Shown here one piece after another: positions 1 to 64,000 of a stretch of DNA of 64,000 nucleotides (position 1 is the first letter of the stretch; the number at the start of each line of letters is the position of its first letter). The DNA lies in the NCBI GenBank assembly GCA_017882445.1, contig JADGPK010000001.1, positions 105,130 to 169,129 of the forward strand, read 5' to 3'. The DNA comes from Solirubrobacteraceae bacterium (lineage in GTDB: Bacteria > Actinomycetota > Thermoleophilia > Solirubrobacterales > Solirubrobacteraceae). The notes under the pieces are model-generated. The model saw nothing but the letters and a program-made list of their open reading frames with translations. It had not been told where the DNA came from and did no database searches. The translations under genes were made by a program, and so were the position numbers.

Positions 1-12
1 CTCGAGCTGGAC

Positions 13-1134
13 TCAGGCGAAGAGATGGTCGGCTATCCCTGCCAGGCCGAGGAGATCCTGGACCTCTTCATCTAGGTGCGGGACGAGGATCGGCTCCCGC
101 TCGCTCAGCGATCTCGACAGCCGATCGATCGTTTCCCGATCGCGTCGCGCGAGCACGTCGAAGTCGGCGAGGTTGCTCGCCACCTTCGCCGCCAGCGCCG
201 CGCCCAGCTCGCCCTCGAGCAGCTGAGCGACCTCCTGCACTGAGCGTCCCCGCAGTCCCTCTCGATTGACGCGGTTGACGATCAGCTCGCCTCCTGCCAT
301 GCCTGCCGCCGCGAGCTGCTCGGCGAGGAACACGGCCTCCCTCGCCGGCTCGAGCTCCGGTGAGGTGACGATCAGGAAGGCCGTGTGCGGGGAGCGCAGC
401 AGCGCCGCAACACCCCGCGTACGCTCTCCGAAGCCGTCGAGCACGCCCGTCAGGGAGCGGAAGAAGCGCGACAGCTCGCCGAGCATGTCCACGCCGGTTA
501 TGCGCGCGAAGATCGCAAAGATCAGCGCGGTGCCGCGGCCGAACAGGCGCGCGGTGAGCCCCCCGGGCGCGAGGAACACCTGCAGTGCGCGCCCGTCGAG
601 GAACCCCAGCAGGCGGTTGGGGGCGTTCAGGAAGTCCAGCGCGTTGCGCGAAGGGGGCGTGTCGAGCACGATCACATCGAAGTCGTGCTCCTCGTAGAGC
701 TCATACAGCTTCGCGATCGCGCTCAGCTCGTGGGATCCGGCGACCGCTGTCGAGAGCTCGGTGTAGACCGGGTTGGCGAGGATCTCCTCGCGCGCGCGCT
801 CGTCGGGCGCCAGGCGGGTGACGATCTCGTCGAAGGTCCGCTTGGCGTCGAGCATCATCGCCCACAGCTCGCCCTCGATCTCAACGCCCTGTGCGGCGAG
901 CCTCGCCGAGTCGATCCGGTGGGGCTCCCCGGAGAGCTCCTCCAGGCCGAGGGCCGACGCAAGGCGCTTGGCCGGGTCGATCGTGACCACCGCGACCTTC
1001 TGTCCGCGCGCCGCGAGACCCAGAGCCAGCGCCGCCGAGGTGGTCGTCTTGCCCACTCCACCGGCCCCCACGCAGACGAGCACCCGCTTGCCCCTCAGCC
1101 GTCCCCGCAGTCCGTGCTCGGATTTCGCGCCCAT
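13..1134 (-). CDS. ArsA/Get3-family ATPase (single P-loop domain)
   Basis: ORF with deviant Walker A VGAGGVGKTTTSAALALGLAARGQKVAVVTIDPAKRLASALG typical of ArsA/GET3 ATPases. Confidence 0.85.
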   Translation of the reverse strand: MGAKSEHGLRGRLRGKRVLVCVGAGGVGKTTTSAALALGLAARGQKVAVVTIDPAKRLASALGLEELSGEPHRIDSARLAAQGVEIEGELWAMMLDAKRTFDEIVTRLAPDERAREEILANPVYTELSTAVAGSHELSAIAKLYELYEEHDFDVIVLDTPPSRNALDFLNAPNRLLGFLDGRALQVFLAPGGLTARLFGRGTALIFAIFARITGVDMLGELSRFFRSLTGVLDGFGERTRGVAALLRSPHTAFLIVTSPELEPAREAVFLAEQLAAAGMAGGELIVNRVNREGLRGRSVQEVAQLLEGELGAALAAKVASNLADFDVLARRDRETIDRLSRSLSEREPILVPHLDEEVQDLLGLAGIADHLFA

Positions 1135-1223
1135 GTCGGGATCGTAGTTCCCGTGCAGGAATCGTCCCCTGCTATGCGAATACCCACCGGACGGCTTTCC
1201 AGCAATCGAGTATCGGAGCCCCT

Positions 1224-1991
1224 GTGGACGGAAAGGCCAAGGTCATCGCATTCGCCAACCAGAAGGGCGGCGTGGCGAAGACGACAACCACGCTCAACCT
1301 CGCCGCTGCTTTTGCGGAGGAGGGCCACCGCGTGCTCTGCGTGGACATGGACCCGCAGGGCAACCTGACGATGTCCCAGGGAATCGACCCGGACACGCTC
1401 GAGAAATCGATGTACGACGTTCTCGTGCACAAGGTGTCGATCCGCGAAGTGATCCGCAAGCGCGAGATCGACATCGCATGCGCTTCGATCGATCTCGCCG
1501 GCGCTGAGATCGCGATGTCGACGATGATCGGCCGCGAGCGCTCGCTGCAGAAGGCTTTGGAACCGATTCTCGACGACTACGACTTCATCTGCATCGACAC
1601 GCCGCCGAGCCTGGGCCTGCTGACGATCAACGCGCTGACGGCCGCCGACAAGGTGATCGTCCCCGTGCAGTGCGAGTATCTGTCCATGCGTGGGCTCATC
1701 CAGCTGCAGAACACGCTCGCGATGATCCGCGAGAACCTCAATCCGGGCGTCGACATCGAGGGTATCCTTCCGACGTTGGTGGATTCGCGCACGATCCACG
1801 CCAAGGAGGCGATCGAGATCCTCGAGGAAAACTTCGGCGACCGCGTGTTCGCCTCGCGCATCCGCAAGACGGTCCGTTTCGCAGAGGCGCCGGTGAAGGG
1901 GATGTCGGTCCTCAAGTACGAGCCCGACGGAGTCGCGGCGCAGTCCTATCGGCAACTCGCGCAGGAGGTTCTCACCAATGGCCAACGCTAA
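1224..1991 (+). CDS. parA: ParA/Soj family ATPase
   Basis: FANQKGGVAKTTTTLNLAAAFAEEGHRVLCVDMDPQGNLT; GTG start. Confidence 0.9.
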   Translation: MDGKAKVIAFANQKGGVAKTTTTLNLAAAFAEEGHRVLCVDMDPQGNLTMSQGIDPDTLEKSMYDVLVHKVSIREVIRKREIDIACASIDLAGAEIAMSTMIGRERSLQKALEPILDDYDFICIDTPPSLGLLTINALTAADKVIVPVQCEYLSMRGLIQLQNTLAMIRENLNPGVDIEGILPTLVDSRTIHAKEAIEILEENFGDRVFASRIRKTVRFAEAPVKGMSVLKYEPDGVAAQSYRQLAQEVLTNGQR

Positions 1992-3429
1992 GCGCGCGAG
2001 CATGCGCGAAGGGCCTCTCGCCGCCCTCTTCCGCAAGACCGAAGGGGTCGAGGACCAGGGAGCCGACGCGCAATCCACGCAAGAGGGCGGGCCGTCGCCT
2101 GCCAGCGAGGCGCCCCAGGCGCCTCCGGCCGTCCATCCGCGTGAGAGCGGGCTACCCCATCCGGCCCTGGGCCCATCGTCGCAGTCTCCCCAGGAGGAGG
2201 GGCGCGTGCCATCCCCGCAGGAGCGTCTGCGTCATGCATTCTCCTCGGAGATACCCGAGAACGTCCTCGAACGGATGCCAACGCGTCCTGCGCTCGACGA
2301 CTATACGCGTGGGCGTCGGGTTCACGCGAGTGCGCCTGAAACGGTCGGAAAGCCGATCATCCGCGTGGTGGGCGTCGGTGGAGCCGGCGTCAACGCGGTC
2401 AACCGCATGGTCGAGGCCGAGGTCGAGGGCATCGAGTTCCTGGCCGTCAACACAGACCTGCAGTCGCTGCAGCAGTCCACGGCCGACATCACGCTGCACA
2501 TCGGCGCGGAGCTGACCAGGGGCCTGGGCTCCGGCTCGGACGCCAACATCGGCCGGCGCGCGGCGATGGAGGATTACGACCGCATGAAGGCGCTGTTGAA
2601 GGGCTCGGACATGGTCTTCATCGCCGCCGGTGCGGGCGGCGGCACCGGGACCGGCGCCGCGCCGATAGTCGCCCGCATCTCTCGTGAGATCGGCGCATTG
2701 ACCGTGGCGATCGTAACCAAGCCCTTCGGCTTTGAGGGCTCGCGCCGGCGCGAGCAGGCCGAGGACGGCGTGGGCGCCCTGGCCGCCGAGGTCGACACGC
2801 TGATCGTGGTTCCCAACGACCGCCTGCTCGGCGTGCTGGACAAGCAGACAGCGATGGTCGAGGCCTTCCGCGTGGCCGATGACGTCCTGCGCCAGGGCGT
2901 GCAGGGGATCTCGGACCTCGTGACTCTCCCCGGCCTGATCAACCTCGATTTCGCCGACGTACGGACGATCATGAGCGACGCCGGCAGCGCGCTGCTCGGC
3001 ATCGGCATGGGCGTCGGCGAGAACCGGGCGACCGAGGCAGCCATACAGGCCGTCTCATCGCCTCTGCTAGAAACGTCGATGGAGGGCGCGCGATCGATCC
3101 TCCTGTCGATCACCGGCGGGACCAACCTGTCGCTATGGGAGGTCAACGAGGCTGCCAAGTCCGTCTCGGAGGCCGCCCACCCGGATGCCAACATCATCTT
3201 CGGGGCGATGGTCGACCAGACGCTCGACGACCAGGTGTGGGTCACGGTCGTGGCCACCGGCTACGGCGACGAGGGCAGGCGCAAGAGTGTCAGCCGTCTC
3301 AGAGAGCCAGCAGCGGCCGGCGAGGTGCGGGTCCAGCGTGCCGGGACGCCGCGCCCGGCCCGAGAGTCGCGTCGCGGCGGCCTTGCGGTGGATGAACTCG
3401 ACGTGCCCGAGTTCATTCCCAACCTGTGA
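1978..3429 (+). CDS. ftsZ: FtsZ with long N-terminal extension
   Basis: Tubulin signature AAGAGGGTGTGAAPIVA, T7 loop NLDFADVRTIM, C-terminal peptide VDELDVPEF; overlaps parA by 14 nt. Confidence 0.92.
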   Translation: MANAKRASMREGPLAALFRKTEGVEDQGADAQSTQEGGPSPASEAPQAPPAVHPRESGLPHPALGPSSQSPQEEGRVPSPQERLRHAFSSEIPENVLERMPTRPALDDYTRGRRVHASAPETVGKPIIRVVGVGGAGVNAVNRMVEAEVEGIEFLAVNTDLQSLQQSTADITLHIGAELTRGLGSGSDANIGRRAAMEDYDRMKALLKGSDMVFIAAGAGGGTGTGAAPIVARISREIGALTVAIVTKPFGFEGSRRREQAEDGVGALAAEVDTLIVVPNDRLLGVLDKQTAMVEAFRVADDVLRQGVQGISDLVTLPGLINLDFADVRTIMSDAGSALLGIGMGVGENRATEAAIQAVSSPLLETSMEGARSILLSITGGTNLSLWEVNEAAKSVSEAAHPDANIIFGAMVDQTLDDQVWVTVVATGYGDEGRRKSVSRLREPAAAGEVRVQRAGTPRPARESRRGGLAVDELDVPEFIPNL

Positions 3430-3551
3430 GGGTGCGCCGGCCGGCGCGGCGCGGCTCACACGCGTCGGTATAGGCCGATCAGCCGATCGGGGATCCGGCG
3501 GCCGATCCTGGTGGGAGGCAGCTCGACGACGGCCTCCTCGCCCGGCCCGGC

Positions 3552-3565
3552 TGCAAACGCTTGCA
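3552..3565. promoter_or_regulatory. LacI/cre-like operator palindrome TGCAAACGCTTGCA
   Basis: Matches TGNNANCGNTNNCA, about 60 nt upstream of the ggt start. Confidence 0.35.
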
Positions 3566-3626
3566 ACGTCCACCGCCACGGCTCTGCACTCCGCACGGGT
3601 GGGGTCGTCTGTGGTATCGCTCAGCA

Positions 3627-5099
3627 ATGGGAGATGCCGAGAAGGGAGTGGTAGCGGCCGGGCATCCGCTGACCGCCCAGGCCGGCGCGAGGGTGCTCAG
3701 GGAAGGAGGCAACGCCGTCGACGCCGCCGTTGCGGCGATGCTCATGTCGTTCGTCACCGAGCCGCTGCTGACCGGGCTCGGGGCCGGTGGGTACATGCTC
3801 GTGGCGGGCGGCGGGATGAGGCCCACGCTGCTCGACTTCTTCGTGCAGGCGCCCAGTCGCAGCAACGACGGCACGGAGGCGGAGCTGCATGCGATCGACG
3901 TGTCCTTCGGAGACGCCGCCCAGAAGTTTCACATCGGCCCGGCCTCCTGTGGGGTGTACGGCACGCCCGCGGGCGTGTGCGAGGCGGTCGGCAGATGGGG
4001 CACGGTGCCCCTCGAGCACCTGGCCGCGCCGGCCGCCAGGCTCGCACGGGATGGGGTCGTGCTCAACGCCGGCCAGGCGTACGTCGCAAAGATCCTCGCC
4101 GACCTGTTGACCTCCACGCCCGAGTGCGCGGCCCTGTGGGCGCCCGACGGTCACATCCTGGTGGAGGGCGAGATGCTCCGCAACCCCGAGCTCGGCGACG
4201 CGCTGACGCGTCTGGCGCGGGATGGCGCAGAGCCGTTCTACCGGGGCGACATAGCGAGGGAGGTCCGCGACTGGTTGCTGGCCCGAGGCGGATCGCTGAG
4301 CGGCGAGGACCTCGAGGGCTATCGCGCGGTCGAGCGCGAGCCGGTCAAGATGGCCTATCGCGGTCGCGAGATCCTCACCAACCCGCCGCCCTCGGCAGGT
4401 GGAACGCTTCTCGCCTATGCGCTTGCGCTGCTGGATCGTGGTCCCGCGCCGCCGACCCTGCGGGGCGTGGTCGCGGCGATGACCGCGGCGCAGTCCGAGC
4501 GCACGCCGGAGTTCGTCGAAGGCCTCGACCAGCCTGGCTTCCTGGAGCGATTCCTGGCGACCCGCCTGGGCTCGACAACGCACATCTCCGTGATCGACGC
4601 TGAGGGCCGTGGGTGCAGCGTGACCACCACCAACGGTGAGGGCTCCGGGGTGGTGGTGCCGGGCACGGGGATGCACATCAACAACGTGATGGGCGAGGAG
4701 GATCTCAACCCGCTGGGCTTCCACCTCCACCCTGCGGGACGGCGCATGCCCAGCATGATGGCCCCTTCGATGGTGATGCGCGAGGGCGAGGTCGAGCTGG
4801 TGCTGGGGAGCGCCGGCTCCAACCGCATCCGCTCGGCGCTGCTGCAGATGATCGTCGCGGTGGTCGACCGCGACATGCCGGCGCGGGAGGCCGTCGACTC
4901 CCCGCGTGTGCACGTCGAGGACGGCGTCATCTTCGCCGAGCCGGGGATCGACATTGAGGGGCTGGACCCGGAGCTGCGCGTGGTGCGCTTCGGGGCGCTG
5001 AACCTGTTCTTCGGCGGGGTCCAGGCCGCGCTTCGGCGCGGGGAGATCCTGAGCGGCGCGGGAGACCCGCGTCGAGGCGGCGTCGCGGTGACACTCTGA
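3627..5099 (+). CDS. ggt: gamma-glutamyltransferase family protein
   Basis: KGVVAAGHPLTAQAGARVLREGGNAVDAAVAAMLMSFVTEPLLTGLGAGGYMLV; catalytic region ..GRGCSVTTTNGEGSG..; start at ATG 3627. Confidence 0.88.
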   Translation: MGDAEKGVVAAGHPLTAQAGARVLREGGNAVDAAVAAMLMSFVTEPLLTGLGAGGYMLVAGGGMRPTLLDFFVQAPSRSNDGTEAELHAIDVSFGDAAQKFHIGPASCGVYGTPAGVCEAVGRWGTVPLEHLAAPAARLARDGVVLNAGQAYVAKILADLLTSTPECAALWAPDGHILVEGEMLRNPELGDALTRLARDGAEPFYRGDIAREVRDWLLARGGSLSGEDLEGYRAVEREPVKMAYRGREILTNPPPSAGGTLLAYALALLDRGPAPPTLRGVVAAMTAAQSERTPEFVEGLDQPGFLERFLATRLGSTTHISVIDAEGRGCSVTTTNGEGSGVVVPGTGMHINNVMGEEDLNPLGFHLHPAGRRMPSMMAPSMVMREGEVELVLGSAGSNRIRSALLQMIVAVVDRDMPAREAVDSPRVHVEDGVIFAEPGIDIEGLDPELRVVRFGALNLFFGGVQAALRRGEILSGAGDPRRGGVAVTL

Positions 5100-5509
5100 G
5101 ACCCTGTGCCTCACTCTGCGCGCTGACCGTCGTCGTGGCGCTCGGCGCCTGCACGGGCGTGAAAGCCGCCGACCTGTTCATCGTCTATCGCAGCGGCTCC
5201 ACCCCGCACGCGCGCCTGACGATGCTCGTCAACGAAGAAGGCGATGTGCACTGCAACGGTGGGCCGACGCTGAAGCTGAGCGACTCGCAGCTCGTGCGGG
5301 CACGGGCCATCCAGGAAGAACTCCACGACGCCGCCACCAACCACCTGTCATTGGCGCCTGGGGCCGGATCGGTGCTCAGCTACTACGTCCGCGAGGAGAA
5401 CGGGAACGTCCGCTTCAGCGACAACTCCGCGGGCCGGCCGCCGGTCCTGCGCCAGCTCCAGCTGTTCGTGCTGCAGACCGCCCAGCAGGTCTGCCATCTC
5501 CCCGAATAG
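5096..5509 (+). CDS. putative lipoprotein, unknown function
   Basis: In-frame LRPCASLCALTVVVALGAC signal/lipobox upstream of the listed GTG (5135); the only plausible start covering it is CTG 5096. Confidence 0.5.
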   Translation: MRPCASLCALTVVVALGACTGVKAADLFIVYRSGSTPHARLTMLVNEEGDVHCNGGPTLKLSDSQLVRARAIQEELHDAATNHLSLAPGAGSVLSYYVREENGNVRFSDNSAGRPPVLRQLQLFVLQTAQQVCHLPE

Positions 5510-5525
5510 CTCCTCGCCCTTCGGC

Positions 5526-6440
5526 CTACTCGCCCGCCCTGGGCTTGTGTGCGGCGAGCAGCAGGTTGTAGAAGATCGCAGCCGGCAGTCGCGACTCCAG
5601 CAGCCTGCGGTCGAGCTCCTGGAGCATCAGGTAGCCACGGTAGGCGTACAGGCGCCACGCCCACGGCACCTCCTCGGGGTCCGCGGTCGCCTCCAGCGTG
5701 CGGTTCGTCCAGCCGAACCAGTTGGCCAGCAGCTCCTCGCCGCTGACGCGCACGTCCTGGAAGCCCGCGCCGCGGGCGATCCGGGCGAGTTCGCCCGGGG
5801 CGAAGGCGTGGACGTCCACAACACGCTCGAGCGCTGCGTCAGACTCCTCGCCGTCGGCGGTGGGCGCGCGTCCCGCGCCCAGGGCGCGGCGCCAGAGCGG
5901 GGCGATCGTGGTCGCGAAGCGCTTTGGGACGCTGGCCAGGCGATCGCCGTATCGCGACGGCTCGCCCGCGAACACCAGCGTGCCGCCCGGTGCGAGCACG
6001 CGCCTGAACTCGGCGAATGCGCGGGGGAGATCGGGGATGTGGTGCAGGACGGCGTGGCCCAGCACGAGATCGAAGCTGGCGTCCGCAAAGGGCAGGCGCT
6101 CGGCGTCGGCCGGCTCGGTGCGCACTCCGAGCCCGAGGCGCCGTGCGTTGCTCTGAAGAGTTTCGAGCATGCCCGCAGAGATGTCGCTGCAGGTGGCCTC
6201 CCCGATCAGTCCGGCGCGCAGAAGGTTCAGCGTGAAGTAGCCCGTCCCCGAGCCGATCTCCAGCGAGCGCGCGTAGTGGCCGGGCTCGCGCCCGAGCGCC
6301 TTGCTCAGCTTGGCCGTGACCTGGCTCATGCCGAGCTCGCCGAAGTCGATGCCCCACTTGGAGTCGTAGTGCTCAGCCGCCACGTCGTGGTAGCGCGTGT
6401 TGGCCACTCGGATCTCCTCGGCGCTCAGGGCGGGCGGCAC
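5526..6440 (-). CDS. class I SAM-dependent methyltransferase
   Basis: ARSLEIGSGTGYFTLNLLRAG motif I and downstream methyltransf_11-type blocks. Confidence 0.85.
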   Translation of the reverse strand: MPPALSAEEIRVANTRYHDVAAEHYDSKWGIDFGELGMSQVTAKLSKALGREPGHYARSLEIGSGTGYFTLNLLRAGLIGEATCSDISAGMLETLQSNARRLGLGVRTEPADAERLPFADASFDLVLGHAVLHHIPDLPRAFAEFRRVLAPGGTLVFAGEPSRYGDRLASVPKRFATTIAPLWRRALGAGRAPTADGEESDAALERVVDVHAFAPGELARIARGAGFQDVRVSGEELLANWFGWTNRTLEATADPEEVPWAWRLYAYRGYLMLQELDRRLLESRLPAAIFYNLLLAAHKPRAGE

Positions 6441-6516
6441 GGGGTGGCACCATATACTCGCGCGCCGTGCCCGCGCCTTCCAACCCCCGCCTGATCCTGT
6501 CGCGCGAGCGTATCTA

Positions 6517-7326
6517 TTGACACCAACCCTGTACCTGCAGCGAGATCAGCCCGAGGGCGTACCCCCGCTGGCGCTCACCGGCGAGCGCACGCTCCCGGAC
6601 GTGCCCGCGGAGAACTATTGGTTTCGCCGCCACCTCGTCGTCTACGAGTGGATCGCCGCGCGGACGGCCGGCATGCGCGTCCTCGACATGGCCTGCGGCG
6701 AGGGCTACGGGACCGATGTGCTCGCGCGCACAGCTCAGAGCGCGGTCGGCGTGGACGCCAACCCGGAGGCCCATGAGCATGCCCGCCTGCGCTACTCGCG
6801 GGCGAACCTCCGCTTCGTGCGCGACATGGTCGGCAGCTTCGCCGAGGAGGCCGACGCGGTGGTGTTCCTCCAGACGATCGAGCACATCGAGGAGCCCGGC
6901 GCGGTGCTCGACCATTTCCGCTCGCTCGTCGCGCGCACGGGCACACAGCCCCGAGGCCCGGGTTCCGCAGTGCCCGGGACGGTCTTCGTCTCCACCCCCA
7001 ACGTGCTCACGCTCGCGCCGAAGGGTGCTTCACGGTCTGGCAACCCGTGGCACGTGCACGAGTACCGCGCCGAGGAGTTCGCGGCGCTTTGCCGCGAGCA
7101 CTTCGCGAGCGTGGAGATCCACGGGCTGTTCCACGCACGCAAACTCCGCGCGCACGAGCTTGCCCTGCGGGCGGGCTGGGATCGCGTGCACCGGCGCCTC
7201 GGCCTGACCAGCCGCTTCTACGACTGGTTCACACCGGCTATCGCCTCCTCCGACTTCACGTTCCGCGCCGCCCACGAGGCGGATCTGGATCTCGCGCTGG
7301 ACTTCGTCGCGGTGTGCCGGTCGTGA
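6517..7326 (+). CDS. class I SAM-dependent methyltransferase, Rv3030-like
   Basis: LTGERTLPDVPAENYWFRRHLVVYEWIA...VLDMACGEGYGTD; TTG start likely. Confidence 0.85.
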   Translation: MTPTLYLQRDQPEGVPPLALTGERTLPDVPAENYWFRRHLVVYEWIAARTAGMRVLDMACGEGYGTDVLARTAQSAVGVDANPEAHEHARLRYSRANLRFVRDMVGSFAEEADAVVFLQTIEHIEEPGAVLDHFRSLVARTGTQPRGPGSAVPGTVFVSTPNVLTLAPKGASRSGNPWHVHEYRAEEFAALCREHFASVEIHGLFHARKLRAHELALRAGWDRVHRRLGLTSRFYDWFTPAIASSDFTFRAAHEADLDLALDFVAVCRS

Positions 7327-8831
7327 GCGCGACCGATCGAAGATCGGCCAGCGACCGCGGCGCGCTGGCGATCGTCCTGCACACACACATGCCCTACGTG
7401 GAGGGCTTCGGGACGTGGCCCTTCGGGGAGGAGTGGCTGTGGGAGGCGATGGCCGGCTGTTACCTGCCGCTGCTCGACCTGCTCGATGACGGCGCACCGC
7501 TCACGCTGTCGCTGACCCCGGTGCTCTGCGATCAGCTGGAAGCCGCCGCGATCGAGGAGCGCTTCACGACATTCGTGCAGGAGATCCGCCGCGTGACCCA
7601 CGAGCAGGACGCGGCCGGGCTGCGAGCCGGCGGGTACGAGACGCTGGCGCGCGAGATCGAGCGCTCATCGTGCGACTACACCGGTGCGCTCGAGAGCCTG
7701 CGGCGGCGGGGCGGCGACCTGCTCTCGTCGCTCGGCCGCCACGCCCAATGGACGTCATCGGCCACCCACGCGATCCTTCCCCTCCTGGCCACCGACGCGG
7801 GTGTGCGTATCCAGGTGCAGATCGGCGTGGACGCTCATCGCCGCCGCTTCGGCGCCGGCTGGCGCGGCGGCTTCTGGTTGCCCGAGTGCGCCTACGCGCC
7901 GTGGCTCGTGCGGGCGCTGAGCGACGCGGGTGTGAGCAGCGTGTGCGTGGAGCTGACCAACCGCTTCGGCCTGGGCGCCAACGAGCATCTGCGCCCGATC
8001 GCCGATGGCTCCGGCGTCCTCTTGGTCCCGATAGATCGCGCCACGATCTCGCTGTTGTGGAGCGACAGCGGCTATCCGGCGAGCGGCGCCTACCGCGACT
8101 ATCACCACCACACCGTCCATCACCACACGCCGTGGAACAACGACGGGCGGGCCTACGACCACGCCGAGGCGCTCGTCCTGGCGCGCGAGCATGCGGCCGA
8201 CTTCGTCTCAAGGACGCTCACTCGTCTGGATGACGCAAACGCCGCGGCGCCTTCTGGGGAGGGCTTGCCGGGGGGTGGGCTCCTCGTCTGCGCGTTCGAC
8301 ACCGAGCTGTTCGGGCACTGGTGGTACGAGGGCCTCGCCTGGCTTCGCGCCGTGGTGGCGGAGTGCTCGGCGCAAGGGCTCGAGCTGCTGCGATTGGACG
8401 ACGCGCTGCAGCGCACGGAGCCCGTTTGCGTAGCCGACATGGACGCCGAGCAGCCCCACGGCACCCCCGATCGGTTGGCGCCGCTCGAGGGCTGGGCGGC
8501 GAGCAGCTGGGGCAAGGACGGCGATCTGTCGACCTGGTCGGGGCCCGCGGTCGCCGAGATGGCCTTCGCCGTGCGCGCCGCAGAGCTCGAGGTGGTGAGG
8601 GCGGGCGCGCACGCGAGCGCCGCTGCGGTGCGGGAGCTGCTCGCGCTGCAGGCCAGCGACTGGCCGTTCATGGTCTCACGCGGCGTTGCCGCCCCCTACG
8701 CGCGTGAGCGCTTCGAGGGTCACCGCCAGGCGCTCGTCGGGGCGCTCGCCGACGGCAGGTCGGCCGGGGTGGGGGGGCTGCGCAACATCGCGCCGCACGC
8801 CGAGCCCGCGTCGCTCCTCGTTCCCCTGTAG
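7323..8831 (+). CDS. glycoside hydrolase family 57 / 1,4-alpha-glucan branching enzyme-like, Rv3031-like
   Basis: VLHTHMPYVEG..WPFGEEWL, WLPECAYAPWLV, CAFDTELFGHWWYEG; GTGA overlap with the upstream methyltransferase. Confidence 0.88.
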   Translation: MSATDRRSASDRGALAIVLHTHMPYVEGFGTWPFGEEWLWEAMAGCYLPLLDLLDDGAPLTLSLTPVLCDQLEAAAIEERFTTFVQEIRRVTHEQDAAGLRAGGYETLAREIERSSCDYTGALESLRRRGGDLLSSLGRHAQWTSSATHAILPLLATDAGVRIQVQIGVDAHRRRFGAGWRGGFWLPECAYAPWLVRALSDAGVSSVCVELTNRFGLGANEHLRPIADGSGVLLVPIDRATISLLWSDSGYPASGAYRDYHHHTVHHHTPWNNDGRAYDHAEALVLAREHAADFVSRTLTRLDDANAAAPSGEGLPGGGLLVCAFDTELFGHWWYEGLAWLRAVVAECSAQGLELLRLDDALQRTEPVCVADMDAEQPHGTPDRLAPLEGWAASSWGKDGDLSTWSGPAVAEMAFAVRAAELEVVRAGAHASAAAVRELLALQASDWPFMVSRGVAAPYARERFEGHRQALVGALADGRSAGVGGLRNIAPHAEPASLLVPL

Positions 8832-8926
8832 GGCCCGTGATAGAGAGCCGCCCACACCAGGCCTATCGAGAGGAGCCGTTGATGTCAGCTTGCGAGCGAG
8901 GGCCGTCCGCGGCCTGAGCAGTGGCT

Positions 8927-9616
8927 CTACTCCCAGCGCATCGAGCGGGGCGTGCTGCGCATGCGCAGCACGCGAGCGGGAGCGCCGGCGACGACGGCGT
9001 TCGCCGGGACCTCGCGGGTGACGACCGAGCTGGTTCCCACGACGCTGTTCTCGCCGATGCTAACCCCGCGCAGGACGCACGCCCCATAGCCCATCCAGAC
9101 GTTGTGTCCCACGCGCACATCGCGCATGTAGATCCCCTGTGAGCGGATCGGGCGCTCGACCTCTGTGACGCCATGGTCGAAGTCGATCAGCATCACCCTG
9201 TCGGCGATGATGCACTCGCGCCCGATCGAGACGTGCTGGTAGGCCGAGATGGTGCACTCCTGGCCGATCACGGTCTTGGCGCCGATGCTCACTTCTCCCT
9301 CGTGCACGCGTATCTTGCTCGCGTGTCCGATCCACGCCCAACGGCCGATTCGCAGCGTCGCGTCACGGCCGATCTCAAACTTGACGCGCGGGCAGATGAA
9401 GCAGATGCCGTCGGTCTGCAGACGCCTCCCGAAGCGGAGCTTCAGCCACACGAACCTCGCCAGCAGGCTCGCGTATCCCGGCCTGAGCATGTGATTGGCC
9501 CGCATGAAACGCGCTAGCGCGAGCGGTCCGCCGCGCAGCGGAGCGGGCGCCCCCCGCGGCTGCCCGGCGATCTCCTCGCTCGGAGTCTCGGCGGTAGGTT
9601 CGACAACGAGCGCCAT
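8927..9616 (-). CDS. hexapeptide-repeat acyltransferase (LbH)
   Basis: Repeated [LIV]GxxxxI turns, VWMGYGACVLRGVSIGENSVVGTSSVVTREVPANAVVAGAPARVLR; start ATG at 9616. Confidence 0.85.
   Translation of the reverse strand: MALVVEPTAETPSEEIAGQPRGAPAPLRGGPLALARFMRANHMLRPGYASLLARFVWLKLRFGRRLQTDGICFICPRVKFEIGRDATLRIGRWAWIGHASKIRVHEGEVSIGAKTVIGQECTISAYQHVSIGRECIIADRVMLIDFDHGVTEVERPIRSQGIYMRDVRVGHNVWMGYGACVLRGVSIGENSVVGTSSVVTREVPANAVVAGAPARVLRMRSTPRSMRWE
8950..8973. repeat. 24-bp perfect palindrome GCGTGCTGCGCATGCGCAGCACGC
   Basis: Self-complementary over 24 nt without spacer. Confidence 0.95.
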
Positions 9617-9672
9617 CGCCTGGAATCGTAAGGGACCGCCCCCCGGGGCGGCCCTGCGATGATGCGCGCTCG

Positions 9673-10659
9673 ATGACCGAGCCGTCACTCGCCCAGCGCC
9701 TGCTCAACGGCGACCGCCGCGCGCTCGCGCGCGCGATCACGCTCGTCGAGGACAACCGGCCGGAGGGCTGGGACCTCGTCCGCGAGGTCTACCCGCACAC
9801 CGGTCGCGCGGAGGTGGTGGGCTTCACAGGACCGCCGGGGGTGGGAAAGTCGACGCTGATCGGCGCGCTCACCAAGGCACGCCGGCAAGCCGGGCGAACG
9901 GTGGGGGTGCTGTCGATCGACCCGTCCTCTCCGTTCACCCACGGCGCGCTGCTGGGAGACCGCATCCGCCTGTCAGAGCACTTCCTGGACCAGGGGGTGT
10001 TCATCCGCTCGATGGCCAACCGCGGCGCCCTCGGCGGCCTGTCGGAGGCGGCGTTGCAGGCTGCCCTGCTGCTCGACGCGGCTGGGCGCCAGGACGTGTT
10101 CGTGGAGACCGTGGGGGTCGGTCAGGCGGAGATCGACATCATCGATCACGCCGACACGATCGTGCTCGTGCTGATGCCCGGGTCGGGCGACTCGATCCAG
10201 GCGCTCAAGGCCGGCGTGATGGAGATCCCCGACGTGATCGTGGTCAACAAGGCCGACCATCCGCTCACCGACACGATGATCCGCGAGATCCGTGGGGTGC
10301 TCTCGCTCGCCAATGTGGACCGCACGGCCGAGGAGGTGCGCGGCAGCTGGCGGGTGCCGATCATCAAGACCGAGGCGACCCTGGGCCACGGGATCGATGA
10401 GCTCGTGGACAGCCTGCGCGAGCACCGCGCGCACATCCTCGCCGCCGGTCAGCTCCAGGAGCGGCGCAGGCGCAACCTGCACAACGAGGTCCTGGCGATC
10501 GCCACGGCGCGCATGCGCCGGCGCCTGGAGCAGGATCTCCAGAAGGATGACGAGTTCAAGCGCCTGCTTGCCGAGGTCGTCGAGCGGCGGCTGGATCCGG
10601 CGAGCGCCGCCTCGACCCTGCTCGAGCGCGCGGCGCTGCGCGGGCAGCCCGTCGGGTAG
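9673..10659 (+). CDS. meaB: methylmalonyl-CoA mutase-associated GTPase MeaB
   Basis: GFTGPPGVGKSTLIGALTKARR, SIDPSSPFTHGALLGDRIRL, ETVGVGQAEIDI. Confidence 0.93.
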   Translation: MTEPSLAQRLLNGDRRALARAITLVEDNRPEGWDLVREVYPHTGRAEVVGFTGPPGVGKSTLIGALTKARRQAGRTVGVLSIDPSSPFTHGALLGDRIRLSEHFLDQGVFIRSMANRGALGGLSEAALQAALLLDAAGRQDVFVETVGVGQAEIDIIDHADTIVLVLMPGSGDSIQALKAGVMEIPDVIVVNKADHPLTDTMIREIRGVLSLANVDRTAEEVRGSWRVPIIKTEATLGHGIDELVDSLREHRAHILAAGQLQERRRRNLHNEVLAIATARMRRRLEQDLQKDDEFKRLLAEVVERRLDPASAASTLLERAALRGQPVG

Positions 10660-10705
10660 GCTCACCGGGGTCACTGTCAACGACGGCTTGACCCAGGAGC
10701 AACCG

Positions 10706-11152
10706 ATGGACTACATGAAACTGGTGGATAGGAGCTGGCCGGTGCTGGGCCCGCTGATGCAGGGTCACACCGCGATCTACCGCGCGAGTCACGGGCGGAT
10801 CGGTCACCGGTTTCCAGGCGCGCCGCCGATGCTGCTGCTCGACCACGTCGGAGCGAGGAGCGCCATCCGGCGAACGAGCCCGCTCGTCTACACGGAGGAT
10901 GGCGAGAATCTGATCCTCGTGGCCTCAAAGGGCGGTCATCCCAAGCATCCGGCGTGGTTCCACAACCTGTGCGCCAACCCCGACACGACCGTTCAGGTCG
11001 GATCGAGCGTCCGCAACGTCCACGCGCGTGTCGCGGACGCCGACGAGCGAGAGCGTCTGTGGCCGATGGTGGTGGCTGTCTACGGAGGCTATGAAAGCTA
11101 TCGCCGGCGCGCCGAGCGGGAGATACCGCTCGTGATCCTCGAACCGCGCTAG
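10706..11152 (+). CDS. nitroreductase/quinone reductase family (DDN-like, F420-dependent)
   Basis: YTEDGENLILVASKGGHPKHPAWFHNLCANPDTTVQVG signature. Confidence 0.85.
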   Translation: MDYMKLVDRSWPVLGPLMQGHTAIYRASHGRIGHRFPGAPPMLLLDHVGARSAIRRTSPLVYTEDGENLILVASKGGHPKHPAWFHNLCANPDTTVQVGSSVRNVHARVADADERERLWPMVVAVYGGYESYRRRAEREIPLVILEPR

Positions 11153-12312
11153 GCGCCGAGCGCCCGCGCGATCACCATCTGCTGGATCTCGTCGGTGCCC
11201 TCGCCGATCGTGAGGATCTTCGCGTCGCGGTAGAAGCGGCACACGGGGTACTCCTCGATGAAGCCGTAGCCGCCATGGATCTGGACGGCCTCCTCGGCGC
11301 AGCGCACCGCCAGGCGGCCGGTCTTCAGCTTGGCCTGGGCGGCCGTCAGGGTGAAGTTGCGTTTGGCGTCCTTCTCGAGGGCGGCCTTGTAGACGAGCAG
11401 GCGCGCGGCCGCTATCTCGCACGACATGTCCGCGAGCTTGCCCTGGATCGCCTGGAACTTCGAGATCTGCTGGCCGAACGCCCTGCGCTCCTTGGCGTAT
11501 CGCAGGGCCTCGTCGAGCGCGCCCTGGGCCAGCCCGACGCCCATCGCGGCCACGCCGATGCGCCCGATGTCGAGGATGTGCAGGAACTGCTTGAAGCCTG
11601 CGCCGCGCGGACCCAGGAGATTTTCCTCGGGCACGCGGCAGTCGGTGAAGGTCAGGGGGCGCGTGTCGGAGGCGTTCCAGCCCATCTTGCGGTAGGGCTC
11701 CCCTTGCTCGTAGCCCTCGGCGCCGTTGGGAACGATGATGTTCGAGATCTCCTTCGCTCCATCTGAGCTCTCGCCGGTGACTGCGGTGATGCACACGATC
11801 CCCGATATGTCGGTGCCGGCGTTGGTGATGAACTGCTTGGCCCCGTCGATCGTCCATTCGCCGTCGAGCAGACGCGCTCGGGTTCGCGTGTTGCCCGCGT
11901 CCGATCCCGCCTCAGGCTCGGTCAGGCCGAACGCGCCGAGCCTTTCGCCCGAGCACAGGCGCGGCATCCACTCGCGCTTCTGATCCTCGCTGCCGAACAG
12001 GTAGACAGGCTGGGTTCCCAGCGACGTGTGGGCGCACAGCGTGATTGCAACCGAGGAGTCGACCCGCGTGAGTTCCTCCACCGCGAGCGCGTACGCCAGC
12101 GTGTCCCCGCCGCCCCCGCCGTATTCCTCGGGGAAGGGAATCCCCATCAGGTTGAGCTTGCCGAGCTTCTCGACGATCTCATATGGAAACGACTTTGTCC
12201 GGTCGAGCTCCTCGGCCACCGGAGCGACCTCGCCCTCGGCGAATTCCCTGACCGTGCGCCGGATCAGCTCGTGGACAGGGGAGAGGTCGAAATCCATTGC
12301 GGGCATTCTCAC
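11149..12312 (-). CDS. acyl-CoA dehydrogenase
   Basis: AFGLTEPEAGSDAGNTRTRA, RRAFGQQISKFQAIQGKLADM, IHGGYGFIEEYPVCRFYRDAKILTIGEGTDEIQQ. Confidence 0.95.
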   Translation of the reverse strand: MRMPAMDFDLSPVHELIRRTVREFAEGEVAPVAEELDRTKSFPYEIVEKLGKLNLMGIPFPEEYGGGGGDTLAYALAVEELTRVDSSVAITLCAHTSLGTQPVYLFGSEDQKREWMPRLCSGERLGAFGLTEPEAGSDAGNTRTRARLLDGEWTIDGAKQFITNAGTDISGIVCITAVTGESSDGAKEISNIIVPNGAEGYEQGEPYRKMGWNASDTRPLTFTDCRVPEENLLGPRGAGFKQFLHILDIGRIGVAAMGVGLAQGALDEALRYAKERRAFGQQISKFQAIQGKLADMSCEIAAARLLVYKAALEKDAKRNFTLTAAQAKLKTGRLAVRCAEEAVQIHGGYGFIEEYPVCRFYRDAKILTIGEGTDEIQQMVIARALGA

Positions 12313-12339
12313 AGGTACGGTCCTCTAGCATTGCCGCGA

Positions 12340-13137
12340 GTGAGCCGCGGGCGCCTGATCCTGGACGTGCTGCGCGGCGGACGCACGTTTCGCTATGGCC
12401 CCCACCGCTCCCAGCGCGGCGACCTGCGCCTCCCGAGGGGCCCCGGGCCCCATCGGGTGATGGTCGTGATCCACGGCGGCTCCTGGCAGGCCCGCTACGG
12501 GCGGGTCGTGATGCGTGGCCTGGTCGGCGATCTCCTCAGGCGCGGCTGGGCGACCTGGAACATCGAGTACAGGCGCGTGGGCAAAGGCGGCGGCTGGCCG
12601 CACACATTCGCCGATGTCGCGGCGGCGATCGACCACCTGGCCGAGATTGCGGCTCCTCTGGACCTCGCGCGCGTGAGCGTGCTGGGCCACTCGGCCGGCG
12701 GCCACCTCGCCCTGTGGGCGGCCGCGCGGGAGAACCTGCCGCCGGGTGCGCCGGGCTTCCGCGCAGGCGGGCCGCGGGTGCGCCTGCGCCGCGCCATCTC
12801 CCAGGCCGGCGTCTGCGATCTGACCGGCGCCTACAGGCGCTGGCGCGGAGGTGGGGCCGCGAGGTTGCTGATGGGGGGCGCGCCGGATGAGCTGCCGGAT
12901 CGCTACGCCGCGGGCGATCCGCTGCGCCTGCTGCCGCTGGGCATGCCCGTTCTGCTCGTGCACGGCATCGAGGACACCACGGTCTCCGTCGAGCTCAGCC
13001 GCAGCTACGAGCGGGCGGCGTCCGCGGCCGGAGGCGAGGTCGAGCTCGTGGAGATCGCCGGCGCGGCCGGTGCGCATCGGGCCCATATAGATCCACGCGG
13101 GAACAGCTGGGCCGAGGTCGCGCGGCGGCTGGACTGA
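12340..13137 (+). CDS. alpha/beta hydrolase
   Basis: VVIHGGSWQARYG, VSVLGHSAGGHLALWAA nucleophile elbow; GTG 12340 or TTG 12331 start. Confidence 0.8.
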   Translation: MSRGRLILDVLRGGRTFRYGPHRSQRGDLRLPRGPGPHRVMVVIHGGSWQARYGRVVMRGLVGDLLRRGWATWNIEYRRVGKGGGWPHTFADVAAAIDHLAEIAAPLDLARVSVLGHSAGGHLALWAAARENLPPGAPGFRAGGPRVRLRRAISQAGVCDLTGAYRRWRGGGAARLLMGGAPDELPDRYAAGDPLRLLPLGMPVLLVHGIEDTTVSVELSRSYERAASAAGGEVELVEIAGAAGAHRAHIDPRGNSWAEVARRLD

Positions 13138-13152
13138 GGGCGGCGGCCGCGG

Positions 13153-14616
13153 TCAGGCGCCGTAGGAGCGCGCCAGCTCGACCAGCAGTCGCACGCCGTA
13201 GCCGGAGGCGCCCTTGCCGACGTACGCTCGGTCCAGGTCCCAGGCCGATCCGGCGATGTCGAGATGCGCCCAGGGGACTTCGCCGACGAAGTTCGACAGG
13301 AAGGCTCCGCCCACGATCGTGCCGGCCTTGCGTGCTTCCGGTGCGTTGTCGAGGTCGCCGTAGCGGCCCTTGAGCAGCTCGCTGTACTCGTCGTGGAGCG
13401 GCAGCCGCCAGACGATCTCCCCGCTGCGGTCTCCGGCGGCGGTGACTCGCTCAGCGAGCGCGTCGTCGTTGCTCATCAACCCGGCGTAGGTGGACCCCAG
13501 CGCGACGATCACCGCGCCGGTGAGCGTCGCCAGGTCGATGATCTGATCGGCGCCCTCGGCGACCGCGTGGCAGAGACAGTCGGCCAGCACGAGACGACCC
13601 TCGGCGTCGGTGTTGTTGACCTCGATCGTCTTGCCGTTGGCGGCCGTGACTATGTCGCCCGGCTTGATCGAGCGGCCGCTGGGCAGATTCTCGGTGGCGC
13701 CCACCACGGCCACGAGCTTGACCGGCAGCTGCAGTCGTGCGATCGCGCAGACCGCCTCGATCACGGCCGCGCCGCCGGACATGTCGAACTTCATCTCGGC
13801 CATCTTGGAGCCAGGCTTCAATGAGATCCCGCCGCTGTCGAACGTCACCGCCTTGCCGACGAAGCCCAGCGTGGGGCTGCTCGCGTGGGAACTCCTCAGG
13901 TCCTCGTAGCGGATCGTGATCAGCGCCGGCTCCTGCTCGGACCCCTGGGCGACGGCCGCGAAGGCGCCCATGCCGCGACCGATGATGGCCTCTCGCCCCT
14001 CCACCTCGACCGACAGCCCCGGGCCCTCCGCGCCGAGCGCCCTGGCATATTCGGCGAGCGCGGTCGGAGTGAGGTCGTTACCGGGCCGGTTCTGCAGATC
14101 GCGCGCCCTGTTGACGGCCTCGCCGAGGAGCGTCGCCTCCGCGACGGTCGCCTCGAGCCCGTCGGGTCCTGCGACGATCAGGTGCTCCAGGTGCTTCGGC
14201 GGGGCATCCTCTGGCCCGTTCTCCGCCGCGGACTTGTGCAGATCGAAGCGGTAATCGCTCAGGATCGTGCCCTCGACGAGCGCCGCGGCGATCGCGGGGT
14301 CGCTTCCGGAGGGAGCCTCCCAGCACAGCGTGCGCGTCGAGATCTCACGCGCCCGTGCGGCGGCCGTCGAGGCAGCCACGCGCGCGCGCTCGGGTGTGAG
14401 CTCCTTGCGTGCTCCCAACCCCACCACCAGCCAGCGTTTGCCGTCGGCGTGGGTCAGCGCGAGCGCCTTGAACGTGCGGCGGGCCTCGCCGGAGGCGAGC
14501 AGCTCCGCGAGCTCTGCGGGCGACTCCGGCGGGGCGCCCTCGTCCTCGAACACCCCAACCGCGATGGTGTCCGCATCGCTCGTCCGCGGGGGTTGGGCGA
14601 TCGAGGAGACGCGCAT
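13153..14616 (-). CDS. pepA: leucyl aminopeptidase (M17)
   Basis: FVGKAVTFDSGGISLKPGSKMAEMKFDMSGGAAV, NNTDAEGRLVLADCL. Confidence 0.94.
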   Translation of the reverse strand: MRVSSIAQPPRTSDADTIAVGVFEDEGAPPESPAELAELLASGEARRTFKALALTHADGKRWLVVGLGARKELTPERARVAASTAAARAREISTRTLCWEAPSGSDPAIAAALVEGTILSDYRFDLHKSAAENGPEDAPPKHLEHLIVAGPDGLEATVAEATLLGEAVNRARDLQNRPGNDLTPTALAEYARALGAEGPGLSVEVEGREAIIGRGMGAFAAVAQGSEQEPALITIRYEDLRSSHASSPTLGFVGKAVTFDSGGISLKPGSKMAEMKFDMSGGAAVIEAVCAIARLQLPVKLVAVVGATENLPSGRSIKPGDIVTAANGKTIEVNNTDAEGRLVLADCLCHAVAEGADQIIDLATLTGAVIVALGSTYAGLMSNDDALAERVTAAGDRSGEIVWRLPLHDEYSELLKGRYGDLDNAPEARKAGTIVGGAFLSNFVGEVPWAHLDIAGSAWDLDRAYVGKGASGYGVRLLVELARSYGA

Positions 14617-14644
14617 CGGCCGCCACGATATCCGCCCGGCGAGC

Positions 14645-14678
14645 GATCCGCCCGTGCGGCCTGTCTCGCGGGCGGATC
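14645..14678. repeat. inverted repeat GATCCGCCCG-N14-CGGGCGGATC
   Basis: 10-bp perfect arms. Confidence 0.9.
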
Positions 14679-14682
14679 CAGA

Positions 14683-14731
14683 GGCTGCGCCCGCGACTGC
14701 GCCCGCGCTACGGCCCCCCGCGGGCGCAGCC
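14683..14731. repeat. inverted repeat GGCTGCGCCCGCG...CGCGGGCGCAGCC with duplicated 5' arm
   Basis: 13-bp perfect arms; an 11-bp second copy of the left arm (14697-14707) can also pair. Confidence 0.9.
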
Positions 14732-14809
14732 TGCGGGACCTACTAAGCGGTCCACTACCATTCTCGATCTCCGTCCCTGCCTCCCGACCTACAGGAGAGA
14801 CCCGCTCCC

Positions 14810-15985
14810 ATGCCCAAGACCGTGATCCTTGGCACCGCGCGCACCCCCATCGGCAAGATGGGCGGCGGCCTGTCCACGCTGGATGCCACCGAGCTCGGCG
14901 GTCTGGCGATCGGCGCGGCTCTCGAGCGTGCCGGGGTGGAGCCCGAGCAGGTCGAACATGTGGTCGTGGGGCAGGTGCTCCAGGCCGGGCAGGGCCAGAT
15001 TCCCTCGCGCCAGGCACAGATCAAGGCGGGCATACCCAAGGAGGTCTCCTCCGAGACGATCAACAAGGTGTGCGCCTCGGGGCTGCGCGCCACGGTGATC
15101 CTCGACCAGGCGATCCGCGCCGGCGACGTCCAGATCGGCGTGGGCGCCGGCATGGAGTCGATGTCCAAGGCGCCATACCTGCTTCCGCAGGCGCGCTTCG
15201 GCTATCGCATGGGCGACGCCAAGATGCTCGACGCGATGGTCCACGACGGCCTCACCAACCCGTTCTCAGGGCGACAGATGTTCGCCGAGGCCACCGAGAT
15301 CGGCGACGGCCTGGAGATCACCCGCGCCGACCTCGATCGCTGGGCGCTGCGCTCGCACGAGCTGGCGCTCAAGGCGATCGACGAGGGGCGGATGTCGGAC
15401 GAGATCGTCGCCGTGACGGTCAAGGGGCGCAAGGGCGACACGGTCGTCGATGTCGACGAGGGCCCGCGCCGCGATACCTCGCTGGAGGTCCTCGCGAAGC
15501 TCCCCGGTCTCCTGAGCAAGGAGGGGTCGCACACCGCCGGGAACTCGCCCGGCGTCAACGACGGTGGCGGCGCGCTCGTCGTGGCCTCCGAGGAATGGGC
15601 CGCGGCGAACGGCAAGGAGGCTCTGGCCGAGATCGTGACGCACGCGCAGAGCGCAAACGACTTCGCCTACCTGGCCACCACGCCGGCGAGCGCCGCGAAG
15701 AAGGCCCTGGAGAAGGCGGGCCTGCAGCCGGGGGACATCGACGTGTGGGAGATCAACGAGGCCTTCGCCTCGGTCACGCTCAACTCGATCCGCATCCTCG
15801 GCATCGACGAGGACAGGGTGAACGTGAACGGCGGCGCCGTCGCGCTCGGCCACCCGCTCGGCGCTTCGGGGGCACGCATCCTCGGCAGCCTCCTGCTCGA
15901 GCTGCGTAGGCGTGGCGGCGGCCTCGGCTGCGCCGCGATCTGCTCGGGCGGGGGTCAGGGCGACGCGGTGATCCTCAAGGTCTAG
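14810..15985 (+). CDS. acetyl-CoA acetyltransferase (thiolase)
   Basis: INKVCASGLRA, NVNGGAVALGHPLGASGARI, CAAICSGGGQGDAVI. Confidence 0.94.
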   Translation: MPKTVILGTARTPIGKMGGGLSTLDATELGGLAIGAALERAGVEPEQVEHVVVGQVLQAGQGQIPSRQAQIKAGIPKEVSSETINKVCASGLRATVILDQAIRAGDVQIGVGAGMESMSKAPYLLPQARFGYRMGDAKMLDAMVHDGLTNPFSGRQMFAEATEIGDGLEITRADLDRWALRSHELALKAIDEGRMSDEIVAVTVKGRKGDTVVDVDEGPRRDTSLEVLAKLPGLLSKEGSHTAGNSPGVNDGGGALVVASEEWAAANGKEALAEIVTHAQSANDFAYLATTPASAAKKALEKAGLQPGDIDVWEINEAFASVTLNSIRILGIDEDRVNVNGGAVALGHPLGASGARILGSLLLELRRRGGGLGCAAICSGGGQGDAVILKV

Positions 15986-16890
15986 TGGACGCGAGCGCAA
16001 ACGGCAGCAGCGGATCCCCGCCAGGCCGGCCGCGCGGCGCGGCGTTCTTCGATCTCGACAAGACGCTCATGGCAGGCTCCTCGGGCGTCTTCTTCGCCCG
16101 CGCCGCCTATGAGACGGGAATGATCTCTCGCGGACGCCTGGTTCAGGATGTGTATGAAAACGTGCGTTTTCGCCTGCTCGGGTCGACCGATGATCGCGCC
16201 GATGAAGTGCGAAAGCGCGTTGGCGAGATGATCGCCGGTGTGCGCGTGCGCGATCTGCAGCGCCTCTCGCCGCGGGTGCTTTCGGGCGTGTTGCCGCGCC
16301 TGTATCCACAGATGCTCGAACGCGCCTATGCCCACCAGGACGCGGGCTTGCCGGTCTACATCCTCACCGCCGCATCGCAGGAGATGGCCGATCTACTCGC
16401 TCGCGTGCTCGCCTTCGACGGGGGCCTGGGCTCGCGCTCGGAGATCGTCGACGGTCGCTACACCGGCCGGCCGGCCGGCCCGTTCAACTACCGCGAGGGC
16501 AAGGTCCTCGCGATGCGCGAGCTGGTCGATCAGAAGGGCATCGAACTGGACGCGTCATACGCCTACTCGGATTCCGAGTCGGACCTGCCGATGCTGCGCG
16601 CGGTACGCCACGCGGTCGTCGTCAACCCCGACGCCGCGCTTCGGCGGATAGCCGCGGAGGAAGGCTGGGAGGTTGTGGAGCTGGATCGCCTGAGACGGCG
16701 TCTGAAGGTGCTCGCCGCGCTCGGAGCCGGCACGGCGGTCGCATCGGTGGGGAGGGTCGTGCTGGGACGTGGCGGGTCCGTGCGCGCCGGTGCGCCCCGG
16801 CCGGCGTCTGGTGGCTCACGCGCCACACAATCACGCGCGTCTGCCCGTCGCGGCGGTTCGTCCGGCTCTCGCTGCCGGCGCCGGAGATGA
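15985..16890 (+). CDS. HAD-IB family hydrolase
   Basis: [41 protein letters not shown]. Confidence 0.85.
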
Positions 16891-16936
16891 CGACGGGACC
16901 GCCTGCAGGCGGGTTGTGCCATACGCTGGGCCGCTG

Positions 16937-17368
16937 ATGTCGTCCACCGACTCAACCAAGCAGAGCAAGATCCGCGTCGTCGTGGCCAAGCCGGGCCTCG
17001 ATGGCCATGATCGCGGCGCCAAGATCATCGCGCGTGCGCTGCGCGACGCCGGCATGGAGGTCATCTACACCGGCCTGCACCAGACGCCTGAGCAGATCGT
17101 CGAGACGGTCATCCAGGAGGATGCCGACGCGGTCGGCCTGTCGATCCTGTCGGGCGCCCACATGACGCTCGTGCCGCGCGTCGTTGAGCTCCTGCACGAG
17201 CAGGACATCGACGACGTGGTCATCACCGTCGGCGGCACGATCCCGGCGGAGGACATCCCAGAGTTGAAGAGCCTGGGCGTCGCCGAGGTGTTCACACCCG
17301 GGGCGCCCACGCAGACGATCGTCGATTTCATTCGCGGCGCCACCGGCGGGCGGGCAGCACGTCACTGA
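16937..17368 (+). CDS. cobalamin B12-binding domain protein (methylmalonyl-CoA mutase small/C-terminal type)
   Basis: [38 protein letters not shown] (DxHxxG base-off motif). Confidence 0.92.
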
Positions 17369-17384
17369 TTGACTCGTCAGTCAA
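17369..17384. promoter_or_regulatory. TetR-type operator-like palindrome TTGACTCGTCAGTCAA upstream of etfBA
   Basis: 6-bp perfect arms plus nested TGAC/GTCA; candidate -10 TAGGAT at 17398-17403. Confidence 0.5.
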
Positions 17385-17438
17385 CCGCTCGAAGCGGTAG
17401 GATCGCACCCAACAGACCCCAAGGAGAAGCGTGAAGAG

Positions 17439-18230
17439 ATGAAGATATGCGTCCTGGTGAAGGAGGTTCCGGACGCCGCCGTCGAGAAGAGGATCGATTC
17501 CTCGACGGGGCGCATGGACCGCAGTGGGGAGAAGAACCTCAACCCGTATGACACGCACGCCATCGAGGCGGCGATGCAGATCAGGGAGGGCGGCGTGGTG
17601 CCGGTCGAGGAGATCGTCGCGGTGACGATGGGCCCCGACAGTGCGGTGCGCGCGCTGCACAAGGCGGTCTCGCTCGGCGCCGACCGCTCGGTGCACCTCT
17701 CAGACCAGGTGGTCGCCGGCTCGGACGTGGCCGCCACCGGCTACGCGCTCGCGAAGACTCTTCAGCGCGAGAGCCCGGACCTTGTGCTGCTGGGCCAGCA
17801 GTCCGACGACGGGGAGTGCTACACGATCGGCGCGGTCGTGGCCGAGTACCTGGGCATGCCGTCGCTGACGCAGGTGATCAAGATGGACATCGACTCCGAC
17901 AGCCTGCGCTGCGAGCGTCAGGCCGAGTACGGCTACGACACCGTCCAGATCAAGATGCCGGCGGTGATCTCGGTCGGCGACGCGATCAACGAGCCGCGCT
18001 ACCCGTCGCTGAAGGCGATCATGGGCGCCAAGAAGAAGCCGCTCGACACCGTCACAGCGGCCGACGTGAGCATCGACGCCTCGAAGGTCGGCGGCGAGAA
18101 CTCGGGGGCACAGTGGGTCGCTGCCAAGGCTCCGCCGGCGAAGGCCGCGGGGGAGATCATCGAGGACGAGGACACCGGCGAGACGGTCGAAAAGATCGTC
18201 GCCTGGCTCGACGAGCGCAAGCTCATCTAA
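17439..18230 (+). CDS. etfB: electron transfer flavoprotein subunit beta
   Basis: MKICVLVKEVPDAAVEKRI, LVLLGQQSDDGECYTIGAVVAEYLGMP. Confidence 0.93.
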   Translation: MKICVLVKEVPDAAVEKRIDSSTGRMDRSGEKNLNPYDTHAIEAAMQIREGGVVPVEEIVAVTMGPDSAVRALHKAVSLGADRSVHLSDQVVAGSDVAATGYALAKTLQRESPDLVLLGQQSDDGECYTIGAVVAEYLGMPSLTQVIKMDIDSDSLRCERQAEYGYDTVQIKMPAVISVGDAINEPRYPSLKAIMGAKKKPLDTVTAADVSIDASKVGGENSGAQWVAAKAPPAKAAGEIIEDEDTGETVEKIVAWLDERKLI

Positions 18231-18247
18231 GGAGGAGCTGAACTGAA

Positions 18248-19228
18248 ATGGCGAACATCCTGGTTTACGCGCTGCACTACGACGGCGCGATCAACAAGAA
18301 CTCACTCGGCGCCGTCTCAGAGGGCGCCAAGCTGGCCGCTGAGCTCGGCGGCGAGGCGCACGCGATCCTTCTCGGCGAGAACGTTCCCGAGGACCTGGCG
18401 GCGTCGCTCGGCAAATATGGGGCCAAGAAGGTGCTCGTGGCCGAGGGCCCCGAGGGCCTGGCGCAGCCGCTGGTCGACGCGATGGCCAGGGCGATCGCCG
18501 ACGGTGGCTATTCCTATGCGCTGTTCGGCGGCGGTCTGCTCGGCTTTGAGATCGGCGCCGGTCTGGCCGCGCGGCTCGGCGCCGGAGTGGCGATGGAGGT
18601 CACGGCCGTGCGAGCGGAGGGCGGCGAGCTGATCGCCGAGCGCCCGATCCTGGGCGATTCGGCGATCTCCGAGATCAAATACCGCTCCAACGTCGGGATC
18701 ATCATCAGCCGCCTCAACGCGTTCGAGATCAAGGAGACCGGCGGCGGCGACGCTCCGGTCGAGCGGCTCGACTTCGAGCTGAGCCAGCACGCCCTGCAGG
18801 CGACGATGGTCACGCGCGGTGAGCAGCGCGGGGCCGACGTGGACATCGAGGGTGCGAGTATCCTGATCGCCGGCGGCCGCGGCCTGGGCAAGGCCGAGGG
18901 CTTCCAGCTGTGTGAGGAACTGGCCGGCGCGTTCGGTGGCAACAGCGCCGTGGCAGCCACCCGTGCGGTGGTCGACGCGGGCTGGTACCCCTACGCCGCG
19001 CAGATCGGGCAGACGGGCAAGACCGTCGCACCGAAGCTGTACCTCGCCGCGGGCATCTCGGGCGCGATCCAGCACAAGGTCGGGATGCAGGGCTCGGAGA
19101 ACATCGTCGCGATCAACAAGGACGCCAACGCGCCGATCTTCGAATTCTCCGACCTCGGCGTCGTGGGAGACCTCAACAAGATCCTGCCCAAGCTGACAGA
19201 GGCTGTGAAGGCCAAGAAGGCCAGCTGA
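18248..19228 (+). CDS. etfA: electron transfer flavoprotein subunit alpha
   Basis: [62 protein letters not shown]. Confidence 0.96.
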
Positions 19229-19286
19229 CCATGGTGGGCGCCGTCCACGCAAGGACGCCTCGACCCGACTCGCACAGGGAGGTCTG

Positions 19287-21032
19287 ATGATGTCCCGCCA
19301 CAGCTCAGACAACGGGAGGGTCGCACCGGCGGCCTTCCCGCCACCGGTGGACTCGCGCAGGGAGTTCATCAAGCACGGACTCGATCCCGAGGACGAGCTG
19401 ATCGAGGTCGGCGTGGCGATCGTCGGCGGCGGCACCGCGGGCCTCGCGTGCGCCAATCGCCTGCTTCAGCTGCTGGCCGACGATCCCGAGACGATGGAAC
19501 GTCTCGGCGAGGTGCCCGTGGCGGTCATCGAGAAGGCCAAGACCTGCGGCGGGCACTCCCTGTCAGGCGCCGTCATGCGCCCGGGCCCCCTGCTGGAGCT
19601 GTTCCCGGAGATGACCCGCGAGGACTGGCGCAAGGAGGGCTTTGCCTTCGGTGAGGTCAAGAAGGAGGCCGTCTACCTCACGCCCACGTCGAAGCTCTCG
19701 CTGCGGATCCCGACGCCGCCGCCGTTCAAGAACCACGGCAACGAGGTCATCTCGGTCTCGGCGATGGCGCGTTACCAGCAGCAGCAGGCCGAGGATGCGG
19801 GCGCCTACATCCTCACCGAGACCTCCGCGACGCAGCTGATCGTGCAGGACGGCGCCGTCGTGGGTGTGCGCTCCGGCGACAAGGGCCGTGGCAAGGACGG
19901 CGAGCCGCTCGGCAACTTCGAGCCGGGAACCGACATCAAGGCAAAGGCCACGGTGCTCGCCGAGGGCTGCTGGGGCCACATCACGGGCGCGGCGATCAAG
20001 GAGTTCGACCTCGCCGCCGGACGCGAGCCCCAGGTGTGGGAGCTCGGCGTCAAGGAGGTCTGGAAGGTGCCCAGGCCGCTCGACCGCCTGATCCACACGA
20101 TGGGCCCCTGGCCGCTGAAGATCTCTCACAAGTACGGGCAGATTGGCGGCACCTGGATCTACCCGATGAAGGACGAGAAGAGCGGCGAGGACCTCGTGAG
20201 CATCGGCTTCGTCGTCGAGCTCGAGTACGCCGACGCGACGACCTCGGCCCACGACCTGCTGCAGACGTTCAAGACGCATTCGCTCGTGCGCAAGATCCTC
20301 GAGGGCGGCGAGCGCGTCGCGTGGGGCGCCAAGGCGCTCCCCGGAGGCGGCTACTGGTCGATGCCCAAGCTCTCGATGCCCGGGGCCGTGCTGGTCGGTG
20401 ACGCCGGCGGCATGGTGGACACGATGGCGCTCAAGGGTGTGCACCACTGCATTCGGTCCGGCATGCTCGCGGCTGAGTCGATCTATGCCGCGCTCAAGCG
20501 CGGCGAAAAGAGCTTTGAGTCCTACGAGCAGGTGATCGAGGATTCCTCGGTGGGCAAGGAGCTGTGGGAGGTGCGCAACGCTCGCCAACCGCTGCAGAAG
20601 GGCCTTCTCCTCGGCGGCCCGCTCAGCGGTATCCAGCAGATCACCAAAGGCCGGCTGCCCGGTCGTGCGGGCTGGCATCGCAACGACGCCAAGCCGATGT
20701 TCATCGGCAAGACCAAGGACGTCTACCCCAAGCCCGACGGGAAGTACACCTTCGACAAGCTCTCCTCGGTGTTCATCACCGGGAACGCGACTCGCGACGA
20801 CGCTCCCAACCACATCCGGGTTCGTAAGCACGTGCCCCGAGAGATCGCGGAGACCTGGCGGTGGATGTGCCCCGCCGGGGTCTACGAGATCCCCGAGGAC
20901 GCCCCCGAGAAGGGCGATGTGGACGTGATCGTCAACTACACCAACTGCGTGCAGTGCGGTGCGATCACGGCCAAGGGGGGTCGCCTGACGGTACCTGAGG
21001 GTGGGGATGGGCCGCTGTATCAGGTGACCTGA
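19287..21032 (+). CDS. electron-transfer flavoprotein:ubiquinone oxidoreductase
   Basis: [22 protein letters not shown] site; C-terminal 4Fe-4S region [11 protein letters not shown]...[11 protein letters not shown]. Confidence 0.92.
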
Positions 21033-21113
21033 TCGCCCCGGACGCCCGCGAGAGAGACATCGGGTGTCAAGACGCACGAAACCTGAGCCCGTCCGGCGTG
21101 TTAGGAGGATGTG

Positions 21114-21635
21114 ATGCTTGTCACGTTCTCAGGCCAAACGACGCGGCGGCGCCTGCTGGGAGGCCCGCCCGTCTGTGCGCTCGCGCTGCTCTGCCTCGCG
21201 CAGGCGCCCGCGACGGTGGCCGCCCGGCTGCCCACGCGGGTGGGCGCCAGGGAGAAGATCACCGCCACGCTCGAGCAGTGCGTCACGGCTGTCAGTCAGG
21301 CCGAACGCTCGGCGACGTTCGCGGGCGAAATGACGACGATCGCAGGCAGCGCGCGCATGCAGATGCGGGTCGACGTGCTCGAGCGGATGCCCGGGGAAGC
21401 GCTCTTCCACGCCGTCAGCGCTCCAGGGCTGGGCGGGTGGCGCAGCTCTGCGCCGGGCGTGAAGGTCTACAGGTATCTCAAGCAGGTCACCAACCTGTCG
21501 GCGCCAGCGTTCTACCGCGGGGCGGTGAGGTTCCGCTGGCTGAACGCCAGGGGCCGGCTGATCACGGCCACGGAACTGCGCACGCCCGTCTGCGAGCAGC
21601 CGGCCGGCCCGGCTCCCGCCGCCCCGCTAGAATGA
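21114..21635 (+). CDS. hypothetical secreted protein
   Basis: Signal-like N-terminus [34 protein letters not shown] ribosome-binding site upstream. Confidence 0.6.
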
Positions 21636-21642
21636 TCGAACG

Positions 21643-21876
21643 ATGAAGGCCAAGATCCACCCCAACTACGCCGCAGCACACGTGCGCTGCACGTGCGGCA
21701 ACGAGTTCGTCACGCGCGCGACCAGAGACGAGCTTCATGTGGAGGTCTGCTCGAACTGTCACCCGTTCTACACCGGCAGGCAGAAGCTGATGGACACCGG
21801 CGGACGCGTGGAGCGCTTCCAGCGCCGCGCCGCCAAGGGTCGCCTGCACTCCGCACAAGCTCGGTCCGCTCAATAG
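21643..21876 (+). CDS. rpmE: 50S ribosomal protein L31 (Zn type)
   Basis: [21 protein letters not shown]...[30 protein letters not shown]. Confidence 0.97.
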
Positions 21877-21880
21877 CTCG

Positions 21881-23011
21881 ATGTCCGCGCGTCCTGCCGC
21901 GGGTTCACCCACCGCGACGGCCGCGGTGAGCAGCGGGTCACAAGCAGGTGCGGCTGGACTCGAGGATGCCGTCGATCTGCCGGTCGATGGCATCCAGAAC
22001 GGGACTGTCGCGCTGGTCGACGGCCAGCTGAACGCCCAGCGCGATGCGCCGGTCGGCGGTCAGGCTGTTCTGGAGGGCGTGATGATGCGCGGCGTCTCCA
22101 ACTGGGCCGTGGCCGTACGCAAGCCCACCGCCGAGCAGCTGAGCGAGGGCGAGTTCTCCCCCGAGCAGGCCGCGAGGGGCGAGGTCGAGGTGAGCACGTT
22201 CCCTCTGGACTCGGCCATGAGGCGCCACCGTGTCCTGCGGCTGCCGATCGTGCGTGGTGTCGTCGCGCTCGGCGGATCGATGGCCATCGGCTTCCGCGCC
22301 CTGGAGATCTCGGCCAACGCGCAGCTCCCGGTCGAGGACGAAGAGGAGGCACAGGCGATCCCACGCGGGGTGTGGGCGGGAACGATCGTGGTCGCGCTCG
22401 CGCTCGCGATCGTGCTGTTCTTCCTCATCCCCGTCGGATTGACGAGCCTGATCAAGCGCCAGCTCGGCTCCTCGGTGCTGTTCTGGCTGGTCGAGGGCGT
22501 GCTGCGGACGAGCCTGTTCCTCGGGTACATGCTCCTGCTGTCCCGCGTGGGCGATCTGCGGCGAGTGTTCGAGTATCACGGCGCTGAGCACAAGACGATC
22601 TCGTGCTTTGAGGCCGGTCTCCCGCTGACGCCCGCCAACGCCAAGCGCTTCTCCCGGCTGCACCCGCGCTGCGGAACCAGCTTCCTGCTGGTGGTCATGA
22701 TCGTGGCGATATTCGTGTTCGCGCCGATCGGCCTGCCTGCGTGGTACTGGCTGCTGGCCACGCGCGTGCTCGGCGTGCCCGTGATCGCCGGGATCTCCTT
22801 CGAGCTGATCAAGTTCGCCGGGCGCAACCGCAACAGGCCCTGGGTGCGCGCGGTGATGTGGCCGGGGTTGAAGTTGCAGCTGCTCACCACGCGCGAGCCT
22901 GACCTCGACCAGCTCGAGGTGGCGATCGCTGCGCTTGAGGCCGTGCTCGAGCTGGAGACCCCGGGCGAGCTCTCGGCGGCCGACCTCGTCGGCGTCGAGG
23001 TCGTGGCCTAG
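21881..23011 (+). CDS. DUF1385 / YqhQ family membrane protein
   Basis: GGQAVLEGVMMRGVSNWAVAVRKP, YHGAEHKTISCFE, RLHPRCGTSFLL. Confidence 0.93.
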   Translation: MSARPAAGSPTATAAVSSGSQAGAAGLEDAVDLPVDGIQNGTVALVDGQLNAQRDAPVGGQAVLEGVMMRGVSNWAVAVRKPTAEQLSEGEFSPEQAARGEVEVSTFPLDSAMRRHRVLRLPIVRGVVALGGSMAIGFRALEISANAQLPVEDEEEAQAIPRGVWAGTIVVALALAIVLFFLIPVGLTSLIKRQLGSSVLFWLVEGVLRTSLFLGYMLLLSRVGDLRRVFEYHGAEHKTISCFEAGLPLTPANAKRFSRLHPRCGTSFLLVVMIVAIFVFAPIGLPAWYWLLATRVLGVPVIAGISFELIKFAGRNRNRPWVRAVMWPGLKLQLLTTREPDLDQLEVAIAALEAVLELETPGELSAADLVGVEVVA

Positions 23012-23107
23012 CTGTAGTTCCTAGGAACGTTCGGCAGCCGGAACGCTCCCTCCCCAGCCTCACACCCGCTCGCTGTGCCCGCGGCGTGGGCGCCTAGACT
23101 GGCCCTC

Positions 23108-24157
23108 ATGATCGAAGAGCTCGTCAAGCAGATCGAGACACGCTTCGCCGAGCTGGGCGCTCAGTTGACCGACGGGGAGGTGATCTCCGACCGGGAGCGC
23201 TACGCGGAGGTCGGGCGCGCCTACAGCCAGCTCGAGCCCGCGGCCAAGCTGGCGGCTCAGTGGCGCCGCGCCCAGGATGACGCCGCAGGCGCCGAGGAGC
23301 TCCTGTCGGAGATGGGTGAGGACGCAGAGCTGCGCGAGGAGCTCCTCGACGCGCGTCGGCGGATCGGAGACGTCGAGGAGGAGATCCGCCTGGCGATGGT
23401 CGAGCGCGATCCCAACGACGAGAAGAGCGTGATCGTGGAAATCCAGGGCGGCGCCGGCGGCGATGAGGCCGGGCTGTGGGCGGGCGACCTCTACCGCATG
23501 CTCGTCCGCTACGCGGAACGTCGTGGATGGCAGTCCGAGCCGCTGGACATCGGCGACGGCAAGTTCACGTTCTCGGTGAAGGGGGACGGCGCCTATTCGG
23601 TATTCAAGTTCGAGGGTGGGACCCACCGCGTCCAGCGCGTCCCCCAGACGGAGTCCCAGGGCAGGATCCACACCTCCACGGCGACCGTCGCGGTGTTACC
23701 GGAGGCCGAAGACGTGGACGTGCATATCGACCCGAACGACCTGCAGATCGACGTCTACCGCTCCTCGGGCCCGGGCGGGCAGTCGGTCAACACGACCGAC
23801 TCGGCCGTCCGTGTGACGCACAAGCCGTCCGGCATCGTCGTCTCGATGCAGGACGAGAAGTCCCAGCTGCAGAACCGTGACAAGGCGTTGCGGGTGCTCC
23901 GCGCGCGCATGTATGAGCGCGCGCTCGCCGAGCAGCAGGCCGATCTCGCGGCCGACCGCCGCTCGCAGGTGGGGACGGGCGACCGCGCGGAGAAGATCCG
24001 CACCTACAACTACGGCGAGCGGCGCGTGACCGACCATCGCATCAAGTTCACGGTCCACAACCTCGATCAGGTCCTCGAAGGCGAGCTCGACGAGCTGACG
24101 GCAGCCCTCCAGGCCGACGAGAAGCGTAGGCGCCTGGAGGCGCAGGCAGCGGCGTGA
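23108..24157 (+). CDS. prfA: peptide chain release factor 1
   Basis: GGQ motif YRSSGPGGQSVNTTDSAVRVTHKPSGIVV; start ATG 23108. Confidence 0.97.
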   Translation: MIEELVKQIETRFAELGAQLTDGEVISDRERYAEVGRAYSQLEPAAKLAAQWRRAQDDAAGAEELLSEMGEDAELREELLDARRRIGDVEEEIRLAMVERDPNDEKSVIVEIQGGAGGDEAGLWAGDLYRMLVRYAERRGWQSEPLDIGDGKFTFSVKGDGAYSVFKFEGGTHRVQRVPQTESQGRIHTSTATVAVLPEAEDVDVHIDPNDLQIDVYRSSGPGGQSVNTTDSAVRVTHKPSGIVVSMQDEKSQLQNRDKALRVLRARMYERALAEQQADLAADRRSQVGTGDRAEKIRTYNYGERRVTDHRIKFTVHNLDQVLEGELDELTAALQADEKRRRLEAQAAA

Positions 24158-24996
24158 GAGGCACGTCGGCGCATGACGCGCTCGATGGCGCGATCACGGC
24201 GATCGCCGCTGCCGGCTGCGAAACGCCCCGGCTCGACGCCGAAGTGCTGCTCGCGCACGTGCTCGGCGTGGGTCGCGAGCGGTTGTTCACCGACCGCGAC
24301 CTGACGGTGGAGGGTGGGGCGGTGCGCGCCTTCCAGGACGCCGTGCGCCGCCGCGCCGTGGAGCGCGAGCCCGTCGCTTACATCGTCGGAGTGCGCGGCT
24401 TTCGTCGCCTCGAGCTGGCAGTCGATCGCCGCGCGCTCGTGCCGCGAGGAGAGACCGAGCTGCTGGTCGAGGTCGGACTGGCACTCGGAATAGGGAAGCG
24501 TGTCCTCGATCTCGGCACGGGCAGCGGCGCGGTCGCGCTGGCGTTGAAGGACGAGCGCCCCGACCTGGACGTCACCGGCAGCGACGTGAGCGACGCGTCG
24601 CTCGAGCTGGCTCGTGCGAACTCGCAGCGCCTGGGCCTGGAGGTCCACTGGCTCCGCGCCGACCTGCTGGCGGGTGTGCCCGACGAGTTCGACGCGATCC
24701 TCGCCAACCTGCCCTACGTAGCCGACTCCGACCGCGCGGCGCTCGCCCCCGAGATCGCACGCCACGAGCCGCCCGGAGCGCTGTTCGCCGGGTCCGACGG
24801 CCTCGCCGTGATTCGCCGCCTGCTCGCGCAGCTCGAGCATCGCGAGCGGCTCGCCCTGCTCGCGCTCGAGGTGGGCGCCGGCCAGGCTCCCATCGTCGGC
24901 GAGCTGGTGCGCGGCGCGGGCTTCCAAGTGGTGGGGTACGAGCAGGACCTTGCGGGTATAGAGCGGCTAGTGATCGGGGAGCGCCGGCCCCAATGA
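24154..24996 (+). CDS. prmC: release factor glutamine methyltransferase
   Basis: VLDLGTGSGAVALAL, ILANLPYV (NPPY-like); GTGA overlap with prfA. Confidence 0.93.
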   Translation: MRGTSAHDALDGAITAIAAAGCETPRLDAEVLLAHVLGVGRERLFTDRDLTVEGGAVRAFQDAVRRRAVEREPVAYIVGVRGFRRLELAVDRRALVPRGETELLVEVGLALGIGKRVLDLGTGSGAVALALKDERPDLDVTGSDVSDASLELARANSQRLGLEVHWLRADLLAGVPDEFDAILANLPYVADSDRAALAPEIARHEPPGALFAGSDGLAVIRRLLAQLEHRERLALLALEVGAGQAPIVGELVRGAGFQVVGYEQDLAGIERLVIGERRPQ

Positions 24997-25625
24997 CTTT
25001 CGAGCTCGACGAAGACGACGCCGAGCGCCTGCGGAGCTGCATGGCCGGCGGCGGGGTGGCCGTGTTCCCGACCGACACCGTCTACGGCGTCTGCTGCGAC
25101 CCCGACAACGAGGTGGCGGCGCGGCGCATCTACTCGCTCAAGGGCCGCCCGGCCAGGCGTGCGTGCGCGGTCATGTACTTCGCGCTCGAGCCCGCCCTGG
25201 AGGCGCTCGGCGAGCTCGATGACGCCGAGCGCGCGGCGCTGCGGGCGCTGCTGCCGGGCGGAGTGACGCTGCTGCTGGCAAATCGCTCCAACCGGTTTGC
25301 CGCCGCGTGCCGAAGCGACCCCTCCACGCTGGGCCTGCGCGTACCGCGCCTGCCCGACACCCTGCGGGCGCTCGGCTCGCTCGCCGATCCGGTGATGCAG
25401 TCGAGCGCCAACATCTCCGGGGAGCCCGACGCGCGAACCCTGGCCGAGGTCCCGCGCGGCCTGCTCGACGGCGTCGACCTCGTGCTCGACGGCGGCGAGC
25501 TCCCTGGCACGCCCTCAACCGTGGTGGACCTGCGTGACCTCGCCTCCGAGCGGCGCTGGCACGTGTTGCGGGAGGGAGCGCTGCCCAGCGAGACGGTGCG
25601 GGATCTGCTCGCGGCGGTGGGCTGA
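24993..25625 (+). CDS. tsaC: threonylcarbamoyl-AMP synthase (Sua5/YciO/YrdC)
   Basis: VFPTDTVYGVCCDPDN..IYSLKGRP, SSANISGEPDA; ATGA overlap. Confidence 0.92.
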   Translation: MTFELDEDDAERLRSCMAGGGVAVFPTDTVYGVCCDPDNEVAARRIYSLKGRPARRACAVMYFALEPALEALGELDDAERAALRALLPGGVTLLLANRSNRFAAACRSDPSTLGLRVPRLPDTLRALGSLADPVMQSSANISGEPDARTLAEVPRGLLDGVDLVLDGGELPGTPSTVVDLRDLASERRWHVLREGALPSETVRDLLAAVG

Positions 25626-25662
25626 GCAAGAGGTCCCGCGCTCCTGCTAGCCTCGTTGCAGC

Positions 25663-25736
25663 TGCCGCGACTGGCGCAGAGAGGTGGAAGCGACCACCGG
25701 GAAGCGGCCAGCGAATCCGCCGCGCGCCTGGGCACA
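25663..25736 (+). ncRNA. ZTP (pfl) riboswitch upstream of glyA
   Basis: GCGACUGGCGCAGAGAGGUGGAAGCGACCACCGGGAAGCGGCC....CGCGCGCCUGGGCA matches the pfl/ZTP hallmarks (GACUGGCG, GGUGG/CCACCGGG, CGCCUGGGCA); candidate -10 TAGCCT 25648-25653. Confidence 0.9.
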
Positions 25737-25767
25737 GAAGTCCTCATCGCCTGCCAAGGAGAGCGCC

Positions 25768-27063
25768 GTGAACGAGCTGAGTCCCGACTACTTCAACCGC
25801 CCGCTGTCCGAGGTGGACCCCGAGATCGCCGATGTCCTGCGTGGCGAGCTGGAGCGAGAGCAGCGCACGCTGGAGATGATCGCCTCGGAGAACTTCGTGC
25901 CGCGCGCGGTGCTCGAATGCCAGGGATCGGTGCTTACCAACAAGTACGCCGAGGGTTACCCAGGGCGCCGTTACTACGGTGGCTGCGAGTGGGTGGACGT
26001 CTCCGAGCAGCTCGCGATCGACCGCGCCAAGGCTCTGTTCGGGGCCGAGCACGCCAACGTCCAGCCGCACTCCGGCTCGCAGGCCAACGCGGCCGTCTAT
26101 CACGCGCTGCTCCAGCCCGGCGAGACGATCATGGGCCTCTCACTGGCGCACGGCGGGCACCTCACGCACGGCATGAAGATCAACGTGTCCGGCCGGCTGT
26201 ATGACATCGCCGCCTACGAGGTCGACCGCGACAGCGGTCTGATCGACATGGACGAGGTCGCGCGCATCGCCCGCGAGCGCCGGCCCAAGCTGCTGCTGGC
26301 CGGCTGGTCGGCCTATCCGCGCCAGCTCGACTTCGCGCGCTTCCGCGAGATCGCCGATGAGGTCGGCGCGCTGCTGATGGTCGACATGGCCCACTTCGCC
26401 GGCCTGGTTGCCAGTGGGCTGCATCCGAGTCCGCTCGAGCACGGAGCGGACGTGGTCACGACGACCACCCACAAGACGCTCGGCGGTCCCCGCGCCGGGG
26501 TGATCCTCTGCAAGGAGCAGTTCGCCAAGAAGATCGACTCGGCCGTGTTCCCCGGCCAGCAGGGCGGTCCCCTGGAGCACGTCATCGCCGCGAAGGCGGT
26601 GGCCTTCAAGATCGCCGCAAGCGAGCTGTTCGCAGAGCGTCAGCGCCGGACCGTCGCCGGCGCCCGCGTGCTCGCGCGGGAGTTGATGCAGGCCGGACAC
26701 GGCGTGAAGGTGCTCACGGGCGGAACGGATGTTCACCTGATTCTCGTGGACCTGCGCGAGACCGAGCCGGCGCTGACGGGCAGACAGGGCGAGGACCGGC
26801 TGCACGAGATTCAGATCACCGTCAATCGCAACGCCGTGCCGTTCGACCCGCGCCCGCCGATGGAGGCCTCCGGTCTGCGCATCGGCACGCCCGCGCTGGC
26901 CACCCGCGGCCTGCAAGAGGACGATTTCAGCGAGGTTGGGCGGATCCTCGCCATCGCCCTCACGCCCGAGTACGAGTCCCGCGCCGCAGAGCTCGCCGAG
27001 CGGGTCGGCGCGATCGTGGAGCGCTACCCGCTCTATCAGGGCCTGGCTGCCGCCTCCGCGTAG
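25768..27063 (+). CDS. glyA: serine hydroxymethyltransferase
   Basis: [60 protein letters not shown] start 25768. Confidence 0.97.
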
Positions 27064-27172
27064 AGGCCACGCCTGCCGGCGGTGGGCCACGCCGGGGCCC
27101 CCACGGCCGCGGCCGGGCCCACTCGGCTGAGTCGCTTGCGACCCCGGCGCCTGCGATGCTGTGCACGAGTCG

Positions 27173-28522
27173 ATGGTGCAACCAACCGAGCTCGAAGCGC
27201 TTTACGCGTTCCTCTTGGCCGCGGTCGTGACCGCGCTGCTGACACCGCTCACCATGCGGGTCGCGCAAACGGTCGGGGCGATGGACGAGCCGCGCGAGCG
27301 TGGCCTCTCAGATCGGCCGACGCCGCTCTTGGGCGGGCTGGCGATCTTCGCCGGCGTGCTCGTCGCGGCGCTCGTGTGGCTGCCCGGCGGCTATGGCAAA
27401 GACCACCAGCTTTGGCACGGTGTGCTGCTCGCCGCGGGGGTGATCACGCTCGTGGGCGCGCTCGACGATCGCTTCGATCTGCCGCCCGCCGCCAAGCTGG
27501 CCGGCCAGGTGGTGGCCGCCGTGATCGTCGTGAACTTCGGGGTGGCCGTCAAAGCCATAACGCTGCCGTTCATCGGCGAACTGGCTTTTCCCAACGCCGG
27601 CGTCACGAACGCCGGGCCGGTCCTGACGGTGATCGGCCTGGTTGCGATGATGAACGTGGTCAACTTCTCCGACGGGGTCGACGGCCTGGCCGCGGGCGTC
27701 TGCGTGATCATCGCCGCCGCGATGGCGGTCATCGCCTTCGATCTGAGCCGCCAGCAGCCAGGGGTGCTGGCCGCGCTGACGGCCGGCGCCGCACTCGGCT
27801 TCCTGCTCTTCAACTTCCCGCCAGCGTCGAGCTTCATGGGAGATTGTGGGGCCAACCTGCTCGGACTGCTGATGGGCGTGATCACGGTCGAGGCCGCTGT
27901 CAAGACGGCGGCGGTCGTCTCCTTCGTGCTGCCCCTTATCCTGCTCGCGGTGCCGTTCCTGGATACCACGTTCGTGGTGCTGAAGCGGTTGAAGTACAAG
28001 CAGCCGATCTACCGGTCGGACAGCGAGCACTTCCACCATCGGATGGCTCGCATCGGTTTCAGCAGCAGGCGGACGATCGCCTACCTGTACGCCTGGACGC
28101 TGATGCTCGCGGGCCTGGCGCTGGCGCTGCGGTTCGTCCCCTACAGCGACCACAAAGGCCACCTGCGCGGTGGCTGGACGCTCGTGATGCTCACGATCGG
28201 ATTGCTTGTCGTGGCTGCGAGCGTGTATCTCGTCTACGTGCTCGAGATCCTCAAGTTCAGGCGCCTGGACGCCGTGCGCCTGCGGCTGGCGCGTCCCGAT
28301 GCCTCACCAGCGGAGATCGAGGAGCACGTGGCCAAGCACCTGGAAACCGGTGAGTTCGAGGCTGTGTCGCAGGCCCGGGAGGCTGAGGTGCAGGTGCTGG
28401 ACGACACGGTGCACGGGGGGGCTGAGCAGCCCGTCGGCGAGCGGCAGATGGATGAGGATCGCGTAGGCGCAGAACAGGAGCGTGGCGGCGAGCAGGCGTC
28501 GATCGCCGCCGACGGCCGCTAG
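27173..28522 (+). CDS. MraY/WecA-family glycosyl-1-phosphate transferase
   Basis: DRPTPLLGGLAIF, NVVNFSDGVDGLAAGV, FMGDCGANLLGLLMG, HFHHRMARIGFS. Confidence 0.93.
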   Translation: MVQPTELEALYAFLLAAVVTALLTPLTMRVAQTVGAMDEPRERGLSDRPTPLLGGLAIFAGVLVAALVWLPGGYGKDHQLWHGVLLAAGVITLVGALDDRFDLPPAAKLAGQVVAAVIVVNFGVAVKAITLPFIGELAFPNAGVTNAGPVLTVIGLVAMMNVVNFSDGVDGLAAGVCVIIAAAMAVIAFDLSRQQPGVLAALTAGAALGFLLFNFPPASSFMGDCGANLLGLLMGVITVEAAVKTAAVVSFVLPLILLAVPFLDTTFVVLKRLKYKQPIYRSDSEHFHHRMARIGFSSRRTIAYLYAWTLMLAGLALALRFVPYSDHKGHLRGGWTLVMLTIGLLVVAASVYLVYVLEILKFRRLDAVRLRLARPDASPAEIEEHVAKHLETGEFEAVSQAREAEVQVLDDTVHGGAEQPVGERQMDEDRVGAEQERGGEQASIAADGR

Positions 28523-29803
28523 CGGCAGCAGCCAGACCGCGTACCACGGCAGCAGCCAGGCGGTCGAGAGCAGCAGCGCGAGCGTCGCCCACCCGGCCGC
28601 GACGCGCCAGTCGGCGCCGCGCGCGGTGCGCCAGAGCGCGACGGCGAGCGCGAGGAGGAAGGCGACGACGTACAGGTGGCGCCACCAGCCCGGCGTCCCG
28701 CTCAGCCCGAACAGACGGGCGGTCTCCGCGGGGATGCTGTGGGTCGCCACGAGCTGCTGCTGCTCGCCCACCGCTCCCAGGAATCCGAGCGCGTGGACGC
28801 CGAAGCCGACCACCCCCAGGGCGGCGAGCGCCAGCAGGCTCAACGCGGCGCTGAGCGCCACCCCGAGGCGCTCGCGTCCGCGGGGAGCGGCGAGCAGTAG
28901 AAACGGCAGTACCAGGCCGGCCGTGAGCTTGACGCCCACTCCCGCGGCCAGCGTCGCCGCCCCGGTACGCAGGCGCGGGCTGCTACCGGCCGTCGCCGCC
29001 AGGGCGAGCGACAGCGCGAGGAGGACGAGCGTGTCGTTGTGCGCACCTCCGACCGCCAGCACCAGCAAGACCGGGTTCAGCCCGACGAAGGCCGCCGCCC
29101 AGGCCGGGCTTTGACCCAGGCGCCTTGAGGCGCGCGCGATCAGCGCAACCGCACCGAGGCTGCAGGCGGCTGCGACCGTCTTGAAGACCCAAAGCCCGCT
29201 CGCGAGTCCCAACGGGGCCGTTGCGTAGCTCGCGAGCGTGAACAGGGCGCCGTAGGGGGAATGCTTGAAGGGCCATCCCACGAACGTGAAGACGGGATCG
29301 GTGGGCGCTTCGGCGGCCACGTGGGTGTACGGATCCAGGCCGTGCAGGGCACCCATGCGCGCGAAGGCGAGATAGCCGAACACGTCCTGGGAGATCAGCG
29401 GCGGTCCGAGCGCCAGGATGACGTGCGCGAGCACGATCGCGGCCACCAGCGGACCAACCGGCAGCGTGCGCGCCGCTGTCAGCACGAGCAGGTAGCTCGC
29501 GCACATGATCAGCATCAGCGCCTGGAAGCGGCCGCTGCTGAGGCCGACGTCGAGGCCCTGTAGCGGGCCTGCCATCCAGGCGGGCCAGCCGCCGCTGCGG
29601 GCCGGGACGTACTGCGAGGGCGCCGTGGCCGCGCCGGCGCTCAGCAGGAAGACCGTTGTGAGGACGCCCACGAGGCCGAGTGCGCCGAGGATGCGCAGCG
29701 AACGTGCGGCCCGACGCGCGCCGGCCGCCGGGCCCATCTCGGCCGGTCCCCGGGCGGCGACGGGGACGCCGTGTAGTGGTGTCGCGCCCTGCACGCCGAC
29801 CAT
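28304..29803 (-). CDS. GT87-like / polyprenyl-phosphate-mannose-dependent mannosyltransferase-type membrane protein
   Basis: Many TM segments, [48 protein letters not shown]; start ATG at 29803. Confidence 0.75.
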
Positions 29804-29891
29804 TGTTACGTCTGCCCGAGATGCAAGTCTCCAGCGTGCTCGGTACCCTGTGTGCACAGCTGCGCCCGGCGGGGATCCCGTGTGTAGGCGT

Positions 29892-31910
29892 ATGGCTGCG
29901 CTTGAGCGTCCGAACCGTGGGCGTGCCCCCTTTATGCGACGTCGCAAACGCCAAGGCAACTCGCCCCGGAGTACGGGGCCGCGTCGCGTTCTGATCCTGT
30001 CAGCCGACGTAGGAGAGGGCCACGCGGCCGCCGCACGCGCCCTGGCCCAGCAGATCGAGGAGTCTCCGAGTCCGGCCGAGGTCACGATCGTCGACGGCCT
30101 CGACGCGATGGGGTCGCTGCTACGTCCGGTGGTGGAGGACGGCTACCGGGTGCAGCTGCGCTTCTTCCCATGGACCTACACGGCCATCTACTGGTTGCTC
30201 GAGCATGTCCTGCCTGTGCGGATGGTCGCCCGCAGGCTGCTGTGCCTGCTCGGCTCGCGTCCGCTGGCGCGCGTCATCGCCGCATACGACCCCGACGTGG
30301 TCGTCTCGACCTACCCGGCGGTCACGGTGGTGCTGGCACGACTGCGACGCATCGGCGAGGTGAGATGTCCGACGGTCGCCACGATCACCGATCTGACCGG
30401 CCTGTTCTTCTGGGCCCAACCCGGCATCGACATGCATCTGGTGATGTATGGCGAGTCGATGCGCTCGGTCGAGCGCATCGCCGGTCGCGGGAGCGTGCAG
30501 CTCGTGCGCCCGCTGATCTCGGCCGAGTTCCTGCAGCCCCGCTGCCCGATGGAGGCCCGCCGTGCGCTCGAGCTGCCCGAGGAGGGTCGCATGGTCGTCG
30601 TCTCCGGCGGAGGCTGGGGGGTGGGGGACATCGCGGGGGCGGTCGGCGAGTTCATCCGGGTGTCCGAGGTGAGCAGCATCGTCTGCCTGGCGGGACACAA
30701 CGACCAGCTCGCGACGAAGCTCAGGCTGGCGTTTGCCGATGAACCGCGCGTGCACGTGTACGGGTTCACGGACAAGATGCCCGACCTGTTGGCGGCCGCC
30801 GACGTGCTCGTACATTCGACCGGCGGGGTCACCTGCCTGGAGGCCAAGGCCGCCGGCACGCCGGTTGTCTCCTACGGGCTGCCTGTCGGTCACGCGCGCC
30901 TGAACACGCGTGCGATGGCCGCCCTGGATCTGCTCCTGCTGGCCAACGACACCGACGAGCTGCGCGAGCACGTACAGGCGAGCTTTGCCTCCGGCGAGGA
31001 CGTGCAGGCCGAAGCGACGCAGCTCTCCCAGCGGACGCAGGGCCCCACCGCGGTCGACGCGGTGCTGCAGGCGGCGCGACGGGTGCGGCCGATCCCCGCC
31101 TGGCAGCTGCGCCTGGCGGCGTTCGCGACCTGGGTGGCGCTCCTGTTCGGTGTGGGCTCGTGGATGATGTCCACCGACGAGGTGACCGCTGTGGCGTCCA
31201 AGCTGCTGCACGTCCACCCGCTCGTCCACGTCAACACCAGCCAGCCGGTCGTCGCTGTGATCGTGCACATGCCGGCGCGCAACGTCGCGCTGGTGGCCTC
31301 CGAGCTGGCCGCGCGAGGCATCCACGTCTCCCTGGCCGACGACGCCGGCGTGCCATCTCCCGGACGGATCGCCGCGCTCCGCGCGCTGGGCGACGAGCTC
31401 CTGCCGGAAGTGCCTGCATCGGCGCTGCTGCGCTGGGAGCGCACGCGAGGCACCCTGCGCTCGCAGGCGCGCGCCCTGGGTCTGCATCACAGCTTCTACT
31501 ACCTGCAGCCGCGTGGCGGGCTCTCAGTCGGTCAGCTGGTGCTCGCGCGCACCACCGGGGCCACTCCGGTACGCGGGACGCTGCGTCTGAGCGCCACAGG
31601 TCCGCTGCCTCAGCGTTCGATGCGCGCGGGCGACGTGCTCGTGGTCGAGCTCGACGGGTCGCCCGCGTCGGTGCTCGGACTGGAGCGCATCGTCGCCTGG
31701 CTGGGCTCGGACAGATTGAGCGCCGTACCGCTCGCGAGGCTCACTCGCTCCCCTTCCATCAGCGCCAGCAGCAGCGGCGATCGCGCCAACAGCGCCGCTC
31801 CGATGATCAGCAGCAAGAGCGACGCGCAGAGCGGAGCGCCGCCGAGGGGAGTGGACCCGAAGCGCTCGCCGAGCAGCAGGGGCGCGAGCACCACCGGGAC
31901 GACGGTCTGA
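29892..31910 (+). CDS. MGDG-synthase/GT28-type glycosyltransferase fused via a TM segment to a degenerate polysaccharide-deacetylase-like domain
   Basis: [23 protein letters not shown]..., [51 protein letters not shown]-terminal domain ending [38 protein letters not shown]. Confidence 0.8.
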
Positions 31911-32605
31911 GTCACGAACACCACCGGCGCCACCTGGATCGCCGGGCGCGACTGCAGGGCGCTCATCTCGCTGAGCACACCGACCGCTGAGGCGGCGGCG
32001 GTCGACAGACTCCAGAGGGCGGCCGCGAGGAGGTGATGCCCGGAGAGGTCGTCAGAGGCGAGCTTCGTCGCCACGCCGCTCCAGCCGAACGCCAGTCCCG
32101 CTCCGATCATCGTCACCTCGGCCCTGGAGTGCCCGAGCGCGCGCAGCAGATAGGGCACGAGGCTGGCGAGACCGAGGCCGACGAGCACCAGCGTGATCGT
32201 CAGCTGCTCCGAGGTGTGGCTGGCGCTGCGTGGGGGCGCGAACAAACCGGCGCCGATCACGCCCATCACGATGGCGCACATCGCGAGGTGCTCGTATCTG
32301 CCGGCGTGCTCGCCGAGCATCCGCTCGCCGAGGAACATCAGCACCAGCAGGCCCGCGGCGAGCGCTGGCTGCACGACCACCAGGGGAGCGAGCAGCAGGG
32401 CCACGACCTGCAGCGGCCAGCCGAGCATCGAGAGCCCGGTGCCGAGCAGCCAGCGCGCCCGCTTGACCAGTCCCCAGGCAAGCGCCAGGCGCAGGTGCTC
32501 CTCGTGCGGCGCCTCCTTGGCGTCCATCGCCTGAAGCGCGATCCCTAGGCTGTAGAGGGTAGAAGCCCCCACAGCCGCCGCGATTCCCAGCACCAGATCG
32601 ACCAT
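31610..32605 (-). CDS. EamA/DMT-family transporter-like membrane protein
   Basis: Multi-TM protein with [33 protein letters not shown]. Confidence 0.8.
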
Positions 32606-33323
32606 GTCCGCCCACGATCATCGCACTCACGGGAGCCCGATCGCGGGCGCGCTGGCCGGCGTGGCGGTCACGAGTTACCTGCTTCCGGGGCTGGCCGGGG
32701 CCTGGCCGGCCCTGCGCAGGCCGTTGGGGATCGAGGATTGCACGGCGAGCGGGCGGGGCTATGCGCTCACGTTCGACGACGGACCGCACGCGCAGGGCAC
32801 GCCGGCGGTGCTCGAGATACTCGGCCGCGAGGGCGTGCACGCGACCTTCTTCCTGGTGGGCGAGCAGGTGCTGCGCAACCCGGGCCTCGCCCGCGAGATC
32901 GTGCAGGCCGGCCACGGGATCGGACTGCACTGCCACCGTCACCGCAACCTGCTGCGCCTGACCCCTCGGCAGGTGCGCGAGGACATCTCCCGGGCGCAGG
33001 AGATCATCGAGTCGCACACCGGGCGCTCGCCTGAGCTCTACCGGCCTCCATACGGCGTACTCAACTCCGCGGCCCTGATGCTGGCGCGCGCACACGGCTG
33101 GCGCACGCTGCTGTGGAGCCACTGGGGTCGCGACTGGGAGGCCCGCGCGACGGCCGAGTCGATCGCGGCGCGCGTGAGCGGCGGTGTGGGCGAGGGCGCC
33201 GTGCTGCTGCTGCACGACGCCGATGACTACTCTGCGCCCGGCTCCTGGAGACGGACCGCGGCCGCCCTCCCGCGCGTGCTGGACACGCTCGCCGAGCGGG
33301 GTCTAGAGCCCACCGCGCCGTAG
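32604..33323 (+). CDS. polysaccharide deacetylase family protein (NodB)
   Basis: ALTFDDGPHAQGTPAVLEIL, HCHRH, YRPPYGV, LLWSHWGRDW, GAVLLLHDADD. Confidence 0.92.
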   Translation: MSAHDHRTHGSPIAGALAGVAVTSYLLPGLAGAWPALRRPLGIEDCTASGRGYALTFDDGPHAQGTPAVLEILGREGVHATFFLVGEQVLRNPGLAREIVQAGHGIGLHCHRHRNLLRLTPRQVREDISRAQEIIESHTGRSPELYRPPYGVLNSAALMLARAHGWRTLLWSHWGRDWEARATAESIAARVSGGVGEGAVLLLHDADDYSAPGSWRRTAAALPRVLDTLAERGLEPTAP

Positions 33324-33397
33324 CCCTCTCGACGCATCCAGCGTTTGCTCTGCGGCAGAGCGCTCGGCGATCTGGGGCGGCGGATAACATCGACTGC

Positions 33398-34267
33398 TTG
33401 ACCACCGCGGTTTCGATCGAGACGAGTGGCCCAACCGTCGCTCTGGCGCCCATCGAAGCGCTCGCGCGGACGCCAGTTCGGACGCGCTGGTGGGTCGAGG
33501 GCCTGACCGTCATCTGGCTGGGGTGGGTGTATGACGCGATCACCAACCTCGCGCCGTTGCGCCTGCATTCGGCTTTGGGACACGCCCAGGGGATCCTGAA
33601 CCTGGAGCGGTCGCTGAACATCGCTCCCGAGCGTGCGCTCGACCGCTGGCTGGCGGGGCATCAAACGCTCGGACTGGCGATCTCCGACTACTACGACAAC
33701 GCCCACTTCCTCATCACCCTCTCGCTGCTCGGCTGGCTGTGGTGGCGGCGCGCCGACCTCTACCGGCCGCTGCGCAACTCGCTCGTGCTGGTGAACCTGC
33801 TCGCCTTCATCGTGTTCTGGCGCTATCCCGTGGCCCCGCCGCGAATGCTCGCGGGGTTCACCGACGTGGTGGCATCGACCCATGCCATCGGCTCCTGGCA
33901 CACGGGGGCTCTGGCTTCCCACGCCAACGAGCTCGCGGCCATGCCGTCGCTGCACATCGCCTGGGCGGTGTGGTGCACGGTTGCGCTCTGGCGGATGGGC
34001 ACCAGCCGATGGCTGCGAGTCGCGGCCGTGCTGTACCCGTGCACGACCGCCATGGCGGTGCTCACCACGGGAAACCACTTCGTGCTCGACCTGCTCGGTG
34101 GGCTCGCGGTGATGGCGGTGGCGTTCGGGATCGTGACTCTGCTGGGCGCTCAGCGGCGCGTGCCCGCAATCGCCGTCACTCGCACGCGCCCGTTTCTCGC
34201 AAAATCCGACCGTCACGCGTACCGCATGTCACAAACTTGTTACGAAGTTCAAGACCAGGTAGACTGA
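33398..34267 (+). CDS. PAP2 superfamily membrane phosphatase / inositolphosphotransferase-like
   Basis: FWRYPVAPPRML, AAMPSLHIAWAVW, TGNHFVLDLLGG. Confidence 0.85.
   Translation: MTTAVSIETSGPTVALAPIEALARTPVRTRWWVEGLTVIWLGWVYDAITNLAPLRLHSALGHAQGILNLERSLNIAPERALDRWLAGHQTLGLAISDYYDNAHFLITLSLLGWLWWRRADLYRPLRNSLVLVNLLAFIVFWRYPVAPPRMLAGFTDVVASTHAIGSWHTGALASHANELAAMPSLHIAWAVWCTVALWRMGTSRWLRVAAVLYPCTTAMAVLTTGNHFVLDLLGGLAVMAVAFGIVTLLGAQRRVPAIAVTRTRPFLAKSDRHAYRMSQTCYEVQDQVD
34237..34265 (+). promoter_or_regulatory. sigma-70-type promoter TTGTTA-N17-TAGACT, probable atp operon promoter
   Basis: 17-nt spacing; -10 overlaps the PAP2 stop region. Confidence 0.65.
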
Positions 34268-34474
34268 CCGCGCCGCCGCAGACAGTTGAGGGACACTTCG
34301 ACGGCTCCGCCGCAGCACAGCGGGGATTTTCTCGTCTGTAGAGTGGCCCTACCGACATGCCAGATTTCGATGCCAATGAGGATCCAACACGCCTGCCCGG
34401 CTCCAGCCCGGGAGAGGCCCGCTCGCCGGTGCGGCGCTTCCCCGAGACGGCCGGCGCGTGCCTGAGCACTCGGC

Positions 34475-34954
34475 GTGCGTGCGGCGTGGGAACCCCTCCG
34501 GCTCGGCGTCGGAGACGGTGGAGCACGGGTCACGGCGGACAGTCCCCCGGATCTCGAAGCTGACGTGGTCTACGTGCGCTATCTCGACGTGTGCCTGGTG
34601 CTCGCGACGGCCCCGTTCGTGCTCGTCGGAGGCATGCCCACGCTCGGCTACCTGATCGGAGCCGGTGCCTGGCTGGCGACCCGCGCCGGGACCGCGTTCC
34701 TGCATGCCCAGGCGCGTCGCGCGGGCGACGCCAAGGTTCGGGCCGGGCTGATGGTGGCCGCGCTCCTCGGTCGCGTATGGCTGGTCGCTCTGGCGATCAT
34801 CCTCGCCCGCTACGCGGGCAGCAAGGGCGACGGCATCATGGCGGCCGCCCTGCTCCTGGCCGCCTTCACGGTCTACCTCGCGATGTCATTCGTGACCCGC
34901 GACGGACCCATCCAGGGCGCTCCCCGGGCGTCGAGCAGGCCGAGCACGTCATGA
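34475..34954 (+). CDS. small membrane protein, possible ATP synthase subunit I (AtpI-like)
   Basis: Four hydrophobic segments immediately upstream of atpB and overlapping its start; possible later start GTG 34565. Confidence 0.5.
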   Translation: MRAAWEPLRLGVGDGGARVTADSPPDLEADVVYVRYLDVCLVLATAPFVLVGGMPTLGYLIGAGAWLATRAGTAFLHAQARRAGDAKVRAGLMVAALLGRVWLVALAIILARYAGSKGDGIMAAALLLAAFTVYLAMSFVTRDGPIQGAPRASSRPSTS

Positions 34955-35895
34955 ACGCCACCGCCTCCGAGCCAGCGCCGCCCACGGGCAGCGACCCCCG
35001 ACCCGCCTCGAACGTCAAACGGACGCTCCTGATCCTTGCCGCGGTCTGGATCGGCGGCATGGTCGCGCTGTTCCTGATCTTCGGCAGCGGCGGACGCAAC
35101 AACACCTACCAGCCCCAGAACGAGTTCAAGCTCGACAACTGGGTGCACCTGGGGGTCTTCTCGATCAACAAGGCGGTCCTCTACCTGTTCCTGGCAGCGA
35201 TCGCGACGTGCGTGAGCATGATCTACATCGCCCGGCGCATGCAGGCGCGGCCCAACAAGGTGCAGACGGCCGTGGAGGCGCTTTACCAGCTGATGCGCGA
35301 CAACATCGCCGGCGGCAACCTCGACGAGCGGATGGCCAAGCGCTGGTTCCCGTTCATCGGCACGCTCTTCCTCTTCATCATGTTCTCCAATCTCGTCGGC
35401 TACATACCGCTGCCGACCAACACCGAGCACAAGATCGACGTGCTCGGCCTGCACATTCCGTCCTTCTCGCTGTACGCCGCCACCGCCAACCTGTCGATTC
35501 CGTTGGTCCTGGCGCTGATGGTGTTCGTGTCCTACACGTTCGAAGGCATCCGTGCAAAGGGGCCGATCGGCTACCTCAAGGGCCTCGTGCCCGGCGGCGT
35601 GACGGGCGGCATGGCCGTGTTCATCTTCTTCCTCGAGGTGCTGTCCAACATCATGCGGCTGATGTCGCTCTCGATACGTCTGTTCGCCAACATCCTGGCG
35701 GGCCACCTGATCATCCTGTTCATGGCGGGTGCGCTCGCCGTGATCCTCGGGCTCTCAGCGCTGGCCTGGTTCACGATCCCGTTCGGCATCGCCCTGTTCG
35801 CATTCGAGGTCGGCTTGGTGGCCGCCCTGCAGGCGTTCATCTTTGCCACCCTCACCGCTATCTACCTCGGCGGCGCGGTCGCCGAGGATCACTAA
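34951..35895 (+). CDS. atpB: F0F1 ATP synthase subunit A
   Basis: MSLSIRLFANILAGHLIILFM...AFEVGLVAALQAFIFATLTAIYLGGA. Confidence 0.96.
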   Translation: MNATASEPAPPTGSDPRPASNVKRTLLILAAVWIGGMVALFLIFGSGGRNNTYQPQNEFKLDNWVHLGVFSINKAVLYLFLAAIATCVSMIYIARRMQARPNKVQTAVEALYQLMRDNIAGGNLDERMAKRWFPFIGTLFLFIMFSNLVGYIPLPTNTEHKIDVLGLHIPSFSLYAATANLSIPLVLALMVFVSYTFEGIRAKGPIGYLKGLVPGGVTGGMAVFIFFLEVLSNIMRLMSLSIRLFANILAGHLIILFMAGALAVILGLSALAWFTIPFGIALFAFEVGLVAALQAFIFATLTAIYLGGAVAEDH

Positions 35896-35910
35896 AAGGA
35901 GCCAATCGTC

Positions 35911-36183
35911 GTGCATATTGCTTTCATCACCTTCCTGGCGGCTGTGACCGAAGAAACCGCCAAAGCGGGCAAGTCGATCGGACTCGGGGTCGGCGGCGGT
36001 CTCGGCGCCGTGGGCGCCGGCGTCGGCATCGGCATCATCTTCGGCAAGGCGATCGAGGCGATCACCCGTCAGCCCGAGATGCGCGACGAGATCACGCAGC
36101 TGCAGTGGCTGGGCTTCGCCCTGACCGAGGCGTGCTTCTTCTACGGGCTCGTGGCCGGCCTGCTCGCCGCGTTCATCGTCTGA
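35911..36183 (+). CDS. atpE: F0F1 ATP synthase subunit C
   Basis: GAGVGIGIIFGKAIEAITRQPEMRDEIT..GFALTEACFFYGLV. Confidence 0.96.
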   Translation: MHIAFITFLAAVTEETAKAGKSIGLGVGGGLGAVGAGVGIGIIFGKAIEAITRQPEMRDEITQLQWLGFALTEACFFYGLVAGLLAAFIV

Positions 36184-36187
36184 CGCG

Positions 36188-36766
36188 ATGCTCGGCTCGC
36201 TCGCACATCTCCCAACATCGGGCACGCAGGTGATCGCCTCCAGTGGCGGCTTCTTGATCGAACCGGGCATCGGCCTGATGATCTGGACGCTGCTCGTCTT
36301 CGGGGCGACCATGTTCCTGCTTTCCAAGCTGGCGTTCCCGCGCATCAGCGACGCCCTGGGGCGCCGCCAGAAGGCGATCGAAGACTCGATCGACACGGCC
36401 GAGCGCACGCGGGTGGAAGCCGAGCAGATCCTCGCCGAGTACCGCGAGCGGCTGAAGGAGGCCAGGGCGCAGTCTGATGAGATCGTTCAGCGCGCGCGCC
36501 AGGCCTCAGAGGCGCACGAGCACGAGGCCAAGGAGCGTGGTCAGGAGATACTCGCCGAAGCCGCCAGGCGCGCCGAACGCGACATCGAGGCCGCCAGCAA
36601 GAGCGCGCTCGATGACATCCGCAGGGAGGTCGCCAACCTCACGATCATGGCCACCGAAAAGGTCACGCGCAAGACGCTGACAGACGCCGACCAGAGGCGG
36701 CTGGTCGAGGAGGCGCTGGGCGAGCTGGACTTCTCGGGCATCTCCTCCGGCGCGCAGCAGAACTGA
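36188..36766 (+). CDS. atpF: F0F1 ATP synthase subunit B
   Basis: N-terminal TM followed by charged coiled-coil; position in operon. Confidence 0.94.
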   Translation: MLGSLAHLPTSGTQVIASSGGFLIEPGIGLMIWTLLVFGATMFLLSKLAFPRISDALGRRQKAIEDSIDTAERTRVEAEQILAEYRERLKEARAQSDEIVQRARQASEAHEHEAKERGQEILAEAARRAERDIEAASKSALDDIRREVANLTIMATEKVTRKTLTDADQRRLVEEALGELDFSGISSGAQQN

Positions 36767-37302
36767 TGGAGGAGCTCGCCCGGGTATACGCACGCTCGCT
36801 GTTCGAGGTCGGCCGCGAGCAGGGCAAGCTGGACGAGCTGCGCGAGCAGGTCGTCCAGTTCGCCGACGCGCTGGACGAGCACCGCGAACTGGCCGTGTTC
36901 TTCTTCTCGCCCTATTTCTCCTCCAAGGAGAAGCAGGAGGGGCTCGGACGGCTGTTGGAAGACGCCGATCCAATCCTCGTGAACTTCCTCGGCCTGCTGA
37001 TCGAAAACCATCGCATGCCCGTGATCTTCCGCATCCGCCAGGAGTACGAGCGCCTGTGGGATGAGGAGAACAAGATGCTGCCGGTGGAGATCACCAGCGC
37101 CATCGAGCTCGACCAGGCGACCACCGAGAGCCTGGGCAAGACGATCGGCGAGCGCGCCGGACGCAAGGTCACGTTGGCCGCGCGCGTGGACCCCGACATC
37201 CTGGGTGGCATCGTGGTCAGGGTGGGCAACTCGATTCTCGATGCCTCTATTCGCAACCGACTGGAGCAGCTGCGCAGGCACGTTGCCCAAGGAGCCTCTT
37301 AG
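36766..37302 (+). CDS. atpH: F0F1 ATP synthase subunit delta
   Basis: [22 protein letters not shown]...[30 protein letters not shown]. Confidence 0.95.
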
Positions 37303-37310
37303 GAAAAGAC

Positions 37311-38864
37311 ATGCAGATAAATCCCGATGAGATCACCAGCATCCTGAAGAGTCGCATCGAGGGACTCGCCGGCGGACGGGCCGAGCTGACCGAGGTCGGC
37401 ACCGTGCTTTCCGTCGCCGACGGTATCGCGCGCCTCCATGGCCTTGAGAACTGCATGTCCTTTGAGATGCTCGAGCTCCCGCACGGGGTCACCGGCCTCG
37501 CTCTGAACCTCGAGTCGGACAACGTCGGCGCAGTGCTGTTCGGAGACTGGCAGCGGGTGTCCGAGGGCGACACCGTCAAGCGCACGGGCTCCCTGCTCGA
37601 GATCCCCGTCGGCGAGCAGCTGCTCGGGCGGATCGTCGACCCGCTCGGACGTCCGCTGGACGGCAAGGGAGACCTCGCCGTCGGTCAGACGCGCCCGGCG
37701 GAGTTCAAGGCCCCGGGCGTCGTTCAGCGCCAGCCGGTCAAGCAGCCGATGCAGACGGGGCTGAAGGCGATCGACGCGATGATCCCGATCGGCCGCGGCC
37801 AGCGAGAGCTGATCATCGGCGACCGCCAGACCGGCAAGACGGCGATCGCGATCGACACGATCATCAACAACAAGGACACCGGCGTGGTGTCCGTGTACGT
37901 CGCCATCGGCCAGCGCATGGCGACGGTCGTCTCGCTCGCGCAGACGCTCGACGAACACGGCGCCCTGGAGAACACGATCATCGTGGCCGCGCCAGCGGAC
38001 GAGGCGGCGCCGATCAAGTTCATGGCGCCGTACGCGGGTTGCGCGATGGCCGAGCACTTCCTCTACGACGGCAAGCACGCGCTGTGCGTGTATGACGATC
38101 TGACCAAGCACGCCTACGCCTACCGCCAGATGTCGCTGCTGCTGCGCCGCCCACCCGGTCGTGAGGCCTACCCGGGTGACGTCTTCTACCTGCACTCCCG
38201 CCTGCTCGAGCGCGCGGTCAAGCTCAGCGACGAGCTCGGCGGAGGCTCGCTGACGGCGCTGCCGATCATCGAGACTCAGGCCGGTGACGTCTCGGCGTAC
38301 ATCCCCACCAACGTCATCTCCATCACCGACGGGCAGATCTTCCTGGAGTCCGCGTTGTTCAACTCAGGCGTGCGGCCCGCGATCAACGTCGGCATCTCCG
38401 TCTCGCGCGTGGGCGGCAACGCCCAGATCGGACCGATGAAGAAGGTCGCCGGGCGGATCAAGCTCGAGCTCTCCCAGTACCGTGACCTCGAGGCCTTTGC
38501 GCAATTCGGCTCCGATCTCGATGCCGACACCCAGCGCACCCTCGCACGCGGCGAGCGGCTCGTGATGACGCTCAACCAGAACGAGCGGTCGCCGCTGCCG
38601 GTCGAGGACCAGACGGTTCAGATCTATGCCGCCACCAACGGCTTCCTCGACCGCCTGAACGTCGAGCGCGTGACCGCCTTCCTGCTCATGTTGACCGAAC
38701 GGATGCACTCGCAGCACACCGACATCCGCGCGAAGATCGCCGCGGGCGACTGGTCGGATGAGACCCAGAAGGCGGTGCACGACGCCGTCGACGCCTGCGC
38801 GCAGGACTTCGGCTATGACCTCGACGAGGAGGGCCAGCCGCTGGAGGAGGCCCAGGCGGCCTAG
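37311..38864 (+). CDS. atpA: F0F1 ATP synthase subunit alpha
   Basis: [31 protein letters not shown]. Confidence 0.98.
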
Positions 38865-38885
38865 CGCCGCTCGGGGCGAACTGCG

Positions 38886-39815
38886 ATGGCATCTCAGCGC
38901 GACGTCAAGAACAAGATCGCCTCGGTGAAGAACATCCAGAAGATCACGCGTGCGATGGAGATGGTCGCCGCCGCGCGGTTGCGGCGCGCCGAGCAGCGGA
39001 TCGCAGCGCTGAGACCGTACGCCGACGCGCTCAGGCGGATGACGCGCCAGGCCGCCCAGGCCGCCGGTGCGGAGGCGTCGCGTCTGCCGCTGCTGAGCGA
39101 GCACGAGTCCCAGGAGAGGGCGGGGCTGCTGCTGGTCACTGGCGATCGCGGCCTGGCGGGCGGCTTCAACTCGCAGATCGTCCGCGCGGGCATCCGCATC
39201 GCCGGCGAGCTCGGCGAGACGGGGCTGCAGAGCAGCTGGTATGCGACAGGACGTCGAGGGGTCTCCTCGTTGACCTTCCGCGGACTCGAGCTGAGCGGCA
39301 GCTACACGGGCTTCGCCGACCGTCCCGCCTACGCCGACGCTCGCACGATCGCCGACGACCTGATCGAGGCCTACATAGACGGCCGCGTCGACCGCGTGGA
39401 GATGGTCTACAACTCCTACATATCGCCCCTCACCCAGACGGTCACGCACGAGCGGCTCCTGCCCATCTCCCAGGCGACGATCTCCGGAGAGGAGAACGAC
39501 TCAGACGAACCCGAAGAGCGCGCCGTGGAGAGCGACCGATCGAAGATCGTCCAGCGTGCGCTGGTCAACTACGAGCCCGACCCCGAGGAGATACTCAAGC
39601 GGCTCGTTCCCGACTACGTCGAGATCTCGATATACCGGGCCCTCGTGGAGTCGACAGCGGGATTCTTCGGCGCGCAGATGACCGCGATGCGCAGCGCATC
39701 CGAGAATGCCGGCGAAATCATCACCGACTACACGCTGCAGATGAACCGTGCCCGCCAGGCCGAGATCACCCAGGAGATCATGGAGGTGGTCGCCGGCGCA
39801 GAGGGGTTGAGCTAG
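38886..39815 (+). CDS. atpG: F0F1 ATP synthase subunit gamma
   Basis: KNKIASVKNIQKITRAMEMVAAARLRRAEQR...ARQAEITQEIMEVVAGAEGL. Confidence 0.97.
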   Translation: MASQRDVKNKIASVKNIQKITRAMEMVAAARLRRAEQRIAALRPYADALRRMTRQAAQAAGAEASRLPLLSEHESQERAGLLLVTGDRGLAGGFNSQIVRAGIRIAGELGETGLQSSWYATGRRGVSSLTFRGLELSGSYTGFADRPAYADARTIADDLIEAYIDGRVDRVEMVYNSYISPLTQTVTHERLLPISQATISGEENDSDEPEERAVESDRSKIVQRALVNYEPDPEEILKRLVPDYVEISIYRALVESTAGFFGAQMTAMRSASENAGEIITDYTLQMNRARQAEITQEIMEVVAGAEGLS

Positions 39816-39867
39816 GACGGCCGCTGGCCTGCGCGATACTGGGTCCTCGGTCGCTCGCGTGCTGGAC

Positions 39868-39887
39868 GATCGGAGATCCCTCCGATC
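39868..39887. repeat. hairpin GATCGGAG-ATCC-CTCCGATC in atpG-atpD gap
   Basis: 8-bp perfect stem, 4-nt loop, no following T tract. Confidence 0.85.
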
Positions 39888-39955
39888 TACGATCGGTACG
39901 CCACGCGAACTGCCTGTGCCCGCAAGGGTGCGTCCTTGTCTCGCTTGACCACCAG

Positions 39956-39993
39956 CCGTCCTTCGCACCACGAACCGTCCTTCGCACAACGAA
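39956..39993. repeat. 19-bp tandem repeat CCGTCCTTCGCACCACGAA x2
   Basis: Two adjacent copies, 18/19 identical. Confidence 0.95.
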
Positions 39994-40011
39994 CCAAACT
40001 TGAATAGATAA

Positions 40012-41927
<1,916 letters not shown>

Positions 41928-42030
41928 GCGCTGGACCCGCGTAGCGCCCCGGTTGGAAGACAGTCCTGACCGTTCAGCCGCAGGTCATACACATCGTTCC
42001 CCCATCTCACCCACTAGCCTTGGCCGCTCC

Positions 42031-43320
42031 ATGAGCGCGGCAAGCGAATCCATCGGTGTGATCGGCACCGGCTACGTCGGCCTGGTGACCGCGGCCGGTT
42101 TCGCGGAGCTCGGCAGAGACGTGTGGTGCGTGGACATCGACGCGGCCAAGATCGAGCGGCTGCGCCGGGGCGAGGTGCCGATCTACGAGCCGGGCCTGGA
42201 GGAGCTGCTGGCGCGCAACAGCGGGCGTGTGCACTTCTCCACCGATCTCAGCCACGCCCTGGAGCACGCGCAGCTGCTGTTCGTCGCCGTCGGGACCCCG
42301 CCAACCTACTCCGGAGACGCCGATCTCTCGGCTGTGCACGCCGTGGTCGACGCCATCCCCGCCTCCACGCGCCATGCGCTGGTGATGAAGTCGACCGTGC
42401 CGTGTGGCACCGGCGCCTCGCTGCAGCGGATCTTCGCAGAGCAGGGCAAGGCGGGGCTGGGATACGTCTCCTGCCCTGAGTTCCTCAGGGAGGGCTCGGC
42501 CGTTCACGACTTCCTGCACCCTGACCGTGTCGTCGTCGGCGACGACGGCGGCTGGGCGGGCGACGCGGTGGCGGAGCTCTACGCCCCCCTACAGGCGCCG
42601 CTGGTGCGCACGGACATCGCCAGTGCGGAGATGGTCAAGCTCGCCTCGAATGCCTTCCTGGCGACGAAGATCTCGTTCATAAACGAGATCGCCAACGTCT
42701 GCGAGGAGACGGGGGCCGACGTCGTCGAGGTCGCGCGCGGTATGGGCCTTGACGAGCGCATCGGCGCGAAGTTCCTGCAGGCGGGGATCGGTTTCGGCGG
42801 GAGCTGCTTCCCCAAGGACGTCGATGCGCTCAAGCAGCTCGCCGGCAACTCCGGCTACCACTTCCAGCTGCTGACGGCCGTGATCGAGGTCAACGACCTG
42901 CAGAAGCGCCGCGTGATCGGCAAGCTGCAGCGGCATCTCGGCGAGCTCGCCGGCAAGCGCGTGGCTCTGCTCGGACTCGCATTCAAGCCGAACACCGACG
43001 ACATGCGCGAGGCCTCCTCGCTGGTGCTCTCGGCGCGCCTGCGCGCGGGCGGGGCGGCGGTCAGCGCCTATGACCCGGTCGCCGAGGAGCAGGCCCGCAA
43101 GCTGGTATCGGGGATCGACTTCGCCGCCTCGTCGCTCGACGCCGTGCGCGACGCCGATGCAGCCGTCCTGGTCACCGAGTGGCGCGAGATCGTGGAGCTG
43201 GACTGGAAGCAGGTCGCGAGCAGCATGCGCGGCCGTGTGGTGATCGACGGGCGCAACGCCCTGGACCCGGACACCGTGCGCGCCGCGGGTCTGATCTACG
43301 AGGGAATCGGAAGGCGGTGA
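42031..43320 (+). CDS. ugd: UDP-glucose 6-dehydrogenase family
   Basis: IGVIGTGYVGLVTAAGFAELGRDVWCVDID, GFGGSCFPKDVDAL. Confidence 0.94.
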   Translation: MSAASESIGVIGTGYVGLVTAAGFAELGRDVWCVDIDAAKIERLRRGEVPIYEPGLEELLARNSGRVHFSTDLSHALEHAQLLFVAVGTPPTYSGDADLSAVHAVVDAIPASTRHALVMKSTVPCGTGASLQRIFAEQGKAGLGYVSCPEFLREGSAVHDFLHPDRVVVGDDGGWAGDAVAELYAPLQAPLVRTDIASAEMVKLASNAFLATKISFINEIANVCEETGADVVEVARGMGLDERIGAKFLQAGIGFGGSCFPKDVDALKQLAGNSGYHFQLLTAVIEVNDLQKRRVIGKLQRHLGELAGKRVALLGLAFKPNTDDMREASSLVLSARLRAGGAAVSAYDPVAEEQARKLVSGIDFAASSLDAVRDADAAVLVTEWREIVELDWKQVASSMRGRVVIDGRNALDPDTVRAAGLIYEGIGRR

Positions 43321-43333
43321 GCCCATCCAGGCG

Positions 43334-44425
43334 GTGATCCTGGTCGGCGGGCAGAGCACACGCCTGCGCCCGCTCACCTCGACCGTTCCCAAGCCGGTGG
43401 TGCAGCTCGTGGACCGGCCGTTCATCTCGTTCATGCTCGAGTGGCTGCGTGGGCACGGCGTCGACGACGTGATCATGTCGTGTGGCTTCCTCGCCGACAG
43501 CGTGCGAGGCGTGCTCGGAGACGGGTCGGACCTCGGAATACGGCTGCGCTTCGTCGAGGAGCCGGAGCCGCGCGGTACCGCGGGCGCGCTGAAGCTGGCC
43601 GAGCCGATGCTCGACGAGCGCTTCGTGATGCTCAACGGCGATGTCCTCACGGACCTGGATCTGACCAGTCAGATCGCCCAGCACGAGCAGACCGGGGCGA
43701 GGGCGACGCTCTCGCTGGTCGCCGTTCCCGACCCGAGCGCCTACGGCCTGGTCGTGCTCGAGGAGGACCACTCGGTCAGGGACTTCGTCGAGAAGCCGAG
43801 CTCCGACAGGATCGAGACCAACCTGATCAGCGCGGGTGCCTACGTGCTGGAGCGCGACGTGCTCGAGCTGGTGGCGCCCGACCGCAACGTTTCGATCGAG
43901 CGCGCGGTCTGGCCGTTGCTGATCGGCAACGGCCTGTACGGATTTCCCTCCGAGAGCTACTGGCTGGACATCGGCACGCCCGCTCGCTATCTGCAGGGGA
44001 CCTTCGACATCATCGAGGGCAACGTCAAGACCACCGTTCTGGAGCGTCTGGGCAGCGACTGGCTTGCCATCGACGATGGCGCCGAGGTCCGCGGAAGGGT
44101 GATCCCGCCCGCTGTGCTCGAGCGCGGCGTGCGCGTGGCGGATGGCGCCCACGTCGGCAGCCTCGTCGTCGTGGGCAGGGACGTCTCGATCGGCGCGGGC
44201 AGCATTGTCGAGCGGGCGGTTATCCTCCAGGGAGCCCGCATCGATGAGGGCTGTGAGCTACGCGACTGCATCGTCGCCGCTGGTTGCCGGGTGGGAGCGC
44301 GCACCAAGATCACCGGCGGCGCCGTGCTCGGCGAGGGCGTGAGCGTCGGGGCGGACAACGTGATCACGCGTGGGGCGCGTATCTTCCCTGGTGTTCAGTT
44401 GCCCGACGGGGCGATCCAGTTCTAG
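43334..44425 (+). CDS. sugar-phosphate nucleotidyltransferase with LbH domain
   Basis: ILVGGQSTRLRPLTSTVPKPVVQLVDRPFISFML; C-terminal hexapeptide repeats. Confidence 0.88.
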   Translation: MILVGGQSTRLRPLTSTVPKPVVQLVDRPFISFMLEWLRGHGVDDVIMSCGFLADSVRGVLGDGSDLGIRLRFVEEPEPRGTAGALKLAEPMLDERFVMLNGDVLTDLDLTSQIAQHEQTGARATLSLVAVPDPSAYGLVVLEEDHSVRDFVEKPSSDRIETNLISAGAYVLERDVLELVAPDRNVSIERAVWPLLIGNGLYGFPSESYWLDIGTPARYLQGTFDIIEGNVKTTVLERLGSDWLAIDDGAEVRGRVIPPAVLERGVRVADGAHVGSLVVVGRDVSIGAGSIVERAVILQGARIDEGCELRDCIVAAGCRVGARTKITGGAVLGEGVSVGADNVITRGARIFPGVQLPDGAIQF

Positions 44426-44513
44426 ACCAGAGCTACCCGCGGTCCGCGCAGAACCCGAGATTCTTCATACACATGTCCACCATCACCACCGCATCCCCGA
44501 AGGAGACCAGCAG

Positions 44514-45596
44514 ATGAGCGACAGCGGCGCCACCGCGACACCCATCGCCGAGGAGCTCTCGCGCGCCGCGATCGCCCTCATCGACGCCTCCGACCAGCTC
44601 GGTGACGTGCTGGCGCTGCCCGAGCACCTCAGAGACGCGCTGTGGCGCGTCGAGTCGGCCATCATGCAGGACTGGGACACGGCCGCGGGCCTCGTCGTGG
44701 CCGGCATGGGCGGGTCGGCGATCGGCGGCGCCCTCGCGCGCGCCGCGCTCGGAGACCACGCCTCGCGTCCGATCTTCGTGACCCGCGCCTACGGGCTGCC
44801 GACGTGGACGACGCCGGACACGATGGTGCTGTGCGCCAGCTACTCGGGCAACACCGAGGAGACGCTCGCCTGCTACGAGTCGGCCGGCGCACTGGGCGCC
44901 AAGCGCACGGTCGTGACCACCGGCGGACGGCTCGCCGAGATGGCCCGCGCGGATGGCGTGCCCGTGATTCCGCTCCCCGGCGGCTTTCAACCGCGCGCGG
45001 CGGTCGCCTACATGATCGTGGCGGCGCTCGAGGTGGCGGCCCTCTGTGGCGCCGGTCCCAGGCTCGCCTCGGAGATCGACGTCGCGGCCTCGCACATCGA
45101 GCAGCTGGTGGCCGAGTGGGGCCCCGACGCCCCGGAGGACTCGCTGGCCAAGGTAGTCGCACGCGGACTGCTCGGCACCACGCCGGTCATCGCCGGAGCA
45201 GGACTGACCACGCCGATCGCCTACCGCTGGAAGACGCAGATCAACGAGAACGCCAAGCAGCCGTGCTTCTGGAACGAGCTGCCCGAGCTGGACCACAACG
45301 AGATCGTGGGATGGGAAGGAGCCCGTGACCTCGGACGCTTCTCGGCCGTGTTCCTGGACGACTCAGACGCCCACCCGCGGGTGAAGGAGAGGATGGACGT
45401 CACCGAGCGGCTGATCGCCGGAAGCGCCGCGGCGAGCTTCCGCCTGGAGACCCGCGGGCAGACGGCGATCGAGCGCGTGATCTCGCTGGTGCTGCTCGGC
45501 GATCTGGTCTCGGTCTACCTCGCAGCGCTGCGTGGTGTCGATCCTGGACCGGTCAAGATGATCGACGAGCTGAAGTCCGCGCTCGCCCAACGCTGA
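44514..45596 (+). CDS. SIS-domain bifunctional phosphoglucose/phosphomannose isomerase
   Basis: GMGGSAIGGALARA, CASYSGNTEETLACYESA, NENAKQPCFWNELPELDHNEIVGWE. Confidence 0.9.
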   Translation: MSDSGATATPIAEELSRAAIALIDASDQLGDVLALPEHLRDALWRVESAIMQDWDTAAGLVVAGMGGSAIGGALARAALGDHASRPIFVTRAYGLPTWTTPDTMVLCASYSGNTEETLACYESAGALGAKRTVVTTGGRLAEMARADGVPVIPLPGGFQPRAAVAYMIVAALEVAALCGAGPRLASEIDVAASHIEQLVAEWGPDAPEDSLAKVVARGLLGTTPVIAGAGLTTPIAYRWKTQINENAKQPCFWNELPELDHNEIVGWEGARDLGRFSAVFLDDSDAHPRVKERMDVTERLIAGSAAASFRLETRGQTAIERVISLVLLGDLVSVYLAALRGVDPGPVKMIDELKSALAQR

Positions 45597-47096
<1,500 letters not shown>

Positions 47097-47193
47097 CCGA
47101 CCCCCGCGAGGCGTCGCTGCCGATGCGTTCCTGCCGCCTCGCCGTCTCCGACGGAGTGCTCGTCTCGGCTCAGGCGGAGGACCGGAGCCGCAG

Positions 47194-48198
47194 ATGAGAG
47201 CGATGGTCCTTGCGGCGGGACTCGGCACGCGCTTGCGCCCGCTGACGTACGAGATCACCAAGCCGATGGTGCCCGTGCTCGACCGGCCAGTCATGGAGCA
47301 CATCCTCGACCTGCTCGACAGGCACGGCTTCGAGCGGGTGATCGCCAACCTGCACTACTTCCCTGACACGATCCGCGAGCACTTCGGCGAGCGGATCTCC
47401 TACCGCTACGAGCAGGAGCTGCTGGGGACCGCGGGCGGCGTGCGCGCGTGCGCGGAGTTCTTCGGCGATGGGCCGTTCCTGGTGATCTCCGGTGACGCGC
47501 TCACCGACATCGACCTGACGGCGCTCGTCGCGCAGCATCGCGAGACCGGGGGGATCGCCACGCTGGCGGTCAAGCAGGTGCTCGACACGCGCGAGTACGG
47601 CGTGGTCCTGCACGACCGCGAGGGGCGGATCACCGGTTTTCAGGAGAAGCCGACGGCCGAGGAGGCGCTCTCGAGCCTCGGCAACTGCGGAATCTACGTG
47701 TTCGACCCGCAGATCTTCGACTACTTCCCGCGCGAGCCGTTTGTGGACTGGGCCAAGGACGTCTTTCCGGCGCTGCTCGAGAACGACGTGCCGTTCCACA
47801 TCCACGAGGTGCGCGAGTACTGGAACGACATCGGCTCGCTCAGCGAGCTGAGGCAGGGCACCTTCGACGCGCTGCGAGGCGAGTTGCGCCTGGAGATCGA
47901 CGGCGCGGAGATCAGTCCCGGGGTGATCGTGGCCGGCGAGGAGTCGGAGCGCGGCCGGCTGCTCGGCGAGGACGCCATGATCGAGGGCCCCGCCTGGATC
48001 GGACGCGACGTGCGGATCGGCGCGGGCGTGCGGCTGATGGGGCCGATCGTGCTCGGCGACGGCGCGCAGATCGGCGACGGTGCACAGCTCCGCTCGAGTA
48101 TCGTCTTCCCGGGCACCGTGGTCGCCGCGGATTCGATCCTGATCGGAGCCATCGCCGGCCATAGCGGCATCCTCGAGAGCCTGCGCCGACGCGGCTAG
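47194..48198 (+). CDS. sugar-phosphate nucleotidyltransferase with LbH domain
   Basis: MVLAAGLGTRLRPLTYEITKPMVPVLDRPVMEHILDLL. Confidence 0.88.
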   Translation: MRAMVLAAGLGTRLRPLTYEITKPMVPVLDRPVMEHILDLLDRHGFERVIANLHYFPDTIREHFGERISYRYEQELLGTAGGVRACAEFFGDGPFLVISGDALTDIDLTALVAQHRETGGIATLAVKQVLDTREYGVVLHDREGRITGFQEKPTAEEALSSLGNCGIYVFDPQIFDYFPREPFVDWAKDVFPALLENDVPFHIHEVREYWNDIGSLSELRQGTFDALRGELRLEIDGAEISPGVIVAGEESERGRLLGEDAMIEGPAWIGRDVRIGAGVRLMGPIVLGDGAQIGDGAQLRSSIVFPGTVVAADSILIGAIAGHSGILESLRRRG

Positions 48199-48201
48199 GA
48201 G

Positions 48202-49017
48202 TCAGGCGAGCTCGTAACGCTCGCGGCGCTCTTGCATGCGCTCGGACTCGGTCAGCGCCCGCACGAACAGCACCACGAGGGCGGTGCCCATCACCAGGGA
48301 CTGCTCGACGGCCATGACCAGGCCTGCGATCGACTGGTCGTCGATCGCCGAGATCCCCCAGATGCGCGCGTGGTGAACGTAGTAGGGGTAGAGCGCCGCA
48401 GGGGCGAACGCGAGCCCCATGCCCAGCGCCCCGACGAACAGCTTGGTCGTGGCCATGTACACGATCGGGCCCATGCCATCCAAGCGCAGGCGCGCGCGGA
48501 TGGGGGAGAGCAGGTGCCACCAGTACAACGAGCCGGCGACCACGAAGCTTGCGTGCTCGAGCAGATGCACGAGGGGATGGCGCACGGCGAGGTCGTAGGC
48601 GGCGGGGATGTGCCATGCCCAGATCGCAGATACGTAGAGGAGCACCGCGAAGGCGGGGTGAGCGACGGGCCCGGCACGGCGCTCCACCGCAGACACCGCT
48701 CGCGTGGCCGGTCGCAGGATCACCTTTGTGAGGCCCAGGATCGCGAGGATCGGCACGACGTCCAGGAGCAGCATGTGCTGGAACATGTGCCCGAAGAACA
48801 GCTGATCGGCGAGCGCGTCCAGCGGTGAGATCAGGGCGAGGAGGGCAACGAGCACCGAGGCCATGAAGCAGCACATGCGCCAGACGGGCGCCTCCTCCGC
48901 GCTGCGCGGCGATGGGCCCAGGCGCACCCGGCGCCAGCGTCTGGCATAGACGCCGGCGATGAGCGCAGCGCCGATCAGCGCGCCGGGGCTGATCGTCCAG
49001 GAGAGGTCGGGGCTCAT
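48202..49017 (-). CDS. cytochrome c oxidase assembly protein, CtaG family
   Basis: Multi-TM with LFFGHMFQHMLLLDVVPILAILG, HPLVHLLEHASFVVAGSLYWWHLL. Confidence 0.85.
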   Translation of the reverse strand: MSPDLSWTISPGALIGAALIAGVYARRWRRVRLGPSPRSAEEAPVWRMCCFMASVLVALLALISPLDALADQLFFGHMFQHMLLLDVVPILAILGLTKVILRPATRAVSAVERRAGPVAHPAFAVLLYVSAIWAWHIPAAYDLAVRHPLVHLLEHASFVVAGSLYWWHLLSPIRARLRLDGMGPIVYMATTKLFVGALGMGLAFAPAALYPYYVHHARIWGISAIDDQSIAGLVMAVEQSLVMGTALVVLFVRALTESERMQERRERYELA

Positions 49018-49199
49018 CCTGCTCGATTGTCCCACTCCGCCTGCGCCGGAGGCGAGGCGCCGCTCCCGGCTCTTGGCCGCGCTGCGGGCGGGCGTCCGCG
49101 AAGTCGCTGGACATGTGTTGAGAGCCATTTACATCCGCCGCGTGCAGGCGTAGCATCGAGTGCATCGCCAGAGAAAAGGCCGACCGAAGGGAGCCTGTG

Positions 49200-49541
49200 A
49201 TGCAAATCGACATCAAGGGTCGGAACGTCCCGGTCACCGACGAGCTGCGCACGCACGCGGAGCGCCGCCTGACCAAGGTCACGCGACAGGTCTCAGACCT
49301 CGCCCGCCTGGAGATAGAGATCTTCAAGGAGCCCAACCCGAGCGTGGCCGCCTGCCAAGTCGCCGAGGGCACGCTGTATCTGAAGGGCGTGACGCTGCGG
49401 GCCCGGGACGCAACGCCGGAGATGTTGCACTCGCTCAATCTGATGGTCGACGAGCTGGCGCGCCAGGTCAAGCGCCACCGCGACAAACTGCGTCGCCGCC
49501 GCGAGGCGCACGCCGCGGCCGCCACCCTGCCGTCGGTCTGA
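49200..49541 (+). CDS. hpf: ribosome hibernation-promoting factor (short, HPF/YfiA family)
   Basis: MQIDIKGRNVPVTDELRTHAERRLTKV; upstream of secA. Confidence 0.88.
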   Translation: MQIDIKGRNVPVTDELRTHAERRLTKVTRQVSDLARLEIEIFKEPNPSVAACQVAEGTLYLKGVTLRARDATPEMLHSLNLMVDELARQVKRHRDKLRRRREAHAAAATLPSV

Positions 49542-49647
49542 GCGGCGGGAATCCAGCCGAGAGGAGGTGGGTCAGAGGTCGGTCGCGAGCCGGAGTCAGC
49601 CGCCGGCTCGCGGCGACCGTCGAAGCGTCGGAAGCTATCCTTCGAGC

Positions 49648-52527
<2,880 letters not shown>

Positions 52528-52554
52528 CCCTGTAAGCGCTATCTCGCACGGCCG

Positions 52555-52584
52555 CTATCAGACCAGGTCAACCAGGTCTGATAG
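52555..52584. promoter_or_regulatory. vapBC operator: CTATCAGACC-N10-GGTCTGATAG
   Basis: 10-bp perfect arms (14-nt arms with one mismatch), overlapping candidate -10 TAGGAT 52582-52587. Confidence 0.75.
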
Positions 52585-52594
52585 GATGGCGTGC

Positions 52595-52849
52595 GTGTCC
52601 GAGAAGTCAGTGGCGGCAGCAGTGACGGTGAGCGAGGCCAAAACACAGCTCTCCAGCCTGATCGAGCGCGTGACCGACGGCGAGGAGATCGTGATTCGTC
52701 GGGGCAAGCGCCCGGTGGCGAAGATCGTCGGGTACACAGCAGAGGCCAAGCGACGCAAGCCGGGCGCGTTGCGAGGGCAGATCTGGATGAGCGATGACTT
52801 CAACGAGCCGGATGAGGAAATCGAGCGCCTGTTCGGCATGCGCGATTGA
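52595..52849 (+). CDS. vapB: type II antitoxin, Phd/YefM-VapB family
   Basis: VTVSEAKTQLSSLIERVTDGEEIVIRRGKRPVAKIVGY; GTG 52595 preferred to ATG 52586. Confidence 0.88.
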   Translation: MSEKSVAAAVTVSEAKTQLSSLIERVTDGEEIVIRRGKRPVAKIVGYTAEAKRRKPGALRGQIWMSDDFNEPDEEIERLFGMRD

Positions 52850-53226
52850 GCCCACCCCTGCTTCTCGACAGCCACGCCCTGCTCTGGTGGCAGACCGATG
52901 ACCCTCGGCTGGGCACTGCCGCTCGCGAGGCGATGGAACGGCCAGACGCGGTGCTGGCGTTCAGTGTGGCGTCGATCTGGGAGCTCGGGATAAAGCGGGC
53001 GCAGAAGAAGCTCGATCTTCCCGAGACCCTGCTCGCCACCCTGGCTGAGGAAGAGTTCACCGAACTTCGGGTTTCGAGTGCTCACGCCCTGCTCGCGAGC
53101 GCACTCCCGTCGCACCATCGAGACCCGTTCGATCGGATGCTCGTTGCCCAAGCGCAGAGCGAGAGCCTCACGCTGGTGACCAACGACGCGCAGATCGCGG
53201 CCTACGAAGTGCCCGTCCTGTGGTGA
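52846..53226 (+). CDS. vapC: type II toxin VapC, PIN domain
   Basis: LLLDSHALLWWQTDD..., VASIWELGIK, HHRDPFDRMLVAQAQSESLTLVTNDAQIAAY; overlaps antitoxin. Confidence 0.9.
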   Translation: MSPPLLLDSHALLWWQTDDPRLGTAAREAMERPDAVLAFSVASIWELGIKRAQKKLDLPETLLATLAEEEFTELRVSSAHALLASALPSHHRDPFDRMLVAQAQSESLTLVTNDAQIAAYEVPVLW

Positions 53227-53300
53227 TCCCGCCGCGTGCGCTTGAGTGGGTGCGGTGCGGTGGTGAGGGCACCCTCGGTTCGCGCTGATAGCGTGAGGGC

Positions 53301-54414
53301 ATGGCCACAGCCGCGCCAAGCGAGTCGACCCCTCAGCGCCTGGCTGCCATCCGTGAGCAGATGAAGCTGCTCGCGGACTATCTTTGACCCCGCTGAGCTG
53401 GCCGAGCGCGTGGCGACGCTCGAGGGGAAGATGGGTGAGACCGAGTTCTGGGAGGACCCCGAGCGGGCCGCCGCGGTGTCCTCCGAGCACGCGCAGGCAT
53501 CCAGGCGCCTGGAGACCTTCGCCGCGCTGCTGGCCGACGTCGAGGATCTCGACGGGCTGGCCGAGATGGCCGCCCAGGACGCATCCCTGCAAACGGAGGT
53601 CGACGAGCAGATCGCGTCGGTCGAGCAGCGACTGGCGGCGCTGGAGGAGCAGCGCCTGTTCACCGGACGCTACGACGCGGGCGACGCGCTGGTGAGCGTG
53701 AACGCGGGGGCCGGGGGCACCGACGCGCAGGACTGGGCGGAGATGGTGCTGCGGATGCTGATGCGCTGGGCGGAACGGCGCGGGTTCCAGGTGGGGCTGC
53801 TGGAGGTGAGCGAGGGGGAGGAAGCGGGCATCAAGTCGGCGACCTTCCGCGCCTCGGGCGAGAACGCCTACGGGCTGTTCGGAGCCGAGCGGGGCGTGCA
53901 TCGCCTCGTGCGCCTGTCGCCGTTCGACTCCGCGCACCGCCGCCAGACGAGCTTCGCCGGGGTGGAGGTCGCTCCGGTGGTCAAGGACACGGGCGAGATC
54001 GAGATCAACGAGGACGACCTGCAGGTGGACACCTACCGGGCCTCAGGCGCCGGCGGCCAGCATGTCAACAAGACCGACTCGGCCGTTCGCATCACCCACC
54101 GGCCGACGGGGATCGTCGTGCAGTGCCAGAACGAGCGCTCGCAGTCCTCCAACCGCGGCACGGCCATGGCGATGCTGCGAGCGAAGCTGCTCGAGCGCAA
54201 GGAGCGCGAACGCGAGCAGGAGATCGCAGCCGAGAAGGGCGAGGCGCAGGACGTGAACTTCGGCTCGCAGATCCGCTCCTACGTGCTACACCCCTACACG
54301 ATGGTCAAGGACCACCGCACGGGCCACGAGATGGGCGACGTCCAGCGCGTGCTCGACGGAGACCTCGACGGGTTCGTGCGTTCGTTCCTGCTCACGAGCG
54401 CCTCCTCGCGGTGA
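53301..54414 (+). CDS. prfB: peptide chain release factor 2 with programmed +1 frameshift at CTT TGA C (UGA 53385-53387)
   Basis: Frame 0 MATAAPSESTPQRLAAIREQMKLLADYL-UGA; +1 frame DPAELAERVATLEGKMGE...; SGAGGQHVNKTDSAVRITHRPTGIVVQCQNERSQ. Confidence 0.95.
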
Positions 54415-55256
54415 GCGATGTGGACGAGCTCACCGCGCTGGTTGCGAGGGCGCTGGAAGAGGACCTTGGCGCGGGTGATGTGACCACGACGGCGACCGTC
54501 GTCGCGGACGCTCGCGCCCGCGCGCTGATCACCCAGAAGGCTCCCGGTGCGATCTACGGCCTGCGGGCGGCCGAGACAGCCTTCTCGCTGCTCGACCCTC
54601 AGGCGCGGATCGAGCGCCTGGTGGGGGAGGGCTCCTGGCGCGAGGACGGCGGGCCGGTGATGTCGGTGCAGGGGAATGCGCGTGCGCTGCTGAGTGCCGA
54701 GCGGACCGCCCTGAACTTCCTCGCGCATCTGTCGGGCGTCGCCACCATGGCCGCCCGCGCCGTCAGCGAGGTGCAGGGGACGGGGGCGAATGTGCTCGAC
54801 ACGCGCAAGACCACCCCGGGCCTGCGCGCGCTGGAGAAGGCGGCGGTCGCGGCCGGCGGCGCGGTCAACCACCGTGCGGGTCTGTATGACGCGATCCTGA
54901 TCAAGGAGAACCACATCGCCGCCGCGGGCGGCATCGCGCAAGCGGTCGGCCGAGCGCTCGCCGCAGCGCCCGAGTTGGCGGACACGCTCGAGGTGGAGGT
55001 GCGCGATGCACGGGAGATCGACGAGGCGCTCGCGGCGGGGGCGCGGCGCCTGCTGCTGGACAACATGGACGAGCCCCAGCTGCGCGCCGCGGTGGCCCAG
55101 GTGGCGGGCCGCGCGGAGCTAGAGGCGAGCGGCGGGGTGACCCTCCAGACGCTCGGGGAGCTCGCGCAGACGGGGGTAGAATGGATCTCGATGGGTGCGC
55201 TCACCCATTCCGCGCCCGCCCTCGACCTATCCCTCACACTGGAGGTCCTGCCATGA
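54411..55256 (+). CDS. nadC: nicotinate-nucleotide pyrophosphorylase (carboxylating)
   Basis: VLDTRKTTPGLRALEKAAVAAGGAVNHRAGLYDAILIKENHI; GTGA overlap with prfB. Confidence 0.95.
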   Translation: MSDVDELTALVARALEEDLGAGDVTTTATVVADARARALITQKAPGAIYGLRAAETAFSLLDPQARIERLVGEGSWREDGGPVMSVQGNARALLSAERTALNFLAHLSGVATMAARAVSEVQGTGANVLDTRKTTPGLRALEKAAVAAGGAVNHRAGLYDAILIKENHIAAAGGIAQAVGRALAAAPELADTLEVEVRDAREIDEALAAGARRLLLDNMDEPQLRAAVAQVAGRAELEASGGVTLQTLGELAQTGVEWISMGALTHSAPALDLSLTLEVLP

Positions 55257-56332
55257 ACCTGCCCATGGCTCCAACCGTCTCTGCCGCGCCGGAGCTGTCG
55301 GTGAAGGAGATCGCTGGCATGCAGGATGAGGTGCGCGCGCTGGCGGCCGAGCGCCGGGCGGTGATCCTCGCCCACAACTACCAGGTGCCCGAGGTGCAGG
55401 ACGTGGCCGACTACGTCGGCGACTCGCTCGGCCTCTCGCGCCGGGCCGCAGCCGCCGACTGCGAGACGATCGTCTTCTGCGGCGTGCACTTCATGGCCGA
55501 GACCGCCTCGATCCTCTGTCCCGAGAAGACCGTGCTGATCCCAGACCTCGACGCAGGCTGCTCGCTGGCGGCATCGATCGACGCCGAGCAGCTGGCCGCG
55601 TGGCGGGCGCAGTATCCCCGGGGCGTGGTGGTCATGTACGTGAACACCACCGCCGAGGTCAAGGCGCTGACCGATTACTGCTGCACGTCTGCGAACGCCG
55701 TGGAGGTCGTGCGCCACATCTACGCGACCCACGGACCCGACACCGAGATCCTGTTCGGTCCAGACATGTGGCTCGGCGCATTCGTCGAGAAGGAACTCGG
55801 CCGGCGCATGCACGTGTGGGACGGCGAGTGCCACGTCCACGCGGGCATCCGTCCTTCGGACATCGAAGCCACTCGCGCTGCGCACCCGGGCGCGGACTTC
55901 CTTATCCACCCCGAGTGCGGGTGCTCGACCAGCGTGATGGAGTACGTGGCCGCCGGCGACGTGTCGGCCGAGGGGGTTCACATGTTCTCGACGGGGGGGA
56001 TGCTGCAATACGCCGAGCAGGCCGAGCGCGAGGCCGTCGCAAGGACGTCCGATCGGCGCGACGCGGGTCGTGGCGCCAACGGGTCCTCCTCGCCCGCACG
56101 CGCCCAGGCCGTGGTGGCGACGGAGATCGGCATGCTCTACCCCCTGCGCATGGCCGCTCCGGACATCGAATTCATCCCGGCCAACGCCGAGGCCTCGTGC
56201 AAGTACATGAAGATGATCACGCTGCCAAAGCTCCGCGACGCGCTGCGCGAGATGAAGTTCGAGGTGCGTGTTCCCGAGGAGATCGCTGTGCGGGCCAGGG
56301 TGCCCATCGACCGCATGGTCGCGATCGGCTGA
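55253..56332 (+). CDS. nadA: quinolinate synthase
   Basis: VILAHNYQVPEVQDVADYVGDSLGLSR, HPECGCSTSVMEY, ASCKYMKMITLPKL; about 25-aa insertion near 56030-56110. Confidence 0.94.
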   Translation: MNLPMAPTVSAAPELSVKEIAGMQDEVRALAAERRAVILAHNYQVPEVQDVADYVGDSLGLSRRAAAADCETIVFCGVHFMAETASILCPEKTVLIPDLDAGCSLAASIDAEQLAAWRAQYPRGVVVMYVNTTAEVKALTDYCCTSANAVEVVRHIYATHGPDTEILFGPDMWLGAFVEKELGRRMHVWDGECHVHAGIRPSDIEATRAAHPGADFLIHPECGCSTSVMEYVAAGDVSAEGVHMFSTGGMLQYAEQAEREAVARTSDRRDAGRGANGSSSPARAQAVVATEIGMLYPLRMAAPDIEFIPANAEASCKYMKMITLPKLRDALREMKFEVRVPEEIAVRARVPIDRMVAIG

Positions 56333-56368
56333 GCTGTCGCGCGGGTCCGTCGACCGCGACGCAACATT

Positions 56369-56392
56369 AGCGGATGCGCTAACATCGGGTGC
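56369..56392 (+). promoter_or_regulatory. palindrome TTAGCG-GATG-CGCTAA overlapping -10 TAACAT, leaderless start of HTH gene
   Basis: TAACAT (56380-56385) + 7 nt + ATG 56393. Confidence 0.6.
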
Positions 56393-56872
56393 ATGCAGGG
56401 CGCAGCAGGGCAGCTGATCGCGGAAATACGGCGCGAGAGTGGTCTCAACCAGGCCGAGCTGGCTCGCCGGGCAGGCCTGCCGGCGTCGGTGCTCAGCGCG
56501 TACGCGCGCGGCCGCCGCCAGCCGGGCGTGGACGCGCTCGCGCGCATCGCGGCCGCGGCCGACCTCGCGATCCGGATCGACCGGCGCGCCGATCAGGAGG
56601 AGCGCGAGCGGGCGGGGGAGGCTCCGGCGCAGGTGCCGTGGCTGGCCGACGGGCGAGCACGGCGGCGGCGCGCGTCGCCGGTCGGCTCTCCGCGGGACTC
56701 TGCCGCGGAGCGCCTCGAGCGGACGAGGGAGGCGTGGGAACGCGGAGGCGACGAGGGTAAGCAGCTGGATCGCCTCCGTGCGCGACGGATGAGCCACGAG
56801 CAGCGCATCGACGAAGGCCTCGCGCTCGCGCGCATCGCCGAGCAGCTCCAGGCCGGACGTCAAGCACGGTGA
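56393..56872 (+). CDS. XRE-family HTH regulator (putative antitoxin)
   Basis: LIAEIRRESGLNQAELARRAGLPASVLSAYARGRRQPGVDALARIA. Confidence 0.85.
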   Translation: MQGAAGQLIAEIRRESGLNQAELARRAGLPASVLSAYARGRRQPGVDALARIAAAADLAIRIDRRADQEERERAGEAPAQVPWLADGRARRRRASPVGSPRDSAAERLERTREAWERGGDEGKQLDRLRARRMSHEQRIDEGLALARIAEQLQAGRQAR

Positions 56873-57366
56873 GTGGGCGCGACGACTCCGCGCTGATCGG
56901 AGTCCTGATGGCCCATCAGGTGCCGCACGTCGTGATCGGCGGCTGGGCGGTGATCACGCACGGCTACGTGCGCTACACGCGCGACATCGACGTCCTGATC
57001 CCAGATTCTGCCGATGCACGCACTCGCGCGGCTCTCGCGATGAGCAGCGTCCACGCTCACAGGCTCGGCGGCGAGCGCATCCAGGCGGACAGCGAGCTGC
57101 CCGCGCAGGGCTGGCAGCTCGAAACCGATCATGGACGTATCGACCTGCTGCTGGAGGGAGAGCCGCCCCTGGATTTTGCGAGCGTGAGTTCGAGCGCGAT
57201 CCGCACGCAGATGGGCGAGCTCTCGCTTCAGGTCGCCGATCTGCCCCACCTCGTCGCCTTCAAGCGCCTGGCGGGGCGTCCGCACGACCGTGTCGACCTG
57301 GACGAGCTGGCGTCGATCAACGGCGGAGAGCTGCCGATCCTGGCGCTGCCGGGCATCGACGACTAA
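56869..57366 (+). CDS. minimal nucleotidyltransferase (AbiEii/DUF6036-like; putative toxin)
   Basis: HVVIGGWAVITHGYVRYTRDIDVLI; GTGA overlap with HTH gene. Confidence 0.75.
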   Translation: MSGRDDSALIGVLMAHQVPHVVIGGWAVITHGYVRYTRDIDVLIPDSADARTRAALAMSSVHAHRLGGERIQADSELPAQGWQLETDHGRIDLLLEGEPPLDFASVSSSAIRTQMGELSLQVADLPHLVAFKRLAGRPHDRVDLDELASINGGELPILALPGIDD

Positions 57367-58617
57367 CTAGAACTCCTCGACGCTGTGTGGGCCCACGCAG
57401 GCGACGGCCAGGTTGTCGGCCACGCCGTCCGCTACCTCGCGGACCTCGTCGTAGGTCACCGCATCGAGCGCGGCGATGGCAGCATCGGGGTCGATGTCCT
57501 CGCCGAAGACGATCGACTGGTTTGCCCCGTATCGGGCGACGGCGTTGGTGTTCTCAAACGCCAGCACCGTGCGGCCGGCCGCGTAGGCGCGCGCCCGCTG
57601 CACCTCCTCCTCGGTCGGGCCGTTCTTGCGCAGCTCGTCGACTATCTCGCGCATGCGCGTGTAGGCCTCCACGCACTTCCCCGACTCGAGGCCCGAGCCG
57701 AGTTGCAGGACGGGCACGTCGGCGAAGGTGTGGTCGACCGCATAGACCGAGTAGCACAGGCCGCGCTTCTCACGTATCTCCTCGAACAGGCGCGAGCCCA
57801 TCGAGCCTCCGAGGAGAGTCGAGTAGATCGACAGCGCTGCGCGCTCGCGGACGTCCGAGACAGTGATGTCGGGCCGGTAGATCATGCGCAGGTGCGACTG
57901 GTTGGTGTCGCGCTGCTCGACGAGCTTCTGCGGGTCGAAGTCCGGAGCGGGCAGGCAGGGCTCGGGCTCGGGCAGCGACGGAAAACGGGCGAAGCGCTCT
58001 TGCAGCTCCTCCTCGGCGGGCACGTGTTCGAGGTTCCCCGCCAGGAACGCGCCTCCCCGCGCGCCCGCCCAGCGGCGTTCGCGGAAGGCGACGATCCCCT
58101 CGCGCGTGAAGCTTCTGAGGTTCTGCTCTGCTCCCAGCACGGTACGCCCGAGCGGGTGCTCGCCGAAGGCCGCCCGGTCGATCAGATACTCGGCGACCAT
58201 CGACGGCTGGTCGAAGGCGCGATTGATCTCCTGGATCACGACACCGCGCTCGCGGTCGAGCTCCTCGGCGTCCAGTCGCGGGCGACCCACGAAGTCGGTG
58301 AGCAGGTCGATCGCCGCGCTCGCGCTCTCAGCGCGCACGGTGATGTGGAAGGCGACGAGGTCATGGCTCGTATAGGCGTTCAGCACGCCCCCGAGCCGCT
58401 CGGCCGTCTCGTTCACGTCCTTGTAGGTCGGGAACTTCTCCCCACCCTTGAACACGAGGTGCTCGAGGAAGTGGGCCATCCCGTTCTCATCGGCGCGCTC
58501 GTTGCGCGCGCCAGCGTCGAAGGCTACGAGCACCGTCAGCGCGCGGGTGCCGGGCAGCGCGATCCTGTGGATCGGCAGGCCGTTCGAGGGCACGGTGCTG
58601 GCTGTCACGCTCGCCAT
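57367..58617 (-). CDS. M16 family metallopeptidase
   Basis: HFLEHLVFKGGEKFPT (HxxEH) ... RERGVVIQEI. Confidence 0.93.
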   Translation of the reverse strand: MASVTASTVPSNGLPIHRIALPGTRALTVLVAFDAGARNERADENGMAHFLEHLVFKGGEKFPTYKDVNETAERLGGVLNAYTSHDLVAFHITVRAESASAAIDLLTDFVGRPRLDAEELDRERGVVIQEINRAFDQPSMVAEYLIDRAAFGEHPLGRTVLGAEQNLRSFTREGIVAFRERRWAGARGGAFLAGNLEHVPAEEELQERFARFPSLPEPEPCLPAPDFDPQKLVEQRDTNQSHLRMIYRPDITVSDVRERAALSIYSTLLGGSMGSRLFEEIREKRGLCYSVYAVDHTFADVPVLQLGSGLESGKCVEAYTRMREIVDELRKNGPTEEEVQRARAYAAGRTVLAFENTNAVARYGANQSIVFGEDIDPDAAIAALDAVTYDEVREVADGVADNLAVACVGPHSVEEF

Positions 58618-58685
58618 CAGCCCACCCTAGAAGGTTCTCGCGGATCCCGGGCGCGCTCGCGCCTCGACTACGCTTGCCTGCAGCC

Positions 58686-59894
58686 ATGACCACGCCACAA
58701 CGACAGCCGCTGAACGCCGTGCTCGCGTTCCTGCTCCCGATCCTGCTCGTCTTCGGACTGTGGCTCGGCGGGCATCCGGAACACCTTCCCGGCTTCCTGC
58801 GCAGCACGTTCGTAGCCGATCACCAGACGCGGGTCGTCGACGAAGCGATCCGGCGAATCGCTCACGACTACTACCGCGCGATCCCCACCAACCAGCTGTC
58901 CAACGCCTCGATCTCCGGCGTGGTCTCGAGCCTAGGCGATCGCTTCTCCCACTATCTCACGCCAAGCGAATACCGGGAATTCAACGCTCCGCCGCACTTC
59001 ACCGGCATCGGTGTCGCCGTCGGTCCGGACCCCCGCGGACTGCTGATCGCACGCGTATTCGACGCCTCGCCGGCCATCCGCGCGGGCCTGAAGGCGGGCG
59101 AGCTGATCGTGGCGGTCAACGGGCGCACGCTCAAAGGCCTCTCCGGCGACGCCGCCACCGCGCTCATCAAGGGTCTGCCAGGAACAGACGTCGTGCTCCA
59201 GATCGAGACTCCGCGGACGCGCTCCGCACGCGCGAGCGTCCGCACCCTGAAGATCACGCGCGCGACGATCTCCGAGCCGGTGGTCGCCTCAGCCACGAGG
59301 ACCGTCCGCGGCGTCAGGCTCGGTGTGGTGGCCCTCGCGACGTTCAGTCCGGGGGCGCACGCAGAAGTTCGCGAAGCGGTCGAGCACGAGCTTCACGCGG
59401 GTGCGCGCGGGATAGTGCTCGATCTACGTGACAACGGCGGAGGCCTCGTCGAGGAGGCCCAGATGATCGCGAGCATCTTCATTCCCAGCGGGACGATCGT
59501 CAGCACGCGCGGGCGCACCCAGACGCCCGAGATGCTGATCGCGACCGGCGGCGCGATCTCGACGTCGATCCCGGTGGTGGTCCTCGTCGATGCGAACACA
59601 GCCTCGGCAGCCGAGATCGTCACGGCGGCCCTGCAGGACCATCATCGGGCAACCGTCGTGGGCACCCACACGTTCGGCAAGGGCGTGTTCCAGGAGGAGG
59701 AGTCGCTGTCCAACGGGGGCGCGCTCGACATCACCGTCGGGGAGTACTTCACCCCCGCCGGGCGCAACCTGGGCGGCGGCGGCGTCAAGGAGGGCGCCGG
59801 AATCACCCCCGAAGTGGCTCTCGGGAAGAACCAGGTGGACACACCGCACGGCGTCGATGTGGCGCTCGCGACGCTCGCTGCGAAGGTGAAGTGA
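58686..59894 (+). CDS. S41 family C-terminal processing peptidase with PDZ domain
   Basis: GIVLDLRDNGGGLVEEA, VVLVDANTASAAEIVTAALQDHHRATVVGTHTFGKG. Confidence 0.93.
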   Translation: MTTPQRQPLNAVLAFLLPILLVFGLWLGGHPEHLPGFLRSTFVADHQTRVVDEAIRRIAHDYYRAIPTNQLSNASISGVVSSLGDRFSHYLTPSEYREFNAPPHFTGIGVAVGPDPRGLLIARVFDASPAIRAGLKAGELIVAVNGRTLKGLSGDAATALIKGLPGTDVVLQIETPRTRSARASVRTLKITRATISEPVVASATRTVRGVRLGVVALATFSPGAHAEVREAVEHELHAGARGIVLDLRDNGGGLVEEAQMIASIFIPSGTIVSTRGRTQTPEMLIATGGAISTSIPVVVLVDANTASAAEIVTAALQDHHRATVVGTHTFGKGVFQEEESLSNGGALDITVGEYFTPAGRNLGGGGVKEGAGITPEVALGKNQVDTPHGVDVALATLAAKVK

Positions 59895-61843
59895 GCGCCT
59901 CTCGCCCGCGCAGGCCCGGCGGCTCCAGCGCCTCGAGTCGACCCGCCCCCCCGGACGCCGTCGTGGCGGTGCTGGAGAGACGCGGGCGCTTCCTCGCCGC
60001 TGCGCCGCTGTTTGCGCGACCCGATCGAGTCGCCCCCTCACCGCGTAGGGGAGGCTCGGCGAGCATCACGCTGAAGTCCCTGCGCCCCGAACGGGGAGGT
60101 GGGCGTGATGCGCGTGCGGGGGACCTCGTCCTCGTGCAGGGCGCCGCCCGCGGGTCGACGGGGCGCATCGTGCGCGTCCTCGGTCGTCCCGATGTGGCGC
60201 GTGACGTGATCGAGGGGCTCATGCTCGATCGGGGTCTCAGGCGCGGCTTCGACCCGGCGGTGGAGCGCGAGGCGCGAGCCGCCGGCGAGCACGTCAGGAG
60301 CTCGCAGGGTGGCAGGCGCGATCTGCGCGGGCTGGCGACGTTCACCATCGACCCCGCCAGCGCCCGCGACTTCGACGACGCCATCTCGGCCGAAGAGATC
60401 GGAGATGGCACGACGCGGGTATGGGTCCACATCGCCGATGTCACAGCGCACGTGCGCGAGGGCTCGCTCGTCGACCGCGAGGCGCGCAGACGCGCAACGA
60501 GCGTGTATGTGCCCGGGGCGGTCGAGCCGATGCTTCCCCATGCCCTGTCGAGCGACGCCTGCTCGCTGATGCCCGGGGAGGACCGCCCGGTGGTGACCGT
60601 GGAGTTGGACCTGCGCGGCGCTCTCCTCGCAAGGGCCGCCTTCTACCGCTCCCTGATCCGCTCGGATGAACGACTGGACTACGAGCGCGTGGATCGCATC
60701 TTCGCGGGCGGCGAGTCGGCGGCCGAGCCGTGGCGGGAGCCTCTGCGGGCCGCGCGGGAGACGGCGGCGGCGCTTCAGCAGAAGCGCGAGCGGAGCGGCG
60801 CGCTGGTGGTGGAATCGGAGGAGCCCGAGATCTCTTTCGACGAGCAGGGCAACGTCGCGGCCATTTCCACCCGCGTGCAGACAGAGTCCCATCGCCTGAT
60901 CGAGCACCTCATGATCGCCGCCAACGAGGCCGTGGCGGCGCTGCTGGCCCAGCGCGAGGTGCCGTGCCTGTATCGCGTCCACGAGCGTCCCGAGCCCGAA
61001 CGTATCGCCCACCTGGCCGACCAGCTGGCCTCCCTGGAGGTGCCCACCCCGCCGCTGCCTGAGCAGCTGTCCGCCTCGCAGGCCGCCGAGCTCGTCGGCG
61101 AGATCTCAAGGAGGGTCGACGAGCACGTGCGGCGCACGGGCCGAGGACGGTTGGCGCTGAGCTCGCTCGTGCTCCGCTCGCTCAAGCAGGCCTACTACTC
61201 GCCCAGGAACCTCGGCCACGCGGGCCTGCATTCGGCCACCTACTGCCACTTCACGTCGCCCATCCGCCGCTACCCCGATCTGGTCTGCCACCGCGCGCTG
61301 CTCTCCGCGGTCGGCGCAGGGGAGCGCGCGCCGCGCGCCGGAGAGCTCGTGGAGCTCGGTGTGTGGACCTCCGAACGCGAGCGCGACGCCATGACGATCG
61401 AGCGCGACGCGGACGACATCGCGCGCTGCTTCGCCTTGGAGCGCACTCTCTACGAGGACGGCTTCGAGCAGGTCTTCGCGGGGGAGATCACCGGGCTGAT
61501 CTCCGCGGGCGCGTTCGTCGCCTTCGGCCCCGCCGGCGAGGCCGAGGGACAGGAGGTCGTGTCGCCGGCCTACGAGGGCATGCTGCCGGTACGGCTGTTG
61601 CGTGCTCCCCCCGCGACCACCGAGAGGACCCCCAGGGGCCGCAATCAGCGCCGATCTCACGGCACGAGGGACGCCGGTGGCGATCGGGACGGCGCACGCG
61701 AGTGGTGGGAGCTCAACGAGCAGGGCACCATCCTGCAGGGCGAGCGCACCGGGGCGACGCTGCGCTTGAGCGATCCGGTGGAAGTGCGGGTGGCGCGTGT
61801 GGACAGCGTCCGCGGACGCGTCGATCTCCTGCCGGCAGGCTAG
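59891..61843 (+). CDS. rnr: ribonuclease R / RNB-family exoribonuclease
   Basis: FTIDPASARDFDDAISAEEIGDGTTRVWVHIADVTAHV, YCHFTSPIRRYPDLVCHRAL. Confidence 0.93.
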   Translation: MSASRPRRPGGSSASSRPAPPDAVVAVLERRGRFLAAAPLFARPDRVAPSPRRGGSASITLKSLRPERGGGRDARAGDLVLVQGAARGSTGRIVRVLGRPDVARDVIEGLMLDRGLRRGFDPAVEREARAAGEHVRSSQGGRRDLRGLATFTIDPASARDFDDAISAEEIGDGTTRVWVHIADVTAHVREGSLVDREARRRATSVYVPGAVEPMLPHALSSDACSLMPGEDRPVVTVELDLRGALLARAAFYRSLIRSDERLDYERVDRIFAGGESAAEPWREPLRAARETAAALQQKRERSGALVVESEEPEISFDEQGNVAAISTRVQTESHRLIEHLMIAANEAVAALLAQREVPCLYRVHERPEPERIAHLADQLASLEVPTPPLPEQLSASQAAELVGEISRRVDEHVRRTGRGRLALSSLVLRSLKQAYYSPRNLGHAGLHSATYCHFTSPIRRYPDLVCHRALLSAVGAGERAPRAGELVELGVWTSERERDAMTIERDADDIARCFALERTLYEDGFEQVFAGEITGLISAGAFVAFGPAGEAEGQEVVSPAYEGMLPVRLLRAPPATTERTPRGRNQRRSHGTRDAGGDRDGAREWWELNEQGTILQGERTGATLRLSDPVEVRVARVDSVRGRVDLLPAG

Positions 61844-61852
61844 GCTCGGAGC

Positions 61853-62335
61853 ATGGCCAAGGGCAAGGGCAAGCGCAAGATCGGCGCCGGGGACGTGGCA
61901 TCCAACCGCTACGCCTCCCACCGCTACGAGCTGATCGAGCGGCTGGAGTGCGGAATCGTGTTGGAAGGCACCGAGGTCAAGGCTCTACGTACGTCCGGCG
62001 CCCAGCTGAAGGACGGCTATGCCGCGATCCGCGACGGGGAGCTGTGGCTGCACTCCGTGCACGTGCCTCCCTATCAGCCCGCCTCGCGCGAAAACCACGA
62101 ACCCGAACGGCCCCGCAAGCTGCTCCTGCACCGGCGCGAGCTCGACCGCATCGCCGCGCGCGCCAAGGAGCGAGGCCTGACGCTCGTGCCCACCCGCATC
62201 TACTTCACCGGTGCTCACGCCAAGGTCGAGATCGCCCTCGCACGGGGCAAGGATCTCTACGACAAGCGCCAGTCGATCCGCGAGCGCGAGACCAAGCGCG
62301 ACATGGAACGCGCCGTGCGCGAGGCCAGGCGGTAG
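61853..62335 (+). CDS. smpB: SsrA-binding protein
   Basis: NRYASHRYELIERLECGIVLEGTEVKALRTSGAQLKDGYAAIRDGELWL. Confidence 0.97.
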   Translation: MAKGKGKRKIGAGDVASNRYASHRYELIERLECGIVLEGTEVKALRTSGAQLKDGYAAIRDGELWLHSVHVPPYQPASRENHEPERPRKLLLHRRELDRIAARAKERGLTLVPTRIYFTGAHAKVEIALARGKDLYDKRQSIRERETKRDMERAVREARR

Positions 62336-62370
62336 GCCGGCCTGGAGTCAGATCGAAGCGCAGGCCCGAG

Positions 62371-63291
62371 TCAGATCGAGCGGAAGCTGTGGCCGGCCGA
62401 GCTGAGGATGTGCGTCTCGTGCATCCCGAACGCAAGCAGCGCGATCAGCCCGATGTAGACCACCCCGACGAGCATGCGGTTGCGGCGCGAGACGCGATAG
62501 TAGGCGGCCTGCTCGAGCGAGCGTGTCTTGCGCTGCTGCCAGCGCCGCCAGGTCTCCATGCCTCCGAACAGGACGATGATCAGCAGGATGGGGTTGGGAA
62601 ACACGAACACCATCGCTACCAGCGCACCGAAGCCCAGGAACCACATCCAGGGCGCCATCGCGGCCATCGCACGTCCACCGTCGAGTGGGACCACCGGCAG
62701 CAGGTTGAAGAGGTTCAGGAAGAACCCCACATAGGCGAGCGCTCGAAGCAGGTCGCTGTTCGTCGCCTCGCCGACCGCCAGGCAGACGCCCGAGCCGATG
62801 GTGCCGAGGATGGGACCGGCCAGTCCGACACGCGCCTCGGCGAGCGCGTTCTCGCCGAGCGACTTCGCCATGATCATGGCACCCAGGAATGGAACGAACA
62901 TCGGCGCGCTCGCCTTGATGCCCTCGCGGCGCAGCTGGATCACATGGCCCATCTCGTGCACGAACAGCAGCACCACGAACCCGGCCGCGAACGTCCAGCC
63001 CCAGAACAGCGAATAGGCGGCGACGGACACCAATGCCGTCCCGGCGGTCGTCAGCAGCTTCAGTTTCGGCAGCAGCAGCACTGCGCCTTTGATCGCAGCG
63101 AAGAACTTGGCCGCAAGCGCTCCGACCGCCGCCAGGGCGCTCCCGATCCGCCGGCGTACGTTGCCCGTCTTATGGCCGCCCGAAGCTCCAAACGGGTTCT
63201 CGCTGGGGTGCGCCGGGAGCACCTCCGCGTGGATGGGCGCCGCCGGTGCGACCGGTGCGCGCGCGGACAGGGAGAGCTCGCGATTGTCCAT
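62371..63291 (-). CDS. site-2 protease family (M50) membrane metallopeptidase
   Basis: LLFVHEMGHVIQLRREGIKASAPMFVPFLGAMI, NLLPVVPLDGGRAM. Confidence 0.9.
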   Translation of the reverse strand: MDNRELSLSARAPVAPAAPIHAEVLPAHPSENPFGASGGHKTGNVRRRIGSALAAVGALAAKFFAAIKGAVLLLPKLKLLTTAGTALVSVAAYSLFWGWTFAAGFVVLLFVHEMGHVIQLRREGIKASAPMFVPFLGAMIMAKSLGENALAEARVGLAGPILGTIGSGVCLAVGEATNSDLLRALAYVGFFLNLFNLLPVVPLDGGRAMAAMAPWMWFLGFGALVAMVFVFPNPILLIIVLFGGMETWRRWQQRKTRSLEQAAYYRVSRRNRMLVGVVYIGLIALLAFGMHETHILSSAGHSFRSI

Positions 63292-63415
63292 GCCTTCATT
63301 GTCGCAGCACCCTTAAGCGTCGCCTAACGCGTCGCGCCCCCCGACAATGTCCCGGACCCGGGGTTCGCGGATGCATTTCTTGCGCAATGTGCGGGATCGA
63401 GTGGCGGGAGGGGGT

Positions 63416-63444
63416 TGCAATGGCCGGGGGTGCGAGCTAGCTTG
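63416..63444 (+). promoter_or_regulatory. promoter TTGCAA-N17-TAGCTT of the structured RNA
   Basis: 17-nt spacer; predicted start ~63451 coincides with the 5' base of the closing stem. Confidence 0.75.
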
Positions 63445-63450
63445 GATCCA

Positions 63451-63574
63451 GACGCGGAACCGATCCGCAAAGAGCGAGGCCACCGAGGTGTGAGGCCGCG
63501 CCACCCACCGAGAAAGGCTCCCGAGCCGGACGAAGTGGGTTCCTCAAGTGGATCGGAACCGCGTCGTTTTTTTG
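63451..63574 (+). ncRNA. unassigned structured small RNA, ~120 nt, terminated by closing stem + T7
   Basis: Closing stem GACGCGG-AA-CCGATCC / GGATCGG-AA-CCGCGTC (63452-63467 with 63551-63566), internal ACCCAC/GTGGGT and GGCT-CCCG-AGCC hairpin, T7 at 63568-63574. Confidence 0.75.
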
Positions 63575-63629
63575 CCGTGCGCCGGCTCGGGCCGCTGTGG
63601 TGCGGCTAGACTGAAGAAGCGACATTCCC

Positions 63630-63990
63630 GGGGACGACAGGCTTCGACGTGGTCGGCTCGTGGGGATGGTGGCGAGTCGAGGTCCCGGGCGGCCTCGTAA
63701 AACACCCGGGAAAAACATAAGTGCGGACTCTCACGAGTACGCCCTCGCTGCTTAGTCAATAGCTAAGCCGTGAGGTCTCGGGCCCCGCTTGCCTGCGGCG
63801 GGGAAGGCCGGGATCAGAAAGCAGGCTCACCCGGCGCGGTCCGCCTTCGCCAAGTCGGGGAAACTCAGGAGGCTGGTCCCCCACAACCCCGCCGGCGAGG
63901 CGAGTGGGGGACGAGATCAGAGCGCCGGCTACGCTCGTAGAAGCCATTCACACGCGATCACGGACGTGGGTTCGATTCCCACCGTCTCCA
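63630..63990 (+). ncRNA. ssrA: transfer-messenger RNA (tmRNA); apparent tag ADSHEYALAA*
   Basis: GGGGACGACAGGCTTCGACG 5' end, tag ORF GCG GAC TCT CAC GAG TAC GCC CTC GCT GCT TAG (63723-63755), 3' GGTTCGATTCCCACCGTCTCCA; acceptor GGGGACG/CGTCTCC. Confidence 0.96.
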
Positions 63991-64000
63991 CTGGTTCAAC

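What the first reader, a model, noticed from the sequence alone, without database searches (positions are those of the whole stretch)
63416..63574. Unassigned structured small-RNA gene directly upstream of tmRNA
Seen directly: TTGCAA (63416-63421), 17 nt, TAGCTT (63439-63444). Six nt later a 124-nt segment begins and ends in complementary sequence: GACGCGG-AA-CCGATCC (63452-63467) with GGATCGG-AA-CCGCGTC (63551-63566), i.e. 14 Watson-Crick pairs interrupted only by a symmetric AA/AA internal loop, extendable by a G-U and a C-G pair. The stem is followed at once by G + TTTTTTT. Inside are ACCCAC(N)GTGGGT enclosing symmetric purine-rich 7x7 loops (CGAGAAA / GGACGAA) capped by GGCT-CCCG-AGCC, and GCG-a-GGCC ... 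GGCC-g-CGC. There is an alternative pairing: GGAACC (63457-63462) or GGAACC (63556-63561) can each pair with GGTTCC (63539-63544), so the RNA could switch. It does not show SRP-RNA, 6C-RNA, RNase P or tmRNA hallmarks and I cannot assign it to a family. That it is a novel RNA is inference.
Basis: partly seen in the sequence, partly recalled or inferred. Interest (0 to 1): 0.78.

Follow-up and report, generated by a model that had tools for sequence, protein, structure and literature searches.

The report
New pseudoknotted small RNA in Solirubrobacterales
Next to the gene for tmRNA, the RNA that rescues stalled ribosomes, this bacterium carries a gene for a small folded RNA that matches no family in Rfam 15; the same RNA, with a knotted shape supported by matched mutations, occurs in dozens of related bacteria, and its job is not yet known.

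Summary
It matches no Rfam 15 family. Covariance models found 75 distinct copies, all in two families of one order, which submitters label Solirubrobacteraceae (including cultured Solirubrobacter soli and S. phytolaccae) and Thermoleophilaceae. Helices P1, P2 and P3 covary. The proposed GGAACC/GGUUCC switch is not conserved. Copies typically have a sigma-70-type promoter, a U-rich 3' end and a conserved, often palindromic box about 63 bp upstream. In Solirubrobacteraceae one copy usually lies about 0.05-4.5 kb upstream of ssrA; dispersed and Thermoleophilaceae copies do not. Seven Thermoleophilaceae genomes carry both this RNA and canonical 6S, so it is not simply 6S; yet 6S is undetectable in Solirubrobacteraceae. 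Best mechanism, inferred: a regulated, compactly folded RNA that binds a protein partner. No transcript data were available.

The parts
63376..63398 (+). Conserved upstream box TTTCTTGCGCAATGTGCGGGATC with inverted repeat CGCA-ATG-TGCG (63383-63393), centred about -63 from the RNA 5' end; probable regulator site
   Evidence: 72 of 75 distinct upstream regions hold a match with up to 3 mismatches, 59 of them at -67 to -70; consensus TTT..CGSAAR.TGCGGGATC
63415..63420 (+). -35 box TTGCAA
   Evidence: sequence; TTGCA/TTGAC at this place in homologues
63438..63443 (+). -10 box TAGCTT, 17-nt spacer
   Evidence: TAnnTT conserved; 17-nt spacer best in 54 of 74 distinct upstreams
63451..63573 (+). the small RNA, about 123 nt including the U-run (inferred 5' and 3' ends)
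   Evidence: covariance-model match 63451-63565, 119 bits; promoter spacing; T-run
63451..63468 (+). P1 5' strand (GACGCGG-AA-CCGATCCGC)
   Evidence: covariation
63474..63501 (+). P2 hairpin GCG-A-GGCC [ACCGAGGUGUGA] GGCC-G-CGC
   Evidence: compensatory AGCC:GGCU, CGAUC:GAUCG and AGCCC:GGGCU in homologues
63485..63488 (+). Pseudoknot 5' half GAGG in the P2 loop
   Evidence: 53/53 perfect Watson-Crick, 17/17 variants compensated
63489..63493 (+). YGNRA element UGUGA at the 3' end of the P2 loop
   Evidence: 73 of 75 distinct copies fit YGNRA
63503..63540 (+). P3 hairpin ACCCAC...GUGGGU with variable apical part
63542..63545 (+). Pseudoknot 3' half CCUC
63548..63565 (+). P1 3' strand
   Evidence: covariation
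63567..63573 (+). U-run; with P1 it probably forms the terminator
   Evidence: downstream T content in homologues
63630..63991 (+). ssrA (tmRNA), tag ADSHEYALAA; neighbour, not part of the RNA
61853..62332 (+). smpB; neighbour
   Evidence: Pfam PF01668
59891..61840 (+). RNB-domain exoribonuclease (RNase R/II type); neighbour
   Evidence: Pfam PF00773
62374..63291 (-). M50 peptidase; divergent neighbour
   Evidence: Pfam PF02163

Best explanation
Shown comparatively: 63451-63573 encodes a stand-alone RNA of about 120 nt from a family with no Rfam match. It folds into a closing helix P1, a hairpin P2 whose loop pairs with the strand between P3 and P1 (a pseudoknot), and a variable hairpin P3. 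It has its own sigma-70-type promoter and ends at a U-run directly after P1. Inferred: its expression is switched by a dedicated DNA-binding regulator at the CGCA-N3-TGCG box centred near -63, where a class-I activator would sit. It acts in trans as a rigid folded RNA that binds a protein partner through the conserved junction and pseudoknot core, as 6S RNA or Ms1 do, rather than by exposing an antisense seed. Confidence by layer: real RNA family 0.95; stand-alone trans-acting gene 0.85; dedicated upstream regulator 0.6; protein-binding mode 0.45.
For: Covariation: 11 of 26 pairs have changes on both sides, against 2-6 in slid controls and 3.7 in shuffles. Pseudoknot: 53/53 Watson-Crick, shuffle mean 26.4 and maximum 35, other loop registers at most 7. 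G-U pairs outnumber A-C mismatches 61 to 29, favouring the + strand. Promoter, box and U-rich end recur at dispersed and tandem copies (tandem copies). The best-conserved residues outside the pairing strands (AAAGA, YGNRA) all lie in the folded core, while the exposed P3 apical part varies from 22 to 51 nt. Downstream genes differ between copies, against a cis-acting leader.
Against: No transcript, protein partner or phenotype data. A ligand or a base-pairing target cannot be excluded. 14 of 36 good Solirubrobacteraceae genomes show no clear copy, so it is not universal in the family or it diverges beyond the model. The box could be a feature of the promoter rather than a regulator site.
Confidence: 0.5

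Rival explanations
1. A drastically shortened 6S RNA, or a functional replacement for 6S, that binds RNA polymerase.
For: Loosely similar topology: closing stem, an arm, a small 3'-side hairpin. Solirubrobacteraceae lack detectable 6S (no match at E <= 0.01 in 36 good genomes; 0 of 121), and the family f3, where 41 genomes ring for 6S, gave no copy of this RNA.
Against: No RF00013 match. Seven Thermoleophilaceae genomes carry both a genuine 6S and this RNA. P2 is only 7 bp with a pseudoknotted loop, so there is no second long arm and no open bubble; 6S here is about 155 nt with other conserved sequence.
Confidence: 0.15
2. A trans-acting base-pairing small RNA whose targets pair with the P3 tip or with a transiently opened P2 loop (GAGGUG is like a Shine-Dalgarno sequence).
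For: 1-3 paralogues per genome with variable P3 tips; the commonest P2 loop contains GAGGUG.
Against: The Shine-Dalgarno-like sequence is lost in lineages where the pseudoknot pair changed (GGGA, GAGA, GGAA), so pairing within the RNA is what is conserved. P3 tips are often tight capped hairpins. No conserved exposed stretch.
Confidence: 0.2
3. A cis-acting leader, riboswitch or attenuator of the gene downstream (here ssrA).
For: Aptamer-like pseudoknotted junction followed by a U-run; about 60 nt from ssrA here and close to dtd at the paralogue (L043).
Against: Different downstream genes at different copies; distance to ssrA varies from about 50 to 4500 nt; the proposed alternative pairing is not conserved.
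Confidence: 0.1
4. A palindromic mobile repeat (MITE or REP-like) rather than a gene.
For: Inverted ends, several copies, tandem copies.
Against: Low copy number, synteny with ssrA across distant genera, conserved promoter and box outside the palindrome, compensatory pseudoknot.
Confidence: 0.03

Closest known systems
6S RNA (RF00013)
   Same: Stand-alone small RNA closed by a long terminal stem; loosely similar layout with a small hairpin on the 3' side
   Different: No covariance-model match; shorter; pseudoknot; no long second arm or open bubble; coexists with real 6S in some genomes
Ms1 RNA (RNA-polymerase-core-binding RNA of Actinobacteria; PMC9130861)
   Same: An actinobacterial structured RNA; Ms1 is described there as structurally related to 6S
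   Different: The paper's main text does not mention Thermoleophilia; Ms1 lies in an HAD-hydrolase neighbourhood; no Rfam match here; sequence and layout were not compared directly
tmRNA (RF00023)
   Same: Genomic neighbour in Solirubrobacteraceae; also pseudoknotted
   Different: Separate gene; no tRNA-like part and no tag frame
Pseudoknotted riboswitch aptamers
   Same: Three-helix core whose loop pairs with a junction strand
   Different: Not tied to any downstream gene; ends in its own U-run; no conserved expression platform found

Membership tests
6S RNA | Matches a 6S covariance model (RF00013 or an order-specific 6S model) | tested here: not met
   No RF00013 match at E <= 5 in the region; own genome negative with RF00013 and with the order-specific model R3
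6S RNA | Two long helical arms flanking a large single-stranded central bubble that mimics an open promoter | tested here: not met
   Comparative structure has one long stem, a 7-bp hairpin and a pseudoknot
6S RNA | Is itself the genome's only 6S-type RNA | tested here: not met
   Seven f2 genomes have both; a weak test, since some bacteria carry two 6S RNAs
6S RNA | Binds RNA polymerase holoenzyme and templates product RNAs | not testable with these tools
   needs biochemistry
Ms1 RNA | HAD-hydrolase/oxidoreductase neighbourhood; binds RNA polymerase core | tested here: inconclusive
   At the window the neighbours are smpB, an M50 peptidase and ssrA. In Thermoleophilaceae a HAD hydrolase lies beside it (L162), but sequence and structure were not compared. 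Binding not testable
cis-acting riboswitch/attenuator | Conserved downstream gene | tested here: not met
   Downstream genes differ between copies
cis-acting riboswitch/attenuator | Conserved alternative (antiterminator) pairing | tested here: not met
   The GGAACC:GGUUCC alternative is possible in only 15 of 75 distinct copies; other alternatives were not searched for
any Rfam 15 family | Score above gathering threshold | tested here: not met
stand-alone bacterial small RNA gene | Own promoter and terminator | tested here: met
   sequence-level evidence only, no transcript

The most novel reading that the evidence does not exclude
A new class of global protein-binding regulatory RNA, possibly an RNA polymerase binder, that arose in Solirubrobacterales beside 6S and took over its role in Solirubrobacteraceae, where 6S can no longer be found.
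Probability: 0.12. Interest if true: 0.85.

Novelty: new variant of a known kind. Interest (0 to 1): 0.6.

Why it matters
I found no paper on a small RNA in Thermoleophilia (open-licence library only). This is a clearly delimited RNA family with a strongly supported pseudoknot and a conserved upstream box, present in culturable Solirubrobacter strains where it can be tested. Its distribution against 6S RNA makes a concrete question testable: whether a different structured RNA has replaced 6S. The work also shows that 6S itself exists in Thermoleophilia, although published work describes 6S as widespread except in Actinobacteria (PMC9130861).

Tried and rejected
GAGGUG loop as a ribosome decoy: rejected, because the sequence changes with its pseudoknot partner. 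Class-level matches L066 and L067 (E about 0.003): judged false, without the P2/pseudoknot core and coding-like. G031 and G162 candidates: no convincing pseudoknot, judged chance; G670 scores weakly but lies upstream of ssrA and may be a decayed or divergent copy. Pattern hits in Acidobacteria, Frankia, Polyangium and others did not match the model. The phylum search found copies only in the same family. A functional link to trans-translation through the rnr-smpB-ssrA neighbourhood was considered; it was not adopted because the Thermoleophilaceae copies and the paralogues are elsewhere.

Full report
Observation. The stem, inner hairpins, promoter-like hexamers and T-run are all present, with every coordinate 1 too high. 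The sequence folds better than dinucleotide shuffles (z = -3.5), and 40 homologous copies do so too (median z = -3.6). tmRNA with tag ADSHEYALAA follows at 63630. Nothing in Rfam 15 matches the region even at E <= 5 except the neighbouring tmRNA, and nothing matches the RNA in divergent homologues.

Homologues. A blastn search of 61 genomes gave copies in most members of the genus and a second copy in the window's own genome (77% identity). A first covariance model R1 (37 sequences) and a second model R2 (50 sequences) extended the set. In the order, 68 of 232 genomes have a copy. In the class and the phylum, apart from two coding-like false positives, all copies fall in two families of the same order. 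Submitters' titles name these Solirubrobacteraceae (including Solirubrobacter soli DSM 22325 and S. phytolaccae KCTC 29190) and Thermoleophilaceae. Genomes carry 1-3 copies; tandem pairs or triplets occur in G011, G665 and G697.

Structure. On 37 sequences, 11 of 26 pairs of P1, P2 and P3 show changes on both sides, against 2-6 when partners are slid and a mean of 3.7 in shuffles; 95.8% of cells pair. P2 GGCC:GGCC becomes AGCC:GGCU, CGAUC:GAUCG or AGCCC:GGGCU; P3 ACC:GGU becomes GCG:CGC, UCC:GGA or GCU:AGC. The P2 loop GAGG pairs with CCUC between P3 and P1. Among 53 distinct loop/strand combinations all 53 are perfect Watson-Crick; shuffling partners gives a mean of 26.4 and a maximum of 35, and other loop registers give at most 7. 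All 17 non-GAGG versions are compensated: GGGA:UCCC, GGGG:CCCC, AGGG:CCCU, GAGA:UCUC, GGAA:UUCC, GGAU:AUCC, GGGU:ACCC. The segments came from an alignment fitted to a model that does not contain the pseudoknot, so the fit did not favour it; a one-base play in the position of the 3' half was allowed. The five residues after the pseudoknot half fit YGNRA in 73 of 75 copies, a sequence seen in T-loops and GNRA-like turns (own knowledge). G-U pairs exceed A-C mismatches 61 to 29, which favours the + strand.

Expression signals. TTGCA/TTGAC, 16-18 nt, TAnnTT lie at a near-fixed distance before P1: the mean best consensus score is 7.4 against 6.1 for shuffled sequence, and a 17-nt spacer is best in 54 of 74. 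About 30 bp further up is a conserved box, TTT..CGSAAR.TGCGGGATC, often a palindrome CGCA-N3-TGCG. A match was found in 72 of 75 distinct upstream regions, 59 of them at -67 to -70. In about 3 Mb of scanned strand the box scores highly almost only at these copies; the matrix was trained on them, so this shows specificity, not independent discovery. The 3' end is U-rich in most copies.

Context. The window order is RNB exoribonuclease, smpB, M50 peptidase (opposite strand), RNA, ssrA. In Solirubrobacteraceae, wherever tmRNA was found in the same locus, it lies downstream of the RNA on the same strand, at about 50-4500 nt. The paralogue in the own genome lies between a two-component system and dtd, and none of the five 13-16 kb Thermoleophilaceae loci holds tmRNA. 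The ssrA linkage therefore looks like inherited position within one family rather than a requirement.

Relation to 6S. RF00013 rings in 41 genomes of family f3 and in none of Solirubrobacteraceae. A 6S model built from this order (R3) finds 6S in 23 of 29 Thermoleophilaceae and, at E <= 0.01, in none of 36 good Solirubrobacteraceae genomes (0 of 121). R2 finds this RNA in 10 of the same 29 Thermoleophilaceae, and seven have both. The two RNAs are therefore distinct. Loss of 6S in the family that carries this RNA most often is suggestive of replacement but is not evidence of shared function, and 14 of 36 of those genomes show no clear copy of this RNA either.

Mechanism. The conserved residues are buried in a compact pseudoknotted junction, the exposed tip varies, each copy has its own promoter and end, and neighbours differ. 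That points to a trans-acting folded RNA with a protein partner, produced under a dedicated regulator. The partner is unknown; this step is inference.

Noticed in passing
L196-L230 (loci of f3 and f2 genomes): Genuine 6S RNA (RF00013, many above gathering score) occurs in Thermoleophilia, although PMC9130861 describes 6S as widespread except in Actinobacteria; it is undetectable in Solirubrobacteraceae even with an order-specific model.
   Followed up: partly
window 63376-63398: Conserved, often palindromic box CGCA-N3-TGCG upstream of nearly every copy of the RNA, a likely binding site for an unidentified regulator.
   Followed up: partly
window 25657-25740 (+): ZMP/ZTP riboswitch (RF01750, 52.6 bits).
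   Followed up: no
L043:5008-5559: The paralogue in the own genome ends a few tens of bases before dtd (D-Tyr-tRNA deacylase), so it may lie in that gene's leader.
   Followed up: no
L174, L175, L008: Tandem copies of the RNA (three, two and two); in L174 the pseudoknots differ between copies and each is compensated.
   Followed up: partly
   Followed up: no
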